Shown here: positions 1 through 64,000 of the stretch, piece after piece
Position numbering within the stretch: position 1 is the stretch's first letter
How the letters are laid out: each line of letters opens with the position of its first letter
Program-made: the position numbers and the translations under genes
Origin: Falsiruegeria mediterranea M17
GTDB lineage: Bacteria; Pseudomonadota; Alphaproteobacteria; Rhodobacterales; Rhodobacteraceae
Length of the DNA: 64,000 nt
Direction: 5' to 3'
Assembly (NCBI RefSeq): GCF_900302455.1
Contig: NZ_ONZG01000011.1
Location: 1 to 64,000 of the forward strand
Notes under the pieces: model-generated
Databases searched by the model: none
What the model saw: only the letters and a program-made list of their open reading frames with translations
What the model was told of the DNA's origin: nothing

Positions 1-50
1 GAGAACTCGTAAAACAGTGCCGCCTGCGCTTCCTGCTTGGGTCCCATCAT
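1..50 (-). CDS. Transposase, 5' end only (runs off left edge)
   Basis: Reading leftward from an ATG at 50-48, the sequence encodes MMGPKQEAQAALFYEF and then leaves the window. This start resembles the beginning of IS1182/IS5-type DDE transposases as I know them, which commonly open with a 'QAALFYEFSLE' stretch. A strong ribosome binding site, GGGAGG, lies just upstream at about 57-62. Only about 16 residues are visible, so the family call rests on that short similarity, and no catalytic residue can be seen. Confidence 0.55.
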   Translation of the reverse strand, partial: MMGPKQEAQAALFYEF

Positions 51-130
51 CGCCAATCCTCCCAATCAATAAGAGAATTGAATCAGCAGATCATGCCTCG
101 ATCAAGTATCAGTTTTTCAACAAAATCGGC
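1..130 (-). mobile_element. Right-hand end of an insertion sequence (boundary approximate)
   Basis: The transposase start at position 50 implies that an IS end lies shortly upstream. The stretch around 109-130, containing CAGTTTTTCAACAAAATCGG, looks like a typical IS terminal sequence. The other terminus is outside the window, so neither the inverted repeat nor a target duplication can be checked. The boundary at about 130 is a guess. Confidence 0.35.
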
Positions 131-258
131 TCAACGCGGACACCCGAAAACAAACGTCGGATGTCCGTTCCCCGAACCAAGGGGTTTGTTCACCTGGATC
201 TGATCTGTATCTTGTTTCCACTTTTCGGCACGAACTGGATCTCGCGCATCTATTGTCG

Positions 259-513
259 TCAGGCCTTGCGGATCAATCCGATCAGGAACAGCAAGATGAC
301 CGCCCCGATGGTCGCGTGAAACACCGACGCTATGAAACCGCCGCCAACGGAAAATCCAAGCGCCGGGAAAATCAACCCGGCCGCAAAGGCGCCGACAATG
401 CCGACGATGATGTTGCCAAAGATGCCGAATCCCCGGCCCTCCATCAGTTTGCCTGCAAACCACCCGGCCAAAGCCCCGATGATGAGCATCGCAAAGACGC
501 TGCTGAATTCCAT
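259..513 (-). CDS. GlsB/YeaQ/YmgE family small membrane protein
   Basis: This 84-residue protein is almost wholly hydrophobic and has three predicted membrane segments, near residues 3-20, 31-52 and 60-80. It is rich in glycine, with motifs such as GALAGWFAGKL and GNIIVGIVGAF that are typical of the transglycosylase-associated (GlsB/YeaQ/YmgE) family. Members are small inner-membrane proteins often induced by stress; their biochemical role is not settled. It is transcribed on its own, downstream of fnrL on the same strand with a gap of about 70 bases. Confidence 0.85.
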   Translation of the reverse strand: MEFSSVFAMLIIGALAGWFAGKLMEGRGFGIFGNIIVGIVGAFAAGLIFPALGFSVGGGFIASVFHATIGAVILLFLIGLIRKA

Positions 514-583
514 GACGTTACCCTTTCACTGTCTTGTTCATCCAAGACAAGCAGCCTTGCGTGTGTCAGGCAAGCCTTGAGAG

Positions 584-1327
584 TTAAATCAAGTAGCCGC
601 CGTCACTGTCATCACCCGCCTCGTCCATCAGTCGGCGCATGTCGGGGATGGTCACATGGCGTTTGCCTTCGAGCTGAATCACCCCGTCCTTTTTCAGGGC
701 CGAGATCTGACGGCTTACGGTTTCCAGCGTCAGGCCAAGGTAGTCGGCCATCGCCTCGCGCGTGAGTGGCAGGTCAAACGTCGTCGGGCCAGCATTCCCC
801 TTGGCAGCAACCGACGCGTCGCGGCGTGCGATGATCGACAACAGGCTGGCGATCTTTTCCCGCGCGGTCTTGCGCCCCAAAACCAGCATCCATTCGCGCG
901 CGGCGTCCAGCTCGTCCAACGTCATCTGCAACAGGCGGTGCGCGATGTGCGGCGTGCGCGCCATCAGCTCTTCGAACGGTTTCTTGCGGAAACAGCACAT
1001 GACAACATCCGTCGTCGCCACCACATTGTAAGCCGCGCCATCGCGACCAGGGCGCCCTACAAAATCCGACGGCAACAACAGGCCAACCATCTGGGTTCGG
1101 CCATCTTCCATCGTCTGCGTCAGCGTCGCGATACCGGACACGACAGAGCCCACAAAGCTCATCATGTCGCCGGACCAGATGATGGTCTGCCCCGCCTCGA
1201 AGGTGCGGTAGTATTTGATCTCCTCCAGCTCCAGCAATTCGTCGTGGTCGCAATGCGCGCACACAGCGCGATGCCGGATCGGACAATCCCCGCAAGCGGA
1301 GGGAACATGTAGTGTTTGAGCGGTCAT
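584..1327 (-). CDS. fnrL: Crp/Fnr family oxygen-sensing regulator FnrL
   Basis: Cytoplasmic regulator of anaerobic and microaerobic genes. Near the N-terminus it has CGDCPIRHRAVCAHC, the Cys cluster expected to hold an oxygen-labile [4Fe-4S] centre. A further CC pair lies near residue 115, where FNR has its fourth ligand. A cyclic-nucleotide-binding fold follows, and then a C-terminal helix-turn-helix (ADYLGLTLETVSRQISAL). I chose the ATG at 1327 (247 residues) over an in-frame TTG at 1339, which abuts the FNR box. It diverges from hemN, the classic arrangement in Rhodobacter relatives. The box 13 bases upstream suggests autoregulation. Confidence 0.93.
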   Translation of the reverse strand: MTAQTLHVPSACGDCPIRHRAVCAHCDHDELLELEEIKYYRTFEAGQTIIWSGDMMSFVGSVVSGIATLTQTMEDGRTQMVGLLLPSDFVGRPGRDGAAYNVVATTDVVMCCFRKKPFEELMARTPHIAHRLLQMTLDELDAAREWMLVLGRKTAREKIASLLSIIARRDASVAAKGNAGPTTFDLPLTREAMADYLGLTLETVSRQISALKKDGVIQLEGKRHVTIPDMRRLMDEAGDDSDGGYLI

Positions 1328-1339
1328 GATCTGCCCCAA

Positions 1340-1353
1340 TTGATCTGGGTCAA
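1340..1353. promoter_or_regulatory. FNR box between fnrL and hemN
   Basis: TTGATCTGGGTCAA matches the FNR consensus TTGAT-N4-ATCAA at all but one position of the second half. It sits between the divergent genes, 12 bases from the fnrL ATG and 35 bases from the hemN ATG. It could therefore activate hemN under low oxygen and repress or tune fnrL. Confidence 0.85.
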
Positions 1354-1388
1354 GGTTATTCGTTGAAGGTTCATATTACAGTATCGGA

Positions 1389-2744
1389 ATGATAGCGAAA
1401 TCCCAATTGGCTCAGCTCGGACTATTTGACGCGAAAGTCCCCCGCTACACGAGCTACCCGACCGCGCCCCACTTCAGCAATGACGTGGGGTCTGATCTTT
1501 TTGGGCAATGGATGTCTGAAATTGCACCAAAAAGTGCGATTTCCCTGTACATTCACGTGCCATTCTGTCGCCGCCTGTGTTGGTTCTGTGCCTGCCGTAC
1601 CCAGGGCACGCAATCAGACGATCCGGTGAAAGCGTATCTTGAAACACTGAAATCCGAGTTGCGCCTGATCGCAGACCGGCTGCCAAAGGGAATCACCCTG
1701 TCGCGGTTGCATTGGGGCGGCGGTACGCCGACCTTGCTGCAACCCGCGATGATGACGGAACTGGCGCAGGCGATCTTTGATGTGGCCCCTTTGGGCGACA
1801 ACGCCGAGTTCTCGGTCGAGATCGACCCCAACGAGATCGACGCAGACCGTCTGGATGCCTTGGCCGCGGCGGGCATGAACCGCGCCTCGATCGGGGTGCA
1901 GGATTTCGACCCTGTCATCCAGAAAACCATCGGCCGCATCCAAGGATATGACATCACCCGCGAGGCGGTCGAGATGATCCGCGAGCGCGGCATTGCCAGC
2001 CTGAACGCCGACATCCTATTTGGCTTGCCGCATCAGACCAAGGCACGAATGACGGAAAGCGTGCAGAAGCTGCTTTCGCTCAATCCGGACCGGGTTGCTC
2101 TTTATGGGTATGCTCATGTGCCTTGGATGGCCAAGCGACAACAGCTGATCCCTTCGGACAAACTGCCCACCCCCGAAGAGAGACTGGACTTGTTTGAGAC
2201 CGCCCGCCGCCTTTTCAAGTGGGACAATTACGCCGAAATCGGGATCGACCATTTCGCCACTCAGGACGACGGGCTGACCCACGCCCTCAAGGCCGGGCGG
2301 CTTAAGCGAAACTTTCAAGGCTACACCGACGATCAGGCCGATGTGCTGATCGGCGTTGGTGCCTCATCGATCTCTAAGTTTCCGGGTGGCTATGCCCAGA
2401 ACGCACCCGCCACCTCGGCTCACACAGCCGCCATTCGCGACGGTCGATTCTCGTCCTCGCGCGGCCATCGGTTCAAAGGGCAGGACATGCTGCGCAGCCG
2501 CCTGATCGAGGCTTTGATGTGCGATTTCCGGATCGACCGAGCCGAAATCCTGCGCGATCACGACATCTCCCCAAGCGACCTGAATGCGCTCTTTGACCAG
2601 GTCAATCGCGCCTTTGAAGGGGTCTTGCGGGTGTCGAACGAGGGACTGTTCATCCCCCCCGAGGCGCGCCCGCTGACGCGGATGATCGCGCGCGGGTTTG
2701 ATGAATACGACCTCAGCAAAGCCGGGCACAGCTCGGCCATCTGA
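1389..2744 (+). CDS. hemN: Oxygen-independent coproporphyrinogen III oxidase HemN
   Basis: Radical-SAM enzyme of heme and bacteriochlorophyll synthesis. It decarboxylates coproporphyrinogen III to protoporphyrinogen IX without oxygen, in the cytoplasm. The signature HVPFCRRLCWFCACRTQ places the cluster cysteines at residues 60, 64 and 67, with the extra Cys69 characteristic of true HemN rather than HemW. The glycine motif HWGGGTPTLL follows near residue 110. The length of 451 residues is close to E. coli HemN (457). The ATG at 1389 follows the FNR box, which implies induction when oxygen falls. Confidence 0.95.
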   Translation: MIAKSQLAQLGLFDAKVPRYTSYPTAPHFSNDVGSDLFGQWMSEIAPKSAISLYIHVPFCRRLCWFCACRTQGTQSDDPVKAYLETLKSELRLIADRLPKGITLSRLHWGGGTPTLLQPAMMTELAQAIFDVAPLGDNAEFSVEIDPNEIDADRLDALAAAGMNRASIGVQDFDPVIQKTIGRIQGYDITREAVEMIRERGIASLNADILFGLPHQTKARMTESVQKLLSLNPDRVALYGYAHVPWMAKRQQLIPSDKLPTPEERLDLFETARRLFKWDNYAEIGIDHFATQDDGLTHALKAGRLKRNFQGYTDDQADVLIGVGASSISKFPGGYAQNAPATSAHTAAIRDGRFSSSRGHRFKGQDMLRSRLIEALMCDFRIDRAEILRDHDISPSDLNALFDQVNRAFEGVLRVSNEGLFIPPEARPLTRMIARGFDEYDLSKAGHSSAI

Positions 2745-2768
2745 TCCGGAGGGGAGAGCCGGATCAGA

Positions 2769-2794
2769 GCGGCGGGCGCCCTGAGGCCCGCCGC
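2769..2794 (+). terminator. GC-rich hairpin after hemN
   Basis: A perfect 9-bp stem, GCGGCGGGC/GCCCGCCGC with an 8-base loop, lies 25 bases after the hemN stop. No clear T-run follows, so it is either a weak intrinsic terminator or an mRNA-stabilising hairpin. Confidence 0.5.
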
Positions 2795-2985
2795 ATCCCT
2801 TCCAAAAGACTTGACGGAACAGCCTGCGATTTCCGACACTCATAGGGTGAAAGGCCGCCGACCATAAGATCCGCGCGTCACGAGGCAGGCAGGTTACAAG
2901 ACCTCTGAACGAACACCTTGCAGTTCGTCTGACCCATTCGTGCAGCTTCGAAACCCGTGCTGTGCACCAGTCAGAGGGACATTAA

Positions 2986-4908
2986 ATGCGCGTCTTTTCA
3001 GTTCTAGGCCCAACCCAATCAGGCAAATCCACGCTCGTCGAGGCGATCAGCCGCCTAGACGGGCGATCCACCAAATTCAGCGTGTCCGATGTGGTTCACC
3101 TCCACAGTTTTTCCTACCTTGATGAGCCATGGTGTGCCGTTGACGTGAACGGCGGCGGCGATGCGCTTGCCTATGTCGGCCCCGCCATGGCGATCAGTGA
3201 CGCCGCCGTGATCGTCGTGCCGCCCGACCCTGACGCCGCCGTTCTGGCCGCACCCTATCTGCGCCTGGTCGAAGAGGCTGGCATTCCGAGTTTTCTATTC
3301 ATTAACAAAATGGACAACCCCAATGGCCGCATCCGCGACATCGTCGCAGCTCTGCAGGCCTATTGCACGCACCACATCACCCTGCGCCAGATCCCCATCC
3401 GCGAGAATGAACAAATCGTGGGCGCGATCGACCTGATATCAGAACGGGCCTGGAAGTATCAGGAGGGGCAACCCTCAGCCCTGATCGAATTGCCGTCTTC
3501 GGCCGAGGACCGCGAGCAGGAGGCCCGGACCGAACTCTTGGAAACTCTGTCGGATTTTGACGACAACCTGCTGGAGCAACTGATCGAAGACAAGCAGCCC
3601 CCCAGCGAAGAGGTCTTTGATCTGGCGGCCAAGGTGCTCCAGAACCACCAACTCATCCCCGCCTACCTTGGCGCTGCAAGCCACGCCAATGGGCTGACGC
3701 GGATGATGAAGGCCCTGCGTCACGAAGCTCCCGAGTTCGACATCGCCCGGGACAGGGATGAAGCAGGCGAAAAGGCACGCGCCATCGCAGGCTTTGCTGA
3801 CGTGAAGAAGCATATCGGCAAGATCACGGTCCTGCGCGGGTTGGGGGACGGCATCACGGCCCATGAAAGCCTGGGCAGCGATACCGTTGGCTCTTTGGTT
3901 GCCTTGGACACCAAGACCCAGATCGACCGGATCAACGCGGGCGAGATCGGGTTGGCAGTGAAATCTGATCACCTGAGCCCTGGCGCCATCTACGATGGTA
4001 CTGGTTCTTCTCCTCTGCCCGAATGGGCGACCAGCCACGCCCCCAGCCATCGACAAAAGGTCACCCCGACGCATGAGCGGGACGACGTTCGACTGTCGAA
4101 CGCACTTTCGCGTCTGAACGAAATCGACCCTGGATTGCACCAAAGACAAGATGAGCTGAGTGGTCACGCTATTTTGGGCACACAAGGCCCTCAACATATG
4201 CGGCGATTGTCCGAGAAACTGGCCGAAGACTTTGGCATCGAGGTCACGGCAGAGCCAGTGGAAACTGCCTATCGCGAGACGATCTCGAAATCCGTCGATC
4301 ACCGCCACCGCCATCGCAAGCAATCCGGCGGAGCCGGGCAGTTTGCAGATGTGGTGCTGACGATTGCTCCCTTACCCCGCGGATCGGGGTTTCAGTTCGA
4401 CGATACCGTCAAGGGGGGCGCTGTTCCCAAGAACTACATCCCCTCGGTCGAAGCCGGAGCTTTGGACGCGTTGACCGAAGGCCCCCAAGGGCACCCGGTG
4501 GTCGACGTCAAGGTCACCCTGACCGACGGCAAACACCACAACGTCGACAGCTCGGACTATGCGTTCAAGATGGCTGGCAAGGTCGCCGTGCGCGAGGCGA
4601 TTGGCATGGCAAAACCTGTGGTGCTGCAACCGATCCTGCACGCCGAGATTCACCTGCCAACGTCTTTTGTCGGGGACATGGTTCCGACGATCAGCAGCTT
4701 GCAAGGCCAGGTTCTGGGATTCGAGGCCAACCCAAACGCCACCGGATGGGAGATTTTCAACGCGCTGTTGCCTGCCGTCGCCGAGGATGAACTGCACCGC
4801 ACTATCGCCAGCTCAACACGTGGCACCGGTTGGGTGAACTTGAGCTTTGACCATTATGAGGAAATGCGCGGCCAAAGCACCAAAGCCAAGATGGCGCCCG
4901 CCAAATAG
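2986..4908 (+). CDS. Elongation factor G-like GTPase with altered G domain
   Basis: 640 residues with the translational-GTPase domain order of EF-G, but shorter than canonical EF-G (about 700). The P-loop is GPTQSGKST at residues 8-16 and the G4 motif is NKMD at 107-110. EF-G domains IV and V are recognisable (HRHRHRKQSGGAGQFADV; AGKVAVREAIGMAKPV). Two things are odd. The G1-G3 segment is much shorter, so switch I is largely missing. The usual DTPGH is replaced by DVNGGGD at 53-59, which removes the catalytic histidine. It belongs to the EF-G-like paralogues seen beside a normal fusA in alphaproteobacteria, and its role is unknown. No rpsL or tuf neighbours are present, so it is not the main EF-G. 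Confidence 0.8.
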   Translation: MRVFSVLGPTQSGKSTLVEAISRLDGRSTKFSVSDVVHLHSFSYLDEPWCAVDVNGGGDALAYVGPAMAISDAAVIVVPPDPDAAVLAAPYLRLVEEAGIPSFLFINKMDNPNGRIRDIVAALQAYCTHHITLRQIPIRENEQIVGAIDLISERAWKYQEGQPSALIELPSSAEDREQEARTELLETLSDFDDNLLEQLIEDKQPPSEEVFDLAAKVLQNHQLIPAYLGAASHANGLTRMMKALRHEAPEFDIARDRDEAGEKARAIAGFADVKKHIGKITVLRGLGDGITAHESLGSDTVGSLVALDTKTQIDRINAGEIGLAVKSDHLSPGAIYDGTGSSPLPEWATSHAPSHRQKVTPTHERDDVRLSNALSRLNEIDPGLHQRQDELSGHAILGTQGPQHMRRLSEKLAEDFGIEVTAEPVETAYRETISKSVDHRHRHRKQSGGAGQFADVVLTIAPLPRGSGFQFDDTVKGGAVPKNYIPSVEAGALDALTEGPQGHPVVDVKVTLTDGKHHNVDSSDYAFKMAGKVAVREAIGMAKPVVLQPILHAEIHLPTSFVGDMVPTISSLQGQVLGFEANPNATGWEIFNALLPAVAEDELHRTIASSTRGTGWVNLSFDHYEEMRGQSTKAKMAPAK

Positions 4909-4916
4909 AACCCGGA

Positions 4917-5153
4917 GCGCTCCCGCCCGTCGTTGGTGTCCCTTGCGGGACACCGCCTCCCGTTGGGCCGGGCTTCGCTTCGCTCGGCGGTTGGTGTTCA
5001 ACACTGGCGGTGTCCGCGAAACACACACGGCAGAAAAAGCTGACGTTCGACGACAACGCGAACCACAGGCGGACCCGCGCCGGGCAGCGCCCGGCGCTAC
5101 GCCCAAGGCCGCTAGCGGAGCTGACGCAGTCAGGTCTGCTCGGGCGCGGGAGC
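4917..5153. repeat. Palindromic intergenic repeat, copy A
   Basis: About 237 bp between the 3' ends of the EF-G-like gene and yejF. It opens with GCGCTCCCGCCCGTCG and closes with CTCGGGCGCGGGAGC, an imperfect terminal inverted repeat. Inside are a perfect 8-bp hairpin GGTGTCCC-TTGC-GGGACACC (4935-4954), the block CTCCCGTTGGGCCGGGC, the block CTTCGCTTCGCTCGG, a GC-rich hairpin GCGCCGGGC/GCCCGGCGC near 5078-5097, and GCTGACGCAGTCAGG. The same layout recurs at 21634, 48681 and, in part, at 57739 and 59237. The position between converging genes suggests a bidirectional transcription end or a selfish repeat. Confidence 0.85.
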
Positions 5154-5167
5154 CCACCCCCTTTTGC

Positions 5168-6745
5168 CTACCCAGCTGCTGCGATCAGTTCGCGGGTGTA
5201 GTCCGCCTTTGGCGCTTCGAACAGCGCCTCTGATGGGCCCATTTCGACCACATCGCCCTGTTTCATCACCATCACTTGGTGCGACATCGCACGCACCACT
5301 CTCAGGTCATGCGAGATGAACAGATAGGCCAGCCCATATTTCTGCTGCAGGTTCCGCAGCAGCTCGACAATCTGCACCTGAACCGTCATGTCCAAAGCAC
5401 TTGTCGGCTCGTCCAGAACCAGCAGTTTGGGCCGCAGCACCATCGCTCGCGCAATCGCGATCCGCTGGCGCTGCCCGCCCGAGAACTCATGCGGGTAACG
5501 GTCCATTGCCGCCAGATCCAACCCTGTCTCTTCCATCACCTCGGCTACCAGGTCGCGGGGCGCGCGGTGTGGATCGACGTTGTGCACCGCAAGCCCCTCG
5601 GCGATGATCTGGGCGCAGGTCATACGCGGACTGAGCGAGCCGAACGGGTCCTGGAATACGATCTGCATATCCTTGCGCAGCCGACGCAGCTCTCGCGTGG
5701 ACCACTTGCGCACGTCCTGATCGCGGTAAGTGATGCCACCATCGGACGAAATCAGCCGCATCAGGGCCAGAGCCAGCGTGGTTTTGCCCGAGCCGGATTC
5801 GCCGACAATGCCGAGTGTCTCGCCCGCCCGGACACTGATCGTGGCGTCATTGACCGCCTTCACGTGGCCAACCGTCCGCTTCATAAACCCGCGCTGGATC
5901 GGGAACCAGACGCGCAAACCGTCGGTATGGGCAATCACCTCGGCATCAGATGCGATGGGTTCAGGAACGCCTGACGGCTCAGCCGCCAGCAGTTTTTGCG
6001 TGTAAGGATGCTGGGGATTGTCAAAAATCTCAGCTGTCGGACCGGTTTCAACGATCTCGCCGTCCTTCATCACGCACACCCGGTCCGCAATCCGCCGCAC
6101 GATGCCCAGATCATGGGTGATAAAGAGCATCCCCATGTTCTCGGCTTTCTGCAATTCAGCCAGTAGTTCCAGTATCTGCGCCTGAATGGTCACGTCCAGC
6201 GCCGTCGTCGGCTCATCCGCGATCAGAACATCGGGCTTGTTGGCCAGAGCCATAGCGATCATCACCCGCTGGCGCTGCCCCCCCGACAGCTGATGGGGAT
6301 AGCTGTCCAACCGATCCTGCGGGTCACGGATGCCCACCTTGGTCAGCAGGTCGACAATGCGCTGTTTGGCTGCTTCACCCACCACGCCCTGGTGCAGAGC
6401 CAGCGACTCCGCCATCTGCTTGGAGATGGTGTGCAGCGGGTTGAGCGAGGTCATCGGCTCTTGGAAAATAAAGCTGATGTCGTTGCCGCGCACCTTCTGC
6501 AGGCGCTGTTCATCGGCGCCGATCATCTCTTGCCCGTCATAGGTCACGGACCCTTCGACCTCGGCGCTGCCAGCAAGAAGAGAGACGGTCGACAAGGCCG
6601 TCACCGACTTGCCGGAACCGGATTCACCCACAAGGGCCACGGTTTCTCCGCGATCGACAGCAAAGGACACGCCCTTGACCGCTTGGGTCAGCTGTCCGTC
6701 TTGGCGGAACGACACGCGCAGATCGTTGACTTCCATCAAGCTCAT
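5168..6745 (-). CDS. yejF: Peptide ABC transporter, dual ATPase subunit (YejF)
   Basis: Energy-coupling subunit of an oligopeptide importer on the cytoplasmic face of the inner membrane. The 525-residue protein is two fused ABC modules. Each has a Walker A (GESGSGKS, near residues 40 and 315), a signature (LSGGQRQR and FSGGQRQR) and a Walker B (LIADEPT and LVLDEPT). Single-chain double ATPases of this length are typical of YejF, whereas Opp/Dpp use two proteins. It overlaps yejE by 4 bases and is the last gene of the minus-strand yejABEF operon. In E. coli, Yej also imports microcin C. Confidence 0.93.
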
Positions 6746-7848
6746 GAGAAGGTCTTTCTTGGATCAAACGCATCGCGCACGCCTTCGAAAATGAAGACCA
6801 GAAGCGAAAGCATGATGGCAAAGGTGAAGAACGCGGTGAAAGCAAGCCACGGCGCATTCAGGTTGTTTTTGGCTTGCAAGGTCATCTCGCCAAGCGAAGG
6901 GGCTGACGAAGGCAAGCCAAATCCCAAGAAATCGAGTGAGGCCAATCCACCGATGGTGCCGGTCACAATGAACGGCATGAAGGTCAGCGTTGCCACCATG
7001 GCATTGGGCAACATGTGACGGCGCATGATGGTGATGTTGCCCACCCCGAGCGCCTTGGCGGCGCGCACATATTCCAGATTCCGCGCACGCAAGAATTCGG
7101 CGCGCACCACGCCCACAAGCCCGGTCCAGCCAAATAGGATCATCAAGGCAACCAACAGCCAGAAACTGCGACCTAGAATGGCAAACATGATGATGATGAC
7201 ATAGAGCGACGGCGTGGCTGACCAGATCTCGATCACACGTTGGAAGATCAAGTCAGTCCAGCCGCCGAAGTAGCCCTGCACCGCGCCTGCAACGACGCCC
7301 AGAATGCTGGCCACGCCTGTTACAAGCAGTGTGAACAGGATCGACAGGCGGAAGCCGTAGATCACCCGCGCCAGCACGTCACGCTTGGCGCTGTCGGTGC
7401 CCAACAGGTTCTGGCCATTGGGCGGCAGCGGTGCTGCGCCTGGGCGGTCGACTGTGGTGTTGAACGAATAGGGGATCGGCGGCCAGACGGCCCAACCTTT
7501 TTCGAACCCCTCGGCTTGAAACGTGCCCGCGCTGATCTGTTCCAGCATCTCTTCGGGCTCATCAAAGCACTCTTCCAACCCGCCGCTTGCGATCAGGCAT
7601 TTGACCTCGGGATCGCCATAGATCGCTTCGGTTTGAAAATCGCCGCCAAAGGCGGTTTCGGGGTAAAAGTTGAAAACGGGTGTGAAGTATTCGCCCCGGT
7701 AATTCACCAGGATCGGCTTGTCGTTTGCGATGAACTCGGCGAACAGCGACAGGGTGAACAGCACCGAGAAGATGATCAGCGACCAATAGGCCCGGCCGTT
7801 CTTGCGGAAATTGCGCCAGCGGCGTTGGTTGAGGGGGGAAAGTGCCAT
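6742..7848 (-). CDS. yejE: Peptide ABC transporter permease (YejE)
   Basis: Inner-membrane permease of 368 residues. It has an N-terminal membrane helix (about residues 20-42), a long periplasmic segment up to about residue 150, and then a binding-protein-dependent transport domain with five more helices. The EAA loop that docks the ATPase reads EYVRAAKALGVGNITIMRRH. The large insert after helix 1 is characteristic of YejE compared with DppC. The gene lies 3 bases after yejB and overlaps yejF, so the subunits are probably translationally coupled. Confidence 0.92.
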   Translation of the reverse strand: MALSPLNQRRWRNFRKNGRAYWSLIIFSVLFTLSLFAEFIANDKPILVNYRGEYFTPVFNFYPETAFGGDFQTEAIYGDPEVKCLIASGGLEECFDEPEEMLEQISAGTFQAEGFEKGWAVWPPIPYSFNTTVDRPGAAPLPPNGQNLLGTDSAKRDVLARVIYGFRLSILFTLLVTGVASILGVVAGAVQGYFGGWTDLIFQRVIEIWSATPSLYVIIIMFAILGRSFWLLVALMILFGWTGLVGVVRAEFLRARNLEYVRAAKALGVGNITIMRRHMLPNAMVATLTFMPFIVTGTIGGLASLDFLGFGLPSSAPSLGEMTLQAKNNLNAPWLAFTAFFTFAIMLSLLVFIFEGVRDAFDPRKTFS

Positions 7849-7851
7849 GAA

Positions 7852-8937
7852 TTACCCCTCGCGACTTTCAAAGTCGATGCGTGGATCGACCAGGACATAC
7901 ATCAGGTCCGACAGGATGCCGACCACAAGGCTCATGAGGCCAAAGATGAAGAGCGTGCCGAAGATCACCGGATAGTCCCGCGCCACCGCGGCCTCAAACC
8001 CCAGTCGTCCCAAACCGTCGAGCGAAAAGATCGTCTCAATGATAATCGAGCCTGAGAAGAAGACGCCGATGAACACTGCCGGAAACCCCGCGATCACGAT
8101 CAACATGGCGTTGCGGAAGACGTGGCCATACAGAACCTTGCTTTCGCTCAGCCCCTTGGCGCGGGCGGTCATGACATAGTGTTTTTTGATCTCATCCAGG
8201 AACGAGTTCTTGGTGAGCAGTGTCAGCGTGGCAAAGGCCGAGATGGTCGAGGCGATGACCGGTAGTGCGATGTGCCAGAAATAGTCGCCGATCTTGCCCA
8301 ACAGGCTCAGCTCGTCAAAGTTGTCGCTGGTCAGCCCCCTTAGCGGAAAGATCTGCCAGTACGAGCCACCGGCAAAGAGCACCAGCAACAGGATTGCGAA
8401 CAGAAAGCCGGGGATCGCATAAGCCACGATGATCGCGCCGCTTGTCCATGTATCGAATGTGGACCCATCGCGCACGGCCTTGCGAATACCAAGCGGGATC
8501 GACACCAAGTAGGCGATCAGGGTGGACCATAGGCCAAGTGAGATCGACACCGGCATCTTTTCCAAAACCAGATCGATAACGCTGATGGAACGGAAGTAGC
8601 TTTCACCGAAGTCGAGCGTCATGTAATTGCCCAGCATGGTCAAGAACCGTTCGAGCGGTGGCTTGTCAAAGCCGAACTCTTTCTCAAGCTCGGCGATGAA
8701 TTCGGGCGGCAGGCCGCGTGCGCCGACGTATTCTTCGTTCGGGGCGCCGGATTGTGTCTGAACGTCATCACCCCCGCCAGCGAAGCCTTCGAACACATCG
8801 CCGCCGCCTTGCAGTTCGGCAATGATCTGTTCGACCGGGCCCCCGGGGACAAATTGCACCAGTGTGAAGTTGACGATCATGATGCCCAAAAGGGTCGGGA
8901 TCACCAGCAACAGGCGTCTTAGGATATAGGCTCCCAT
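7852..8937 (-). CDS. yejB: Peptide ABC transporter permease (YejB)
   Basis: Partner permease of YejE, 361 residues with about six membrane helices. The N-terminus [20 protein letters not shown] is typical of DppB/OppB/YejB proteins. A periplasmic loop at about residues 35-110 precedes the transport domain, and the EAA motif is near residues 225-245 ([19 protein letters not shown]). It is 9 bases downstream of yejA and 3 bases upstream of yejE. With YejE it forms the channel for peptides delivered by YejA. Confidence 0.92.
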
Positions 8938-8946
8938 GGGTCTGGC

Positions 8947-10884
8947 TTACCTCAACGCGCCATCAGATTTCAGCTTGGCGGCCTTTTCGGCGTCGTACCA
9001 CCAGAAGTCCAGCACGCCGACCGCATATTCCGGCAGGTTCTCGGGATGATCATACTGGTCCCAATAGGCGACCCAGCTTTTGTCGTTATACCAGACCGGC
9101 ACCATAATCCGCTCGTATCGCAGCGCACGATCCAGGGCTTGCAGTGCGGCGGCTTCTTCTTCTTTGGTCGTGGTCACCAGAGAGCGCTCGATGATCGCAT
9201 CCACCAGCGGGCTGGCCAGACCGGCTGGGTTGAACAGGCTGAATTCGGCCTCGCCCGAACCATACATCTGCATCAGCCCAGTGCCCGCCGACAAAAACGC
9301 GCGGTAGTTGTCAAAGACGATGTCATAGTCCCGGTCGCGGTTGCGCAGGGTATATTGCGCCGAGTCGACCTTGTCGGGGCGCGCATCGACCCCCATCGCG
9401 ACCAGGTTCTTGGCAAAACCATCAATCACAGCGGTCAGGGTTGGCGACGACGATGACGGATAAGGAATTTCAAGCACCAGCTTTTCGCCTGCCGCATTGC
9501 GGCGCATGCCATCATCGCCAACGGCCCAACCGGCCTCGTCCAGAAGTTTCATCGCAGTCCGCAGGTTTCGGCGGTCGTTCAGGCGTTTGGCGCGGGACTC
9601 ATGTGCGCGAACAGACGGTTCGGTCAGCATGTCAGCAGGCACCAGATCACCGAGCGATTTGAGTAGCTCCAACTCTGCCCCTTCAGGCGCGCCTTGGGCC
9701 ATATGCGGAGCGTTCTCGACAAAGGAATGACGTTGCTTGAACAGGCCGTACTGCAGCGATTCATTGGTCCATTCAAAGTTGAATGCCAGCGACAGCGCCT
9801 CGCGCACGCGCTTGTCCTGCAAAGCCGGGCGGCCAAGGTTGAACACGAACCCTGTTGGCGTCGGCGGCGTAAAGTCCGGCAGTTCTTCGCGTTTTACCCA
9901 CCCTTTGGTGACAGCTGGAAAATCGTACTCGGTCGCCCACCGTTTCGAATTCCCCTCGGCACGGAAAGTGTATTCGCCTGCCTTGAACGCCTCGAACCCG
10001 GCGGTGTCATCGGCAAAATACTCAACGCGGATGGTGTCAAAGTTAAAGCGGCCTTTGTTGATCGGCAGATCCTTACCCCAATAATCGGGGTTGCGCTTGT
10101 ATACGATGCGACGGTTTACGTTATAGCTGTCGAGCTGATACGGCCCTGAGCCGGGTGCTGCATCCAGACGCGGCTCATCCAGGCGCGCGCCGGATTCTTC
10201 GTACCATGCCTTCGGAAACACGGGCACGCCACCGGCCTGATCAATCAAAGAACGGCGAGAGATGCCCGTGGCAAAGGTGAATTTCACCGTGTGGTCATCC
10301 AATGCTTCGGCCGACAGGATGCGTTTCTTGACCGCTTGCGCGTAAGACGGCAGCCCCTGTTCCAGGAACAGGTTGTGACTGAACACCACGTCATGCGCAG
10401 TCACCGGCGAGCCATCGGCAAACCGCGCTTCGGGACGCATGTAGAAGATGACCCAGGTTTTGCCCTCGTCATATTCCAACCTCTCGGCCAGCAGGCCATA
10501 GCTTTCGCCAATCTGATCCGCTGGCAGGCTGCCCCCGGTGGCCGGCATCTCACCCAACAGACTTTCGTAGACCATCCAGGAGTATCGCCCCGCCCGACCT
10601 TTGCGGCTGTAGGGGTTCATCGAATCGAAGGTTCCGGGCGCGGAAACCGCGATCTCGCCCCCCTTTGGCGCGTCGGGATTCACATAGTCGAAATGCTCGA
10701 AATCAGCCGGATAGGTCAAATCACCAAAAAACGAATAGCCGTGGCTTTCAATGATCTTTTCATCTTCGGCCCTTGCCAAGCCGGTTGCAGCAAGCACCAA
10801 GCCGATGGACAATCCGATCGCCCCCAGCACCTTTGGCCGAATATCCATCTGGCGGGTTCGGGTCGCGACGCGGGGCGATGTCAT
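8947..10884 (-). CDS. yejA: Periplasmic peptide-binding protein, family 5 (YejA)
   Basis: 645-residue extracytoplasmic solute-binding protein that delivers peptides to YejBE. The N-terminus is basic and is followed by a hydrophobic segment GAIGLSIGLVLAATGLARAE, with probable signal-peptidase cleavage near residue 39. The family-5 signature region is near residues 85-130 (MNPYSRKGRAG and LAERLEYDEG). The ATG at 10884 is preceded by GGAGG about 10 bases upstream, which supports this start although an ATG at 10848 would also keep the signal peptide. It is the first gene of yejABEF. Confidence 0.92.
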   Translation of the reverse strand: MTSPRVATRTRQMDIRPKVLGAIGLSIGLVLAATGLARAEDEKIIESHGYSFFGDLTYPADFEHFDYVNPDAPKGGEIAVSAPGTFDSMNPYSRKGRAGRYSWMVYESLLGEMPATGGSLPADQIGESYGLLAERLEYDEGKTWVIFYMRPEARFADGSPVTAHDVVFSHNLFLEQGLPSYAQAVKKRILSAEALDDHTVKFTFATGISRRSLIDQAGGVPVFPKAWYEESGARLDEPRLDAAPGSGPYQLDSYNVNRRIVYKRNPDYWGKDLPINKGRFNFDTIRVEYFADDTAGFEAFKAGEYTFRAEGNSKRWATEYDFPAVTKGWVKREELPDFTPPTPTGFVFNLGRPALQDKRVREALSLAFNFEWTNESLQYGLFKQRHSFVENAPHMAQGAPEGAELELLKSLGDLVPADMLTEPSVRAHESRAKRLNDRRNLRTAMKLLDEAGWAVGDDGMRRNAAGEKLVLEIPYPSSSSPTLTAVIDGFAKNLVAMGVDARPDKVDSAQYTLRNRDRDYDIVFDNYRAFLSAGTGLMQMYGSGEAEFSLFNPAGLASPLVDAIIERSLVTTTKEEEAAALQALDRALRYERIMVPVWYNDKSWVAYWDQYDHPENLPEYAVGVLDFWWYDAEKAAKLKSDGALR

Positions 10885-11051
10885 CAGGCTCTACCTCCGT
10901 ATGGGTCTGTTTGTCTCTGACGAAACATAGACCAATTTTTGTTGTTGCCAGCTAAAGGTCCAGCGGGGCGAGATTCAAGTTTAGAATGCGTGAACGCATT
11001 GTGAAGACAGGTTCATGTGGCAGGAAATTGCAGATTTCGCCTTCTGAAACG

Positions 11052-11080
11052 AAAAAACCGCCACCCAAGGGGCAGCGGCT
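11052..11080 (-). terminator. Intrinsic terminator of the cytochrome c gene
   Basis: Read on the minus strand, the stem CCGC-TG-CCC / GGG-TG-GCGG is followed by six T residues. It lies about 25 bases past the stop of the cytochrome gene and ends that transcript. Confidence 0.8.
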
Positions 11081-11105
11081 TTCAAATTCTCAAGATGCGT
11101 GGCGC

Positions 11106-11612
11106 TTAGTTGTCCAGGCTATCCAAGTAAGCGATCAGGTTGACCCGATCCTTTTGCTTTTTCAGGCCCGAGAAGCTCATCGAGGTGCCCGAAACATCGG
11201 CGCTCGGCTTCAGCAGGAAGGCGTCCAGCGCCTCGGGGGTCCAATCGCCACCTTTGGCTTGCATCGGGCCGGAGTAGCCAAAACCGGCTTCGGATGCTAC
11301 TGCACGGCCAACAACGCCATAGAGGCTTGGGCCGGTGCTGTTTGCGCCAGCTTCCAGCTTGTGGCAGGCCGAGCATTTCTTGAATACTTTGGCGCCCTTG
11401 CTCACGTCGGCGGCCATCATCAACTCGTCAAAGCTGACTTCTTCGCCCGTGCTGATCTCTTCGGCAGGCTGCTCGGTCTCGATCACATACGAGGCTTCAC
11501 CGTGGCCGCCTACGTTATAGATCATCATAGCGGCCCATTTGCCAAGAAGAAGCACCAGGAAGGCGCCAAGCAGGCCGGCTGCGGCCTTGGTAACTGTCAT
11601 CGTGTCGAACAT
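11106..11612 (-). CDS. Membrane-anchored c-type cytochrome (cytochrome c-y/c552 type)
   Basis: Electron carrier tethered to the inner membrane, facing the periplasm. An uncleaved hydrophobic anchor (about residues 8-33) is followed by an acidic linker and one cytochrome c domain. The heme site is CSACH (residues 80-84 from this start), and the probable axial Met lies in GTSMSFSGL near residue 145. The size and anchor-linker-heme order match Rhodobacter CycY, which passes electrons from the bc1 complex to cbb3 oxidase or the reaction centre. I chose the ATG at 11612 (MFDTMTVTK); another ATG at 11627 would add five residues. It stands alone with its own terminator. Confidence 0.88.
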   Translation of the reverse strand: MFDTMTVTKAAAGLLGAFLVLLLGKWAAMMIYNVGGHGEASYVIETEQPAEEISTGEEVSFDELMMAADVSKGAKVFKKCSACHKLEAGANSTGPSLYGVVGRAVASEAGFGYSGPMQAKGGDWTPEALDAFLLKPSADVSGTSMSFSGLKKQKDRVNLIAYLDSLDN

Positions 11613-11732
11613 TGATCGCGAGTCCATTTCAGCTGTCTGGGCGGGTGTCTAAGGCTTCCCCTTGCAAGAGGCAAGGTATAGACACCGCGACTAAACGCCC
11701 AATTCAAGAACTTGTTGCACGGAAACCGACAA

Positions 11733-12566
11733 ATGACCAACCGCATTGCCTTTCAGGGAGAGCCCGGCGCTTACAGCCACGAGGCTTGCCGCGACGCCCG
11801 CCCCGATATGGAGGCGCTGCCGTGTCGCACGTTCGAAGACGTGATCGACGCCGTTCGGACAGGCGAGGCCGACCTGGCCATGTTGCCCGTCGAGAACACC
11901 ACCTATGGTCGGGTGGCCGACATTCACCGTCTGCTGCCGCACAGCGGATTGCACATCATTGATGAAGCATTTGTACGCGTTCACATCAATTTGCTGGCAG
12001 TTCCGGGTGCAAATCTTTCCGACGTGACCGAGGCACATTCGCATCTGGTGCTGTTGCCGCAGTGCGAAAAGTTTCTGCGGGAAAACAACATCCGTGGCCG
12101 GGTCAGCCCCGACAATGCCCGCGCTGCGCGCGAGGTGGCCGAAGCAGGCGACATCCATTCCGCCGCTTTGGCCAGCGAACTGGCAGGCGAGATCTATGGG
12201 TTGGATGTTTTGGCACGCCATGTCGAAGATCATGGAGACAACACCACCCGGTTCCTGGTCATGTCGCCCGAAGCCGACGAATCACGTCGTGGCGATCAAG
12301 GCATGATCACCAGCTTTGTCTTTCAGGTCCGCAACATCCCGGCGGCGCTGTACAAGGCGATGGGTGGATTTGCGACCAATGGTGTCAACATGATCAAGCT
12401 GGAAAGCTATATGGTTGGCGGTCGCTTTACCGCGACCCAGTTCTACGCCGACATCGAGGGACACCCAGACGATGCCAATGTCCGTCTTGCCATGGACGAG
12501 TTGGGATATTTCACCACCAACGTCGAAGTTCTGGGCGTCTATCCGGCTGCACGCAAACGTCACTGA
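11733..12566 (+). CDS. pheA: Prephenate dehydratase
   Basis: Converts prephenate to phenylpyruvate in phenylalanine synthesis. The 277-residue protein has the periplasmic-binding-like catalytic domain with the active-site motif NTTRFLVM near residue 170. A C-terminal ACT domain follows (PAALYKAMGGFATNGVNM and KLESYM), where phenylalanine normally binds for feedback inhibition. There is no chorismate mutase domain, so it is the monofunctional type. I chose the ATG at 11733 (MTNRIAFQG); an upstream TTG at 11712 is less likely. Its 3' end overlaps the converging DMT exporter gene by 7 bases. Confidence 0.93.
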   Translation: MTNRIAFQGEPGAYSHEACRDARPDMEALPCRTFEDVIDAVRTGEADLAMLPVENTTYGRVADIHRLLPHSGLHIIDEAFVRVHINLLAVPGANLSDVTEAHSHLVLLPQCEKFLRENNIRGRVSPDNARAAREVAEAGDIHSAALASELAGEIYGLDVLARHVEDHGDNTTRFLVMSPEADESRRGDQGMITSFVFQVRNIPAALYKAMGGFATNGVNMIKLESYMVGGRFTATQFYADIEGHPDDANVRLAMDELGYFTTNVEVLGVYPAARKRH

Positions 12567-13426
12567 TCCCCCGATGCCTGGATCAGCAATACGCCCCCTA
12601 CTATGATCAACCCCGCGCCGAGCAACACGCCCGGCCCGGGAACCTCGGAAAATGCGACCACCCCCAGCAGGGCGGCAAAGACCAGCCATGTATAGTCCAC
12701 CGGTCCCAGAACCGAGACGGGGGCCAGCCTGTACCCTCGGATGACACAATATTGGGCCGAGATCGCCAAGGGCCCAAGCGCACAGCACGATACAAACTGC
12801 CCCAAGCTCATTGAGGTCCACGATAAAATCGCGGGGATCGCCATCAACCAGACGCCAAAAAAATTGACGTAAAGCAGGACCGTGAGCGGCGCCTCACTTT
12901 GGGACAACCTGCGGATCAACAAAGCTTCAAGCGCCAGTAGGATGGCCCCGGCCAGCGCAATTGCCGATGGCCACATCGTGCTGCCGCCCTGAAATGCGCC
13001 CCGTGCTTGAACAACCAAACCCGCCCCAAGCGTCGAAACAGCGACCGCAGCCCAATGACCAAGCGAAACGTGTTCCTTCAAAACCAACGCGCCAAGAACA
13101 ACCACAATCACCACGTTCAGCAACCCGATGGCGGTGGCGTCCATGATCGGCATCATTGCGGACGACTGAATGACCGCGACCCCGGCCGAGCACCCCAGCA
13201 CTGCGCGAAACAAATGGTTAGCTGGTTGACGGCTTTGAAACCGACGCAGGGATCCTCCCGAGCGCGCAAGCATCACAACCGTTGCAAACCCGCCCAGGTA
13301 TCTCAACCAAACGATCTGAAACGACGAAATTGCCCCGCCAGAAAACTTGGCCGACGCATAGACCAGTGTGAAAAGCACCGTGCCTGCCAGAACCCAACCC
13401 ACCGCTACAGCCGTATTGGTAACCAT
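12560..13426 (-). CDS. EamA/DMT family transporter
   Basis: 288-residue integral membrane protein of the drug/metabolite transporter superfamily with ten predicted helices in two EamA repeats. The first half begins VGWVLAGTVLFTLVYASAKF and contains the typical WLRYLGG segment. The second half ends with a glycine-rich helix (LGAGLIIVGGVLLIQA). The substrate cannot be told from the sequence. It is divergent from a LysR-type regulator whose start is about 90 bases away. That spacing is typical of a regulator and its exporter target, so local control is likely. Confidence 0.85.
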   Translation of the reverse strand: MVTNTAVAVGWVLAGTVLFTLVYASAKFSGGAISSFQIVWLRYLGGFATVVMLARSGGSLRRFQSRQPANHLFRAVLGCSAGVAVIQSSAMMPIMDATAIGLLNVVIVVVLGALVLKEHVSLGHWAAVAVSTLGAGLVVQARGAFQGGSTMWPSAIALAGAILLALEALLIRRLSQSEAPLTVLLYVNFFGVWLMAIPAILSWTSMSLGQFVSCCALGPLAISAQYCVIRGYRLAPVSVLGPVDYTWLVFAALLGVVAFSEVPGPGVLLGAGLIIVGGVLLIQASGDQ

Positions 13427-13516
13427 CCCTGAAACTCCTTGAAATTTTCAGAAACGATGCCTCCAATCGTGCGATAAAAACAAAGCAATGAAATTCACAC
13501 CAATTGAGATTTTTTG

Positions 13517-14374
13517 ATGCAAACCCAGATCTCACTGAACGCTGTGCGCGTTTTTGCGATCACCGTGCGGCACATGAGTGTAACGAATGCGGCAGCCGAG
13601 CTGAACGTGTCACCTGGTGCGGTCAGCCATCAGATCAAAGCGTTGGAAGGTGCGCTTGGAGTGCAACTCTTCTTGCGCAGCAACAACGCCCTGTCCCTGA
13701 CGCCTGATGGCGCGCGCTTTGCCAATGGAATTCAACCGGGCTTGGATTTACTGGACCAATCCATTCACTCTGCGACGCGCGGCGCCAACGAATTGAACCT
13801 GAATGTGTCCTTGACGCTGGCCATGCGATGGCTGGTGCCGCGTCTTGAGCGGTTCAAGGCACGTCATCCAAGGGCGCGCATTCGCATCGAAACGCATTCT
13901 GGCGAAGTGCCGCCTGATAGCGCATCTGCTGATATCACCATTTGCTATTGCAGAGGGGTGCCTGATGAAAAAGCCGATGTCTTGATGTTGGATTGCAGTC
14001 AACCGCTGGTGTCGCCGACCCTATTGGACCGCTTGGGTTCTGACCTCTCAAGCATCCCCGCGCTGCAATGCGCCAAGGACAATTGGGATTGGCACGAATG
14101 GCAAGCAGCGGCGGGCTTGGCGGATCAGCAGTTGAGCTTTGATGCACGATTCGATCTCGACGATGCAGCCGTCCGAGCCGCAGTTGCCGGGATGGGAATG
14201 GTTCTGTCCCCCCTGTTCATGGTGCAGGACGACATAAACTCAGGTCGTTTGGTTCCCTTGCCCGGGGTTCCCGCAGTGCCGTTGGGGCACTATGGCATCC
14301 AACTTGGTCCGCGCGACACGGGACTGCGCAATCAGTTTTGCGATTGGCTGGGCCGAGAAGCCGGCAAAGCGTAA
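13517..14374 (+). CDS. LysR-family transcriptional regulator (GcvA-like)
   Basis: 285 residues with an N-terminal winged helix-turn-helix (VTNAAAELNVSPGAVSHQIK, about residues 22-41) and a C-terminal substrate-binding effector domain. The segment SPGAVSHQIKALE and overall spacing resemble the GcvA subgroup. I chose the ATG at 13517 over a TTG directly before it. The gene diverges from the DMT transporter at 12560-13426, its most likely target. Its stop lies 3 bases from the converging SRPBCC gene. The effector is unknown. Confidence 0.85.
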   Translation: MQTQISLNAVRVFAITVRHMSVTNAAAELNVSPGAVSHQIKALEGALGVQLFLRSNNALSLTPDGARFANGIQPGLDLLDQSIHSATRGANELNLNVSLTLAMRWLVPRLERFKARHPRARIRIETHSGEVPPDSASADITICYCRGVPDEKADVLMLDCSQPLVSPTLLDRLGSDLSSIPALQCAKDNWDWHEWQAAAGLADQQLSFDARFDLDDAAVRAAVAGMGMVLSPLFMVQDDINSGRLVPLPGVPAVPLGHYGIQLGPRDTGLRNQFCDWLGREAGKA

Positions 14375-14376
14375 GA

Positions 14377-14844
14377 TCACGCCAAACGGGACTGTCGCCG
14401 CTCGATCTCTTTCGCCATATCTGCAAGTCGCAGTTTGAACTTTTTGTTCAGGCTGTTACGGGCAAGCTTCAGCGACTGCAAAAACAATCGGGCGGCCAAA
14501 GTGTTGGCCGAGAGTTTTATGTCGATGCTCAATCTGGTCCGGCGTGGGGACAGGGCCAACAGCTCGATAACGCAGTCGCCGTTGATGCCCTTGCTGCGGG
14601 AATCGAACCGCATAAGCGATGGTTCCACAAACTCTGCCAAGGTAATGTGCATATCGCGAGGTTTGCCACGCAAAGAGAACGTGGTGTCCCATGCCAGTCC
14701 TGGCGCAATTGGATTCACGCTCCCAACACGTCGAACCTCGATCCCCCGGCGAATTGCCGAACGTTCGAAGCTCTCGAATTCCGAAACCGAAGCAAAGACG
14801 TTCCCGATCGGCGCTTCGATATCTTCCTTACCCGAAAACTGCAT
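14377..14844 (-). CDS. SRPBCC family protein
   Basis: The 155-residue protein begins MQFSGKEDIEAPIGNVFAS, which is the usual first strand of a START/SRPBCC lipid-binding-like fold. The domain covers nearly the whole chain and ends in a basic helix (residues about 120-155). The open frame extends further upstream, but that part is out of character, so I start at 14844. It lies 35 bases downstream of nudC on the same strand and is probably co-transcribed. No catalytic residues are evident, and the ligand is unknown. Confidence 0.72.
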   Translation of the reverse strand: MQFSGKEDIEAPIGNVFASVSEFESFERSAIRRGIEVRRVGSVNPIAPGLAWDTTFSLRGKPRDMHITLAEFVEPSLMRFDSRSKGINGDCVIELLALSPRRTRLSIDIKLSANTLAARLFLQSLKLARNSLNKKFKLRLADMAKEIERRQSRLA

Positions 14845-14879
14845 GTCGCCCCATTGATCCTCTTTGGTAAGTTGTCGTC

Positions 14880-15863
14880 TTAATCCAGCGTATCTGCAAG
14901 CCAGTTTTCCAAAAGGAAATGCGCAATAGCCCCTTCGCGAGCCGGTAGAATCTCGGGGTGCTCCCCCGCGAACGCCCGCATCATGTCCTGGCGTGTAACC
15001 CAAATTGCATCTTCAATCTCGATCGGATCGATCTCGATCTCATGTGAAAGTGCCTCTCCGGCACAGCCAAACATCAGAGACGACGGGAACGGCCAAGGTT
15101 GGCTGGACAGGTAGTCGACCTGCCCAACTTTCACGCCAGCCTCTTCCATGACTTCGCGTCGCACGGCGGCTTCCAGTGTTTCGCCAGGCTCCACAAAACC
15201 TGCTAGGAGCGAATACATCCCTTCGGGCCATCCCGGCGAGCGCCCCATCAGCACCGAATCCCCGTGGGTAATCAACATGATCACGACCGGATCGGTGCGC
15301 GGAAAATGCTGCGCGCCGCAAGCGTCGCAAGAGCGCTGCCACCCGGCTTGCACAATCTCGCTCGGAGCACCGCAGCGGGCGCAAAACTGATGAGTTTCAT
15401 GCCAACCGATCACTGCCTTGGCTGTGGCCGCCAGCTCGGCATCGCGCGGCGACAATCGGGTCATGATCCGGCGCAACTCGGCAAAAACGTGCCCTGGCGG
15501 GCAGTCTGGATGCTGCTGCTCGGTGCGATCCACAAATGCGCCAACCGAGCTGATGTCCTGCCCCACCGGCTCCCAGCCCGAGATATCAAGCGCAAAGCTG
15601 GGGGCCCCATCATCTTCGAACCCCAAAAAGATTATTTCCTCAGCAGCAGTCTGATACCCGGCCTTCAAAATCGGATGCGCCATCGTCACCCACGAAAGCT
15701 TGTCCAGCCGGTCACCGTGGACCATCACCTTTCCCCGCCACAGAAGTATGCAGGCCGCCTGTGGGTGTTGCCTCGCTTCGGTCAGCGCGACAGCGTCATT
15801 TCGGATATGTGCGGCCCGATTCAATCCCGACCCGCCAAATGTAACCTGCTCTGCCCGCTTCAC
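14880..15863 (-). CDS. nudC: NAD(+) diphosphatase NudC (Nudix; mRNA decapping)
   Basis: Hydrolyses NADH/NAD(+) to NMN and AMP, and in E. coli removes the NAD cap of RNA. The 327-residue protein has a NudC N-terminal domain and a zinc ribbon (CARCGAP ... CDACGAQHFPRTDP, about residues 160-185). A Nudix box follows (GFVEPGETLEAAVRREVMEE, about 220-240), and then the diagnostic SQPWPFPSSLM motif that separates NADH pyrophosphatases from other Nudix enzymes. The start at 15863 is the first ATG. The SRPBCC gene follows on the same strand. Confidence 0.93.
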   Translation of the reverse strand: MKRAEQVTFGGSGLNRAAHIRNDAVALTEARQHPQAACILLWRGKVMVHGDRLDKLSWVTMAHPILKAGYQTAAEEIIFLGFEDDGAPSFALDISGWEPVGQDISSVGAFVDRTEQQHPDCPPGHVFAELRRIMTRLSPRDAELAATAKAVIGWHETHQFCARCGAPSEIVQAGWQRSCDACGAQHFPRTDPVVIMLITHGDSVLMGRSPGWPEGMYSLLAGFVEPGETLEAAVRREVMEEAGVKVGQVDYLSSQPWPFPSSLMFGCAGEALSHEIEIDPIEIEDAIWVTRQDMMRAFAGEHPEILPAREGAIAHFLLENWLADTLD

Positions 15864-16078
15864 GTTGCGCCTCCCGTTCCCTTGACCAGAACTTCTTAAA
15901 CCCTTGAGCGTCTACCACAACCCGCTTGACGGAATATGACCTGAGCACCCACAATTGACGCAACTTAGGGTCACATCTGACACAAATTGAAAGCTACTAA
16001 GTCCTTGTAAAGGATTTACATTTCTGAGCTCTGATAGAAACAACAACTTTAACGCGAAAAAACTCAACATTGGACGAA

Positions 16079-17986
16079 ATGACACCAAGACAAAGCTCTT
16101 CGCCTATTGGGATGGATGTCTGCCCAGCCGGTCAAACGGCAAAGTTGCGTCTTCTGGCGACCAGTGACCTGCACATGAATCTGTCCAGTTTTGACTATTA
16201 CGCGGACCGACCTGACCCGTCGGTTGGAATGACCCGCATTGCAAGCCTGATCCGCGCCGCGCGCCGGAGTGCAGAAGGGGCACTCGTAGTGCTTGTCGAC
16301 AACGGCGACAGCATGCAAGGCACGCCAATCGGTGATCTCGCCGCCCAAGATACGTCACAACGACATCCCCTGATGGCGGCATTCGAAGCGCTGCATTATG
16401 ATGCAATCGGCTTGGGAAACCACGACTTCAATTTCGGCCTGGACACCCTGCGGCGAATTTTGGACGACGCCCAATGCCCGGTGGTATGTTCTAACGTGAG
16501 CGCCATTGATGGCACCCAGTTGAACTGGCGGCCCAATATCATCCTTGAACGCACGATCAAGGCAAACGGTCGGGACTGGCCGATCCGTATTGGCGTTTTA
16601 TCCGTGTTGCCGCCCCAGACTTTGGCTTGGGACACACATCACCTGCGCGATCGTGTTCGCATTTCGGACATTGTGTCGACCGCAAGTGAGACAGCGCAGG
16701 GCCTAAGGCGGCAGGGCTGCGATCTGGTCATTGCGCTGGCCCACACCGGTCTGGCGACGGGCCCTTATTTACCGAATGCCGAAAACGCTGCCATAGCACT
16801 TGCCGAGGTGGCCGATGTTGATGCCTTGATCACGGGGCACACGCACCTGCACCTTCCTGGCGCCGCACACAACGGACTGGCCAATGTCGACGCGAATGCG
16901 GGAACGATCCATGGTAAACCGGCGATCATGCCGGGTTCGGCGGGCTCTCACCTGGGCCAGATTGATCTGAATGTGACATCTGATGGCCAAGGCGGTTGGA
17001 CGGTTACGTCGCAGCACAGTAAACTGCTGTCAATTTCCCGGCCAGCATCCCCAAGCACACTGAAATCGCTCGTGGATGAAGACCCCGAACTGCAGCAGTT
17101 GTTTCGCCCGCATCATCTGCAGACCCGTCAGGGCATGCAAGAGCCGGTTGGGGCAACCGAACACCCCTTGCACAGTTTCTTCTCGTTCTTTGCTCCGGAT
17201 CGCGGATTAGCTTTGGTTGCCGCCGCGCAAGCCGCAGCCTTGCGAGAGTATCAGCCTTCGACAGCAGCCCGGGAATTGCCGGTGCTGTCAGCGGCTGCGC
17301 CGTCCAAATTCGGCGGACGGGCCGGGCCGCTCAGATACACCGATGTGCCTGCTGGCGTTGTGTCGATGCGGCATGTCGCAGATCTTCATGTGTTCCCAAA
17401 TGAACTCAGCGCCGTGATCGCGACCGGCAAGCAAATTCGGGAATGGCTGGAGATGTCAGCAAGCGTTTTCAACCAAATTTCCCCCGGCACCTCACACATT
17501 CCCCTGCGGAACGGCGAGCATCCCGGTCACAACTTTGATGTCCTTCACGGGTTGACGTACCAGGTTGATCTGACGCCCCCCGCCCGGTTCGATCTGCTCG
17601 GAACGCTTCTGAATCCGGATCATCGCCGCATTCGAAACCTGCGCCACCATGACCGCCCGGTTGAAGACGAACAAAAGTTCGCTGTGGCTTTGACGAACTA
17701 CCGCGCAAATGGGGGCGGCAACTTTGCAGCGCTCAACGATGTCGAACCGATTCCGGTGCCGTCCCATCGAATTCAGCAGTTGGTCCGCGACTATGTGACG
17801 AACAAGTTGCCGCCAGAACGGCAATTCGCAGGGTCCTGCTGGCGGTTGGCAAGTGTCCCGAACACCCGAGTTCTTGAGCTCACCGGCCCTGCCGCACGAC
17901 GCCATTTGCATGAACTCCCCTCAGGGCTGGCCAAAGACCTTGGGTTAAACGACGAGGGCTTCTTGCAACTTTCCATCGCCCTGTGA
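16079..17986 (+). CDS. 2',3'-cyclic-nucleotide phosphodiesterase/nucleotidase (CpdB-like), no signal peptide
   Basis: Two-domain metallophosphoesterase of 635 residues. The N-terminal domain has all family motifs: ATSDLHMNL (D-x-H), DNGDSMQGTP, GLGNHDFNFG and GHTHLHLPG. The C-terminal domain carries the 5'-nucleotidase substrate-binding part with NYRANGGGNF. CpdB and UshA are normally exported to the periplasm, but here the catalytic motif starts near residue 25 with no hydrophobic segment before it. Either the enzyme is cytoplasmic or the true start is missed; no upstream in-frame leader is evident. I chose the ATG at 16079 over a TTG at 16070. Confidence 0.82.
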   Translation: MTPRQSSSPIGMDVCPAGQTAKLRLLATSDLHMNLSSFDYYADRPDPSVGMTRIASLIRAARRSAEGALVVLVDNGDSMQGTPIGDLAAQDTSQRHPLMAAFEALHYDAIGLGNHDFNFGLDTLRRILDDAQCPVVCSNVSAIDGTQLNWRPNIILERTIKANGRDWPIRIGVLSVLPPQTLAWDTHHLRDRVRISDIVSTASETAQGLRRQGCDLVIALAHTGLATGPYLPNAENAAIALAEVADVDALITGHTHLHLPGAAHNGLANVDANAGTIHGKPAIMPGSAGSHLGQIDLNVTSDGQGGWTVTSQHSKLLSISRPASPSTLKSLVDEDPELQQLFRPHHLQTRQGMQEPVGATEHPLHSFFSFFAPDRGLALVAAAQAAALREYQPSTAARELPVLSAAAPSKFGGRAGPLRYTDVPAGVVSMRHVADLHVFPNELSAVIATGKQIREWLEMSASVFNQISPGTSHIPLRNGEHPGHNFDVLHGLTYQVDLTPPARFDLLGTLLNPDHRRIRNLRHHDRPVEDEQKFAVALTNYRANGGGNFAALNDVEPIPVPSHRIQQLVRDYVTNKLPPERQFAGSCWRLASVPNTRVLELTGPAARRHLHELPSGLAKDLGLNDEGFLQLSIAL

Positions 17987-17994
17987 CCGGTGGC

Positions 17995-18023
17995 TTGTCA
18001 TTTCTTACGCCAGCCCCTATATC
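17995..18023 (+). promoter_or_regulatory. Promoter of the 4.5S RNA gene
   Basis: TTGTCA at 17995-18000 and TATATC at 18018-18023 are separated by exactly 17 bases. They place a transcription start within a few bases of the 4.5S RNA 5' end at 18028. Confidence 0.65.
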
Positions 18024-18027
18024 GGCG

Positions 18028-18125
18028 GTGAGAGGTTGGCGCGGGCGAGCGCCTCGCCAACCTGGTCAGGTCCGGAAGGAAGCAGCCACAACGAGCCCCG
18101 CTTGGGTCGATGTCCAACCTCTCAC
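18028..18125 (+). ncRNA. ffs: 4.5S RNA of the signal recognition particle
   Basis: The 98-base segment folds into one long hairpin. The ends GTGAGAGGTTGG and CCAACCTCTCAC are perfectly complementary. The apical part contains TCAGGTCCGGAAGGAAGCAG, the universal Ffh-binding region with the GGAA tetraloop and the symmetric and asymmetric internal loops. It guides nascent membrane proteins to the Sec translocon with Ffh. It sits between the cpdB-like gene and rsgA. Confidence 0.96.
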
Positions 18126-18176
18126 TTGATCCACCCCGGATCGCATTAATGACCACTCAGCCCAAGGAGGGACTTT

Positions 18177-18215
18177 ATGATTGTAGTTGCATCCCCTCGG
18201 GCAGAGACCGTCTGA
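18177..18215 (+). CDS. Possible 12-codon leader peptide upstream of rsgA
   Basis: An ideal Shine-Dalgarno AAGGAGG (18164-18170) sits 6 bases before an ATG that opens MIVVASPRAETV and then stops. It lies between the 4.5S RNA and rsgA. Such a strong site on a tiny frame may be a leader peptide or chance. There is no second copy to support it. Confidence 0.25.
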   Translation: MIVVASPRAETV

Positions 18216-18307
18216 ACCAAACTTTTCCCGTTTCTGTCTGACCCACTGACGCAGTCGCGCGCTTGGCCGCCACTGCGCTATGTTTGCATTCTGCAACAGG
18301 TAGACCA

Positions 18308-19339
18308 ATGTCTTACACCTATTCGGACCTGGGATGGTCCAACCACTTTGCGGCGCAAGAAGCCGCACCCGAAGCTGACCGCATCTTTCGTATCACCGCC
18401 GTTCACCGCGACCGGCTGACGGGTTTTTCACCGCGCGGCGAGCGGGTTCTGCTCCCTCGCGCCGGTCAATCCACCGGCAGTTTTGCCGTTGGCGACTGGG
18501 TAGATGCGAACCAGGATGGGTTGATCGACCGAACACTGGAACGCAACACCCTGCTGTCGCGGCGCGCGGCAGGCAGCGGCGCACAATCGCAATTGATCGC
18601 AGCCAATGTCGACGTGCTGTTCATCACCAGCTCGTGCAACGCGGATTTCAATGTCGCACGGCTAGAGCGTTATCTGGCACTCGCCCATCAGGCCGGATGC
18701 TACCCGGTTGTTGTCTTGACGAAGGCAGACACCTGTGGTGATCCGCAGGGCTTTGTCCGGCAGGCCGAAACGTTGGAGCCATTCCTGACGGTTCTGGCGG
18801 TGAATGCCCATGATGAAAACGATCTGCGGCAGGTGCTGGCCTGGTGTCCTCGTGGCCAAACTGGCGCTTTGGTCGGATCCTCGGGCGTGGGCAAAACAAC
18901 CCTAACCAACGGGCTGAGCCGATCAACCGACGCCACAGCAGCCATTCGCGAGGACGATGCCAAAGGACGGCACACGACCACAGCCCGTGCGCTGCGCCCC
19001 ATGACAAATGGCGGCTGGCTGATTGACACGCCGGGCATGCGCGCCTTGCGTATGCTCGACAACACCGATGGCATTGACGAGGTCTTTGCCGACCTTGTTG
19101 AGCTCTCTCATGATTGTCAGTTTTCGGACTGCAGTCATGGGTCCGAGCCCGGTTGCGCCATTCAAGCCGCCATTCAGGCGGGGGTCCTGGATTCGGATCG
19201 TTTGCGTCGATGGCAAAAGCTGCTGCGTGAGGATCGGATGAACTCGGAAACCGTGGCCGAGGCCCGAGCACGCGACAAAGCTTTTGGTAAGATGGTTCGT
19301 TCCGTCATGAAGGACAAGAAAGGCCGCAAAGGGCTTTGA
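18308..19339 (+). CDS. rsgA: Small-subunit-dependent GTPase RsgA (YjeQ)
   Basis: Late 30S ribosome assembly GTPase. The motif order is circularly permuted, as in the family: G4 TKAD (about residue 138) comes before G1 GSSGVGKTT (about 193-201), then G3 DTPGMR. An OB-fold domain precedes it, and a C-terminal zinc site follows (CQFSDCSHGSEPGC, near residues 275-290). The start at 18308 (MSYTYSDLGW) gives 343 residues; the frame is open upstream but out of character. It is immediately downstream of the 4.5S RNA gene. Confidence 0.93.
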   Translation: MSYTYSDLGWSNHFAAQEAAPEADRIFRITAVHRDRLTGFSPRGERVLLPRAGQSTGSFAVGDWVDANQDGLIDRTLERNTLLSRRAAGSGAQSQLIAANVDVLFITSSCNADFNVARLERYLALAHQAGCYPVVVLTKADTCGDPQGFVRQAETLEPFLTVLAVNAHDENDLRQVLAWCPRGQTGALVGSSGVGKTTLTNGLSRSTDATAAIREDDAKGRHTTTARALRPMTNGGWLIDTPGMRALRMLDNTDGIDEVFADLVELSHDCQFSDCSHGSEPGCAIQAAIQAGVLDSDRLRRWQKLLREDRMNSETVAEARARDKAFGKMVRSVMKDKKGRKGL

Positions 19340-19376
19340 TCGGTGTGGGCGCTTTTCGTGAGGAAAGCGCCCGAGA

Positions 19377-20240
19377 TCAGGCGGATGGCACAAGATCCGG
19401 CCACAATGCGCGGCTGCGGCGGGCAAAGGCCCCTAAGTGCCCCACTTCTTTCAGCCCATAGTCTGACGGCGTTAGCGTGCGTTTCTCGACCCCTTCGCCG
19501 TAGAGTTCGGACAGCTTCCAAACGCATTTTGGTGGAATGGTGTCGTCATCACTGAGCGCAATCATGGTCACCGGCGCGCCGCTGCGGCCCCAATCGGGCG
19601 CGGGGATGGTCAGCCCGGACTCGGGCAGGTAACTGCGAGGTGAGGTGCACCACTTGCGCCATTGCCAATAGACCTGCGGCGGGAGATCAGCTCCGAATCC
19701 TGTGATCTTGCCCGGCAAATACCCAAGTGCTTTGACCAGCAGGGGAACATTGCCAAACCAGAACAGGCGCGCCAACCCCTGATAGGGCCAATCGTGATCC
19801 GTATGATGCACCAGGCCTGAGCAGACGCCGATCATGCGATCCACATCTTCGATCCCATCCTGTGACGGCATCAGCATGCCCCCGACCGAATGTCCGATGA
19901 CCCACAGTGGTACACCGGGGAGTCTGCGCTTCATTTCGATCCGTGCAGCGGGCATATCGATCAACGCCCAATCCGACATCGTAACCTGCGAATCCTGCAA
20001 CCGTCCCTTAAGAGAGGTGCCAAAATCGCGGTAATCGTAGGTCAAGCAAGCCATGCCGCGCTCTTCGACCAGCCACCTCGCGAAATGACGGTAGTAGTCG
20101 CGCGGCACACCGGTTGCGCCGTTCAAAACCACGGCCGCCGTTGGTGTACCGACCGGTCGATACAGGACCGCCGACAATTCGGCAGGGCCTGCTGGAAAGT
20201 GAAACTCTTCGACCTCAACAACAGTTTGACTGTCCAACAT
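19377..20240 (-). CDS. Alpha/beta hydrolase
   Basis: 287 residues with an alpha/beta-hydrolase fold. The nucleophile elbow GHSVGG has Ser118, the likely acid lies in SDDDTIPP near residue 232, and the likely base is the His of EVGHLGAF near residue 270. The substrate is unknown. It resembles the serine aminopeptidase/lysophospholipase-like group by its glycine-rich oxyanion segment (LNGATGVPRDYY). It diverges from a TetR regulator, and the 92 bases between them hold two palindromes. It is therefore probably repressed by that regulator. Confidence 0.8.
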   Translation of the reverse strand: MLDSQTVVEVEEFHFPAGPAELSAVLYRPVGTPTAAVVLNGATGVPRDYYRHFARWLVEERGMACLTYDYRDFGTSLKGRLQDSQVTMSDWALIDMPAARIEMKRRLPGVPLWVIGHSVGGMLMPSQDGIEDVDRMIGVCSGLVHHTDHDWPYQGLARLFWFGNVPLLVKALGYLPGKITGFGADLPPQVYWQWRKWCTSPRSYLPESGLTIPAPDWGRSGAPVTMIALSDDDTIPPKCVWKLSELYGEGVEKRTLTPSDYGLKEVGHLGAFARRSRALWPDLVPSA

Positions 20241-20268
20241 TGCGCATCCTCCGACGTGGTGACGATCC

Positions 20269-20310
20269 TAGACCGATCAGTCTAATCACATGACTGGACC
20301 ATTTGGTCTA
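20269..20310. promoter_or_regulatory. Two TetR-type operator sites
   Basis: Site 1, TAGACCGATCAGTCTA (20269-20284), and site 2, TGGACCATTTGGTCTA (20295-20310), are related palindromes with starts 26 bases apart. They lie between the divergent hydrolase and TetR genes. The shared TAGACC/GGTCTA arms suggest one regulator binding both and controlling both genes. Confidence 0.7.
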
Positions 20311-20332
20311 GAGCTGTCAAGATCCCCCACAC

Positions 20333-20896
20333 ATGACCCAACGTCCGCTTCCGACCAAAGACCGCCTGATCCGGGCCGCTGCCGATCTCTTCCGGCGCAG
20401 CGGCTATCATGGCGTAGGTCTGTCGGAACTGCTAACCGCGGCGGACGCGCCCAAAGGCTCGCTTTATCATCATTTTCCGAACGGAAAATCCGACCTGGCC
20501 GTGGCGGCAGCAACCTGGGCCTCGGACGAAATGCTACGATTGATTGCGGCCTCGTTCGAACCAGCCGAGGATTTCGAGGCGGGCACGCGAACCCTATGCC
20601 ACAAGGCGGCAAAAATGTTCGACAACTCAGGCCAGTGGGATGGATGCCCGATCTCGGCGACGCTGTTTGAAGGCCCGGACAACACGGACTTTCGCAAACA
20701 CGCGCATCACCTATACGAAGGCTGGATCACCGAAGTTACGCATCACGCGGCCCGGCTGGGAGAGCCCAACCCGCGCAACACTGCGGACACGCTGTTCATC
20801 CTGCTGCAGGGCGGATGGCAACTGGCCAGGGCCCGCCAAAGCTCGGACGAGTTGCGCAAGTTGCCTGATCGGTTGCTTGCGGTCAAAACCGATTGA
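20333..20896 (+). CDS. TetR/AcrR family regulator
   Basis: 187 residues. The N-terminal helix-turn-helix spans about residues 25-47 (VGLSELLTAADAPKGSLYHH), the conserved TetR DNA-binding region ending in YHHF. The C-terminal part is of the TetR_C_33 / YxaF-like type judging by the CPISATLFEG segment, but that is less certain. The ligand is unknown. It begins 22 bases after the second of two palindromic operators shared with the divergent hydrolase, which implies autorepression. Confidence 0.87.
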   Translation: MTQRPLPTKDRLIRAAADLFRRSGYHGVGLSELLTAADAPKGSLYHHFPNGKSDLAVAAATWASDEMLRLIAASFEPAEDFEAGTRTLCHKAAKMFDNSGQWDGCPISATLFEGPDNTDFRKHAHHLYEGWITEVTHHAARLGEPNPRNTADTLFILLQGGWQLARARQSSDELRKLPDRLLAVKTD

Positions 20897-20927
20897 CGTG
20901 CCCCCCGACAAACAGCTAGCCATTCCT

Positions 20928-21108
20928 GTGATGGTTCCCGAGTCGCAAATGTGCGGTCGGGATGAAAAGGGAACACGGTGCGGCCCAATCCGGGGCCAAA
21001 TCCGCGACTGCCCCCGCAACTGTAAGCGGAGAGCAAAGCCGAAACACCACTGACCGAAAGGTCGGGAAGGTCGGCCAAGCGATGACCCGCAAGTCAGGAG
21101 ACCTGCCA
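20928..21108 (+). ncRNA. Cobalamin (B12) riboswitch
   Basis: The element ends in the B12 box AAGTCAGGAGACCTGCC near 21091-21107, and a P1 partner starts near 20930. Between them are the expected conserved segments GGGAACACGGTG and AATCCGGGGCCAAATCC, and CCCCCGCAACTGTAAGCGG, which matches the central core of the class. It precedes a small Cys-rich protein gene at 21213 and should lower its expression when adenosylcobalamin is plentiful. Confidence 0.93.
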
Positions 21109-21212
21109 TCAGAACTGAAACTCGAACTCGGGCGGGGTGTCCGGGCCGAATTGTTGGCACTCCGCCACCAATGTCCGGTCAAATGCTCCGTTCCCTGCGC
21201 GGAGGGCGCACC

Positions 21213-21611
21213 ATGATCTGGAAGACCAACTCTCATCTGTTCACGGCAACAGTATGCCAGCACACGGGTAGAACCTGCCCGGCGGTTCAACGCATGGCGG
21301 AAAAACTGTCGCAAGCCATGATGGCGTCCAAACCGATAACCTCGGGTGATTTCGAGATCGAAGGCTCCAGCGTACTCAAACACTGCCCGATGGAATGCCC
21401 GGCAAAGTTCACCGCCAGCCACGACCGCATCCGCATCTTCTGTGGCGTGACACCCGAAGCCGAGACAGAGGGTTTGAACCGTTTTGCAGACGCCTTGTTT
21501 GATCCGAATCCAAATCCGCTGGCTTTGACGCAATTTGAGCGTCCCTGCGCGATTGCTGAAGCGGTACCCGTGACGGTACGTCAGCCCTCAGAGCATCACG
21601 CGGCCATCTGA
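21213..21611 (+). CDS. Small cysteine-rich protein under B12 riboswitch control, function unknown
   Basis: 132 residues with Cys at 15, 22, 58, 62, 77 and 112, including the motif HCPMECPA. The spacing suggests a metal or Fe-S site, but I cannot name the family. There is no signal peptide or membrane helix. The ATG at 21213 has a clear GGAGG about 9 bases upstream. A cobalamin riboswitch ends about 105 bases before it, so it is presumably made when B12 is scarce. That suggests a part in cobalt or corrin metabolism, or a B12-independent substitute. No cob genes adjoin it. Confidence 0.75.
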   Translation: MIWKTNSHLFTATVCQHTGRTCPAVQRMAEKLSQAMMASKPITSGDFEIEGSSVLKHCPMECPAKFTASHDRIRIFCGVTPEAETEGLNRFADALFDPNPNPLALTQFERPCAIAEAVPVTVRQPSEHHAAI

Positions 21612-21633
21612 CCAAAAGCGAAAGTCCCGGAAA

Positions 21634-21824
21634 CGCTTCCGCCCGTCGTCAGTGTTTCTGGCGAAACACATCCTCCCGTTGGGTTGGGCCTCGCTTCGCT
21701 CGGCGGGTGGCACTTGTGGCGGACCAACTGCCCAAAAAGACCTCGCGCCGAGCCAGAGGCGAGGCGCCCGGCCCAAAGCCGTTGGCGAGGCTGACGCAGT
21801 CAGGATCGCTCGGGTGCGGGAGCG
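21634..21824. repeat. Palindromic intergenic repeat, copy B
   Basis: About 190 bp between the 3' ends of the Cys-rich gene and the phosphatase gene. It opens with CGCTTCCGCCCGTCG and closes with CTCGGGTGCGGGAGCG. The variable hairpin is GTGTTTC-TGGC-GAAACAC (21652-21669), a sequence different from copy A at the same place but fully paired. The blocks CTCCCGTTGGG, CTCGCTTCGCTCGG and GCTGACGCAGTCAGGAT match the other copies. A second stem, GCGCC/GGCGC, is near 21745-21767. Confidence 0.85.
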
Positions 21825-21878
21825 CTATGAGATTAGTCTGAAACTTGATCTCTTTCGGATCAGGTTCAGCAAAGCACT

Positions 21879-22514
21879 CTACTCCAGCACGCGCACCATT
21901 CGACCCGTTGAAGCCCATTGCAGTTGCTCGTCCGTTTCCACCGCGCAGGGACGCACCGAACGAAGGCGCGCAAGGGCATCACGCGGCTTCTCTCCGCATT
22001 CAATCATCAGACGCAACGCGATCATCCCCGATCGTCCGCATCCCCCCTTGCAGTGCACCAGAACCCGCCCACCGCCTGCCAGCGCCTGCCGCGCAGATGC
22101 GCTGACATCCGGCCATTGGTCCAGGACAACCCGTTCGGGTACGCCGAAATCAATGATCGGCAGGTGCACCCAACGGCAGGCCCGGCTCTGAATGTCCGCC
22201 CCGAAGTGGCGCGCGCCATGTTGCAGCATTTCCACCTCTGTCGTCATCGACAGCACGAGCCCGGGCGCCCACGACGCGATCAGGTCCAAGTCTGACTCAT
22301 AGTCGCCGTACCGGCCCGGCAATGGGGAAAGCGCCAGGGTGCCGCCGCCCACCTGCAACGCATAAAACACCATTTCAGACATGCCATCCCCCAAGGAATT
22401 CAACAGGCTCAAACCGTCCGCCCACGGATACAATTCCAAAACTTGTACAGCCGACCCGGCCAAATCCAAACGAAATTCGCGCACGGCGGCGGTGGACGTC
22501 GATGGCTGCGACAA
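21879..22514 (-). CDS. Protein tyrosine/dual-specificity phosphatase-like
   Basis: 211 residues with the Cys-phosphatase signature VHCKGGCGRSG, which places the catalytic Cys at 155 and the phosphate-binding Arg at 161. An Asp-containing loop (LPIIDFGVPE, near 118-127) may supply the general acid. The arrangement resembles the cyclin-dependent-kinase-inhibitor-3/dual-specificity group found in bacteria. The substrate is unknown. It diverges from dnaX with only about 40 bases between the starts, and its 3' end abuts repeat copy B. Confidence 0.78.
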   Translation of the reverse strand: MSQPSTSTAAVREFRLDLAGSAVQVLELYPWADGLSLLNSLGDGMSEMVFYALQVGGGTLALSPLPGRYGDYESDLDLIASWAPGLVLSMTTEVEMLQHGARHFGADIQSRACRWVHLPIIDFGVPERVVLDQWPDVSASARQALAGGGRVLVHCKGGCGRSGMIALRLMIECGEKPRDALARLRSVRPCAVETDEQLQWASTGRMVRVLE

Positions 22515-22552
22515 CTACGCTACGTCCTCATGACGAATCCGGCAGAGCAGAA

Positions 22553-24313
22553 ATGACCGACACAGCCCCCGCCCCTTATCAGGTTCTGGCCCGCAAATAC
22601 CGACCCGAGACCTTTGCCGATCTCGTCGGTCAAAACGCCATGGTGCGGACCCTGAAAAACGCGTTCGAGGCGGACAGGATCGCGCAAGCGTTCATCATGA
22701 CCGGCATTCGCGGCACCGGCAAAACCACCACTGCGCGGATCATCGCCAAGGGCATGAACTGCATCGGGCCGGATGGTCAGGGGCAGCCCACGACCGAGCC
22801 TTGCGGCGTCTGCGAGCACTGTCAGGCCATCATGGAAGGTCGGCACGTCGACGTGATGGAGATGGACGCCGCCAGCCGCACCGGCGTGGGCGACATTCGT
22901 GAAATCATCGACTCGGTCCGCTATCGCGCCGCTTCGGCCCGCTACAAGATCTACATCATCGACGAAGTTCACATGCTGTCGACCAGCGCCTTCAACGCGC
23001 TGTTGAAAACGCTCGAAGAGCCGCCCGCGCATGTGAAATTCATCTTTGCCACCACCGAAATTCGCAAGGTTCCGGTGACGGTTCTCTCCCGCTGTCAACG
23101 GTTTGATCTGCGCCGGATCGAGCCCGAAGACATGATTGCCCTGATGCGCAAGATCGCTGCGTCTGAGAACGCAGAAATCACTGATGATGCGCTGGCCCTG
23201 ATCACCCGCGCTGCTGAGGGCTCGGCACGGGATGCAACCTCGCTGCTGGACCAGGCGATCAGCCACGGAGCAGGCGAAACCACCGCCGATCAGGTCCGCG
23301 CCATGCTGGGTCTGGCTGATCGGGGCCGTGTTCTGGACCTTATGGACATGATCCTACGCGGTGATGCCGCTGGCGCGCTCACCGAGCTCAGCGCGCAATA
23401 TGCCGAAGGCGCCGACCCGCTGGCGGTGCTGCGCGATCTGGCCGAGATCACGCATTGGGTGTCGGTGGTCAAGATCACACCAGACGCCGTCGAAGATCCC
23501 ACAATCTCGCCTGACGAGCGCACACGCGGCGCGCAAATGGCCGAGGCCTTGCCGATGCGCGTCCTGACCCGGATGTGGCAGATGCTGCTCAAAGCGCTGG
23601 AAGAGGTTGCCGCCGCGCCGAACGCAATGATGGCTGCGGAAATGGCCGTTATTCGCTTGACCCATGTGGCCGACCTGCCCAGTCCCGAAGAGCTGATCCG
23701 CAAGCTGCAGGATACGCCACCGCCGCCACCTCCCAATCAGGGGGGGGGAATGCCCATTCCGGGCGGCACCGGCGCGCCAGCGGTCGGCGGAACCACAGCC
23801 TATGCCCAAGCGGCACCGCGCAGCGGCGGAGGCGGCGCGCCGGTCACGGCTCTGGCGCAAGACACAGTATCGGCGTTGGCTCGTTACCCCACCTTCGAAC
23901 ATGTGGTGGAGTTGATCCGCACGCGGCGTGACGTCAAACTTCTGGTGGACGTCGAAAGCGGCGTGCGCTTGGTCGCCTATCAGCCGGGTCGGATTGAGTT
24001 TACGCCGTCTGACAATGCGCCTCGCGACCTGGCCGCGCGACTTGGTAGCCGCCTGCAATCCTGGACCGGAAACCGGTGGGCCGTCTCGGTTGTGTCTGAT
24101 GGGGATGTGCCCACGATTTCAGAACTGCGTGATGCTGCCGAGAACGAACTGCGATCTGAAGCAGAAGCCCACCCATTGGTTCAGGCGGTCTTGGCTGAAT
24201 TTCCGAAGGCCAAGATCACCCATATCCAAACACCCGAAGAACGCGCTGCTCAGGTTGAGACTGAAGCGCTCCCCGAGGTCGAAGATGAATGGGACCCCTT
24301 CGACGACGAATAA
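22553..24313 (+). CDS. dnaX: DNA polymerase III subunits gamma and tau
   Basis: Clamp-loader ATPase of the replisome. The 586-residue chain has Walker A GIRGTGKTT (about residues 49-57), a zinc module with CGVCEHC, Walker B IIDEVHML and the sensor/arginine finger LSRCQRF, then domain III. A Gly/Pro linker (about 385-435) precedes a tau-specific C-terminus. I chose the ATG at 22553 (MTDTAPAPYQ); another ATG at 22502 is possible but would overlap the divergent phosphatase gene. A run of nine G (23740-23748) lies in the linker and might allow slippage to a short gamma form. Confidence 0.95.
   Translation: MTDTAPAPYQVLARKYRPETFADLVGQNAMVRTLKNAFEADRIAQAFIMTGIRGTGKTTTARIIAKGMNCIGPDGQGQPTTEPCGVCEHCQAIMEGRHVDVMEMDAASRTGVGDIREIIDSVRYRAASARYKIYIIDEVHMLSTSAFNALLKTLEEPPAHVKFIFATTEIRKVPVTVLSRCQRFDLRRIEPEDMIALMRKIAASENAEITDDALALITRAAEGSARDATSLLDQAISHGAGETTADQVRAMLGLADRGRVLDLMDMILRGDAAGALTELSAQYAEGADPLAVLRDLAEITHWVSVVKITPDAVEDPTISPDERTRGAQMAEALPMRVLTRMWQMLLKALEEVAAAPNAMMAAEMAVIRLTHVADLPSPEELIRKLQDTPPPPPPNQGGGMPIPGGTGAPAVGGTTAYAQAAPRSGGGGAPVTALAQDTVSALARYPTFEHVVELIRTRRDVKLLVDVESGVRLVAYQPGRIEFTPSDNAPRDLAARLGSRLQSWTGNRWAVSVVSDGDVPTISELRDAAENELRSEAEAHPLVQAVLAEFPKAKITHIQTPEERAAQVETEALPEVEDEWDPFDDE
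23740..23748 (+). other. G9 homopolymer in dnaX linker, possible slippage site
   Basis: Nine consecutive G residues occur at about codon 396, exactly between the ATPase/domain III part and the tau-specific part. A shift into either other frame reaches a stop within about 200 bases (near 23916 or at 23931). That would give a gamma-like protein of about 455 residues. Confidence 0.4.
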
Positions 24314-24356
24314 CCTTGGCTCTTTTCAAGTTGTCCTTACTCGTAATTCTCCCGTG

Positions 24357-24395
24357 ATTGACCCCACTTCTGGCTTTGCCAGAAGTGGGGTCAAT
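24357..24395. terminator. Long perfect hairpin after dnaX
   Basis: A 17-bp perfect stem (24357-24373 pairing with 24379-24395) has the 5-base loop CTTTG. It starts 43 bases after the dnaX stop. The downstream bases are CTTTGGG, so the T-run is short. It is either a terminator or an RNA processing site between dnaX and ybaB. Confidence 0.6.
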
Positions 24396-24491
24396 CTTTG
24401 GGCCGGGCCGCCCTTTCCCCTCTCCACAACCCTTGCGCAGAAGAGGGTCGACCCGTATCTACGCCTCAACGCATTTGCTAGGAGACACGAG

Positions 24492-24836
24492 ATGCTCAAA
24501 GGACTTGGTGGCCTTGGCGACATGGCCAAGATGATGAAATCGGCGCAGGAACTGCAGACCAAGATGACCAACATGCAGGACGAGCTTCACAATGTCATGG
24601 TTGTCGGCGAATCCGGCGCCGGTCTGGTCAAGGCGACCGCTTCGGCCAAAGGTGAGCTCAAAGCCTTGGACATCGACCCGTCGATCTTTAACGGCGACGA
24701 CAAGGAAGTGGTTGAAGACCTGATCCTGGCCGCCATCAAGGATGCCCAGACCAAAGCCGCCGACAAGGCGCAGGAGGAGATGGCCAAACTGACCGAAAGC
24801 ATGGGCTTGCCCAAGGACATCAAGCTGCCGTTCTAA
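24492..24836 (+). CDS. ybaB: YbaB/EbfC family nucleoid-associated protein
   Basis: 114-residue DNA-binding protein of the YbaB/EbfC family, found between dnaX and recR in most bacteria. The N-terminus MLKGLGGLGDMAKMM is followed by a coiled helix (residues 8-32), then the conserved strand GAGLVKATASAKGELKAL. The C-terminal helix ends in GLPKDIKLPF. It forms dimers that coat DNA, and a link to recombination with RecR is inferred from gene order. It is preceded by a good ribosome binding site (AGGAG). Confidence 0.94.
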   Translation: MLKGLGGLGDMAKMMKSAQELQTKMTNMQDELHNVMVVGESGAGLVKATASAKGELKALDIDPSIFNGDDKEVVEDLILAAIKDAQTKAADKAQEEMAKLTESMGLPKDIKLPF

Positions 24837-24857
24837 GGCCTCTTTACGAATGTGGTG

Positions 24858-24877
24858 CGAGGGCGGCCGCGCCCTCG
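24858..24877. terminator. GC-rich hairpin between ybaB and recR
   Basis: The stem CGAGGGC/GCCCTCG with a GGCCGC loop lies 21 bases after ybaB. No T-run follows. It may attenuate rather than end the transcript. Confidence 0.35.
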
Positions 24878-24928
24878 ACCTGATGCGCCTGACGCCCTAG
24901 AATGACAAAAAACTACGGGCGCAGGCAC

Positions 24929-25519
24929 ATGAGCAACTCTGACATCGACAACCTGATCGAATTGATGGCCAAGCTCCCCGGGCTTGGACCGCGCTCGGCC
25001 CGGCGTGCGGTGCTGCACCTGATCCGAAAACGCGCGCTGTTGCTGACACCCCTTGCCGACACCATCCAGACGGTTGCCGCCACAGCGCGCGAATGTCTGA
25101 ACTGCGGGAACGTGGGCACCACCGACATTTGCGACATCTGCGCATCCGAAAAACGCGCCACAGGCGAGCTTTGCGTGGTCGAAGATGTGGCCGATCTGTG
25201 GGCCATGGAACGCTCGGGCGTGTTTCGCGGGCGGTATCACGTGTTGGGCGGCACCCTCTCGGCACTGGACGCCATAGGTCCTGAAGAGCTTCGTATCCCC
25301 CGGCTGGTGGACCGGGTCACCGGCGAAAACATCACCGAGGTGATCTTGGCGCTGAACGCCACGATCGACGGCCAGACCACGGCCCATTACATCGCCGATC
25401 AGCTGGAGGGGCGCGTGCGCCTGACCTCGCTGGCACAGGGCGTGCCCATCGGTGGCGAGCTCGATTACCTGGATGACGGGACAATCACCGCGGCCATGCA
25501 GGCCCGCAAAGAACTTTAG
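24929..25519 (+). CDS. recR: Recombination mediator RecR
   Basis: Acts with RecO (and RecF) to load RecA on gapped DNA. The 196-residue protein has an N-terminal helix-hairpin-helix ([13 protein letters not shown], residues 16-28). A Cys4 zinc finger ([16 protein letters not shown], about 56-71) and a Toprim domain beginning [14 protein letters not shown] (about 80-93) follow. I chose the ATG at 24929 ([10 protein letters not shown]); an ATG at 24902 would add nine residues of poor family fit. The end overlaps the converging DMT gene by 4 bases. Confidence 0.95.
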
Positions 25520-26364
25520 CGACCGTTACGCTGTGACCACAGAACTGCCAAGCAAACCACAACACCGCCAATCGCCGTTTGCACTGCTGGAAGTTCAGCC
25601 AGGATAATCCAAGCCAATAGAGGTGCCAGTGGCATTTCGAGCGTAGAAATCAACGCTGTTTGCGCGGGTGGCAGGCGCCGCGCGCCTTCCGCCAAAGTGA
25701 CCGACGCCACGGCAAAGAACAGGCCGAATAGCAGAGTTATTCCCACCTCGGACAGAGGCACGGATAGAGGATCACCAAAGATCGCGCCGAAAGGAACCAG
25801 AACCAGCGACGACATCGCGGCCGGGAACCCCGCGGGCGTTTCTGGCCAGATCCGATAGATCACCATCATCCCGGCCATCATGACTGTCATCCACAGGGCC
25901 AGCAGATCGCCCGTCAGATGACCGCTGACGCCCGAGCCCCAAAAGATCACCGCCACGCCACCACAGGCCATGGCACTGGCAGCCAGGTTTTTTGGCTCGG
26001 GTCGCTCCCTGACGAAGATCCAAGCCATGGCAGCCGCCACAAACGGTGCCGCGGCATAGATCATCGACACGTTGGCAACTGAACTGAGCTTGAAGGCTGG
26101 AATGAAGGCTGCCGTGCCCGCAGCTCCCAACACTGCGACCGCCAACGACGGGCCGCGAAAACTGCGGGCCTCGTCTCGTAGAGTTCCACGCACAGCTAGA
26201 TAGGCAAACGTGAAACCAGCCGCTGCAAGCCCGCGCCAGAACACGATTTCCCACGCACCGGCCGAAACGCCCTTGGTGAAAATCCCCGCTGCGCTGAACA
26301 CGATGGCCGAAACCACGACCAAGCCCACGCCAGTGTTGCGTTGAACTGCCAGCTGTTGCGCCAT
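25516..26364 (-). CDS. EamA/DMT family transporter
   Basis: 282 residues, ten predicted membrane helices, two EamA repeats. The first is [20 protein letters not shown] and the second starts near residue 150. Motifs such as [12 protein letters not shown] and the final [13 protein letters not shown] tail are typical. The substrate is unknown. A perfect CCTGACA-N6-TGTCAGG palindrome lies about 43 bases upstream of the start and matches one found beside the WYL regulator at 53 kb, so a regulator of that class may control it. Confidence 0.85.
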
Positions 26365-26406
26365 TCCACCCTCCGATCCGTTACAGATCAGGGGTAACGC
26401 ATTGGT

Positions 26407-26426
26407 CCTGACAACTGTTTGTCAGG
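26407..26426. promoter_or_regulatory. Palindrome CCTGACA-N6-TGTCAGG upstream of DMT gene
   Basis: A perfect 7-bp inverted repeat with a 6-base spacer lies 43 bases before the transporter start. The CTGACA-N6-TGTCAG core is the same as that at 53665-53682. It is a probable operator. Confidence 0.5.
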
Positions 26427-26443
26427 GGAGACGTCGGTCAAAC

Positions 26444-26472
26444 AAAAAACCCCGACACATAGGCCGGGGTTT
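26444..26472 (-). terminator. Intrinsic terminator of trcR
   Basis: On the minus strand, AAACCCCG pairs with CGGGGTTT and is followed by a T-run (TTTTTTG). It lies 24 bases after the stop of the TrcR gene. Confidence 0.85.
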
Positions 26473-26495
26473 GTATGTATGTGATCTGGTAAGAA

Positions 26496-27269
26496 TCAGT
26501 AGCGCGGATCGTGCGAGGTATCTTCTTCCTCGTCATCATCGTCACCCGACGGCAGGTTGAAAAAGCTGTCGGCGTCCACGATTGCGTCGCTGCCTTTCTC
26601 TTCTGTCTCGTCGCTGCCGCTGAGCGTGAATGTTTCCAGCCCCTCGATCGCGGTTGGGATCTTGGGCTCGGCTTCCATCTCCAGCGACTGTTCGGTCGAC
26701 ACCAGCTTACGGCGCTCGTCGTCGCTCATCACGCCACCCTCGGCGGCTTTCTTGGCGGCGGCTTTCTGCACGGCCTGATCCAGCTCGGACTGTTTACACA
26801 GGCCCAGCGCGACCGGATCGATGGGCTGAATGTTGGCGATGTTCCAATGGGTGCGCTCGCGGATCGCCTGAATGGTCGGCTTGGTGGTCCCCACCAGCTT
26901 GGAAATCTGGCCGTCACTCAGCTCCGGGTGGAACTTAACCAGCCACAGGATCGAGGCCGGGCGATCCTGACGCTTGGACAGGGGGGTGTACCGCGGACCT
27001 CGGCGCTTTTCCTCACCCGAGGCGGCCGGGTTGAACTTGAGCCGCAGCTTGTGCAGCGGGCTACCTTGCGCGGCGTCGATCTCTTCCTGGGTCAGCTGGT
27101 TGTTGGCGATGGGATCAAACCCTTTCACGCCAGCGGCCACATCGCCATCTGCAATGCCCTGAACCTCAAGCTCGTGCATGCCAACGAAATCCGCAATCTG
27201 CTTGAAGCTGATCGTGGTATTGTCGACCAGCCACACGGCGGTCGCCTTGGCCATCAACGGTTTTGCCAT
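26496..27269 (-). CDS. trcR: Cell-cycle transcriptional regulator TrcR (DUF1013)
   Basis: 257 residues of the alphaproteobacterial DUF1013 family, annotated as the TrcR cell-cycle regulator. The N-terminal part begins MAKPLMAKATAVWLVDNTTI and has two helix-turn-helix-like stretches: FKQIADFVGMHELEVQGIAD (residues 22-41) and DGQISKLVGTTKPTIQAIRE (about 118-137). The C-terminus is strongly acidic (DDDDEEED near the end). It is cytoplasmic and presumed DNA- or polymerase-binding. It is monocistronic with its own terminator. Confidence 0.85.
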   Translation of the reverse strand: MAKPLMAKATAVWLVDNTTISFKQIADFVGMHELEVQGIADGDVAAGVKGFDPIANNQLTQEEIDAAQGSPLHKLRLKFNPAASGEEKRRGPRYTPLSKRQDRPASILWLVKFHPELSDGQISKLVGTTKPTIQAIRERTHWNIANIQPIDPVALGLCKQSELDQAVQKAAAKKAAEGGVMSDDERRKLVSTEQSLEMEAEPKIPTAIEGLETFTLSGSDETEEKGSDAIVDADSFFNLPSGDDDDEEEDTSHDPRY

Positions 27270-27397
27270 GTGAACGTCTCCTTAAAACACATCTTCCCCG
27301 CCGCCTGAAACAGGCACCTTGGCGATCCAAGGCAGGTTTCCGTTGTCGGGGAACTTCGCCCGTATATAGTCCCGCAAAGGCAATAAGGAAAGAGCGA

Positions 27398-28210
27398 ATG
27401 CGTAGCCTGCTTGTTCCGTGCGCAGCGGCCCTGGCGCTTGTTCCCAGCGTCTGCCAGGCTCAGGCAACATCCGGGCACCAGGTGATCCGCGATTTTGGCC
27501 GCGCTCTCTATGTCTTGGGTGAGACCACCGGCGGCAGCCCCGAGGATTGGGCGCAAGCCGAAGAGGCCGCCGTCAATGAGATCAACCGGATACAAGATAC
27601 AGAGCCCGAGGCGCTGATCCAGCCAGACGAAGACGGGCGCACGCCGCTGATGCGCGCCGCAGGGCGGGGCTATGCGGTTCTGGTCGCGGCTTTGCTGCAA
27701 CATCCAGAGGTGCGCAACCGGCTGGGCGCAAAGGACGCCCATGGGCTGGACGCTTATGGCTACGCGGCTTTGCGGAGGGGCACATCGCAGCTGGCCTGCC
27801 ACCCCGAAACGACCAACCCCTTTGTCCTGATTCCCTTTGTCATGACACGGCCCTATTTTGCCGACCGCGCGCCCTATGGGCAGATCCTGCACATGCTGGC
27901 CGCAGCAGGTGCTGACCCCAATCCCGAAGACGCCCAAGCCGCATGGCTGGCGATCTGCAGCAACGACGTCGCCTCGGACCGCCAGCTGGTGGCAACAAGC
28001 AAGGATTTGGGTTCCGCCATCGCCGAGGTGCAGCACCGCGTCATGCGGCGAAAAGAGCGCGCTGACGTGGATGAAACTGCCGATCTGATGCACACGGTCT
28101 TTGCGGGGCGCGTTGCCGAAGGCAAGATGACGCAAGCCGAGCTTGATCAAACGCTTGCCGACTATTATCGCAGCAAGGGGTTTGAACCGCCCCAGAATGA
28201 ACAAAATTGA
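27398..28210 (+). CDS. Exported ankyrin-repeat protein
   Basis: 270 residues. The signal peptide is MRSLLVPCAAALALVPSVCQAQA with cleavage near residue 21. Ankyrin-like repeats follow, the clearest being DGRTPLMRAAGRGYAVLVAA (about residues 80-99), then DAHGLDAYGYAALRRG and LHMLAAAGADPN. The C-terminal third is helical and of unknown fold. It is probably periplasmic, binding another protein. The ATG at 27398 has an AAGGAAAG ribosome site. It lies 17 bases before the RNase T2 gene and is probably in the same transcript. Confidence 0.75.
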   Translation: MRSLLVPCAAALALVPSVCQAQATSGHQVIRDFGRALYVLGETTGGSPEDWAQAEEAAVNEINRIQDTEPEALIQPDEDGRTPLMRAAGRGYAVLVAALLQHPEVRNRLGAKDAHGLDAYGYAALRRGTSQLACHPETTNPFVLIPFVMTRPYFADRAPYGQILHMLAAAGADPNPEDAQAAWLAICSNDVASDRQLVATSKDLGSAIAEVQHRVMRRKERADVDETADLMHTVFAGRVAEGKMTQAELDQTLADYYRSKGFEPPQNEQN

Positions 28211-28226
28211 AGTGAGTGTCCCGGTT

Positions 28227-28871
28227 ATGCGTTTCGTCAAATCCCTGTTGTCCGCCGCCCTGTTCTCGTTACCGCTGTCTGCACTGGCGGATGGCGAAAA
28301 GGCCGGTGAATTCGACTATTACGTGTTGGCGCTCAGTTGGTCGCCCAATTGGTGCGCGACCACGGGCGATGTGCGCGGGTCCGAGCAATGTGACGCCCGT
28401 CACGACTATGGCTGGATCCTGCACGGGCTGTGGCCACAGTACCATCAAGGCTGGCCTGCCTATTGCCGCACGCCTCACGTCGCCCCGTCACGCCGGATGA
28501 CGCGGGAGATGGAGGACATTCAGGGTAGCGCAGGCCTGGCCTGGCATCAGTGGAAAAAGCACGGCACCTGTTCTGGCCTGAGTGCGGCAAGGTACTTTGC
28601 CCTGTCCCGAGAGGCTTTCGGCAAAATCACCCGCCCCGAGGTATTCCGCAAACTGGACCGCAGCGTGAAATTGCCAGCCTCGGTGGTGGAAGAGGCGTTT
28701 TTGAAGGCCAATCCCCAACTGGAGCCTGACATGCTGACGATCACCTGTCGCGATGGCTATATCGAAGAGGCGCGCGTTTGTCTGTCAAAGGACCTGAAAC
28801 CGGTGCCCTGCGGACGGGACGTGATTCGGGATTGCACGCTGGACGGGGCGGTCTTTGACCCGGTTCGCTAG
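28227..28871 (+). CDS. Ribonuclease T2 family protein, periplasmic
   Basis: Non-specific RNase of the T2/I family producing 2',3'-cyclic and then 3'-nucleotides. The signal peptide is MRFVKSLLSAALFSLPLSALA. The two active-site motifs are ILHGLWPQY (CAS I, His66) and WHQWKKHGTC (CAS II, His107 and His112). Six or more cysteines fit periplasmic disulfides. Its 214 residues are in the range of bacterial members. I chose the ATG at 28227; an in-frame ATG at 28197 would put ten residues ahead of the signal peptide and overlap the ankyrin gene. Confidence 0.88.
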   Translation: MRFVKSLLSAALFSLPLSALADGEKAGEFDYYVLALSWSPNWCATTGDVRGSEQCDARHDYGWILHGLWPQYHQGWPAYCRTPHVAPSRRMTREMEDIQGSAGLAWHQWKKHGTCSGLSAARYFALSREAFGKITRPEVFRKLDRSVKLPASVVEEAFLKANPQLEPDMLTITCRDGYIEEARVCLSKDLKPVPCGRDVIRDCTLDGAVFDPVR

Positions 28872-28930
28872 GGGACCGATAGCACCACGTGCGGGGCTCA
28901 ACGTACAAGCCCCGCGAAACCTTGGGCAAA

Positions 28931-29437
28931 TCAGCCCCCGCCTGTCATTTCGTTTTGGCACTGCCGCGCGTATTCAATCGCCTTGGATGTGCCTTTGAGG
29001 TCGATGGCCATCACCTCTTGCCCGTCTTGACCAAAGACGGTCATCACTTTGCGCTGGGCGATGGCGTTCACAAAGTTGCGGTCGTCAAAAAACAGGATCG
29101 CGGCTGAAACCTTGCCGTCCTTGATGCCAGTGGCGATGGCGTCGAACTTTTCGCCATCCATGTCAAAGGTCACAGGGTATTCCTTGCCGTTCTCGATATC
29201 ACCCCACGCCTGATTGAAGATCGTCAAATACCCACGCCCACCGATCATGTCATAGCCCAAACGGACCACTGACAGATCCTGATAGACTGTCTGAATCAGG
29301 CAGCCGTCACCAAATTGCGGATCGACCATCAGGTTCCAACCGTGAACCATTCCCTTGTCGATCAGCTCTTGCGCGGATGCCAGTCCGCCACCAAGGGTCA
29401 ATGCGGCCGCAAGGCCAAGGGCTCTCAGTGTCCTCAT
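28931..29437 (-). CDS. Secreted protein of unknown function
   Basis: 168 residues with a clear signal peptide, MRTLRALGLAAALTLGGGLA-SAQ. The mature part is a mixed alpha/beta chain with two cysteines (Cys46 region and near residue 160) that could pair. I do not recognise a family; the pattern is somewhat like small periplasmic Roseobacter proteins with IalB-like size. It converges with the RNase T2 gene, leaving 59 bases between the stops, and no operon partner is evident. Confidence 0.7.
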   Translation of the reverse strand: MRTLRALGLAAALTLGGGLASAQELIDKGMVHGWNLMVDPQFGDGCLIQTVYQDLSVVRLGYDMIGGRGYLTIFNQAWGDIENGKEYPVTFDMDGEKFDAIATGIKDGKVSAAILFFDDRNFVNAIAQRKVMTVFGQDGQEVMAIDLKGTSKAIEYARQCQNEMTGGG

Positions 29438-29564
29438 GATCTCTCTCCAAAATCCTGTTCGGTCAATGTGTTCGTCTTATTTGAATGTGTACATGAACCA
29501 CGCCTCAGGCCAAGCCTTATCCCCTGCCCCTTGCAGAGGCGCTCGGCTCTGCGTACCAAGCGGC

Positions 29565-29948
29565 ATGTTGAATCTGTTGTCCAAAATCATGGGCCCGCAC
29601 CGTGCCGTATCGGTGTACGCATTCCTTCAGACCAAGGGGATTGCCATTCTGGGTGTGCTTGCCCTGGCCGGGATCCTGACGGGTCTGCTGCTGATGTCCG
29701 GGGATGACACGCACGAGCATGAAGCGTTCATGACCGTGCCCGTTCTCTCGGCCACCGCGATCAACGGGGATCTGCGCAGTGGCGTGATTGCTTCCGTGCG
29801 TTTGCCCGATGGATCAGCAACCTCGGTCACATCGACCGAGGGGCCAGTTGCCAGCACCGTCGGCGAAACCGCCTGTATCGAAAAACGGGTCTATGTCCAA
29901 AGCGGCGAGGCACGGTATCGGATAAAGCTGCCACGCCATTGCGAATGA
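29565..29948 (+). CDS. Single-pass membrane protein of unknown function
   Basis: 127 residues: a short basic N-terminus, one membrane helix (GIAILGVLALAGILTGLLLM, about residues 26-45) and a soluble C-terminal domain of about 80 residues with two cysteines (CIEKR and the final HCE). The soluble part resembles small beta-barrel proteins with an OB-like pattern, but I cannot assign a family. I chose the ATG at 29565; no strong ribosome binding site is visible, and the frame is open further upstream. A strong terminator follows at once. Confidence 0.55.
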   Translation: MLNLLSKIMGPHRAVSVYAFLQTKGIAILGVLALAGILTGLLLMSGDDTHEHEAFMTVPVLSATAINGDLRSGVIASVRLPDGSATSVTSTEGPVASTVGETACIEKRVYVQSGEARYRIKLPRHCE

Positions 29949-29950
29949 AA

Positions 29951-29976
29951 AAGGCCGGGCGTAAGCACCCGGCCTT
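29951..29976. terminator. Bidirectional intrinsic terminator
   Basis: AAGGCCGGG pairs perfectly with CCCGGCCTT across an 8-base loop. T-rich sequence follows on the minus side (TTTTTC) and GATTT on the plus side. It lies between two converging genes and can serve both. Confidence 0.85.
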
Positions 29977-29997
29977 GATTTGGATTACTCAGTTGGT

Positions 29998-31026
29998 TCA
30001 GATCATCTGAAACAGGATCCCGGCCATGATCGCGCCGCTGATCCCCAGGCCCAGATACATCGCAAAGACCCGTGGCTTAACCAGCGACCAGACCGCTGCC
30101 ATCGCTGGGATTGAGCTGACGGCACCCGCCACCATAAAGGCCATCGCGGCACCTGCGCTCATCCCCTGCTCCATCAGCCCTGCCAGCAGAGGCGGCGCGA
30201 CGTAAGAGTTGAGGTAGGCAGGCATTCCCACCAAAGCAGCCGTTGCGATCGGAACGACCCCCTCGCCGCCCACAAGCTGCGCGATCAGATCGGCAGGCAC
30301 GTAAAAGACCAGAAGTGCCTCAAGCACATAGGCCATCGCCAACCACTTGAAGAGGAAGACCGCGTTCGAAGCAAACTCGGATTTGAACACGGTGCGACGT
30401 GCAGGCTCTGTCCAGAATTTCCAGACCGGTTTTTCTTGCTCTGTCGGTCCACTACCGCAGCAACCCGAAGGTTTGTACTGACGCAAAGGCTGCGCAAAGG
30501 CACCGCGCGACATCAGTCCCTTGATGACAAAGCCACCGAACAACCCCAAAGCAACCGCAGCCACAGCCTTGCCGATGGCAAAGGGCCATCCCAGTGCCCC
30601 TGCAGTGATCAGCAGGGTCGGCGGGTCGATCAGCGGAGAGCTGAGCCAGAACGCCATGACCGCCGACAACGGTGCGCCCAAAGCCAGAAGGCCGGCGATG
30701 AATGGGATTACTTCGCATGAGCAGAACGGCGCCAGACCGCCGAACATCGCGGCCAGAAAGATCATCCGTGTCTCACGTCCGACAAAGGCCCGCGCCACCA
30801 TGACTTCGGCTCCGGTGGCCTTGAGGTAGGCAAGCAGCAATACGGCAAACAGGATGTACTGCCCCGTGTGCGCCAAGGCTTTGACAGCGAACTCCACCAC
30901 GCCTTGCAGGTTGTCGGGGTCAAGTACGGCAACGCCCAACAACGCGACAACGATAACCGCCCAGGGGGTTTTCAGCATCTTGAGCAAGGACGCGCTGCGC
31001 CCTGGGTTTTGAGTAAGATCAGCCAT
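29998..31026 (-). CDS. Permease of the DUF318/ArsP type (metal or metalloid efflux)
   Basis: 342 residues with about eight to ten membrane helices. The conserved family motif APFCSCEVIPF lies near residue 95, followed by a long hydrophobic core (FWLSSPLIDPP), and a CCGSG pair sits in the central cytoplasmic loop. The family includes ArsP organoarsenical permeases and Cu/Zn-type efflux proteins, but the substrate cannot be told here. It overlaps the preceding ArsR-type regulator gene by 8 bases, which fits a metal-responsive operon. I chose the ATG at 31026; the frame extends upstream without family support. Confidence 0.82.
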   Translation of the reverse strand: MADLTQNPGRSASLLKMLKTPWAVIVVALLGVAVLDPDNLQGVVEFAVKALAHTGQYILFAVLLLAYLKATGAEVMVARAFVGRETRMIFLAAMFGGLAPFCSCEVIPFIAGLLALGAPLSAVMAFWLSSPLIDPPTLLITAGALGWPFAIGKAVAAVALGLFGGFVIKGLMSRGAFAQPLRQYKPSGCCGSGPTEQEKPVWKFWTEPARRTVFKSEFASNAVFLFKWLAMAYVLEALLVFYVPADLIAQLVGGEGVVPIATAALVGMPAYLNSYVAPPLLAGLMEQGMSAGAAMAFMVAGAVSSIPAMAAVWSLVKPRVFAMYLGLGISGAIMAGILFQMI

Positions 31027-31327
31027 CGTTTGCAGCCTTTTGTGGCGCGTCGGCACAGCATTCACCAAGAATGAAGTCCGCCAGCACGCGCAATTGATCG
31101 AAATCCGCCCGGTTGATGGTGCTGCGGCCCGCTTTTTCCTGAACCACAACGCCACCTCCGGCGAGAAATTTGAGATGATGCGCCAAGGTCGATGGCGCGA
31201 TTCCCGTCCGTTCCTGGATCTCACCGACGGTCAGACCTGATTCGCCTGCGCGCACCAGAACCTTGAGAACCTTCAGTCGAGATTCAGATCCCATCGCCGA
31301 AAATCCTGCGCCTACTGATTCCCACAT
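31019..31327 (-). CDS. ArsR-family transcriptional repressor
   Basis: 102 residues with the winged helix-turn-helix of the ArsR family (LTVGEIQERTGIAPSTLAHH, about residues 33-52) ending in LKFLAGGGVV. A C-terminal ECC pair (near residue 90) could bind a thiophilic metal, unlike the classic CVC site in the recognition helix, which is absent. The ATG at 31327 follows AAAGGAAAG, which decides this start over 31408. It is upstream of and overlaps the permease gene. A palindrome at 31345-31360 directly upstream is the probable operator. Confidence 0.85.
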   Translation of the reverse strand: MWESVGAGFSAMGSESRLKVLKVLVRAGESGLTVGEIQERTGIAPSTLAHHLKFLAGGGVVVQEKAGRSTINRADFDQLRVLADFILGECCADAPQKAANDG

Positions 31328-31344
31328 TTCGCTTTCCTTTATTA

Positions 31345-31360
31345 AACCAGTTTTCTGGTT
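31345..31360. promoter_or_regulatory. ArsR operator (AACCAG-N4-CTGGTT)
   Basis: A 6-bp perfect inverted repeat with a 4-base spacer in an A/T-rich promoter region, 18 bases upstream of the regulator start. It is placed to block transcription of the regulator-permease operon until the metal or other inducer is bound. Confidence 0.6.
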
Positions 31361-31602
31361 ATATAGTTTATTCAGGAACTGCAACAGTTTTCTTGATCGA
31401 ACGTGCAAACCACTCGCATCACACCAAGCTGTTGTTATGTATGCTTAATACGACCAATTGCTCCAAAAATGAGCCAGAATGTATCAATATTAAAAGCATA
31501 GACATCCGACTTGAATTGCTCTTGAATCGAAGGCATGACGAAATTTGGCCACAACCGTAAGTCCAGATTGCACGCCACTTAAGGCCACACTATGGTGCCG
31601 CA

Positions 31603-33063
31603 ATGGGCATATCGGTCGACACCTTCTTTCTCAAACCCGACGCACAGGGCACACTGCAGGCGCAGATCCAGCAGATGATTGCCGAAGGCATCCTTTCAGG
31701 GCGCTTTCACGTGGGCGAAAAACTCCCCTCGTCGCGCAAACTGGCCACACATCTGGGGATCAGCCGGATCACGGTGACGCTGGCCTATACCGAATTGTTG
31801 GCAAACGACTATCTGACGTCTCGGGGCCGGTCTGGATACTACGTGTCCGACAATGCCCCCGTGCCGCCCAGCTATACCCCGTTGCAACGAGCCGAAGAGA
31901 CGGTGGATTGGAACCGAGCCATTGCCCGGCGTTTCACCGGTGGGGATACGCTGCACAAACCCAGCAATTGGCGCGACTATCGCTATCCATTCATCTATGG
32001 GCAGGCTGATCCGACGCTCTTCGATCATGCCAATTGGCGCCTGTGTGCGGTCAGAGCTTTGGGGCAAAAGGATTTTGCTTCGCTCACGGCCGACTACGTC
32101 GATCAGGACGACCCGCTGTTGATCGAGTTCATCGCGCGCCACACTCTGCCCCGGCGCGGCATCACCGCCAAACCCGAAGAGATCCTGATCACGCTCGGGG
32201 CGCAAAATGCGCTTTGGCTGGCAGCCAGGGTTCTGCTCAATCGCCGCCGCAAGGCCGCGATCGAAGATCCCTGTTACTATGCTTTGCGCGAACTGCTTCT
32301 GCAGGCGCGTTGCCAAGTTGCCCCTTTGCGGGTGGATGTGGACGGACTGCCACCTGATGCAATCCCCCACGACACCGATGTGATCTTCACAACACCCAGC
32401 CACCAAAGTCCGACTACAGCCACCATGCCACTGAACCGGCGGCATGATTTGTTGCAACGCGCCCGCGAAATCGACGCTATGATCGTCGAGGACGATTACG
32501 AATTCGAAATGGCGTTTCTGGCTGCGCCTTCGCCCGCGTTGAAGTCTCTGGACCGCGACGGGCGTGTCATCTACGTCGGCAGCTTTTCCAAATCTCTGTT
32601 TCCGGGCTTGCGGCTGGGCTACATGGTCGGCTCCGAGGCATTCATTCGCGAGGCGCGCGCGCTCAGGTCGCTGGTCCTAAGGCACCCGCCTGGACATATC
32701 CAGCGCACGGCCGCCTACTTCCTGTCCCTGGGCCACTATGACGCCCAGATCCGACGGGTTTCTGCCGCCCTTCTCGAGCGCCGAAAAGCAATAGAATCGG
32801 CCATCACAGACCATGGTCTGACCATCGCCGGACGGGGCGCTTATGGCGGGTCATCGCTATGGATGCGTGCGCCAAAAGCCGTGGATACAAAGGTTTTGGC
32901 AGAAAAACTTCGGGCTCAAAGCGTTCACATCGAACCGGGCGAGCCGTTCTTTTCCGGCCCCGAAAAACCAAAAAACTATTTCCGGCTTGGCTATTCCTCT
33001 ATTCCCGTCAACCGGATCGAGCCTGGAATCGAAATTCTGGCCCAGTCCATCAACCGCCAATGA
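31603..33063 (+). CDS. tauR: MocR/GntR-type regulator, probable TauR
   Basis: 486 residues: a GntR winged helix (ISRITVTLAYTELLANDY, about residues 50-67) fused to an aminotransferase-like domain of fold type I. The PLP-lysine region is SFSKSLFPGLRLGYM (near residue 328). This MocR architecture is that of TauR, the PLP-dependent activator of taurine use in Rhodobacter. The adjacent xsc gene and two CTGGACCTAA-like repeats between them support the name. Whether taurine or another aminosulfonate is the inducer is inference. Confidence 0.85.
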   Translation: MGISVDTFFLKPDAQGTLQAQIQQMIAEGILSGRFHVGEKLPSSRKLATHLGISRITVTLAYTELLANDYLTSRGRSGYYVSDNAPVPPSYTPLQRAEETVDWNRAIARRFTGGDTLHKPSNWRDYRYPFIYGQADPTLFDHANWRLCAVRALGQKDFASLTADYVDQDDPLLIEFIARHTLPRRGITAKPEEILITLGAQNALWLAARVLLNRRRKAAIEDPCYYALRELLLQARCQVAPLRVDVDGLPPDAIPHDTDVIFTTPSHQSPTTATMPLNRRHDLLQRAREIDAMIVEDDYEFEMAFLAAPSPALKSLDRDGRVIYVGSFSKSLFPGLRLGYMVGSEAFIREARALRSLVLRHPPGHIQRTAAYFLSLGHYDAQIRRVSAALLERRKAIESAITDHGLTIAGRGAYGGSSLWMRAPKAVDTKVLAEKLRAQSVHIEPGEPFFSGPEKPKNYFRLGYSSIPVNRIEPGIEILAQSINRQ

Positions 33064-33071
33064 CGGGTCAT

Positions 33072-33104
33072 CTGGACCTAAGCGGTTCATCTTTTTGGCC
33101 CTAA
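33072..33104 (+). promoter_or_regulatory. TauR-type direct repeats upstream of xsc
   Basis: CTGGACCTAA (33072-33081) and TTGGCCCTAA (33095-33104) are direct repeats with starts 23 bases apart and 8 of 10 bases shared. They match the TauR-binding repeats I recall for the Rhodobacter capsulatus tpa promoter. They lie about 90-120 bases before the xsc ATG. Confidence 0.65.
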
Positions 33105-33193
33105 CCCGTGACCTCTGCTTACGCCTAAACCAGTTCCAAACCGCCGGTACACTCGTGCCGGTCAACCATAATCTATTTTTGGAGTGCGCCCTC

Positions 33194-34969
33194 ATGAAAA
33201 TGACCACTGAAGAAGCCTTCGTCAAAACGCTGCAGATGCACGGCATCGACAACGCGTTTGGTATTATCGGTTCCGCCATGATGCCGATCTCGGACATCTT
33301 CCCCGACGCAGGTATCAAGTTCTGGGACTGCGCCCACGAAACATCCGGCGGCATGATGGCCGACGGCTATACCCGCGCCACCGGCAAAATGTCGATGATG
33401 ATCGCGCAGAACGGCCCCGGCATCACCAACTTCGTGACCGCCGTGAAAACAGCTTACTGGAACCACACACCGGTTCTGCTTGTTACCCCCCAGGCTGCAA
33501 ACAAAACCATCGGTCAGGGTGGCTTCCAGGAAATGGAACAGATGAACCTGTTCGCTGACTGCGTTGCTTACCAGGAAGAAGTCCGCGACCCGTCGCGCAT
33601 CGCCGAGACCCTGAACCGCGTGATCATGCAAGCCAAGCGCGCATCCGCACCGGCACAGATCAACATCCCACGCGACTTCTGGACCCAGGTGATCGACATC
33701 GACCTGCCCGTCATCGTCGATTTCGAACTGCCCCAGGGCGGTGAGACTGCCGTACAGAACGCGGCAGACCTGCTGTCGTCGGCCAAATTCCCGGTCATCC
33801 TGAACGGCGCAGGTGCGATCCTGTCCAAGGGCGGCATCGAAGCATCGCGCGTTCTCGCCGAAGCTCTGGACGCACCTGTTTGCGTTGGCTACCAGCACAA
33901 CGACGCGTTCCCGGGTAACCACCCGCTGTACGCAGGTCCTCTGGGTTACAACGGCTCGAAAGCCGGTATGGAACTGATCGCCAAGGCAGACGTTGTTCTG
34001 TGCTTGGGCACCCGTCTGAACCCGTTCTCGACCCTGCCCGGCTACGGTATCGATTACTGGCCCACAGACGCCAAGATCATCCAGGTCGACATCAACCCTG
34101 ACCGCATCGGCCTGACCAAGAAAGTCACCGTTGGTATCGTTGGCGACGCAGCCAAAGTCGCATCCTCGATCTCGGCCAAGCTGGCTGACGACGCGGGTGA
34201 CGCAGGTCGCGCCGAGCGCAAGAACCTGATCGCCACCACCAAATCTTCGTGGGCTCAGGAACTGACCTCGATGAACGAAGAGCAGGACGATCCCGGCACC
34301 GACTGGAACGTGCGTGCACGTGCAGCTAAGCCTGACTGGATGTCGCCCCGTATGGCATGGCGCGCGATCCAGGCAGCTCTGCCCGTCGAAGCGATCATCT
34401 CGTCGGACATCGGCAACAACTGCGCCATCGGCAACGCCTATCCTTCGTTCAACGAAAGCCGCAAATACCTGGCCCCTGGCCTGTTCGGCCCCTGTGGTTA
34501 CGGTCTGCCGTCGATTGTTGGTGCGAAAATCGGTCAGCCCAACGTACCGGTTGTTGGTTTCGCTGGTGACGGCGCATTCGGCATCTCGGTCAACGAACTG
34601 ACCGCGATCGGCCGTGGCGACTGGCCTGCGATCACCCAGATCGTGTTCCGCAACTACCAGTGGGGTGCTGAAAAGCGTAACTCGACACTGTGGTTCGACG
34701 ACAACTTCGTCGGCACCGAGTTGGACGAAGGCGTTTCGTATGCTGGCATCGCCAACGCATGTGGCCTCAAAGGCGTCATCGCCCGCACTCAGGACGAGCT
34801 GACAGCTGCTCTGGCACAGGCCATCGAAGATCAGAAAAACGGTATCACCACCCTGATCGAAGCGATGATCAACCAGGAACTGGGTGACCCCTTCCGTCGC
34901 GACGCGATGAAGAAGCCGGTCGAAGTTGCTGGCATCAACGCCGCCGACATGCAGCAGCAGCAAGTGTAA
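33194..34969 (+). CDS. xsc: Sulfoacetaldehyde acetyltransferase (thiamine diphosphate enzyme)
   Basis: Cleaves sulfoacetaldehyde with phosphate to acetyl phosphate and sulfite, the step releasing sulfur from taurine, isethionate and related C2 sulfonates. The 591 residues match the family length. The N-terminal ThDP domain starts MKMTTEEAFVKTLQ and holds the activating Glu in CAHETSGGMMADGY. The C-terminal ThDP/Mg motif runs from GDGAFGISVN to NYQWGAEKR. Strong codon bias suggests high expression. pta follows after 23 bases. The ATG at 33194 has GGAG upstream; the open frame before it is not coding. Confidence 0.95.
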   Translation: MKMTTEEAFVKTLQMHGIDNAFGIIGSAMMPISDIFPDAGIKFWDCAHETSGGMMADGYTRATGKMSMMIAQNGPGITNFVTAVKTAYWNHTPVLLVTPQAANKTIGQGGFQEMEQMNLFADCVAYQEEVRDPSRIAETLNRVIMQAKRASAPAQINIPRDFWTQVIDIDLPVIVDFELPQGGETAVQNAADLLSSAKFPVILNGAGAILSKGGIEASRVLAEALDAPVCVGYQHNDAFPGNHPLYAGPLGYNGSKAGMELIAKADVVLCLGTRLNPFSTLPGYGIDYWPTDAKIIQVDINPDRIGLTKKVTVGIVGDAAKVASSISAKLADDAGDAGRAERKNLIATTKSSWAQELTSMNEEQDDPGTDWNVRARAAKPDWMSPRMAWRAIQAALPVEAIISSDIGNNCAIGNAYPSFNESRKYLAPGLFGPCGYGLPSIVGAKIGQPNVPVVGFAGDGAFGISVNELTAIGRGDWPAITQIVFRNYQWGAEKRNSTLWFDDNFVGTELDEGVSYAGIANACGLKGVIARTQDELTAALAQAIEDQKNGITTLIEAMINQELGDPFRRDAMKKPVEVAGINAADMQQQQV

Positions 34970-34992
34970 TTCAGGAAAAGGGACCGGGACGC

Positions 34993-36000
34993 ATGACCAA
35001 GACACCTATCGAGTTGTTGCGTGAAAGCGCCCCGGCAACCCGCCCTGTTATTGCCCTGAGCGAAGGCCAAGATCCCCGTATCGTTGCGGGGGCCCTGGCA
35101 GCCCATAAGGCCGATCTGGCCGATGTTATTCTTGTTGGACCGCAAGCCGAGGTTGAAGCTGCGTTGCAGGCCGAAGGGGCCTCCGCATCTGACGGCGTTG
35201 CCATCCACGACCCCGCAACCTCGGACCTGACCGAAGAGTTCGCAAATCTCTATTACGAACTGCGTAAGCACAAAGGTGTGGACCTTGCCAAAGCGCGCGC
35301 CGTTGCCGAAACACAGCTGGCCTATGCCGCGATGCTGGTGCGCACGGGTCGTGCCACCGGGACCGTAGGCGGCGCGGTTCACACCACCGGTGACGTGGTT
35401 CGCACCGCCATTCAGATCATCGGCATGGCACCGAACGCAGGGATGATTTCGTCCTTCTTCCTGATGTACCCACCTGAAAACGCGCAACCTGGCGCGCGCG
35501 CCATGCTTTATTCCGACTGCGGCTTGGTCATTGACCCAAGCTCGGCCGAGCTGGCCAAGATCGCCAGCGCCTCGGCCGCTTCGGCCCGCGCCTTGCTGCG
35601 CACCGAGCCCAAGATTGCGATGTTATCGTTCTCGACCAAAGGCAGCGCCAAGCATCCCGTGGTGAACAAGGTGATCGAAGCGACCGACACCCTGCGTGCC
35701 GATGCACCCGACCTTCAGGTTGACGGCGAGCTGCAGTTCGATGCGGCCTTTGTCCCTTCGGTCGGCGAGCGCAAATCGCCCGGATCGGATGTGGCCGGTC
35801 AGGCCAACGTCATGATCTTCCCCAATTTGGATGCGGGAAACATCAGCTACAAGATCACCCAGCGAATTGGCGGCTATTCGGCCATCGGCCCGGTGATGCA
35901 GGGGCTTGCACAGCCCGCCAATGACCTTTCGCGCGGCTGCAGCGCTGATGACGTGACCCAGATCATTGCGGTCACCATCCTGCAGGCGCAGACCAACTGA
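34993..36000 (+). CDS. pta: Phosphate acetyltransferase
   Basis: Converts acetyl phosphate plus CoA to acetyl-CoA and phosphate. The 335 residues form only the catalytic PTA_PTB domain, with the family motifs VGGAVHTTGDVVRTAIQI (near residue 125) and AMLSFSTKGSAKHP (near 210). The N-terminal regulatory half seen in E. coli Pta is absent. Its position directly after xsc means it turns the acetyl phosphate from sulfoacetaldehyde into acetyl-CoA, linking sulfonate breakdown to central metabolism. Confidence 0.95.
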   Translation: MTKTPIELLRESAPATRPVIALSEGQDPRIVAGALAAHKADLADVILVGPQAEVEAALQAEGASASDGVAIHDPATSDLTEEFANLYYELRKHKGVDLAKARAVAETQLAYAAMLVRTGRATGTVGGAVHTTGDVVRTAIQIIGMAPNAGMISSFFLMYPPENAQPGARAMLYSDCGLVIDPSSAELAKIASASAASARALLRTEPKIAMLSFSTKGSAKHPVVNKVIEATDTLRADAPDLQVDGELQFDAAFVPSVGERKSPGSDVAGQANVMIFPNLDAGNISYKITQRIGGYSAIGPVMQGLAQPANDLSRGCSADDVTQIIAVTILQAQTN

Positions 36001-36014
36001 CATCAAGGCAGCTC

Positions 36015-36032
36015 GACCCCAGAGCTGGGGTC
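36015..36032 (+). terminator. Hairpin between pta and the exporter gene
   Basis: GACCCCA-GAGC-TGGGGTC followed by TTT, 14 bases after the pta stop. It probably causes partial termination, lowering expression of downstream genes compared with xsc-pta. Confidence 0.5.
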
Positions 36033-36070
36033 TTTGCGACCCATATACGACAAAGGAAAGAACAATAGAT

Positions 36071-37102
36071 ATGGCGTCCGCAAATCCTGAAACCCTGTCG
36101 TTCGTCGAACGGCACATGGAGCGGGCCCGCGAGCTGTTCCCCGGCATCATGGTCGCCATAATGGTGGCGGTGGCGGCAAAGTTCCTGTCCGAGCACTATG
36201 CAACTCCGGCGATGCTGCTTGCCTTGCTCTTGGGTATCGCCATCAGCTTTTTGGGTGAAGAAGGTAAAGCTGTTCAGGGCGTGGCCTTTTCGGCCCGCAC
36301 CCTGCTGCGCCTTGGCGTGGCTTTGCTAGGTGTTCGTGTTTCAATGACACTGATGATGGGCTTGGGCTGGGACTTGATCGCGCTTGTTGTTGGCGGCGTT
36401 CTGGCCACCATCGCGTTCGGCCTCGCCGTCGCCCGGTTCTTTGGTCACAAATGGCGCTTTGCCTTTCTGACCGCGGGATCGGTCGCGATCTGTGGCGCGT
36501 CTGCAGCCATGGCGATCAGTGCCATCCTGCCAAAAGACGAACGGTCCGAAGAGCGCCTGATCTTTACCGTTCTGGGTGTCACGGTCCTGTCGACCATTGC
36601 AATGATCGCCTATCCGATCCTGGTGCGCGCGCTTGGCATGAACGACGTGGCTGGCGGCGTGTTCCTGGGCGGCACCATCCACGATGTGGCACAAGTTGTC
36701 GGCGCAGGCTTCTCGATCTCGGAGCAGACTGGCGACACCGCGACGCTCGTCAAACTCTTCCGCGTGGCCATGCTGGCGCCGATCGTTCTGGTTGCTTCGC
36801 TGCTCATCCGCCGTTTTGCCGAGGCTGATGTGGACGGCGAGCGCCCTCCGATCCTGCCGGGCTTTGTCATCGGCTTCCTCGTTCTGGCCGGTGCAAGCTC
36901 GTTTGGCTTGATCCCGCCCGTGATCGCCGATTTCATGAGCCAAGCCTCGCGCTGGCTGCTGCTGGTCGCCATCGCGGCGGTCGGAATGAAGACCAACCTC
37001 AAACAAGTACTCTCGGTCGGCGGCGCCGCCATCGCCCTGATCATCGTTGAAACCCTATTCATTGCCGGAGTGATCCTCGGGGGGATGACCTTCCTGACCT
37101 GA
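36071..37102 (+). CDS. YeiH/UPF0324 family exporter, probable sulfate exporter (TauZ-like)
   Basis: 343 residues with about ten membrane helices (for instance GIMVAIMVAVAAKF and TLLRLGVALLGVRVSM). It belongs to the putative sulfate exporter family (COG2855 type). In Paracoccus, the TauZ protein next to xsc/pta is, as I recall, of this family. Placement between pta and soeABC fits export of the sulfate made from sulfonate sulfur; that is inference from context, since transport has rarely been shown. The start at 36071 (MASANPETLS) follows AAGGAAAG. Confidence 0.82.
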   Translation: MASANPETLSFVERHMERARELFPGIMVAIMVAVAAKFLSEHYATPAMLLALLLGIAISFLGEEGKAVQGVAFSARTLLRLGVALLGVRVSMTLMMGLGWDLIALVVGGVLATIAFGLAVARFFGHKWRFAFLTAGSVAICGASAAMAISAILPKDERSEERLIFTVLGVTVLSTIAMIAYPILVRALGMNDVAGGVFLGGTIHDVAQVVGAGFSISEQTGDTATLVKLFRVAMLAPIVLVASLLIRRFAEADVDGERPPILPGFVIGFLVLAGASSFGLIPPVIADFMSQASRWLLLVAIAAVGMKTNLKQVLSVGGAAIALIIVETLFIAGVILGGMTFLT

Positions 37103-37128
37103 GACGCCGCCCAACAGAAGGACGCCAG

Positions 37129-39951
37129 ATGACAATCCAGCAACCTAAGATCGACACCTCGCCCAAGGTCTCGGACGAGATCCGGCAGACCACCTGCTAT
37201 ATGTGCGCGTGTCGATGCGGCATCAACGTTCACATGAAGGACGGCAAGGTCGCCTATATCGAAGGCAACCGCGACCATCCGGTGAATAAGGGTGTTTTGT
37301 GCGCCAAAGGGTCGGCGGGCATCATGCAGGTGAACGCCCCCTCGCGCCTGAAGGCGCCAATGAAACGGGTTGGCCCGCGTGGGTCGGGGGAGTTCGAAGA
37401 AATCAGCTGGGACGAGGCGCTGGATATCGCTGCCGGCTGGCTGGAGCCGATCCGCAAAACCAACCCCGAAAAGCTGGCGTTCTTTACCGGTCGCGACCAA
37501 TCGCAATCCTTCACCAGCTTCTTTGCTCAGAACTTTGGCACGCCCAACTACGCAGCCCACGGCGGCTTCTGCTCGGTCAACATGGCGGCGGGCGGCATCT
37601 ACACCATGGGCGGCGCGTTCTGGGAATTTGGTCAGCCTGACTGGGAACACACCAAACTGTTCATGCTGTTCGGTGTAGCCGAAGATCACGATTCGAACCC
37701 CATCAAGATCGGCATTGGCAAGATCAAGGCGCGCGGCGCACGGGTGATCGGCGTCAACCCGATCCGCTCGGGCTATAACGCGGTGGCCGACGATTGGGTC
37801 GGCATCACGCCCGGCACCGATGGTCTGTTCATTCTGTCGATGATCCACGTGCTGATGAAAGCGGGCAAGATCGACCTGGATTACCTCAGCCGCTACACCA
37901 ACGCGCCGGTTCTGATCGACGCCAGCGAAGGCGCGACCAAGGGCCTGTTCCTGCGCGATGCAGATGGCAAGCCACTGGTCATCGACCGCAACACCGGCGA
38001 GCTGACCGCGTTCGACAAACCCGGCGTGCGCCCTGACCTGTCTGCGACTTACGAAAAAGACGGCGTCACGCACCGCCCTGTGTTCCACGGGATGGTCGAG
38101 CGATATCTGTCCGACGAATACGCGCCCGAGGCCGTGGCCGAGCGCTGCGGCATCCCCGCCGAGCGTATCCGCGCCATCGCGGGGGAACTGGCCCGCGTCG
38201 CCTTTGACGAGGCGTTTGAGCTGGACCAAGAGTGGACCGACTTCCGCGGCGAGAAGCACACCAAAATGATCGGTCGCCCGGTCTCGATGCACTCGATGCG
38301 CGGTGTTTCGGCCCACGCCAACGGCTTCCAGACCTGCCGCGCCCTGCATGTGCTGCAGATCATCCTGGGCACGGTCGAGGTTCCCGGCGGCTTCCGCTTC
38401 AAGCCGCCTTACCCCAAACCGGTCGAGGCGCACCCTGCCCCGCACTGCAAAGTCACCCCTGATGCGCCGCTCGATGGCCCACACCTGGGCTTTGTTCGTG
38501 GCCCGGAAAACCTGGCATTGAAAGAAGACGGCAGCCCGGCGCGTATCGACAAGGCGTTTACTTGGGAAAACCCGATGTCCAGCCACGGGCTGATGCATAT
38601 GGTAATCTCGAACGCGCATGCGGGTGATCCCTACAAGATCGACACGCTGTTCATGTACATGGCGAACATGTCGTGGAACTCGTCCATGAACACCAAAGGT
38701 GTCATGGAGATGTTGACCGATAAGGATGAGAGCGGCGAATACGTCATCCCGCGTATCATCTATTCCGACGCTTACAGCTCGGAAATGGTGGCCTATGCCG
38801 ATCTGATCCTGCCCGACACCACCTATCTGGAACGGCACGACTGTATCTCGCTTCTGGATCGTCCGATCTGCGAGGCCGACGCAGCAGCAGACGCCATCCG
38901 CTGGCCGGTGATCGAACCCGACCGCGATGTGCGCGGCTTCCAGACCGCTCTGGTGCAACTGGCCAACAAGATGAAACTGCCCGGTTTCACCAACGAAGAC
39001 GGCAGCGCCAAGTATCAGGACTATGCCGACTACATCGTGAACCACCAGCGCAAGCCGGGCATCGGCCCGCTCGCAGGTTTCCGTGGTGAAAACGGTGACA
39101 AGGAAGGCCGGGGCGAAGTGAACCCCGAGCAGCTGGACCGCTACATCGAAAACGGCGGGTTCTACGTGGCCCACATCCCGGATGGTGCGGATTATTACAA
39201 ACCCTGGAACACGTCCTATCAGAACTGGGCCGTGGACATGGGTATCTATGACAGCCCGCAGCCCTATCTGTTCCAGCTCTATTCCGAGCCGATGCGCAAA
39301 TTCCAGCTGGCCGCCGAAGGTCATGGCGACCGCCAGCCCCCGGATCATCTGCGCGAGCGGATCAAGGAAAAGCTGGACCCGATGCCGATCTGGTACGAAA
39401 CCGATCAGCACGGCAACGAGGGCTTTACCGTCAACGCGCTGACTCAGCGTCCGATGGCAATGTACCACTCGTGGGGCACCCAGAACGCCTGGCTGCGCCA
39501 GCTGCACGGCCGCAACCCGCTGTATGTGCCGACCAAACTGATGCGCGAGAACGGTCTGCAAGACGGTGATTGGGCCAAGGTCACCTCGCCCCACGGTGAA
39601 ATCACTGTGCCGGTGATGGAGATGGCGGCGCTGAACGACAACACCGTCTGGACCTGGAACGCCATCGGCAAGCGCAAAGGTGCCTGGGCGTTGGAAGAAG
39701 ACGCGCCCGAAGCTACCAAGGGCTTCCTGCTCAACCATCTGATCCACGAGCTGCTGCCCGCCAAGGGTGACGGCCTGCGGTGGGCCAATTCGGACCCGAT
39801 CACCGGTCAGGCCGCATGGTTCGACCTGAAGGTCAAAATCGAAAAGGCAGGCGCACCCGAGGATCTGGCAGAAAGCCAGCCGGTCTTTGAACCGATCAAA
39901 TCACCGGTGGGAACCGGTCCCAAGAACCTGGCGTGGAAGGTAGGCAAATAA
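37129..39951 (+). CDS. soeA: Sulfite dehydrogenase SoeA, molybdopterin catalytic subunit
   Basis: Cytoplasmic molybdenum (bis-MGD) enzyme of the DMSO-reductase family oxidising sulfite to sulfate. The N-terminal [4Fe-4S] motif has Cys23, Cys26, Cys30 and Cys58. The Mo-cofactor domains follow (FTGRDQSQSFTSFF; GFCSVNMAAGG), and a C-terminal molydopterin-dinucleotide-binding domain starts near residue 770. There is no twin-arginine signal, which sets it apart from periplasmic relatives such as PhsA or PsrA and agrees with SoeABC. Its 940 residues are typical. It overlaps soeB by one base and follows the xsc-pta-exporter genes, where sulfite is produced. Confidence 0.9.
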   Translation: MTIQQPKIDTSPKVSDEIRQTTCYMCACRCGINVHMKDGKVAYIEGNRDHPVNKGVLCAKGSAGIMQVNAPSRLKAPMKRVGPRGSGEFEEISWDEALDIAAGWLEPIRKTNPEKLAFFTGRDQSQSFTSFFAQNFGTPNYAAHGGFCSVNMAAGGIYTMGGAFWEFGQPDWEHTKLFMLFGVAEDHDSNPIKIGIGKIKARGARVIGVNPIRSGYNAVADDWVGITPGTDGLFILSMIHVLMKAGKIDLDYLSRYTNAPVLIDASEGATKGLFLRDADGKPLVIDRNTGELTAFDKPGVRPDLSATYEKDGVTHRPVFHGMVERYLSDEYAPEAVAERCGIPAERIRAIAGELARVAFDEAFELDQEWTDFRGEKHTKMIGRPVSMHSMRGVSAHANGFQTCRALHVLQIILGTVEVPGGFRFKPPYPKPVEAHPAPHCKVTPDAPLDGPHLGFVRGPENLALKEDGSPARIDKAFTWENPMSSHGLMHMVISNAHAGDPYKIDTLFMYMANMSWNSSMNTKGVMEMLTDKDESGEYVIPRIIYSDAYSSEMVAYADLILPDTTYLERHDCISLLDRPICEADAAADAIRWPVIEPDRDVRGFQTALVQLANKMKLPGFTNEDGSAKYQDYADYIVNHQRKPGIGPLAGFRGENGDKEGRGEVNPEQLDRYIENGGFYVAHIPDGADYYKPWNTSYQNWAVDMGIYDSPQPYLFQLYSEPMRKFQLAAEGHGDRQPPDHLRERIKEKLDPMPIWYETDQHGNEGFTVNALTQRPMAMYHSWGTQNAWLRQLHGRNPLYVPTKLMRENGLQDGDWAKVTSPHGEITVPVMEMAALNDNTVWTWNAIGKRKGAWALEEDAPEATKGFLLNHLIHELLPAKGDGLRWANSDPITGQAAWFDLKVKIEKAGAPEDLAESQPVFEPIKSPVGTGPKNLAWKVGK

Positions 39952-40715
39952 TGACCCAACTCCCCCAATCCACTGACCGCAAAATGGGTCTGGTGATCGA
40001 CCTGGATACCTGTGTCGGTTGCCACGCCTGCGTGATCTCGTGCAAAGGCTGGAACACCGAAAACTACGGTGCGCCATTGTCGGATCAAGATGCTTATGGC
40101 TCGGACCCATCGGGCACATTCCTGAACCGTGTGCACAGCTTTGAGGTACAGCCCGAACAGGGCCACGCGCAGCTGATCCACTTCCCCAAATCCTGCTTGC
40201 ACTGCGAAGACGCGCCCTGCGTCACAGTCTGCCCCACCGGGGCCAGCTACAAGCGGGTCGAGGATGGCATCGTTCTGGTCAACGAAAGCGACTGCATTGG
40301 CTGTGGCCTCTGTGCGTGGTCGTGCCCCTATGGCGCGCGCGAGTTGGACGCGACCGAAGGCGTGATGAAGAAATGCACCCTGTGTGTTGACCGGATCTAC
40401 AACGAAAACCTCGAAGAAGTTGACCGCGTCCCGTCCTGCGTGCGGACCTGTCCAGCCGGTGCCCGTCACTTTGGCGATCTGGGCGACCCGAACAGCGACG
40501 TATCCAAACTGGTCGAAGAGCGTGGCGGCATGGACCTGATGCCCGAACAAGGCACCAAACCAGTCAACAAATACCTGCCGCCCCGTCCCAAGGACACGAT
40601 CGAAGAACAAATCGACATTCTGGCCCCCTTGCTGGCCCCTGTGGCCGAAGAGCCCCAAGGCTTCATGGGTTGGCTGGACAAAGCCCTCGACAAACTCCCC
40701 GGAGGTAACGCCTGA
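39951..40715 (+). CDS. soeB: Sulfite dehydrogenase SoeB, iron-sulfur subunit
   Basis: 254-residue electron-transfer protein with four groups of cysteines for four [4Fe-4S] clusters: CVGCHACVISC (about residues 21-31), CLHCEDAPCVTVC (near 83), CIGCGLCAWSC (near 115) and a last group CTLC ... CVRTC (near 140-165). It carries electrons from SoeA to SoeC. The start codon overlaps the soeA stop (TAATG), and its own stop overlaps soeC (TGATG), so the three subunits are coupled in translation. Confidence 0.93.
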   Translation: MTQLPQSTDRKMGLVIDLDTCVGCHACVISCKGWNTENYGAPLSDQDAYGSDPSGTFLNRVHSFEVQPEQGHAQLIHFPKSCLHCEDAPCVTVCPTGASYKRVEDGIVLVNESDCIGCGLCAWSCPYGARELDATEGVMKKCTLCVDRIYNENLEEVDRVPSCVRTCPAGARHFGDLGDPNSDVSKLVEERGGMDLMPEQGTKPVNKYLPPRPKDTIEEQIDILAPLLAPVAEEPQGFMGWLDKALDKLPGGNA

Positions 40716-41587
40716 TGCATCCCGCACCTTCAGTTATCGTATTCACCACCCTGTCGGGCCTGGGCTTTGGCCTGCTGATGTTCCTTGGCCTGGGTTTTCC
40801 GGCTGTCACAGGCTGGGTCGCCTTTGTCTTCTTTGCCATCGCCTATGCGCTGGCGGTTGGCGGGCTAATGGCGTCGACCTTTCACCTGGGTCACCCGGAA
40901 CGCGCGATGAAGGCTTTCACGCAGTGGCGCTCCAGCTGGCTCAGCCGCGAGGGCTGGTGTGCAGTCATCGCCCTGCTGGTCATGGCGCCCTATGGGGCCG
41001 GTCTGGTGTTCCTGGGCGAGACGTACACCGCTCTGGGTCTGATCGGTGCGCTGTTCAGCTTGCTGACGGTCTTCACCACCTCGATGATCTACACCCAGCT
41101 CAAAACCATCCCGCGCTGGAACATGAAACTGACCCCGGCGATGTTCCTGTCGTTCTCGATCGCAGGCGGCGCCTTGCTGGCCGGTCAGGTCAACGCGGCC
41201 ATGATCCTGCTGGCCATCGCCGCGCTGGTGCAGCTGGCCTATTGGAAACAAGGCGACGAGGCATTCGCCAACTCGGGCACCGACATGGGCACGGCAACGG
41301 GTCTGGGCTCACGCGGCACCGTGCGCGCATTTGAACCGCCGCATACCGGCACCAACTATCTGCTGCGCGAGTTCGTGCATGTGGTGGGCCGCAAGCACGC
41401 GGCCAAGCTGCGGGTCATCTCCTTCGTGTTGGCCTTTGTCCTGCCGATTCTGATCCTGCTGATCTCGCCGCATCACTTTGGTGCACTGATCGCGGTGCTG
41501 TCGCACCTGGCCGGGATCGCCACCTCGCGCTGGCTGTTCTTTGCCCAGGCCGAACATGTCGTCGGCCTCTACTACGGCAAACGCTGA
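40715..41587 (+). CDS. soeC: Sulfite dehydrogenase SoeC, membrane anchor
   Basis: 290-residue DmsC/NrfD-like membrane subunit with about eight helices, starting MHPAPSVIVFTTLSGLGFGL. The MASTFHLGHPERAMKAF segment (near residue 53) is typical of the DmsC family. It passes electrons from SoeB to the quinone pool. A ribosome binding site GGAGG lies inside the end of soeB. An efficient terminator follows 7 bases after the stop, which closes the gene cluster. Confidence 0.92.
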   Translation: MHPAPSVIVFTTLSGLGFGLLMFLGLGFPAVTGWVAFVFFAIAYALAVGGLMASTFHLGHPERAMKAFTQWRSSWLSREGWCAVIALLVMAPYGAGLVFLGETYTALGLIGALFSLLTVFTTSMIYTQLKTIPRWNMKLTPAMFLSFSIAGGALLAGQVNAAMILLAIAALVQLAYWKQGDEAFANSGTDMGTATGLGSRGTVRAFEPPHTGTNYLLREFVHVVGRKHAAKLRVISFVLAFVLPILILLISPHHFGALIAVLSHLAGIATSRWLFFAQAEHVVGLYYGKR

Positions 41588-41593
41588 ATTCTG

Positions 41594-41625
41594 AAAAAGA
41601 GCCTCGGTTTCGAGGCTCTTTTTTT
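41594..41625 (+). terminator. Intrinsic terminator of soeABC
   Basis: AAAAAGAGCCTCG pairs perfectly with CGAGGCTCTTTTT across GTTT, and the T-run continues. It lies 7 bases past the soeC stop. The A-run on the other side would also let it work on the minus strand. Confidence 0.93.
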
Positions 41626-41633
41626 CGCGGGGA

Positions 41634-41660
41634 TGTCACAAACACACGCGCTGCTCCGTC
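41634..41660 (+). promoter_or_regulatory. ECF41-type promoter (TGTCACA-N16-CGTC)
   Basis: TGTCACA (41634-41640) and CGTC (41657-41660) are separated by 16 bases. This is the promoter signature I know for ECF41 sigma factors. It is 35 bases before the carboxymuconolactone-decarboxylase gene and drives the operon containing its own sigma factor. Confidence 0.75.
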
Positions 41661-41694
41661 CTGTTGGTATGTGACCCAACAACAGGAGCAAACC

Positions 41695-42156
41695 ATGCAC
41701 CCACGTCCGAACCCTTTTGCCGCCGCCCCGACCCTGATGCAGCCCATGCTGGATATGGAAGAAGCGGTCAAAGCCTCGCCCCTTGATCATGGCCTGATCG
41801 AGTTGGTCAAACTGCGCGTCTCGCAGATCAACGGCTGTGCATATTGCATCCACATGCACACCCACGACGCCCGCGCGCATGGTGAGAGAGAGGACCGGAT
41901 GCACCTGCTGAACGCCTGGCGCGAATCCCCGCTCTATTCCGACAGGGAACGTGCAGCCCTTGCATGGGCCGAGGACCTGACCCGCATCGACCGGACCGGC
42001 GCACCGGATGCGACCTACACCGCCATGACCGGGCATTTCGACGAGGTCGAACAAGTTGCCCTGACCCTGCTGATCACGACGATCAATGCGTGGAACCGGA
42101 TTGCCATCGGCTTTGCCACCCCGCATCCTGTTGAACAGGAGGCCTCTGCCACGTGA
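41695..42156 (+). CDS. Carboxymuconolactone decarboxylase family protein (AhpD-like)
   Basis: 153 residues with the AhpD-like redox motif NGCAYCIHMHTHDA, a CxxC pair with a nearby His (about residues 47-60). AhpD/CMD proteins act as alkylhydroperoxidase-type thiol enzymes; the physiological substrate of this subgroup is not known. It overlaps the sigma factor gene downstream by 4 bases. CMD-type genes beside ECF41 sigma factors are a recognised association. The ATG at 41695 has CAGGAGC upstream, better than the in-frame start at 41671. Confidence 0.88.
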   Translation: MHPRPNPFAAAPTLMQPMLDMEEAVKASPLDHGLIELVKLRVSQINGCAYCIHMHTHDARAHGEREDRMHLLNAWRESPLYSDRERAALAWAEDLTRIDRTGAPDATYTAMTGHFDEVEQVALTLLITTINAWNRIAIGFATPHPVEQEASAT

Positions 42157-43034
42157 CCCACCCCCTGACGGACATTCAAGATCAGGCATTTGTCGATTTG
42201 CAGCCGCGTTTGTTCGCGGTTGCTTACCGTATGCTGGGCACCGTCAGTGATGCCGAGGACATCGTGCAGGAGGCATATCTTCGCTGGCAACGCGCCGATC
42301 AGGAGCATGTGCAAGACAGCACCGGTTATCTAATTCGGATCACGACGCGGCTGTGTCTGGATCATCTGCGCGCCGCCAAGACGCGGCGCGAAGCCTACAC
42401 CGGGGAATGGCTGCCAGAACCGCTGGTGACCGATGACGCAACCGAACGGTTGGACCGCGACGTGTCGATTGCGCTGCTGCTTTCACTGGAGCGTCTGACC
42501 CCGCTGGAGCGAGCGGCCTTCCTGCTGCATGACGTGTTCGAACACAGTTATGATGAGCTGGCCTTGGCGCTGGATCGAAATGTCGCTTCTTGTCGACAGC
42601 TTGTGAGCCGTGCGCGCAAGCATGTGCAGCAGAACAAGCCCCGCACGCGGGTCGATGACGCCACAGAACGCGATATGATCAACGCGTTCTTTTCGGCGGC
42701 AAAGAGCGGGGATACGGGCGCTCTGACCCAACTGCTGGCTCAGGGGGTGCGCCTGCATTCTGACGGTGGCGGCAAGGTTCTGGCCACTCTCAACCCGATC
42801 CTTGGACGAGACAAGGTCATCCGCTTCTTTGTTGGTTTGGCGCGCAAGACGGCGGGCTATCCGGGGCTTCGCTGGACAATGTGCGAATTGAACGGGCAGC
42901 CCGCGATCGTCAGCCGAGAACCCGGTGGCATTCTGCAAGCGGCGTCATTTGAGATCGAAGAAGGACGGATTGCCAAGATTTACATGACCCGCAATCCCGA
43001 CAAGACCCGGCATCTTGCCCAGGTCTTGGAGTAA
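42153..43034 (+). CDS. sigJ: ECF41-family RNA polymerase sigma factor (SigJ-like)
   Basis: 293 residues. Sigma region 2 begins near residue 15 (LFAVAYRMLGTVSDAEDIVQ) and region 4 lies near 110-160 (LERAAFLLHDVFEHSYDELA). A SnoaL-like C-terminal extension of about 120 residues carries DGGGK (near residue 205), the motif that marks the ECF41 group and controls its activity in cis without an anti-sigma factor. The GTG start at 42153 lies inside the upstream CMD gene end, preceded by CAGGAGG. The matching promoter at 41634 implies autoregulation. Confidence 0.9.
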   Translation: MTHPLTDIQDQAFVDLQPRLFAVAYRMLGTVSDAEDIVQEAYLRWQRADQEHVQDSTGYLIRITTRLCLDHLRAAKTRREAYTGEWLPEPLVTDDATERLDRDVSIALLLSLERLTPLERAAFLLHDVFEHSYDELALALDRNVASCRQLVSRARKHVQQNKPRTRVDDATERDMINAFFSAAKSGDTGALTQLLAQGVRLHSDGGGKVLATLNPILGRDKVIRFFVGLARKTAGYPGLRWTMCELNGQPAIVSREPGGILQAASFEIEEGRIAKIYMTRNPDKTRHLAQVLE

Positions 43035-43063
43035 CCCCCGTCGCGACGGGCAGCGGGGGTTTT
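43033..43063 (+). terminator. Intrinsic terminator after the sigma factor gene
   Basis: AACCCCCG pairs with CGGGGGTT and is followed by TTG. It begins at the sigma factor stop codon and sits just past the 3' end of the converging dapA gene. Confidence 0.75.
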
Positions 43064-43068
43064 GATTC

Positions 43069-43941
43069 TTACAGAAGGCCTGCGTGCGCCATGGCCGCGT
43101 CGATGGCAGCTTTGGTGCTGTCTTCCAGACCGGTCAACGGCGAGCGGACCTCTTCGCTGCACAGGCCCAGTTTCGACAGGCCGTACTTTGCGCCGACCAG
43201 ACCGGGCTCGATAAAGATCGCCTCGTGCAGCGGCATCAGCTTGTCCTGATACTCCAACGCCTTGGCATAGTCGCCCGCCAGTGTCGCCTGCTGGAACTCG
43301 GCACAGAGTTTCGGTGCCACGTTGGCCGTGACCGAGATGCAGCCCACACCACCATGCGCGTTGAAGCCAAGCGCGGTGGCGTCCTCCCCCGACAGCTGGC
43401 AGAAGTCCGCGCCGCAGGACGCGCGCTGCTGGCTCACACGAGCGATGTCGCCAGTGGCATCCTTGACGCCCACAATGCGTGGCAGCTGGGCCAGCTCACC
43501 CATGGTGTCCGGCGTCATGTCGACGATCGAACGGCCGGGGATGTTATAGATGATGATCGGGATTTCGGCGCAGTCATGTGCTGCGGTGAAATGCGCCACC
43601 ATGCCGCGCTGTGTCGGCTTGTTGTAATAGGGCGTCACGACCAGAGCTGCATCCGCTCCAACACGCGCTGCAAACTCGACAAAGCGAATCGTCTCGACAG
43701 TGTTGTTCGACCCGGCACCGGCAATGACCGGCACGCGGCCAGCGGCAGCTTTGACCACCTCGGCAATAACTGCTTCGTGTTCGTCATGGCTCAACGTCGG
43801 GCTTTCGCCGGTGGTCCCGACAGGTACAAGGCCGGTCGAACCTTCGCTGATCTGCCATTCCACCAGGTGTTTGAGCTTATCCAGGTCCAACTCACCATTG
43901 AGGAACGGGGTGACGAGGGCTGGCATAGAGCCTGTGAACAT
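43069..43941 (-). CDS. dapA: 4-hydroxy-tetrahydrodipicolinate synthase
   Basis: Condenses pyruvate with aspartate semialdehyde in lysine and diaminopimelate synthesis. The 290-residue class I aldolase begins [19 protein letters not shown]. It has the [14 protein letters not shown] phosphate/substrate loop (about residues 43-56), the proton-relay Tyr in [11 protein letters not shown] and the Schiff-base Lys in VGVKDATGD (near 160). The open frame runs far upstream of 43941, but only this start fits the family. It is divergent from the lytic transglycosylase gene. Confidence 0.95.
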
Positions 43942-44074
43942 TGGGATGCTCCCTGGTTGGCAACGCGGGCAGAGGCCCGCCGAACTTGCATTCTTTCGGG
44001 ATTGTGTGTTGATCCCGGCCGAACACGGCTTAACGTAAAAGGCTCTAGCCTTGGTTGATCGGGAAATGCAAGTG

Positions 44075-46057
44075 ATGACGCGCGTTCTGGCCGCTGTTAT
44101 GGCCCTAATCCTGCTTGGCACTGCAATGTTGGGCTCTGCCTGGGCAGGTCCGGTCGATGATCTGAAGCTTGGGCTCAAGGAAATGCGGGCCGGCGATTGG
44201 AACGAGGCGTTGCGCGTATCGGGCCGCCGGGGTTCTGTGCCACGCGACATCATCGTCTGGCATTGGCTGCGCAAGGGGTTCGGAACCTCGGGCGATGTGG
44301 TGGTGTTTCTGGAACGGCGACCTGATTGGCCAGGCTTGGACTTCCTGCGCCGCAAGAGCGAGCCGTCCTTCACCAACGCCGACCCGGATCGGGTGCTGAA
44401 ATTCTATGCCGAGGTGCCACCACAAACAGCCGAAGGCGCGCTGAACTATGCCGCCGCCTTGATGGCCAAAGGGCAGCGCGGCGATGCCGAGGCGGAACTG
44501 GTCAAGGCCTGGCGCACAATGCCGATGGGCAGCGGGTTACAAAAGGACTATCTGGAAAACTTCGACAAGCTGCTGAAACCGCATCACGCCGCACGGCTGG
44601 ACCGGCTGATCTGGGACGAGCACATGATCAGCTCGAAACGCATGCTACCGCTGGTCAGCGAAGGGCAACGCAACTTGGCCGAGGCGCGGATCGCCCTGTT
44701 CGAAATGGCACCTGGGGTGGACACCAAAATCACGGCGATCCCAAAAGAGCTGATGGGTTCGCCCGGGCTGGCGTATCAACGCTTTGTTTGGCGCGATCGC
44801 AAGGAACTGGATGAGAGCGCCGTTGATCTGATGCTGGAACGCTCGACCAGCCCCGAGGCATTGGGCGAGCCCGACAAATGGGCTCCGCGTCGGCGCAGAT
44901 TGGCGCGACTGGAAATGCGGCAGGGCAATCACCAGCGGGCCTATCGCGTTGCCGCGCGTCACCACATGACGCCTGAAATGGGCTATGCCTATGCCGATCT
45001 GGAGTGGCTGGCCGGTTTCATTGCGCTGCGCAAACTGGGCGATCCAGCAACCGCCGCCAAGCATTTCGAAAACTTCGATGCCGCCATCGCTTCGCCCATC
45101 TCAAAGGGGCGCGGCGGGTATTGGAGGGGGCGCGCCTATGCCGAGATGGGCGACATCGACAAGGCGCAAGCGGCCTATGCGGATGGGGCAAAGTATCAAA
45201 CGTCGTTCTATGGACTGTTGGCGGCCGAACAGATCGGGCGCGAGTTTGATGCGGACCTGGCGAATCCCCCAAAGAACCCGCCTTGGCGCGAAGCCCCTTT
45301 CATGAAGACCAGTGTGCTTGAGGCCTCTCTTCTGCTGCTGAGCGCAGGTGAGGCCAACCTTGCCGAACGGTTCCTGACCCATCTGGTCGAAGATCTGCCG
45401 CCGGAACAGGCCGCCCAGCTGGGCGATATGGTCATCGACATGGGTCAACCCCACTTGGCCGTCATGATCGCCAAACGCGCAGCGCGCAGCGGTCTTGTCA
45501 TTCCGGCGGCCTACTATCCGCTGCACCCGGTGGCCAGCAAAGAGCTGCCAATGGCCGAGGAAATGACCCTTGCCATCGCACGGCGCGAAAGTGAGTTCGA
45601 TCCCGTTGTCATCAGCGGGGCCGGCGCGCGTGGATTGATGCAGGTGATGCCGGCCACAGCCAAGCTGGTGGCCACCGATCTAGGGTTGCTCGGCGGGCAC
45701 AAGACCGACCGGTTGACGCGGGATTGGGAATACAATGCCGTGCTTGGGGCCAACTATCTGGCCGGTCTTGCAGGTGATTTCGTCGGCAACGTGGTGATGA
45801 TGTCGGCGGGCTACAACGCAGGTCCCCGCCGACCTATTTCTTGGATGGAGCGCTTTGGCGATCCGCGCACAGGCACGCCGGACATAATCGACTGGATCGA
45901 ACACATCCCGTTCAACGAGACCCGCAATTACGTGATGCGCGTGACAGAAAGCCTGCCGGTTTACCGCGCTCGGTTAGGTAAGGATCCCCTGCCCATCCCG
46001 TTCTCGAAAGAGCTGTCAGGATCGACTTTGCGCGCGTTCGCGCCAGAGAGTGAATAG
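44075..46057 (+). CDS. slt: Soluble lytic murein transglycosylase
   Basis: Periplasmic enzyme cleaving peptidoglycan to 1,6-anhydro-muropeptides. The signal peptide is [20 protein letters not shown] ending at AWA. A long alpha-superhelical domain (about residues 30-480) precedes the C-terminal SLT domain with catalytic Glu in [18 protein letters not shown] and the motifs [11 protein letters not shown] and AGYNAGPRR. Its 660 residues match Slt70-type enzymes. The start could also be the ATG at 44066. Its end overlaps the converging DMT transporter gene by 42 bases. Confidence 0.92.
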
Positions 46058-46891
46058 ACCCGCCCCCACGATCAGTGCGGTGCCGATGACCACGGCGTCG
46101 CGCAACGTCTCGCCAAAGATCGCAATGCCCAGCATCGCAGCCCACAATAGGTGGAAATAGGCAAAGGGCTGCACCGCGCTCGCTTCGGCCATTTCATAGC
46201 ATTTGATCAGCAACCAATGCCCGGACACGCCCGAAATGCACAGCAATGCCATCCAGCCCCAATCTGCAGGTTCCATCGGTTCCCAGAACCACATCCCAAT
46301 TGCGGTCATGACCACGGCCCCCGCGATACCGGTCCAGAAAAATGATGTCGCAGTGCCGTCCTTGCGCGCGGCATAGCGGGTGAGCAGGCCATAGAGTGCA
46401 AACATCAAGGCCGAGATCAGCGGAATAATCGCCGCCGGATTGAACACGCCCATCCCAGGTTGCAGAATGATCAGTACACCTATGCAACCAACCCCGATCG
46501 CAGCCCACCGGCGCCAACCGACTTTCTCGCCCAAAACGGGCCCGCTAAGGGCCGCAACAAGAAGCGGGTAGCAGATGAAAACGGCCTGGCTTTCGATCAA
46601 GCCAAGGATGGTAAAGCCATAGACAGCGACGCAGATCTCACCCGCCAACAAAACCCCGCGAAAAATCTGCAACAGCAGTTGGTCAGTTCGCGCGGCCTCG
46701 CGCACGCCACCGGGCGCACGCGCAGCCAAAGCCACAACAAAGGCAGCAAAGAACCAATAGCGGATCATCACCACCATGTAGGTGTTGTAGGTGCCCGCCA
46801 GATGGCGCGAAATGCCGTCCTGCAGGGCGAAAACCACAGTTGCGCCCAGCATGAGGCCAATGCCCGCAGGGATGTTGTTCTTTTGCGTCAA
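46016..46891 (-). CDS. EamA/DMT family transporter
   Basis: 291 residues with ten predicted helices in two EamA repeats: GLMLGATVVFALQDGISRHL at the start and a second repeat near residue 150 (PLISALMFALYGLLTRYAA). The segment YWFFAAFVV and the loop LLLQIFRGVLLAGEI are typical. The substrate is unknown. Its start overlaps the stop of mnmD by 4 bases, so the two are translated from one minus-strand message, though no functional link is evident. The 3' end overlaps slt. Confidence 0.85.
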   Translation of the reverse strand: MTQKNNIPAGIGLMLGATVVFALQDGISRHLAGTYNTYMVVMIRYWFFAAFVVALAARAPGGVREAARTDQLLLQIFRGVLLAGEICVAVYGFTILGLIESQAVFICYPLLVAALSGPVLGEKVGWRRWAAIGVGCIGVLIILQPGMGVFNPAAIIPLISALMFALYGLLTRYAARKDGTATSFFWTGIAGAVVMTAIGMWFWEPMEPADWGWMALLCISGVSGHWLLIKCYEMAEASAVQPFAYFHLLWAAMLGIAIFGETLRDAVVIGTALIVGAGLFTLWRERAQSRS

Positions 46892-47553
46892 TCCAAAACT
46901 GCCCGTGTCATATGCCGTTTGCGTCCGTATCCAGGGCTGCGTGTGACGGTAAAACCCGCCGCCTCAAGCCCCCTGCGCACAAAACCTGCTGCGGTATATG
47001 TGGCAGCTGTGCCGCCCGGTGCTGTATGGTTTGCGACATGGGCCATCAAATCCGACTCCCAAAGTTCGGGGTTCTTGGCGGGCGAGAAACCATCAAGGAA
47101 CCAGGCATCCGCCTTTCCCTCCCACCTTGCCAGCGTATCGCGGGCATCCCCCTGGATCACCTCAATCTGAACCGTGTCCAGATCACAAGGCTCACCGGTC
47201 CAGGCATCAAGGAACCGCGTGGCATAGTCCGACAGCTCGGGAAAGGCTGCCAAGGCGCGTTCCATGTCGACGGCGTCCATGAGGAAGGCCTCGAAACTGG
47301 TAAAGCGCAACGGCGTGGTCTGTCCCGATTGCTCCCAAGCGGCCCAGGTGGTCAACATGTTCAACCCGGTGCCAAAACCAAGCTCGGCTATATGGAAGCC
47401 GGGTGCAAACCGCGCAGGCAGGTCGTTGCCCGCCAGAAACACATGTCGCGTCTCCTCCAACCCGTTCTGGAGCGAAAAATAGGGATCATCAAATCGGTCA
47501 GAGACGGGGATGGTCTCGTCTTTCCAACTTAACTGAGCGTGCTGGTCAGCCAT
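46888..47553 (-). CDS. mnmD: tRNA 5-methylaminomethyl-2-thiouridine methyltransferase domain, stand-alone (MnmD)
   Basis: 221 residues corresponding to the N-terminal methyltransferase half of E. coli MnmC, which makes the final methylation of mnm5s2U at tRNA wobble position 34. The SAM motif is IAELGFGTGLNML (near residue 55). The family DGFSPAKNPELW motif (near 155) and the tail SPGYGRKRHMTRA are both present. No oxidase domain is attached; a separate FAD oxidoreductase diverges from it 62 bases away. The start at 47553 is the first ATG with family fit. Confidence 0.9.
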   Translation of the reverse strand: MADQHAQLSWKDETIPVSDRFDDPYFSLQNGLEETRHVFLAGNDLPARFAPGFHIAELGFGTGLNMLTTWAAWEQSGQTTPLRFTSFEAFLMDAVDMERALAAFPELSDYATRFLDAWTGEPCDLDTVQIEVIQGDARDTLARWEGKADAWFLDGFSPAKNPELWESDLMAHVANHTAPGGTAATYTAAGFVRRGLEAAGFTVTRSPGYGRKRHMTRAVLD

Positions 47554-47615
47554 GCTATTATCCCCTAAGTGCTGGTGAAACAGCGCGACACTGACGAAGG
47601 CGGCAGAAATTGGCA

Positions 47616-48650
47616 ATGGCAGATGTGACGATACGTGGGGCCGGGATCTTTGGCCTGTCCATCGCTTGGACCTGCGCGCAACGTGGCGCAAAGGTTCAGG
47701 TGATCGACCCATTTGGCCCTGGTGCAGGGTCCAGCGGCGGGCTGGTCGGGGCCTTGGCTCCGCATGTCCCCGAGAACTGGAATGCCAAGAAAGCCTTTCA
47801 ATTCGACAGTCTGATCATGGCCGAGGGGTTTTGGTCTCAAGTCGAAGCGGTTGGCGGTGTATCGCCCGGATACGCACGCCTTGGACGGCTGCAACCCATT
47901 GCGGATGCCCGCACGCTGGACCTGGCGCACAAGCGTTCTGAGACGGCCAAGGCGCTGTGGCAAGGCAAGGCGGTCTGGCAAGTCATGGCTGTGTCGGACA
48001 TGGGCGGCTGGTGCCCCCCAAGCCCTACGGGCTTCGTCATCCATGACACTCTGAGCGCTCGGATGCATCCGCGCCAGGCCTGTGCGGCGCTGGTCGCGGC
48101 GCTGCAAACTCTCGGCGTCGAAATTGAAGCGGAAGGAGTGGACGAAGGCCAGGTCGTGCATGCGACTGGCGTGGTAGGCTTGCAAGAACTGTCCCAGGCC
48201 ATGGGCAAAACGGTCGGCAATGGCGTCAAGGGACAAGCCGCCTTGTTGCGATTTGACGCCGGAAAGGTCCCACAGCTCTTTGCGGATGCACTGCATTTCA
48301 TCCCGCACGCAAACGGGACATTGGCGATCGGGTCGACCTCTGAACGGGAATTTGACGCGCCGGATACGACGGACAAACAGCTGGACGATGTGCTGGACCG
48401 CGCCGTTCAAACTCTACCTTTGTTGCATGGGGCAGAGGTTATCGAACGCTGGGCGGGCGTCCGCCCTCGATCCAAAAGCCGGGCGCCGATACTGGGGGGG
48501 CATCCCTTGCGCCCAGGCCAGTTCATCGCCAATGGTGGCTTCAAAATCGGCTTTGGCATGGCTCCCAAAGTGGCCAATGTGATGGCCGATCTGGTTTTGG
48601 AGTCGCGCGACGGTATTCCCGAGGATTTCCGACCAGAAAGAAGCCTGTGA
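47616..48650 (+). CDS. FAD-dependent oxidoreductase (DAO family), MnmC oxidase-like
   Basis: 344 residues. The N-terminal Rossmann motif is GAGIFGLSIAWTCAQRGAKV (about residues 9-28) followed by a GSSGGLVGAL loop. A substrate domain follows, and the C-terminal FAD contact is RPRSKSRAPILGGHP. In E. coli the MnmC oxidase half removes the carboxymethyl group of cmnm5U, and its FAD domain is of this family. Adjacency to mnmD on the opposite strand suggests it supplies that activity as a separate protein; a glycine-oxidase-like role is the alternative. I chose the ATG at 47616 over a TTG at 47610. Confidence 0.75.
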   Translation: MADVTIRGAGIFGLSIAWTCAQRGAKVQVIDPFGPGAGSSGGLVGALAPHVPENWNAKKAFQFDSLIMAEGFWSQVEAVGGVSPGYARLGRLQPIADARTLDLAHKRSETAKALWQGKAVWQVMAVSDMGGWCPPSPTGFVIHDTLSARMHPRQACAALVAALQTLGVEIEAEGVDEGQVVHATGVVGLQELSQAMGKTVGNGVKGQAALLRFDAGKVPQLFADALHFIPHANGTLAIGSTSEREFDAPDTTDKQLDDVLDRAVQTLPLLHGAEVIERWAGVRPRSKSRAPILGGHPLRPGQFIANGGFKIGFGMAPKVANVMADLVLESRDGIPEDFRPERSL

Positions 48651-48680
48651 CGTGCGTCATTCGAAAGGACACCGTGTGAG

Positions 48681-48882
48681 GCGGGGGCGCTCCCGCCCGT
48701 CGTCAATTTTTCTGACGAAAAACCTCCTCCCGTTGGGCCCGGCCTCGCTTCGCTCGGCAGTTGGCGACTTTGGCAAAAACGGCACGCCAGACGGTGCCGC
48801 GCCGCGCGTAGCGCGGCGCCCGGCCCAAGTCCGCTAGCCGGGCTGACGCAGTCAGGATGGCTCGGGCGCGGGAGCACCCCGC
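48681..48882. repeat. Palindromic intergenic repeat, copy C
   Basis: About 200 bp between two converging genes, with the longest terminal inverted repeat: GCGGGGGCGCTCCCGCCC at 48681 and GGGCGCGGGAGCACCCCGC ending at 48882. The variable hairpin is TTTTTC-TGAC-GAAAAA (48707-48722). The blocks CTCCCGTTGGGCCCGGC, CTCGCTTCGCTCGG and GGCTGACGCAGTCAGGAT match copies A and B. A strong stem, GCCGCGCCGCGC/GCGCGGCGCC, is near 48797-48820. Confidence 0.87.
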
Positions 48883-48909
48883 CGTTGACTTACTCGCAAT
48901 ACGCGAGGC

Positions 48910-49731
48910 TCAAGCAATCGGGGCGGCACGCGCCTGCATGCATTGGCGTCCGTCCGGTCCTCGAACCCATAGGTCATTGCCGCTAAGACAGAACTCCGCC
49001 TGTTCGAAATGCATCAAAGGGGACGAGGCGCGGAACGAGAACGTTGCCAGCGGCCCCAACACTTCGGTCGCAAGCAACATCAGTTTCTGCGCCAGAAGCG
49101 GGCCGTGCACCACAAGCCCTGAGTAGCCTTCCACATCGCGGGCATAATCCAGATCATAGTGGATCCGGTGCCCATTGAAGGTCAGTGCCGAATAGCGAAA
49201 CAGGAAAGTTGAATCGAAACGGGCAGCTTGCATGTCAGTTTCATCTGTGCGCGCTGAAGGCGGGACAGGTTTTGGCGCATTTTCGAGGGGATCTTCGCGA
49301 TAAACCAGATCCTGCCATTCGCTCAGGCACAACACACCATCCTGCCAGATGTCGTGCCGCAGGGTGACAAAGGCCAGCGGCCCTGTACGCCCAACCTTTG
49401 ACGTGACGCTTTCCAGAACGGATCGCCGTTCTGCCGCAACCCCAGCCCGCAGAGGCGCCGAGAATGTCAGTCGCCCCCCAGCCCACATCCTTCGCGGCAA
49501 CCCCATGTCTGGTATCAACCCGCCCCCCACCAGCGGATGACCGTCGCGTCCCAGCCCATCGGGTGGACGTGGGGTCCAGAAATAGAGCTGATGAAAGAAA
49601 GGAGGGAGGGGTGAACCGGTCGCAGTTGTGGGGTCTTGCCCCAAAGCGACCTGAAACGCGGCCGCGCGGGCCGGATCCATCACGTCGCCTTGGATCTCGG
49701 TCTGAGTTTCTGTCTGGTCAGTCGATGTCAT
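48910..49731 (-). CDS. MaoC-like/FAS1-type dehydratase (mesaconyl-C4-CoA hydratase-like)
   Basis: 273 residues of the double-hotdog hydratase type. The N-terminal half is degenerate and the C-terminal half carries the hydratase pattern HRIHYDLDYARDVEGYSGLVVHGPL, with the catalytic Asp/His region near residue 205. The protein resembles the HTD2/mesaconyl-C4-CoA hydratase group by length and by PLPPFFHQLYFWTP near residue 50. The exact CoA substrate cannot be told; itaconyl- or mesaconyl-CoA are candidates. I chose the ATG at 49731. It is divergent from a VOC protein. Confidence 0.7.
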   Translation of the reverse strand: MTSTDQTETQTEIQGDVMDPARAAAFQVALGQDPTTATGSPLPPFFHQLYFWTPRPPDGLGRDGHPLVGGGLIPDMGLPRRMWAGGRLTFSAPLRAGVAAERRSVLESVTSKVGRTGPLAFVTLRHDIWQDGVLCLSEWQDLVYREDPLENAPKPVPPSARTDETDMQAARFDSTFLFRYSALTFNGHRIHYDLDYARDVEGYSGLVVHGPLLAQKLMLLATEVLGPLATFSFRASSPLMHFEQAEFCLSGNDLWVRGPDGRQCMQARAAPIA

Positions 49732-49769
49732 AGCAGGCACTTTATGCAGATCACCGCAAAGGACAATCC

Positions 49770-50165
49770 ATGCCTGACGTTTCCACACTCGATCACCTGG
49801 TTCTGACTGTCGACGATATTCCCGCAACAGTCGCCTTCTATTCGAATGTTCTGGGAATGCAGGCCGAAGAATTTCATCCAGCGGACGGGTCCACTCGTAC
49901 CGCGCTCAAGTTCGGAAATCAAAAAATCAACCTTCACCCCGCCGAGCGTCCCTTTGAACCAAAGGCGCAGCACCCCGCACCCGGCTCAGCCGACCTGTGT
50001 TTTCTCACGAATCAAACGTTAGAGAACTGGACCCGCCACCTATCGCAGTTGGGCGTCCCAATCGAAGACGGGCCGGTCGCCCGTACAGGAGCAACCGGCC
50101 CGATCATGTCTCTCTACATTCGTGATCCCGACGGCAATCTGATCGAGATCGGAACCGTTGCCTAG
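49770..50165 (+). CDS. VOC family (glyoxalase-like) protein
   Basis: 131 residues of two beta-alpha-beta-beta-beta modules. The first begins LDHLVLTVDDIPATVAFYSN with metal-ligand candidate His9, and the second ends SLYIRDPDGNLIEIGTV with Glu near 127. The arrangement fits a single-domain glyoxalase/dioxygenase superfamily member, most like the fosfomycin/virulence-protein subgroup. The substrate is unknown. It overlaps the end of the converging FMN-reductase gene by 4 bases. Confidence 0.85.
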   Translation: MPDVSTLDHLVLTVDDIPATVAFYSNVLGMQAEEFHPADGSTRTALKFGNQKINLHPAERPFEPKAQHPAPGSADLCFLTNQTLENWTRHLSQLGVPIEDGPVARTGATGPIMSLYIRDPDGNLIEIGTVA

Positions 50166-50704
50166 CGCGCGATTTCGGCCCGCAACTTGTCCATCAATGC
50201 CTGCAGCGTCTTGGTGTACTGCGCGCTGGACAGCTGACCGTTCTCGTCAAACTCGTTCGAGCTATTCGCCAGATGAACCTCCGGACCTTGCAAAATGCGC
50301 GGTTGGAACGGGACCATGAAACCGCGCAACACCATCTGCGCGCGCTCACCGCCCGCCCGCCCGGCGGCAGCTGACATAACTGCAACCGGCTTGTCCGCCC
50401 AAGGGTTCGACCCAGTGCGGCTGACCCAGTCCAACGCGTTTTTCAGAACACCGGACGGACCCTTGTTGTATTCAGGGGTCGAAATCACGACTGCATCGGC
50501 GGCTGCGATTTGATCGACCAACGCTTGAACTGCGGCTGGAACGCCCTCTGCATCCTCAAGATCTCCGTCATAAAGCGGCAGGTTCAGATTCGCCTCGACA
50601 TAGGTCTGGGCATCAAACAGGCGCGCGGCCTCACGCAGCAGCTTGCGGTTTGTTGCATCTTTGCGCAGCGAGCCTGACAGGCCCAAAAGAACGGGTGCGG
50701 ACAT
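50162..50704 (-). CDS. NADPH-dependent FMN reductase family protein
   Basis: 180-residue flavodoxin-like reductase. The FMN phosphate loop is GLSGSLRKDATNRKLL (residues 8-23) and the second flavin motif is STPEYNKGPSGVLKNALDW (about 75-93), the PEYN signature of chromate/azo-type reductases. A GGERAQ segment follows near 118. It is probably a cytosolic flavoprotein reducing quinones or metals with NAD(P)H; the substrate is unresolved. It is monocistronic and converges with the VOC gene. Confidence 0.88.
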   Translation of the reverse strand: MSAPVLLGLSGSLRKDATNRKLLREAARLFDAQTYVEANLNLPLYDGDLEDAEGVPAAVQALVDQIAAADAVVISTPEYNKGPSGVLKNALDWVSRTGSNPWADKPVAVMSAAAGRAGGERAQMVLRGFMVPFQPRILQGPEVHLANSSNEFDENGQLSSAQYTKTLQALMDKLRAEIAR

Positions 50705-50887
50705 CTTGAATAACTCCGGTTTTGTAACTGTGCCCTATTTAGCAAGCCGTGGTTCAGGACCAACCCCAACCCGCGCGCAGGGGCTGTTCGAAATTTCGCA
50801 GGACGAAGAGAACGTGGCGTAATGACAGTATTCAAACGCACTGAGGGGTGCTGCGGGCTCTGTCCGCATCTCTGCCTTGACCTTGAG

Positions 50888-50915
50888 TTGACTATTTTTT
50901 TATATGCCGTATAAA
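50888..50915 (+). promoter_or_regulatory. Promoter with overlapping palindromic operator
   Basis: TTGACT (50888-50893), a 16-base spacer and TATAAA (50910-50915) form a good sigma-70-type promoter. The palindrome TTTATA-TGCCG-TATAAA (50899-50915) covers the -10 box. It is well placed for repression by the TetR-type regulator encoded second in the operon. Confidence 0.6.
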
Positions 50916-50934
50916 TATTAATCACGGGGCGCAC

Positions 50935-51474
50935 ATGACAACTGGACACATCATGATGGCGATGACCTTGGACGGGTTTGTCGCGCGAAAGGATCACGCT
51001 CTTGATTGGTTGTTCAAACAACCCTCCGGCAACGAGGATCATGGGTTTGTCGATTTCATGGACAGCGTTGATGTGTTGGTGATGGGAACCGGATCACTTC
51101 GTACGGTTCTGGGGTTTGACATGTGGCCGTACGACAAACCCGTCGTTGTCCTTAGTCGGAGCATGACAAAGGACGACCTGCCAAGCGACCTGCGCGACAA
51201 GGTCGAGTTTTCGACCGCTGCACCAAAAGACCTTTGGGAGAGCTTTGCCGAACGAGGGTTCGAACGCGTTTATGTGGATGGCGGAGCAATCATTCAATCG
51301 TTTCTAAAGGCCGGTCTTATCAACGATATGAAAGTCTCCATGATTCCAATTCTGATTGGTGATGGCATCCGGATTTTCGGCGACATAGACCACGATATTG
51401 ATCTGGAATTGCAATCTGCGACCAGTTTCCCGTCCGGATTGGTCGATTTGGTCTATCGGGTCAAAACTGAATGA
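50935..51474 (+). CDS. Dihydrofolate reductase family protein (RibD C-terminal type)
   Basis: 179 residues of the RibD_C/DHFR-like fold. The N-terminus GHIMMAMTLDGFVARKD and the NADPH-binding stretch KPVVVLSRSM (near residue 65) are present, then the family segment VYVDGGAIIQSFLKAGLI and the tail FPSGLVDLVYRVK. These proteins are NADPH-dependent reductases of uncertain substrate and should not be taken as FolA. It overlaps the TetR gene by 4 bases and is transcribed from an AT-rich promoter with a palindrome over the -10 box. Confidence 0.87.
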   Translation: MTTGHIMMAMTLDGFVARKDHALDWLFKQPSGNEDHGFVDFMDSVDVLVMGTGSLRTVLGFDMWPYDKPVVVLSRSMTKDDLPSDLRDKVEFSTAAPKDLWESFAERGFERVYVDGGAIIQSFLKAGLINDMKVSMIPILIGDGIRIFGDIDHDIDLELQSATSFPSGLVDLVYRVKTE

Positions 51475-52031
51475 ACGCCCGCTCTAAGGTGGGACGTCCG
51501 AAAGCTTCGGACCAGAAAATCTCCAAGGCCCGAATTATCGAAGTCGCTCTGCCGATCGTCCAACGAGACGGCATTGAGGCGCTGAGCTTTCGCACATTGG
51601 CGGATCAGTTGGGTGTCACGCCGATGGCCGTCACCTATCATTCCGGGAGCAGGCAACAGCTTTTGGCTGACTTGGTGGCAGTAGCGTTCAAAGACACCCT
51701 GGGTCAGGTCGACGGGGCAACGGCATCAGATCGGGTACGGCAAATCCTGACCGCGTACTACACCCGGGCCCTTGCGAACGCGCATCTACTGCGTGCAGTT
51801 CTAAGTGACCCCTCTTTGATGAGTGTCGATCTGAAACATGTGACCGGCGCATTGGGAACATGCACAAAAGACCTGAATGACGGCGATGCTGGCAGTGTTC
51901 TGTTGCACCTACTCATCGACTACACGCATGGATTTGTTCTTTCGGCAGCAAGCGACGAAACTGACACGTTGACGATTGATGACTATCTGCGCGGGATAAA
52001 TTGGGTCTTGGATCGAGCACGACGCACCTAG
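51471..52031 (+). CDS. TetR family regulator
   Basis: 186 residues. The helix-turn-helix is near residues 38-58 (LSFRTLADQLGVTPMAVTYH), with the C-terminal TetR_C-type all-helical domain after it. The ATG at 51471 overlaps the stop of the reductase gene (ATGA), so both are made from one message. The likely operator, TTTATA-N5-TATAAA, overlaps the promoter in front of the reductase. That gives a simple self-repressed pair induced by an unknown ligand, perhaps the reductase substrate. Confidence 0.85.
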   Translation: MNARSKVGRPKASDQKISKARIIEVALPIVQRDGIEALSFRTLADQLGVTPMAVTYHSGSRQQLLADLVAVAFKDTLGQVDGATASDRVRQILTAYYTRALANAHLLRAVLSDPSLMSVDLKHVTGALGTCTKDLNDGDAGSVLLHLLIDYTHGFVLSAASDETDTLTIDDYLRGINWVLDRARRT

Positions 52032-52104
52032 CCCACGACCAGAGAAATCGATCCCGCCGCCGAGGCGACGGGAAAGTGGCATGTCCGCAATTCTGGCTTG
52101 GTCC

Positions 52105-52126
52105 GGATCACGTCAGCACGTGATCC
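52105..52126. terminator. Perfect hairpin between tetR and the OmpA-like gene
   Basis: GGATCACGT pairs with ACGTGATCC across CAGC. It lies in the short gap between two converging genes. T-runs are absent on both sides, so the strength is uncertain. Confidence 0.5.
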
Positions 52127-52139
52127 ATCAAGGCAAGCC

Positions 52140-52802
52140 TCACGCGTTGGTGGGGATGACCACGATTTCGACCCGGCGGTTCTGGGCCTTGCCCGCCTCG
52201 TTCAGGTTCGACGCAATCGGGTCATCTTCGCCCCGACCGATGGTAGAGATCCGATTGTAAGGCACACCACCGGCCTGGATGACATCAGCCACCGCATTGG
52301 CGCGTCGTACAGACAGGCCTTGGTTGTACTCTGCGGCACCGTCGCTGTCAGTATGGCCGATGATCTGGACGCTGCTTTCAGGATACTTCAGCAGGTTCTG
52401 CGCGACCTTGTCCAAGTCGGATTGCAAGGCAGGCCGCACCGAAGAGCTGTCGGTGTCAAAAGTGATGTCATTTGGCACCGAAACGATCAGACGGTCACCG
52501 GTGTTGGTGATGGTAATCCCATCGTTGGCCAGTTCCTGCCGAAGGTCAGCGGCTTGTTTGTCCAGAACTGACCCGATTGCGCCACCCGCCAAGGCACCAG
52601 CAGCCGCGCCAACAATCGCCGATTTGGCGGACGAACCGGTAATGGCACCAATGCCCGCACCCAAAATACCACCGGCGATGGCCCCCTGTTTGGTGTTCTG
52701 CTTGGGATCGGTTTGAACGCCCAATTGCGCCGGATCGGTACACGCGGCAAGGGTAACAGCCGCGCCCATCAGCACGGCCAACGAGGTTTTCGAGATCGAC
52801 AT
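52140..52802 (-). CDS. OmpA-family outer-membrane lipoprotein (YiaD-like)
   Basis: 220 residues. A lipoprotein signal peptide ends at the lipobox LAAC (Cys21). A glycine-zipper segment (AIAGGILGAGIGAITG and AAAGALAGGAIGSVLD, about residues 44-82) can insert in membrane. The C-terminal OmpA domain begins near residue 105 and has the peptidoglycan-binding pattern IIGHTDSDGAAEYNQGLSVR with RANAVAD following. It links the outer membrane to the cell wall. It stands alone on the minus strand. Confidence 0.9.
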   Translation of the reverse strand: MSISKTSLAVLMGAAVTLAACTDPAQLGVQTDPKQNTKQGAIAGGILGAGIGAITGSSAKSAIVGAAAGALAGGAIGSVLDKQAADLRQELANDGITITNTGDRLIVSVPNDITFDTDSSSVRPALQSDLDKVAQNLLKYPESSVQIIGHTDSDGAAEYNQGLSVRRANAVADVIQAGGVPYNRISTIGRGEDDPIASNLNEAGKAQNRRVEIVVIPTNA

Positions 52803-52892
52803 AGGGTCACCTTCTGCTCAACGGCCCTTGTTCACAGGGCTTTTCCTTATCCCTACTATATCATGTTTTGTTGGCGCGCACTCAACCGACAA

Positions 52893-53624
52893 TCAATTGA
52901 TTTCGGCGGTTCCTTGCGCATTGGGTGTTGGATCAAAGGCTCTGTCACGGTCTTCCCAACGGTTCTGCTGATGCCAGACCTCGCGCAGCGCAGCACCTTG
53001 TCCGACGAACCGCTGCTCCAGCCAGTCGCAAGCCCAAATGCGATCGGTACGAAAGTGGCGGAACCCACCACGCAGCTCGCACCAAGCAGCCAGCATGGTG
53101 CATTCCAGATGATAGATCAGCGCCACGGGGCGTACGACACGTTCCGTTTCCTTGTTTGCTTCGTCCCGGTACGTCAACCGCAGCTTTTGCTCTTGCCGGA
53201 TGGCTGAACGCAGACCCGATTTGGACACGCAGCCCCGTTCGGCATCGTCCAACGGGGCGCCCCAAGGCGCCACTTGCAGCCATTCCGCCGGGTCGTGCAG
53301 ATCCTCGATCTTTTGACAAATCCGTTTGGCTGCCTGTTGCAAGGCGCTGTCCCCAGTGCGCTCGAGCATCGACAGACCGACCCGCAACGCCTCCAACTCT
53401 TCCAGATCGAAGTTCAGCGGCGGCAGATCATACCCACGTCGCATCAGATAGCCCAAACCCGCCTCGCCCTCGATCGGGGTTCGCATCGCCTGCAACGCCG
53501 CAATGTCGCGGTAGATCGTGCGAACCGAAACCTCGAGCTGTTCGGCCAGCGTATCCGCCGTCACCGGCCCAGGCGCGGCGCGCAGGATCTGAATGATTTC
53601 GAAAAGGCGGTTGGATCGATGCAT
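52893..53624 (-). CDS. WYL-domain transcriptional regulator (YafY-like)
   Basis: 243 residues. The N-terminal HTH_11 winged helix starts MHRSNRLFEIIQILRAAPGP with recognition helix SVRTIYRDIAALQAM (about 33-47). A WYL domain occupies about residues 140-205 (KLRLTYRDEANKETERVVRP and LIYHLECTMLAAWCEL). The ligand of this class is usually unknown. A palindrome CTGACA-N6-TGTCAG lies 41 bases upstream, in the space shared with a small divergent gene, and may be its operator. The same core precedes the DMT gene at 25516-26364. Confidence 0.87.
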   Translation of the reverse strand: MHRSNRLFEIIQILRAAPGPVTADTLAEQLEVSVRTIYRDIAALQAMRTPIEGEAGLGYLMRRGYDLPPLNFDLEELEALRVGLSMLERTGDSALQQAAKRICQKIEDLHDPAEWLQVAPWGAPLDDAERGCVSKSGLRSAIRQEQKLRLTYRDEANKETERVVRPVALIYHLECTMLAAWCELRGGFRHFRTDRIWACDWLEQRFVGQGAALREVWHQQNRWEDRDRAFDPTPNAQGTAEIN

Positions 53625-53664
53625 CTGAGTCTCCGAGATGATCCTGACACCTTAGCACACCCCA

Positions 53665-53682
53665 CTGACAACCGGATGTCAG
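53665..53682. promoter_or_regulatory. Palindrome CTGACA-N6-TGTCAG beside the WYL regulator
   Basis: Perfect 6-bp arms with a 6-base spacer lie between the WYL regulator (start 53624) and the small divergent gene at 53730. A further CTGACA half-site lies about 20 bases to the left. It is identical in its arms to the site at 26408-26425. Confidence 0.6.
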
Positions 53683-53729
53683 GAGGCATCTGTTTTTCTC
53701 CGTCAAACACGTTTGATTGGAGAGTGCAG

Positions 53730-53927
53730 ATGTCTTCTTATGACCACACAACGCTGATGACCCTGGGCCTGGACCATTGGAGACGCCCGCGTCCGCCGAA
53801 ATCCTGGGAAATCGAGCGCAACGAAATTGCTGAACGGAAGGAAGCCAAACGCCCCCAAACACACGCACCAAAACCCCGGATCAAGCTTCGGCTCTGGCGG
53901 CCTCATAGGCCAGCATCGCCCGTTTGA
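53730..53927 (+). CDS. Small basic protein, function unknown
   Basis: 65 residues, very basic and rich in proline in the C-terminal half (RRPRPPKSWEIER; APKPRIKLRLWRPHRP). I do not recognise a family. It has a GGAGAG ribosome site about 7 bases before the ATG and a palindromic operator upstream, so it is a plausible gene divergent from the WYL regulator. Its last 47 bases overlap the 3' end of the converging ada-like gene, which weakens the case. Confidence 0.4.
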   Translation: MSSYDHTTLMTLGLDHWRRPRPPKSWEIERNEIAERKEAKRPQTHAPKPRIKLRLWRPHRPASPV

Positions 53928-54735
53928 CAGGCAGCCCCCAATGATAGCCACCCAAGCCACCAGATTTACGCAAGGCGCGGTGGCAGGGGATAATCCAGCT
54001 GATCGGGTTGCGACCCACTGCGGTGCCCACTGCACGAACTGCACGTGGGTTGCCGATGGCCTCGGCGATCTCGGAATAGGTGGTGACCTGACCGGATGGG
54101 ATGCGCAACAGCGCCTCCCATACCTTGATCTGCAAGGGCGCGCCGATCAGATAGAGCGGCGTTGGCTCCAGCCGATCGCTGGCGGCATTGAACATGTTCA
54201 AAACCCAGGGGCGCAGCCTCATCGGGTCTTCGATAAACTCGGCCTTGGGCCAACGCGACAACAGATCCTCCATTGTCGCCTCGGCCGTGGTTTCGGCCGC
54301 AAAGCCAACCCCGCAAATCCCCTTGTCGGTGCCCATGACCAACGCGGGACCAAAGGGGCTTTCGAACCAGCCCCAATAGATCACAAGACCCTGCCCATGG
54401 CGGGCGTAGTCGCCGGGGCTCATCGCCTCCCACCGGACAAACAGATCATGCAGGCGACCGGTGCCAGATAAACCCACGCTATGCGCGGCCTCAAGCGTGG
54501 TGAAATGCTCCTGCAACAATGCCTTGGCGTGGCCGAGGGTGAGGTATTGCTGGTACTTCTTGGGCGACACACCGACCCACCGTGAAAACAATCGCTGAAA
54601 ATGCGCGGGGCTCATGTTCATCTGACCCGCCAGCTGTTCAAGCGACAGGTTCCCCTCGCCCTGATCAATCAGTTCGATGGCCCGACGCATGACGCCATAG
54701 TGATAGCCCTCTTCTCCGGTGCGCATGTTCATCAC
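53881..54735 (-). CDS. Ada-like bifunctional regulator/O6-methylguanine-DNA methyltransferase
   Basis: 284 residues. An AraC-type helix-turn-helix at the N-terminus (LSLEQLAGQMNMSPAHFQRL, about residues 29-48) is joined to a DNA methyltransferase domain. The acceptor cysteine lies in IIPCHRALR near residue 240, with the GLGGYHWG loop after it. The zinc-bound phosphotriester-sensing domain of E. coli Ada, with its four cysteines, is missing. It can repair O6-methylguanine and bind DNA, but activation by methylphosphotriesters cannot work the Ada way. It is divergent from the marR gene. Confidence 0.9.
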   Translation of the reverse strand: MMNMRTGEEGYHYGVMRRAIELIDQGEGNLSLEQLAGQMNMSPAHFQRLFSRWVGVSPKKYQQYLTLGHAKALLQEHFTTLEAAHSVGLSGTGRLHDLFVRWEAMSPGDYARHGQGLVIYWGWFESPFGPALVMGTDKGICGVGFAAETTAEATMEDLLSRWPKAEFIEDPMRLRPWVLNMFNAASDRLEPTPLYLIGAPLQIKVWEALLRIPSGQVTTYSEIAEAIGNPRAVRAVGTAVGRNPISWIIPCHRALRKSGGLGGYHWGLPVKRAMLAYEAARAEA

Positions 54736-54807
54736 GATACCCTTTCACTTATTGACCTCACAGTAGCGAACTCGACCGCTGTAACGCGACCCGGAACTTG
54801 CGCAAGT

Positions 54808-54830
54808 ATTCGTCAACTCAGTTGACGAAT
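54808..54830. promoter_or_regulatory. 23-bp perfect palindrome, probable MarR operator
   Basis: The two arms ATTCGTCAACT and AGTTGACGAAT are exact inverse complements around a single C. The site lies 27 bases before the marR ATG and 72 bases from the divergent ada-like gene. Its length and symmetry fit a MarR dimer. Confidence 0.75.
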
Positions 54831-54857
54831 CAGAATTGGGTAATCTAGGATCCCGGT

Positions 54858-55307
54858 ATGACCCAAACCCTCGATCACCTGTACCAAGCCGTTCAGGCCA
54901 CCCGCCCCTTGCTGCGCAACATCACGGCAGCCGTTGAACAAGGCAGCCGCCGACACGGAGTAACCGTCGGGCAACGCGCCATCCTGGAAGGCCTATTTTT
55001 GCACCCGGATGCCACCGCCCCTTTGCTGGGTTCGGAATTGCAGATGAAGCGCCAATATGTGGCTCGCGTTCTGCAAGAAGTCGTCACAGCGGAATTGGTT
55101 GAAAAACTGCCCAACCCTGATCGTGCCCGATCATGGCGATATCGACTAACTGCCAAGGGAAAGGATGTCATTTCAGCCATCCGGGCTGACGAAACATCCA
55201 AATTGATCGCATTTGCCGAGGGGCAGACCACCGAAGACCTTAACGCATTCTGCAGGCTGCAAATCACCTTGACGCAGTATTTTGCTTTGCTCGCCAAGGA
55301 GAGCTGA
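54858..55307 (+). CDS. MarR family regulator
   Basis: 149 residues with a winged helix in the middle (LGSELQMKRQYVARVLQEVV, about residues 57-76) and wing residues DRARSWRYRLTAKG near 90-104. Long helices at both ends form the dimer. The inducer is unknown. The 23-bp palindrome just upstream should be its operator. The isochorismatase gene starts two bases after its stop, so the regulator most likely controls that enzyme and itself. Confidence 0.87.
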   Translation: MTQTLDHLYQAVQATRPLLRNITAAVEQGSRRHGVTVGQRAILEGLFLHPDATAPLLGSELQMKRQYVARVLQEVVTAELVEKLPNPDRARSWRYRLTAKGKDVISAIRADETSKLIAFAEGQTTEDLNAFCRLQITLTQYFALLAKES

Positions 55308-55308
55308 A

Positions 55309-55941
55309 ATGACAATCATCTGGATCGTAGTCGCAGCACTGACAGCCTGTGTCCTGTACGTGATCTGGGATATCCGGAGGATCGGCAAGCCGACAACCGG
55401 GCCACAGATCAACCTGTCTGCGCGCACAGAAACAGCCCTTTTGGTGATAGATATGCAGGTGGACTTTACCACTCTGCCCACCTGGACAGAGAGCGACTTG
55501 CAGCAAAACTTTGCGCAAATCTCAGCTTCGACATCAAATGCCCAGCACTCTGGTATGCCCATCATCGTAGTCCGACACGTATTCCAGGGGTGGCTGGCCA
55601 ACCTTTTGAATGGCTTGTTCAACAATGGCCGCGGAAACAATGGGTCTGATGGGCTGGGGCTTGACCCTAGACTGAGCCTGACACCAAGCGCCGAGTTCGT
55701 GAAATCAGTGGGCGATGCGTTTTCTGTACCTGAGCTTGACCGATACCTGGCCGAGCATAATGTCGGGCATTTGATCCTGACGGGGCTGGATGGCTGCCAT
55801 TGCGTCAACAAGACCGCACAAGGCGCGCGGAACCGCGGGTATCAGGTCTCGATCGATCCCGCAGCCGTGTTGGCCGCCAACCCGAAACAGTGGTCGAAAG
55901 TGAAAGACGATCTTTCGACCGCAGGCGTCGAGTTCTTGTAA
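55309..55941 (+). CDS. Membrane-anchored cysteine hydrolase of the isochorismatase family
   Basis: 210 residues. An N-terminal membrane segment (IIWIVVAALTACVLYVIW, residues 3-20) is followed by the isochorismatase-like fold. The catalytic Asp48 lies in LLVIDMQVDF, and the cysteine in LTGLDGCHCVNKTAQ near residue 163. Most family members are soluble, so the anchor is unusual. The true substrate, whether an amide such as nicotinamide or a vinyl ether, is unknown. It follows the marR gene directly. Confidence 0.82.
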   Translation: MTIIWIVVAALTACVLYVIWDIRRIGKPTTGPQINLSARTETALLVIDMQVDFTTLPTWTESDLQQNFAQISASTSNAQHSGMPIIVVRHVFQGWLANLLNGLFNNGRGNNGSDGLGLDPRLSLTPSAEFVKSVGDAFSVPELDRYLAEHNVGHLILTGLDGCHCVNKTAQGARNRGYQVSIDPAAVLAANPKQWSKVKDDLSTAGVEFL

Positions 55942-56105
55942 CCGACCCAACCAAAACGACTTGAGCGCCAGAACAGCCCAACACTTTCATTTCGGCAAGC
56001 ACAGGGACCAGCCGTGTTCTTCCTGCCGCAGGGTTCAGGGTTCTTTTATGCGATGTCCGCCTGAACGGCTTTACCCAAAGCGCCACCCACGGCATTAAGG
56101 CCATC

Positions 56106-56750
56106 ATGGCAAAGCAACTTGATTATCATACGATCCGCGAAATTTTCTCTCGGTTCCAGGCAGCAGAGCCAGAGCCCAAAGGGGAGCTGGAACATGTGAA
56201 CGTCTACACCCTGGTCGTTGCGGTAGCGCTGAGTGCGCAGGCGACGGACGCAGGTGTGAACAAGGCAACGCGGGAACTGTTCAAGATCGCGGATACACCG
56301 CAAAAGATGCTCGACCTGGGCGAAGAGGGTCTGACCGAGCATATCAAGACCATTGGTCTGTTTCGCCAAAAGGCCAAGAACGTGATCAAGCTGAGCCGCA
56401 TTCTGGTTGAGGAATACGGCGGTGAAGTGCCCAATTCCCGCGCGGCGCTACAATCGCTGCCGGGGGTGGGCCGCAAGACGGCCAATGTTGTTTTGAACAT
56501 GTGGTGGCATCAACCTGCGCAAGCCGTGGACACTCATATCTTTCGCGTCGGCAACCGATCTGGTATCGCGCCGGGAAAAGACGTCGATGCCGTGGAACGC
56601 GCCGTCGAAGACAACATTCCAGCTGACTTTCAGCTTCACGCCCATCACTGGCTGATTTTGCATGGCCGGTATCACTGTAAAGCGCGCAAGCCGATGTGTG
56701 GCACCTGCCTGATCCGCGACTTGTGCATGTTCGAGGACAAGAACCTATGA
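56106..56750 (+). CDS. nth: Endonuclease III
   Basis: DNA glycosylase/AP lyase removing oxidised pyrimidines. The 214 residues have the helix-hairpin-helix LPGVGRKTANVVL (about residues 118-130) with the catalytic Lys. The Asp follows in AVDTHIFRV (near 145). A C-terminal [4Fe-4S] motif C-x6-C-x2-C-x5-C (CKARKPMCGTCLIRDLC) ends the chain. The adenosine-kinase-type gene overlaps its stop by 4 bases. Confidence 0.95.
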   Translation: MAKQLDYHTIREIFSRFQAAEPEPKGELEHVNVYTLVVAVALSAQATDAGVNKATRELFKIADTPQKMLDLGEEGLTEHIKTIGLFRQKAKNVIKLSRILVEEYGGEVPNSRAALQSLPGVGRKTANVVLNMWWHQPAQAVDTHIFRVGNRSGIAPGKDVDAVERAVEDNIPADFQLHAHHWLILHGRYHCKARKPMCGTCLIRDLCMFEDKNL

Positions 56751-57736
56751 AGACCTATCAACTCGTCGGGATCGGTAATGCCGTTGTGGACGTAATCAGC
56801 CAATCCGATGACAGCTTTCTTGATCACATGGGGATCGAGAAGGGGATCATGCAGTTGATCGAACGTGAGCGCGGCGAAGTTCTCTATGCAGCGATGGCAA
56901 ACCGGGTTCAGACGCCGGGTGGCTCGGTCGCCAACACTATCGCGGGCGCCGGTGCGCTTGGGCTGGATGCAGCATTCATCGGCCGGGTGCATGACGATGC
57001 TCTGGGGCGTTTCTATGCCGATGCGATGAACGAGGATGGCGTCGATTTCGTCAACCCGCCAGTGCCGGGCGGTGAGTTGCCTACGTCGCGTTCGATGATT
57101 TTTGTCTCGCCCGATGGTGAGCGGTCGATGAACACCTATCTGGGCATCTCGTCCGAGCTGAGTTCCGATGACGTGTCCAAGGATGTGGCGGGCAAGTCGC
57201 AGATCATGTTCCTAGAAGGCTACCTGTTCGACAAGGACAAGGGCAAAACCGCGTTTCTCGAAGCGGCACGGGACTGCCACGAGGGCGGCGGCAAAACGGG
57301 CATAGCCATTTCCGATCCCTTCTGTGTCGAACGTCACCGCGCCGATTTCCTGTCGCTGATCGAAAACGAACTGGATTTCGTGATCGGCAACGAGGACGAG
57401 ATCAAGTCACTGTTTGAAACAGACGACCTGGAGGCAGCGCTGGCCAAGACCGCCGAAATCTGCCCGCTGGTGGTCTGCACCCGTTCGGGCGATGGCGTAT
57501 CGGTGTTGAGCGACGGTCAGCGGATCGACGTGCCGGTTGAAAAGATCGTTCCTGTCGATGCCACGGGCGCAGGGGATCAATTTGCGGCAGGGTTCCTGTT
57601 CGGCTTGGCCACGGGACGCGATCTGGAAACCTGTGCCAAGATCGGTTGCGTCTGCGCGCGAGAAGTCATCAGCCACATCGGGCCCCGCCCCGAAGCCAAC
57701 ATGCAAGACCTGCTGCGCGACGCAGGCCTGCTGTAA
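56747..57736 (+). CDS. PfkB-family sugar kinase, adenosine kinase type
   Basis: 329-residue ribokinase-fold kinase. The N-terminal PfkB pattern is LVGIGNAVVDVIS. The first signature is GGSVANTIAGAGALGLDAAF (near residue 60) and the second DATGAGDQFAAGFLFG (about 273-288), whose Asp is the catalytic base. The order and the PVPGGELPTSRSM lid resemble adenosine kinases of the bacterial type. The actual substrate, adenosine or a sugar, is not proven by sequence. It is coupled to nth by overlap ATGA. Repeat copy D begins 3 bases after its stop. Confidence 0.88.
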   Translation: MKTYQLVGIGNAVVDVISQSDDSFLDHMGIEKGIMQLIERERGEVLYAAMANRVQTPGGSVANTIAGAGALGLDAAFIGRVHDDALGRFYADAMNEDGVDFVNPPVPGGELPTSRSMIFVSPDGERSMNTYLGISSELSSDDVSKDVAGKSQIMFLEGYLFDKDKGKTAFLEAARDCHEGGGKTGIAISDPFCVERHRADFLSLIENELDFVIGNEDEIKSLFETDDLEAALAKTAEICPLVVCTRSGDGVSVLSDGQRIDVPVEKIVPVDATGAGDQFAAGFLFGLATGRDLETCAKIGCVCAREVISHIGPRPEANMQDLLRDAGLL

Positions 57737-57738
57737 CT

Positions 57739-57838
57739 GGGGGTGCACCCGCCCATCGTCGATGCCCCTCACGGGGCATCTCCTCTGGTTGGGCCGGCGC
57801 TGCGCGGGGCTACTGCCCCCCGCAGCGCGGTTGCCCCC
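57739..57838. repeat. Palindromic intergenic repeat, copy D (5' half type)
   Basis: About 100 bp immediately after the pfkB-type stop, containing only the left half of the element. The variable hairpin is GATGCCCC-TCAC-GGGGCATC (57761-57780), an 8-bp stem. A GGTTGGGCCGG block follows, then the stem GCGCTGCG/CGCAGCGC (57797-57804 with 57821-57828), extended inward by GGGGC/GCCCC. It lacks the GCTGACGCAGTCAGG block and the right terminus. Confidence 0.75.
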
Positions 57839-58671
57839 AATTGATGATGTCAGTGGACTCAATTCTCGTCTTTTCTTGGAACGCACCACACCCGGGCCAA
57901 GCGCACGCTGAGATCTGGATCGCAATTAAGCGCAAGTAGTCCAGCACACTCACCGGTGAAGCCGCGAAATTCGCTCCAACTCGGGCGACGAATCCAGATA
58001 CAATCACCTGCCCCTTCGCGTCGAACCGTACTCCAAGTGGATTTCGAACACTTGCGCGTTCCGCACCTGCCACATCAGCGCCCAAAATCGAGGTCGGCCA
58101 GCCCCATAACCTGACGTTGGAGCAACGCGCTTTAGGCCCACAGTTTACGCGGGGTTCGTCAAAACGAAGTTTGGCCAGAAATCCCGTACCCAATGTCGTT
58201 GAGCCCAAGGATATGCCCCAAAAGGCACCCAAGCGGACGAATACAAGGCACGATCAACAAAACCCGCGCCTTGGAGTCGCAGATTGCGGCCACGAAAAAG
58301 TGCCATCACCAGAATCACGACCCCCGCGTCGCAATTGTTGGTCCCGTGAGGCTGCTCTTAGTCACGGTCGAGCCTGTACGTCTCAACCTATTGCAAATCG
58401 ATCGGATGGGCGATCATGCACGCCCTGGTCAACTGCGGCGACAGGCACAGGACTACATGGTCTGCACTTTGCCGATCGATATGTATCTGACGTATCGGAA
58501 ACGCTGACAAAGGCTGATGATCCTCTGCACGACCAAGCGGCCGAGCAGCTTCAGCCCAGCATCCCTTTTTCTGCGGTTTGAGTTTCGGTAAAGCGCGCGC
58601 CTAGCCAAATCGCAAGCTCAATCAGGGTTAACTCTTTCAATGCTTCTTTGATCTGCGCACATATTGCGGCA
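57839..58671. other. Gene-poor stretch of 833 bases, no supported gene
   Basis: The area between the repeat and rppH holds several open frames of 100-150 codons on both strands, none with recognisable motifs or a good ribosome site. Base composition is less GC-biased than in the neighbours. Short protein-like pieces, such as one ending ADRYVSDVSETLTKADD near 58490-58540, hint at a decayed gene. I see no promoter or RNA motif that stands out. Confidence 0.5.
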
Positions 58672-59157
58672 TCACTTGAGGTGATCTGCAAAAAGCTCGA
58701 GTACTTGGGCATAGACCTCGCGCTTGAACGGCACGATCTCATCAATCAAATGGTCGGGTTCTTGCCATTTCCATTCGGTGAATTCCGGGTGCTCGGTTTG
58801 GATATTGACCTGATCGTCGGTACCCGTAAAGCGCAGCAGGAACCACTTCTGCTCTTGCCCGCGATATTTGCCTTTCCAGATCTTGGGCACGATGTCATGA
58901 GGCAGGTCATAGGGCAGCCAACCGTCGGTCTCGGACACCACCTCGACCAGATCCGCCGTCACACCTGTCTCTTCCCACAGCTCTCGCAGGGCCGCATCGC
59001 GGGGATCTTCGCCCGTGTCCACACCACCTTGGGGCATCTGCCAAGCGTCCTTGTACCGATCGCTACGCTGCCCGACAAAGACTTTGCCGTCGACATTCAT
59101 CAACATCAGCCCGACGCAGGGTCGATAGGGAAGTTTGGCGATTTCGTCGGGGGTCAT
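58672..59157 (-). CDS. rppH: RNA pyrophosphohydrolase RppH (Nudix)
   Basis: Removes pyrophosphate from the 5' triphosphate of mRNA, starting decay by RNase E. The 161-residue protein begins [19 protein letters not shown]. The Nudix box covers residues 44-66, with [20 protein letters not shown] and its REL-WEE core. The segment [12 protein letters not shown] just before it is typical of RppH/YgdP. Repeat pieces D and E lie on either side, at about 830 and 80 bases respectively. Confidence 0.95.
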
Positions 59158-59236
59158 GGCTGCCTCTTCGTTACTCGAAAGTCAGTCTAGCAAATGACCG
59201 GGAACGCGGCCAAAGGCAATGCCCTGTCGTACTGCG

Positions 59237-59317
59237 GTGCCGCGCCGAGCCGAAGGCGAGGCGCCCGGCCCAACGCCGCGAGGGCCCGTCAGGGCATGAA
59301 GCGGGGGCGGGAGCGCC
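59237..59317. repeat. Palindromic intergenic repeat, copy E (3' half type)
   Basis: About 80 bp between the divergent rppH and fadH genes. It contains the GCGCCGAGCC/GGCGAGGCGC stem seen in copy B, then GCCCGGCCCAACGCCG, and ends with GCGGGGGCGGGAGCGCC, like the right terminus of the other copies. It has only the right-hand part of the element. The GCTGACGCAGTCAGG block is replaced by a diverged stretch. Confidence 0.7.
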
Positions 59318-59342
59318 TCTGGTTTACGTGGCGGGCGGTTGA

Positions 59343-61439
<2,097 letters not shown>

Positions 61440-61555
61440 CGCGCCAACACAACCCTGTGACACCTGCCCCGGGACCGACGCTTTGTCGTTTCCGGGACAG
61501 AATCGCTCCCCATATCCCACTCACGGTTTTCAAACCAACCGCCGAGAGAGGGATC

Positions 61556-63076
61556 ATGACACGTCCAGTCCGTCGCCGCCGCGCTCATAGACCCGCTGGT
61601 GCAATTTCACCGCAGATCATTACCAGCGCGCGCCGAAACATCCCCACCTATGACTTGATCAGCACCGAAGGCCTGGAGCAGATCGAGGCGCGATCGGAGC
61701 AATTGCTCCAACAGATCGGTGTCCGCTTTGTCGAAGACCCCGAAGCCCTCAGCCTGTTTCACGAGGCAGGCGCCGAGGTCCAAGGCGACCGGGTCCGGTT
61801 CCCGCCGCGGTTACTTCGGAAGGCGCTGGAAACCGCACCCAAGACTTTTCGCCAGCACGCCCGCAACCCCGAGCGTACAATCGATCTGGGCGGCAAGAAT
61901 GTTGTCTTTGGGCCCGGCTATGGCATGCCCTTTGTCAGCGATCTGGATGGCGGTCGGCGGTATGGAACAATTCGCGATTTCGAAAACCTAACCAAGCTCG
62001 TCTACATGTCGCCCTGGCTGCATCATTCGGGCGGTACCACCTGCGAGCCCACCGACCTGCCGGTGAATAAGCGCCATCTGGACATGGTCTATGCCCACCT
62101 GAAATGGAGCGACAAGCCCTTCATGGGTTCGGTCACGGCCCCGGAACGGGCCGAAGACAGCATCGAAATGGCCCGCCTTGCATTTGGGGCGGATTTTGTT
62201 GACCAAAACTGCGTGATCATGGCCAACATCAACATGAACTCGCCGCTGGTTTTTGACTATGCCATGTCCGGGGCCATCCGCACCTATGCCGCCGCCAACC
62301 AATGTCCCGTCATCGTCCCCTTTGTCCTGGGTGGCGCGACCGCTCCGGTGTCAATGATCGCCGCCGTCACCCAAGCCTATTCCGAGGTTCTGGTGGGATG
62401 TGCGTTGGCACAATTGGTCCGCCCCGGCGCACCAGTGGTCTTTGGCAACTTCGTGACCACAGTAGATCTCAAATCCGGCTCGCCCTCGTTCGGCACACCG
62501 GAATCCGCTCTCGCCTCTTACGTCGCCGGGCAACTGGCGCGCCGGGTCGGACTACCCATCCGCTGCTCGGGGGCCTTCACCAGTTCCAAGGTGCCGGACG
62601 GACAGGCCATGATGGAAAGCGTCACCGCCCTGCACGCTGCTGTCCTGAGCGGGGCCAACTTTGTGCTGCAATCGGCGGGTTGGTTGGAGGGCGCACTGAC
62701 CATGTCCTATGAGAAACTGGCCATGGACGCGGATTATTTGGGCGCCATGCATAGGTTCCTGGGCGGCCTGTCACTGGACGACGAAGCCTTTGCCATGGAC
62801 GCCTTTGCCGAGGTCGGCCCCGGCGGTCACTTCTTCGGCTGTGGCCACACCATGCGCAACTATGAAACCGCGTTCTATGACGCCGAGCTGTCCGACACCC
62901 AATCGTTCGAAACGTGGTCAGAACGGGGCAGCGCAGATTCGGTGCGGCGCGCCAATCGAAAGTGGAAAGAAGACCTGCAGCGGTACGAAGCCCCTCCGCT
63001 AGATGCAGCCATTGACGAAAGCCTGAGGGACTTCATGGATTGTAAAAAAGCCACCCTACCGGACCTTTGGCACTAG
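61556..63076 (+). CDS. MttB-family methyltransferase (non-pyrrolysine)
   Basis: 506 residues of the trimethylamine methyltransferase (MttB) family. Segments such as FGPGYGMPFVSDLDGGRRYG and HSGGTTCEPTDLPVNKRHLD (near residues 115-180) and the GHFFGCGHTMRNYETAFYD tail are typical. No in-frame TAG interrupts it, so it is the pyrrolysine-free type, whose relatives demethylate quaternary amines such as glycine betaine with a corrinoid protein. The exact substrate is unknown, and no corrinoid protein gene is adjacent. I chose the ATG at 61556 (MTRPVRRRR), which follows GAGAGAGGG. Confidence 0.87.
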   Translation: MTRPVRRRRAHRPAGAISPQIITSARRNIPTYDLISTEGLEQIEARSEQLLQQIGVRFVEDPEALSLFHEAGAEVQGDRVRFPPRLLRKALETAPKTFRQHARNPERTIDLGGKNVVFGPGYGMPFVSDLDGGRRYGTIRDFENLTKLVYMSPWLHHSGGTTCEPTDLPVNKRHLDMVYAHLKWSDKPFMGSVTAPERAEDSIEMARLAFGADFVDQNCVIMANINMNSPLVFDYAMSGAIRTYAAANQCPVIVPFVLGGATAPVSMIAAVTQAYSEVLVGCALAQLVRPGAPVVFGNFVTTVDLKSGSPSFGTPESALASYVAGQLARRVGLPIRCSGAFTSSKVPDGQAMMESVTALHAAVLSGANFVLQSAGWLEGALTMSYEKLAMDADYLGAMHRFLGGLSLDDEAFAMDAFAEVGPGGHFFGCGHTMRNYETAFYDAELSDTQSFETWSERGSADSVRRANRKWKEDLQRYEAPPLDAAIDESLRDFMDCKKATLPDLWH

Positions 63077-63091
63077 GTCGTATGGCGCACC

Positions 63092-63532
63092 TTACTCAAC
63101 CGTGATGGAGATCACGTCGGACACTACCGGCGTGGAATGGGGCACATGTCCATAGTCACCCAACACCAATTGCAGCGTATGTTGTCCCGGCGACAGGTCG
63201 AGGGTCACTTCGGTTTGGCCGCCGCCGAAGTGCAGATGGTTGTCGTCTGCCGGAATACCGTTTGACAATTCATCTGCACCATCCTCGCCCTCACCCAATG
63301 GCGGGCGGTCGATGAGCAGGTGGTGATGGCCCGTGTTTTCCTTCTCTGTACCCGAAGGTGCCACGCCCATACCGCTGAGGCCAAAGACAACCGTCACGGG
63401 CGAGGAAACGGTGTCCCCATCGGTTAAGTTGGCAAAGTAGACACGTGCGTCGGGGCTGGACGGCGTTTCCCCGCCAGCCCAAGCAGGCGCAGCGAGCAAG
63501 GTCAGTGCCAGAACGGCAGCAAGGTGTTTCAT
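63092..63532 (-). CDS. DUF4399 domain protein, secreted
   Basis: 146 residues. The signal peptide is MKHLAAVLALTLLAAPAWAG. The mature part is a beta-rich domain with NTGHHHLLIDRPPLGEGEDG (about residues 66-85) and NHLHFGGGQTEVTLDL (about 95-110), the His-rich motifs that identify DUF4399. Its biochemical role is unknown; the His cluster may bind metal. It converges with the mttB-family gene, leaving 15 bases between the stops. Confidence 0.88.
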   Translation of the reverse strand: MKHLAAVLALTLLAAPAWAGGETPSSPDARVYFANLTDGDTVSSPVTVVFGLSGMGVAPSGTEKENTGHHHLLIDRPPLGEGEDGADELSNGIPADDNHLHFGGGQTEVTLDLSPGQHTLQLVLGDYGHVPHSTPVVSDVISITVE

Positions 63533-63629
63533 CTATCTCTCTCCTCCAAAATGTCTTTCGACATGTACGAACGATAGCACAGCGGGCCTGGTTTTCGAAT
63601 TTGGCCGTGTCAATCGCCGCTGCCCCGTT

Positions 63630-63962
63630 TCATTCCAAGGCGTGTTTTTTGCCATGTGGCGTGGAAACACATTTCACCCAGGTGCGATCCTCGCGCAGTA
63701 GGAACTTCTCCCGTTGCGCAAATTCACAGTTCTCCTGACCCAAAGGATCCGCCGCCAAGCGCAATCGATAAGCCTCGTACTCGGCCAGGTTGGGGATGTT
63801 GTAGACCCCGTAAGCCAAGGTGGATGACCCCTCGTGCGGAGCGAAATAGCCAATCAGATCTGCGCCGCATCTGGGAATGGCCTGCCCCCAGTTGCGTGCA
63901 TATTCAGCGAACTGCTCGGTCTTTGTCGGGTCGATGTGGTAGCGAATGAAACATGTCAGCAT
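63630..63962 (-). CDS. NIPSNAP family protein
   Basis: 110 residues, a single ferredoxin-like domain of the NIPSNAP family. The start MLTCFIRYHIDPTKTEQFAE and the central GYFAPHEGSSTLAYGVYNIP (about 51-70) are typical, as is the YEAYRLRLAADP segment near 75. The function of bacterial NIPSNAPs is unclear; some bind small ligands. The ATG at 63962 follows AGGAG, which decides it over the longer frame starting at 63998. The next gene on this side is beyond the window. Confidence 0.85.
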   Translation of the reverse strand: MLTCFIRYHIDPTKTEQFAEYARNWGQAIPRCGADLIGYFAPHEGSSTLAYGVYNIPNLAEYEAYRLRLAADPLGQENCEFAQREKFLLREDRTWVKCVSTPHGKKHALE

Positions 63963-64000
63963 GTGGATCTCCTGTGTCAGTAGCGTTGGTCTAATCACTT

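Follow-up and report, generated by a model that had tools for sequence, protein, structure and literature searches.

A divergent, stand-alone DUF1636-like gene behind a cobalamin riboswitch beside dnaX in Roseobacter-type bacteria

Introduction

What does a cobalamin (B12) riboswitch control when the gene behind it stands alone, with no B12 gene for a neighbour? The question arises at one locus of Falsiruegeria mediterranea M17, within the 64,000-nt stretch of contig NZ_ONZG01000011.1 analysed here (the window). The gene encodes a small protein with four conserved cysteines, which we place as a divergent relative of DUF1636, an uncharacterised family whose genes lie right behind cobalamin riboswitches and ahead of B12-making and importer genes.

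Our literature search returned no paper joining DUF1636 and cobalamin, and none for COG5469; searches on CobW, the cobalamin riboswitch and Rhodobacteraceae gave nothing on the four-Cys gene among the matches listed. The term DUF1636 by itself was found in two papers, and two articles on CobW and cobalt (PMC7895991, PMC7689651) are not among them. A small-RNA survey of Ruegeria pomeroyi reports a cobalamin riboswitch homologue, with no tie to the four-Cys gene in the part of the text available (PMC4809877).

Results

The riboswitch and the gene it serves

The features of the locus, in window coordinates, are the following.

20915..21124, + strand: cobalamin (B12) riboswitch aptamer (RF00174, 133.2 bits, E 2.7e-33, model positions 1-189)
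21125..21196, + strand: leader from the aptamer to the ribosome-binding hairpin, with a G-rich conserved start (14 dnaX-type leaders, alignment A7)
21197..21209, + strand: ribosome-binding hairpin GCGC-GGAGG-GCGC with the Shine-Dalgarno sequence in the loop (invariance, covariation)
21213..21611, stop codon included, + strand: gene for the 132-aa four-Cys protein, divergent DUF1636-like
21255..21278, + strand: codons of the first Cys pair, C15-x6-C22 (C15 in 72 of 73 members, C22 in 71 of 73)
21384..21398, + strand: codons of the second Cys pair, C58-x3-C62 (C58 in 72 of 73 members, C62 in 73 of 73)

The Rfam covariance model matches a full aptamer, far above its gathering threshold of 31.5 bits. 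A preliminary description of this DNA had already recognised the B12 riboswitch, and the match over model positions 1-189 bears this out; the start given there, 20928, was 13 nt late. The aptamer ends 88 nt before the start of an open reading frame at 21213-21608 (stop to 21611), in which all the residues described earlier are present: 132 amino acids with Cys at 15, 22, 58, 62, 77 and 112 and the stretch HCPMECPA. A longer in-frame reading, from an ATG at 21171, would give 146 amino acids, but two near homologues (L002 and L003) have no upstream in-frame ATG, which supports the start at 21213 (MIWKT).

Upstream of the riboswitch lies a TetR-family gene, and on the 3' side of the four-Cys gene a phosphatase-like gene runs on the - strand (21882-22484). 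The next + strand gene that we found is dnaX (NCBIfam), the conserved part of which lies about 0.9 kb on, with recR further along. Given this arrangement the riboswitch serves the four-Cys gene alone, and the earlier view of it as the sole downstream gene stands. The window also holds a small SRP RNA gene at 18029-18127 on the + strand (RF00169, 57.3 bits), and an SRP RNA of the same family lies upstream in 11 of 11 of the loci L044-L054.

A divergent branch of DUF1636

The sole Pfam match of the window protein is to DUF1636 (PF07845) with 15 bits and E 0.034, which does not reach the cut-off of 31.6, and a search of NCBIfam gave no match. Neither library thus gives it a curated cobalamin function, in keeping with the preliminary remark that this is no known cobalamin synthesis or transport gene. 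The homologues say more. DUF1636 is matched at E ≤ 0.1 by 12 of the 17 close homologues, window protein included (best 3.8e-5), and by 20 of the 22 more distant members in alignment A5 (best E 6.6e-32), and hhalign aligned the window-branch set with A5 at a probability of 98.9%, with E 2.1e-17 over 117 columns. Because the weak direct match, the matches of the homologues and the hhalign result agree, we regard the window protein as a diverged branch of the DUF1636 superfamily, and on these comparisons it shares a common ancestor with DUF1636 members; a wholly unknown family, as first supposed, it is not. As the genomic settings below show, the branch to which the four-Cys gene belongs is divergent and stands by itself, next to dnaX, in Roseobacter-type bacteria.

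Spread and riboswitch linkage

A strict search with the single protein found matches in the same genus alone (4 of 41 genomes, its own included). The picture of a genus-only orphan that this search gives is wrong, since a 17-row profile matched 58 of 394 genomes of the family, sampled at about one per genus. A class-wide search matched 2 of 240 genomes, its own and one other. A pattern-based scan of named genomes gave 13 loci, in Tropicibacter, Ruegeria, strain KLH11 and alphaproteobacterial MAGs, and two further homologue records come from Tritonibacter. Two Tritonibacter mobilis loci (L055 and L056) lie on molecules of about 1.2 Mb labelled plasmid; dnaX, recR and SRP RNA stand beside the gene there, so these molecules look like chromids or mislabelled pieces of chromosome.

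The riboswitch travels with the gene. Rfam places one upstream of the homologue in 73 of 75 distinct loci, L042 and L043 being the same loci as L002 and L003 and counted once; by set the tally is 1 for the window, then 5/5, 11/11, 20/20, 20/20, 15/17 and 1/1. In the 72 loci measured (L173 lies outside this set) the riboswitch shares the strand of the gene and lies 29-143 nt 5' of its start, and in the dnaX-type loci searched it scores at least 113 bits. The riboswitch was missing at L102 and L115, also in a search at a laxer threshold; L115 has 57 codons and no start, and is probably no real gene. A survey of riboswitch-linked homologues therefore finds the linkage conserved, and no confident match to a non-B12 family lacking it came to light.

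Two genomic settings

By setting, the 72 loci examined with tblastn (L042/L043 counted once, L002-L004 left out) divide into 32 of operon type, 26 of dnaX type and 14 others; the dnaX setting is also that of the window gene and its three relatives from the same genus. Genes of the dnaX type have no partner and lie 0.6 to 2.3 kb 5' of dnaX. Those of the operon type precede a FecCD/Peripla_BP_2 ABC importer, at 31 of 32 loci in the order gene-ATPase-binding protein-permease (the order differs at L072), and the ATPase start overlaps the stop of the small gene by 4 nt in 22 of the 32. L072, in genome G109, has two cobalamin riboswitches on the same strand, one before the small gene and one after it, ahead of the importer genes.

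The same order, DUF1636-ATPase-binding protein-permease, is seen in 4 of 8 annotated plasmid records (Gemmobacter, Sinorhizobium, Ruegeria and Mesorhizobium), all 4 with a riboswitch; on the Gemmobacter plasmid the importer operon is convergent with cobF, cobA and a gene for cobyrinate a,c-diamide synthase. No cobalamin riboswitch was found in the other 4 records (two cyanobacterial, Methylibium and Roseibium). The DUF1636 gene lies beside cbiB in the Methylibium record, and no B12 gene was found near it in the Roseibium record. On the cyanobacterial plasmids, of Synechococcus sp. NIES-970 (L177) and Gloeocapsopsis dulcis (L178), DUF1636 adjoins TonB receptors, a periplasmic binding protein or GTP-binding proteins, and to judge from these neighbours the family may have a part in siderophore or zinc systems too.

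A quick tree of 96 proteins, built on few columns, is compatible with the dnaX type having arisen once (p-AU 0.909). Two genomes, G093 and G218, carry both a dnaX-type and an operon-type copy. This weakens a simple relocation out of the importer operon, and the dnaX-type gene is therefore no less a paralogue than a relocated gene.

The importer, for its part, often lacks the gene. In 75 genomes the small gene was not found directly upstream at 33 of 79 places with a strong match to the importer binding protein, a count made against 60 profile-match places, from which weak rows, second fragments and stop-containing frames had been omitted; judged by eye, none of the omitted rows lies beside a strong importer match. 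We inspected 20 of the 33 gene-less places: a simple pattern found a B12 box in 11, an ATPase reading frame follows the box within about 0.3 kb in 7, and a recognisable, degenerate copy is present in 1. This copy, at L196 in G229, has 93 codons and lies between B12 box and ATPase, at about 1932-2214 of the reverse complement. Since 7 of 20 places go directly from B12 box to ATPase, the importer can do without the small gene, which is at most an accessory to such importers, and the 33 places without a copy weaken the reading of it as a simple importer partner. Among 13 dnaX-type genomes the importer binding protein gives a strong match in 7, a weaker one only in 2, and none at E 1e-30 in 4.

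The four-Cys core

The core pattern is C15-x6-C22-x35-C58-x3-C62, and over 73 members (L115 left out) its cysteines are found in 72, 71, 72 and 73 proteins respectively. C77 (32 of the 73) and C112 (25 of the 73) belong mostly to the dnaX branch, where most members also have H8. Of the six cysteines first described, four are thus a conserved core, and the other two are largely a mark of this branch. Two pairs of conserved cysteines would match the needs of a single metal or Fe-S site.

The pairs are not those of DUF1636 at large. The N-terminal CxxC of that family and the CxxxC after it (12/15 and 54/58 in the numbering of the window protein) are incomplete in this branch: C12 and C54 are absent from 28 of 28 dnaX-type proteins, which do have C15, C22, C58 and C62. 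Conversely, C22 is absent from 23 of 23 DUF1636 proteins of other types, which have C15 in 21 and C58 in all 23. With the operon-type DUF1636 proteins the window protein has in common the core of C15, C22, C58 and C62, the riboswitch, remote homology and, in most, a ribosome-binding hairpin of the same kind. It differs from them in lacking C12, C54 and a C-terminal GWC segment and in having C77 and C112, and its gene is alone beside dnaX, whereas theirs precedes an ATPase gene. In one protein, L111 from G328, the Cys motif is duplicated in tandem, with CMAGCDRPCTVA occurring twice.

A conserved hairpin at the ribosome-binding site

The 13 nt directly before the start, GCGCGGAGGGCGC, are invariant in 14 dnaX-type leaders, much of which otherwise varies, and they put GGAGG into a hairpin loop. 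The stem does change across 21 leaders of operon type or similar to it, and 90.5% of its cells remain paired. Three of the four stem pairs have changed on both sides, which 14 of 500 shuffles reach, and the covariation is 0.337 compared with 0.111 in shuffles, none of the 500 reaching it; pair types are no more numerous than in shuffles (315/500). GGAGG lies near the start in 59 of 74 leaders, and 48 of these 59 have the full four-pair stem, as against 1 of 87 background sites, where the background is every ATG opening a reading frame of at least 150 aa rather than known starts, and the 74 leaders are related and not independent of one another. The 13-mer occurs once in the genome, in the window, but its backwards control also occurs once, so that its rarity by itself is uninformative.

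The fold of 21108-21236 is no better than that of shuffles (z -0.03), and no terminator-like site was found in 20850-21750. The simplest guess is that the hairpin controls translation; it could be the output of the riboswitch or the site of a regulator. Many operon-type leaders (e.g., L074, L078 and L088) have a short upstream reading frame about 70 nt before the start, with a Shine-Dalgarno-like sequence of its own, which overlaps the main start in another frame. In L098, L100, L101, L109, L110 and L113 the main gene itself starts at such an upstream-type site, just past the riboswitch.

Fold and structural relatives

An AlphaFold2 model of the window protein, built from 14 sequences, has pLDDT 86 and pTM 0.80. 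Its strand and helix order we take to be compatible with that of the Aquifex ferredoxin Fd, and the spacing of the first Cys pair is x6, presumably against about x12 in thioredoxin-like [2Fe-2S] ferredoxins. Foldseek against the PDB gave a best E of 0.23 and nothing at 0.001 or better, and the best VIA comparison (Z 5.6) is to a pseudopilin. Thioredoxin-like ferredoxins and 9jn8 are absent among the Foldseek and VIA matches listed, an absence that excludes nothing.

The entry 9jn8 ('ORF378', 133 aa) is a DUF1636 homologue with a solved structure, for which no related paper was among the matches listed under either name. It is similar to the protein of the genome's own cobW-type locus, C29 (E 2.4e-30), and to the operon-type profile (E 4.3e-10); the window-branch profile matched PDB chains only at E 0.09 or worse, 9jn8 not among them. 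A 2Fe-2S ferredoxin model was matched weakly by 1 of 22 members of the operon-type alignment (E 0.0056). A computational modelling study has placed DUF1636 among the thioredoxin-like [2Fe-2S] ferredoxins (PMC4520260). In these proteins, of which Aquifex Fd (PDB 1M2A) is one, there are two Cys pairs, the second C-x3-C, as in the window protein. As the structure search gave no ferredoxin match, it is from the DUF1636 homology and the Cys pattern that we infer a possible ferredoxin-like protein in the window branch.

Other B12 sites in the genome and the link to cobN

The window riboswitch is one of four RF00174 matches in the 5.28-Mb genome. Another stands before DUF1636-cobW-cobN (C29), where the DUF1636 gene is a canonical paralogue of the window gene; both have a cobalamin riboswitch of their own, but the paralogue precedes cobW and cobN whereas the window gene stands alone. 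A third precedes a set of genes for DUF4198, CbiM, CbiQ and an ABC ATPase (C31), in which the DUF4198 protein and a 193-aa protein without a Pfam match are encoded on the - strand at 8342-9142 and 7146-7724 of L038. The fourth lies before a FecCD/Peripla_BP_2 ABC importer (C48) that is homologous to that of the operon type and comes without the small gene. This importer differs from the BtuCDF B12 importer in falling below the NCBIfam cut-offs for BtuC (195.5 of 334 bits), BtuD (121 of 281) and BtuF (43.9 of 234), its class being FecCD/Peripla_BP_2 instead. The window gene is the one B12-switch target found in its own genome without a biosynthesis or transport neighbour.

We also looked for cobN (TIGR02257) in 40 of the 58 carriers of the gene and 40 of the 336 non-carriers, with kinship ignored. 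It is present in 40 of 40 carriers, in one of them split over two contigs, compared with 25 of 40 non-carriers, of which 24 are over the cut-off and 1 is split; a further 5 have a partial match below the cut-off and 10 have none, and 3 of these 15 cobN-less genomes are assemblies 73-75% complete. All 13 dnaX-type genomes tested have cobN. The trend between carriers and non-carriers places the four-Cys gene in B12 makers.

Discussion

What is new here, as far as comparison of sequences can tell, is a diverged, stand-alone, riboswitch-linked branch of DUF1636 with a clear tie to B12. What the protein does is a matter of weighing possibilities. Our best explanation, which we would put at roughly 40%, is that it is a small B12-repressed redox protein of the [2Fe-2S] type that aids the processing of corrinoids in the cytoplasm; we infer the repression by B12, the cofactor, the electron transfer and the substrate alike. 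The gene would be a stand-alone member of the cobalamin regulon, repressed through its riboswitch when B12 is plentiful, and probably at the level of translation, because we found no terminator-like site and the ribosome-binding site lies within a structure. Shortage of B12 would lead to synthesis of the small cytoplasmic protein. Its C15, C22, C58 and C62 would together make up a single metal site, for which a redox-active [2Fe-2S] cluster is the likeliest occupant, on a scaffold of the thioredoxin type such as has been proposed for DUF1636, and the protein would supply electrons or ligands for the handling of cobalt in newly made or imported corrinoids, either by Co(III)/Co(II) reduction before adenosylation or by stripping of the upper ligand.

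A parallel may be found in the small Fe-S reductases that serve siderophore importers. Such Fe-S reductases act in siderophore uptake, and an imported metal chelate commonly must be reduced in chelate-importer systems. The redox reading gains support because relatives of the protein associate with metal-chelate importers, which are corrinoid-type here to judge from the riboswitch and siderophore-type in two cyanobacterial records. The preliminary suggestion of an Fe-S or metal accessory in corrinoid metabolism would fit the linkage, the context and the four-Cys core. Against our best explanation, the window gene lies outside the importer operon in its own genome, where the C48 importer is below the B12 cut-offs, and the 33 importer places at which no copy was found and the 4 plasmid records in which no riboswitch was found also speak against it. 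Finally, the same Cys pattern would be expected from a Zn or Co(II) site in place of a [2Fe-2S] cluster.

That last point leads to the main rival of the redox reading, the handling of Co(II) or Zn(II) beside the CobW route, in which the four cysteines would bind either metal and the protein, as a chaperone or buffer, would pass on or protect cobalt for CobW-CobNST when B12 is low. CobW itself uses thiols for Co(II) (PMC7895991). The canonical paralogue's place immediately 5' of cobW and cobN, with a riboswitch of its own, the presence of cobN in every carrier tested and the riboswitch before the CbiM/CbiQ cobalt transporter are all what a chaperone would lead one to expect, but the paralogue and the cobN trend support the redox and metal-handling readings alike. 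Moreover the role is already filled by CobW, and the nearer relatives sit with the FecCD/Peripla_BP_2 importer, a class that carries chelates and not free cobalt. On balance we consider a chaperone rather unlikely.

The importer could matter in a different way if the protein docked on the ATPase of a corrinoid importer and tuned transport to the redox or metal state, the dnaX copy acting in trans. The overlap of stop and start codons with the ATPase gene in 22 operon-type loci and the homologous importer with its own riboswitch in this genome suit such a gate, but 4 of the 13 dnaX-type genomes have no match to the binding protein and 2 a weaker one, and G093 and G218 keep both types of copy side by side, so that a gate seems to us quite improbable. 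Even less credible is that the dnaX-branch copy has moved outside corrinoid metabolism and merely inherited its riboswitch. The loss of C12 and C54, the presence of C77, C112 and H8 in most members and the lack of an adjoining B12 gene at the dnaX-branch copies seen would agree with a new role, but a function unrelated to B12 leaves unexplained why the riboswitch is kept at no less than 113 bits in the dnaX-type loci, and cobN is found in every dnaX-type genome tested.

Returning to the redox protein, one may go a step further and suppose that the subfamily is an undescribed kind of bacterial corrinoid reductase, a tiny B12-repressed Fe-S protein; this bolder proposal we hold to be unlikely. 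Such an enzyme would reduce or de-ligate the corrinoid on the cytoplasmic side of a riboswitch-controlled importer, or else where aerobic synthesis ends. Its analogues would be the siderophore-reducing Fe-S proteins and, in function, animal CblC. The copy in Roseobacter-type bacteria lies apart from the importer operon and has a riboswitch of its own and a conserved hairpin at the ribosome-binding site.

We see in the four-Cys gene a good candidate for an as yet unstudied accessory step in the way bacteria handle B12. Its stand-alone, riboswitch-linked version in marine bacteria offers a clean genetic handle, being one gene without downstream partners. If reduction or chaperoning of cobalt or corrinoids is indeed its role, it would fill in a little-known stage between the entry of corrinoids, or the insertion of cobalt, and adenosylation. 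Engineered production of B12, in which genes of the aerobic pathway are moved into E. coli, could then benefit.
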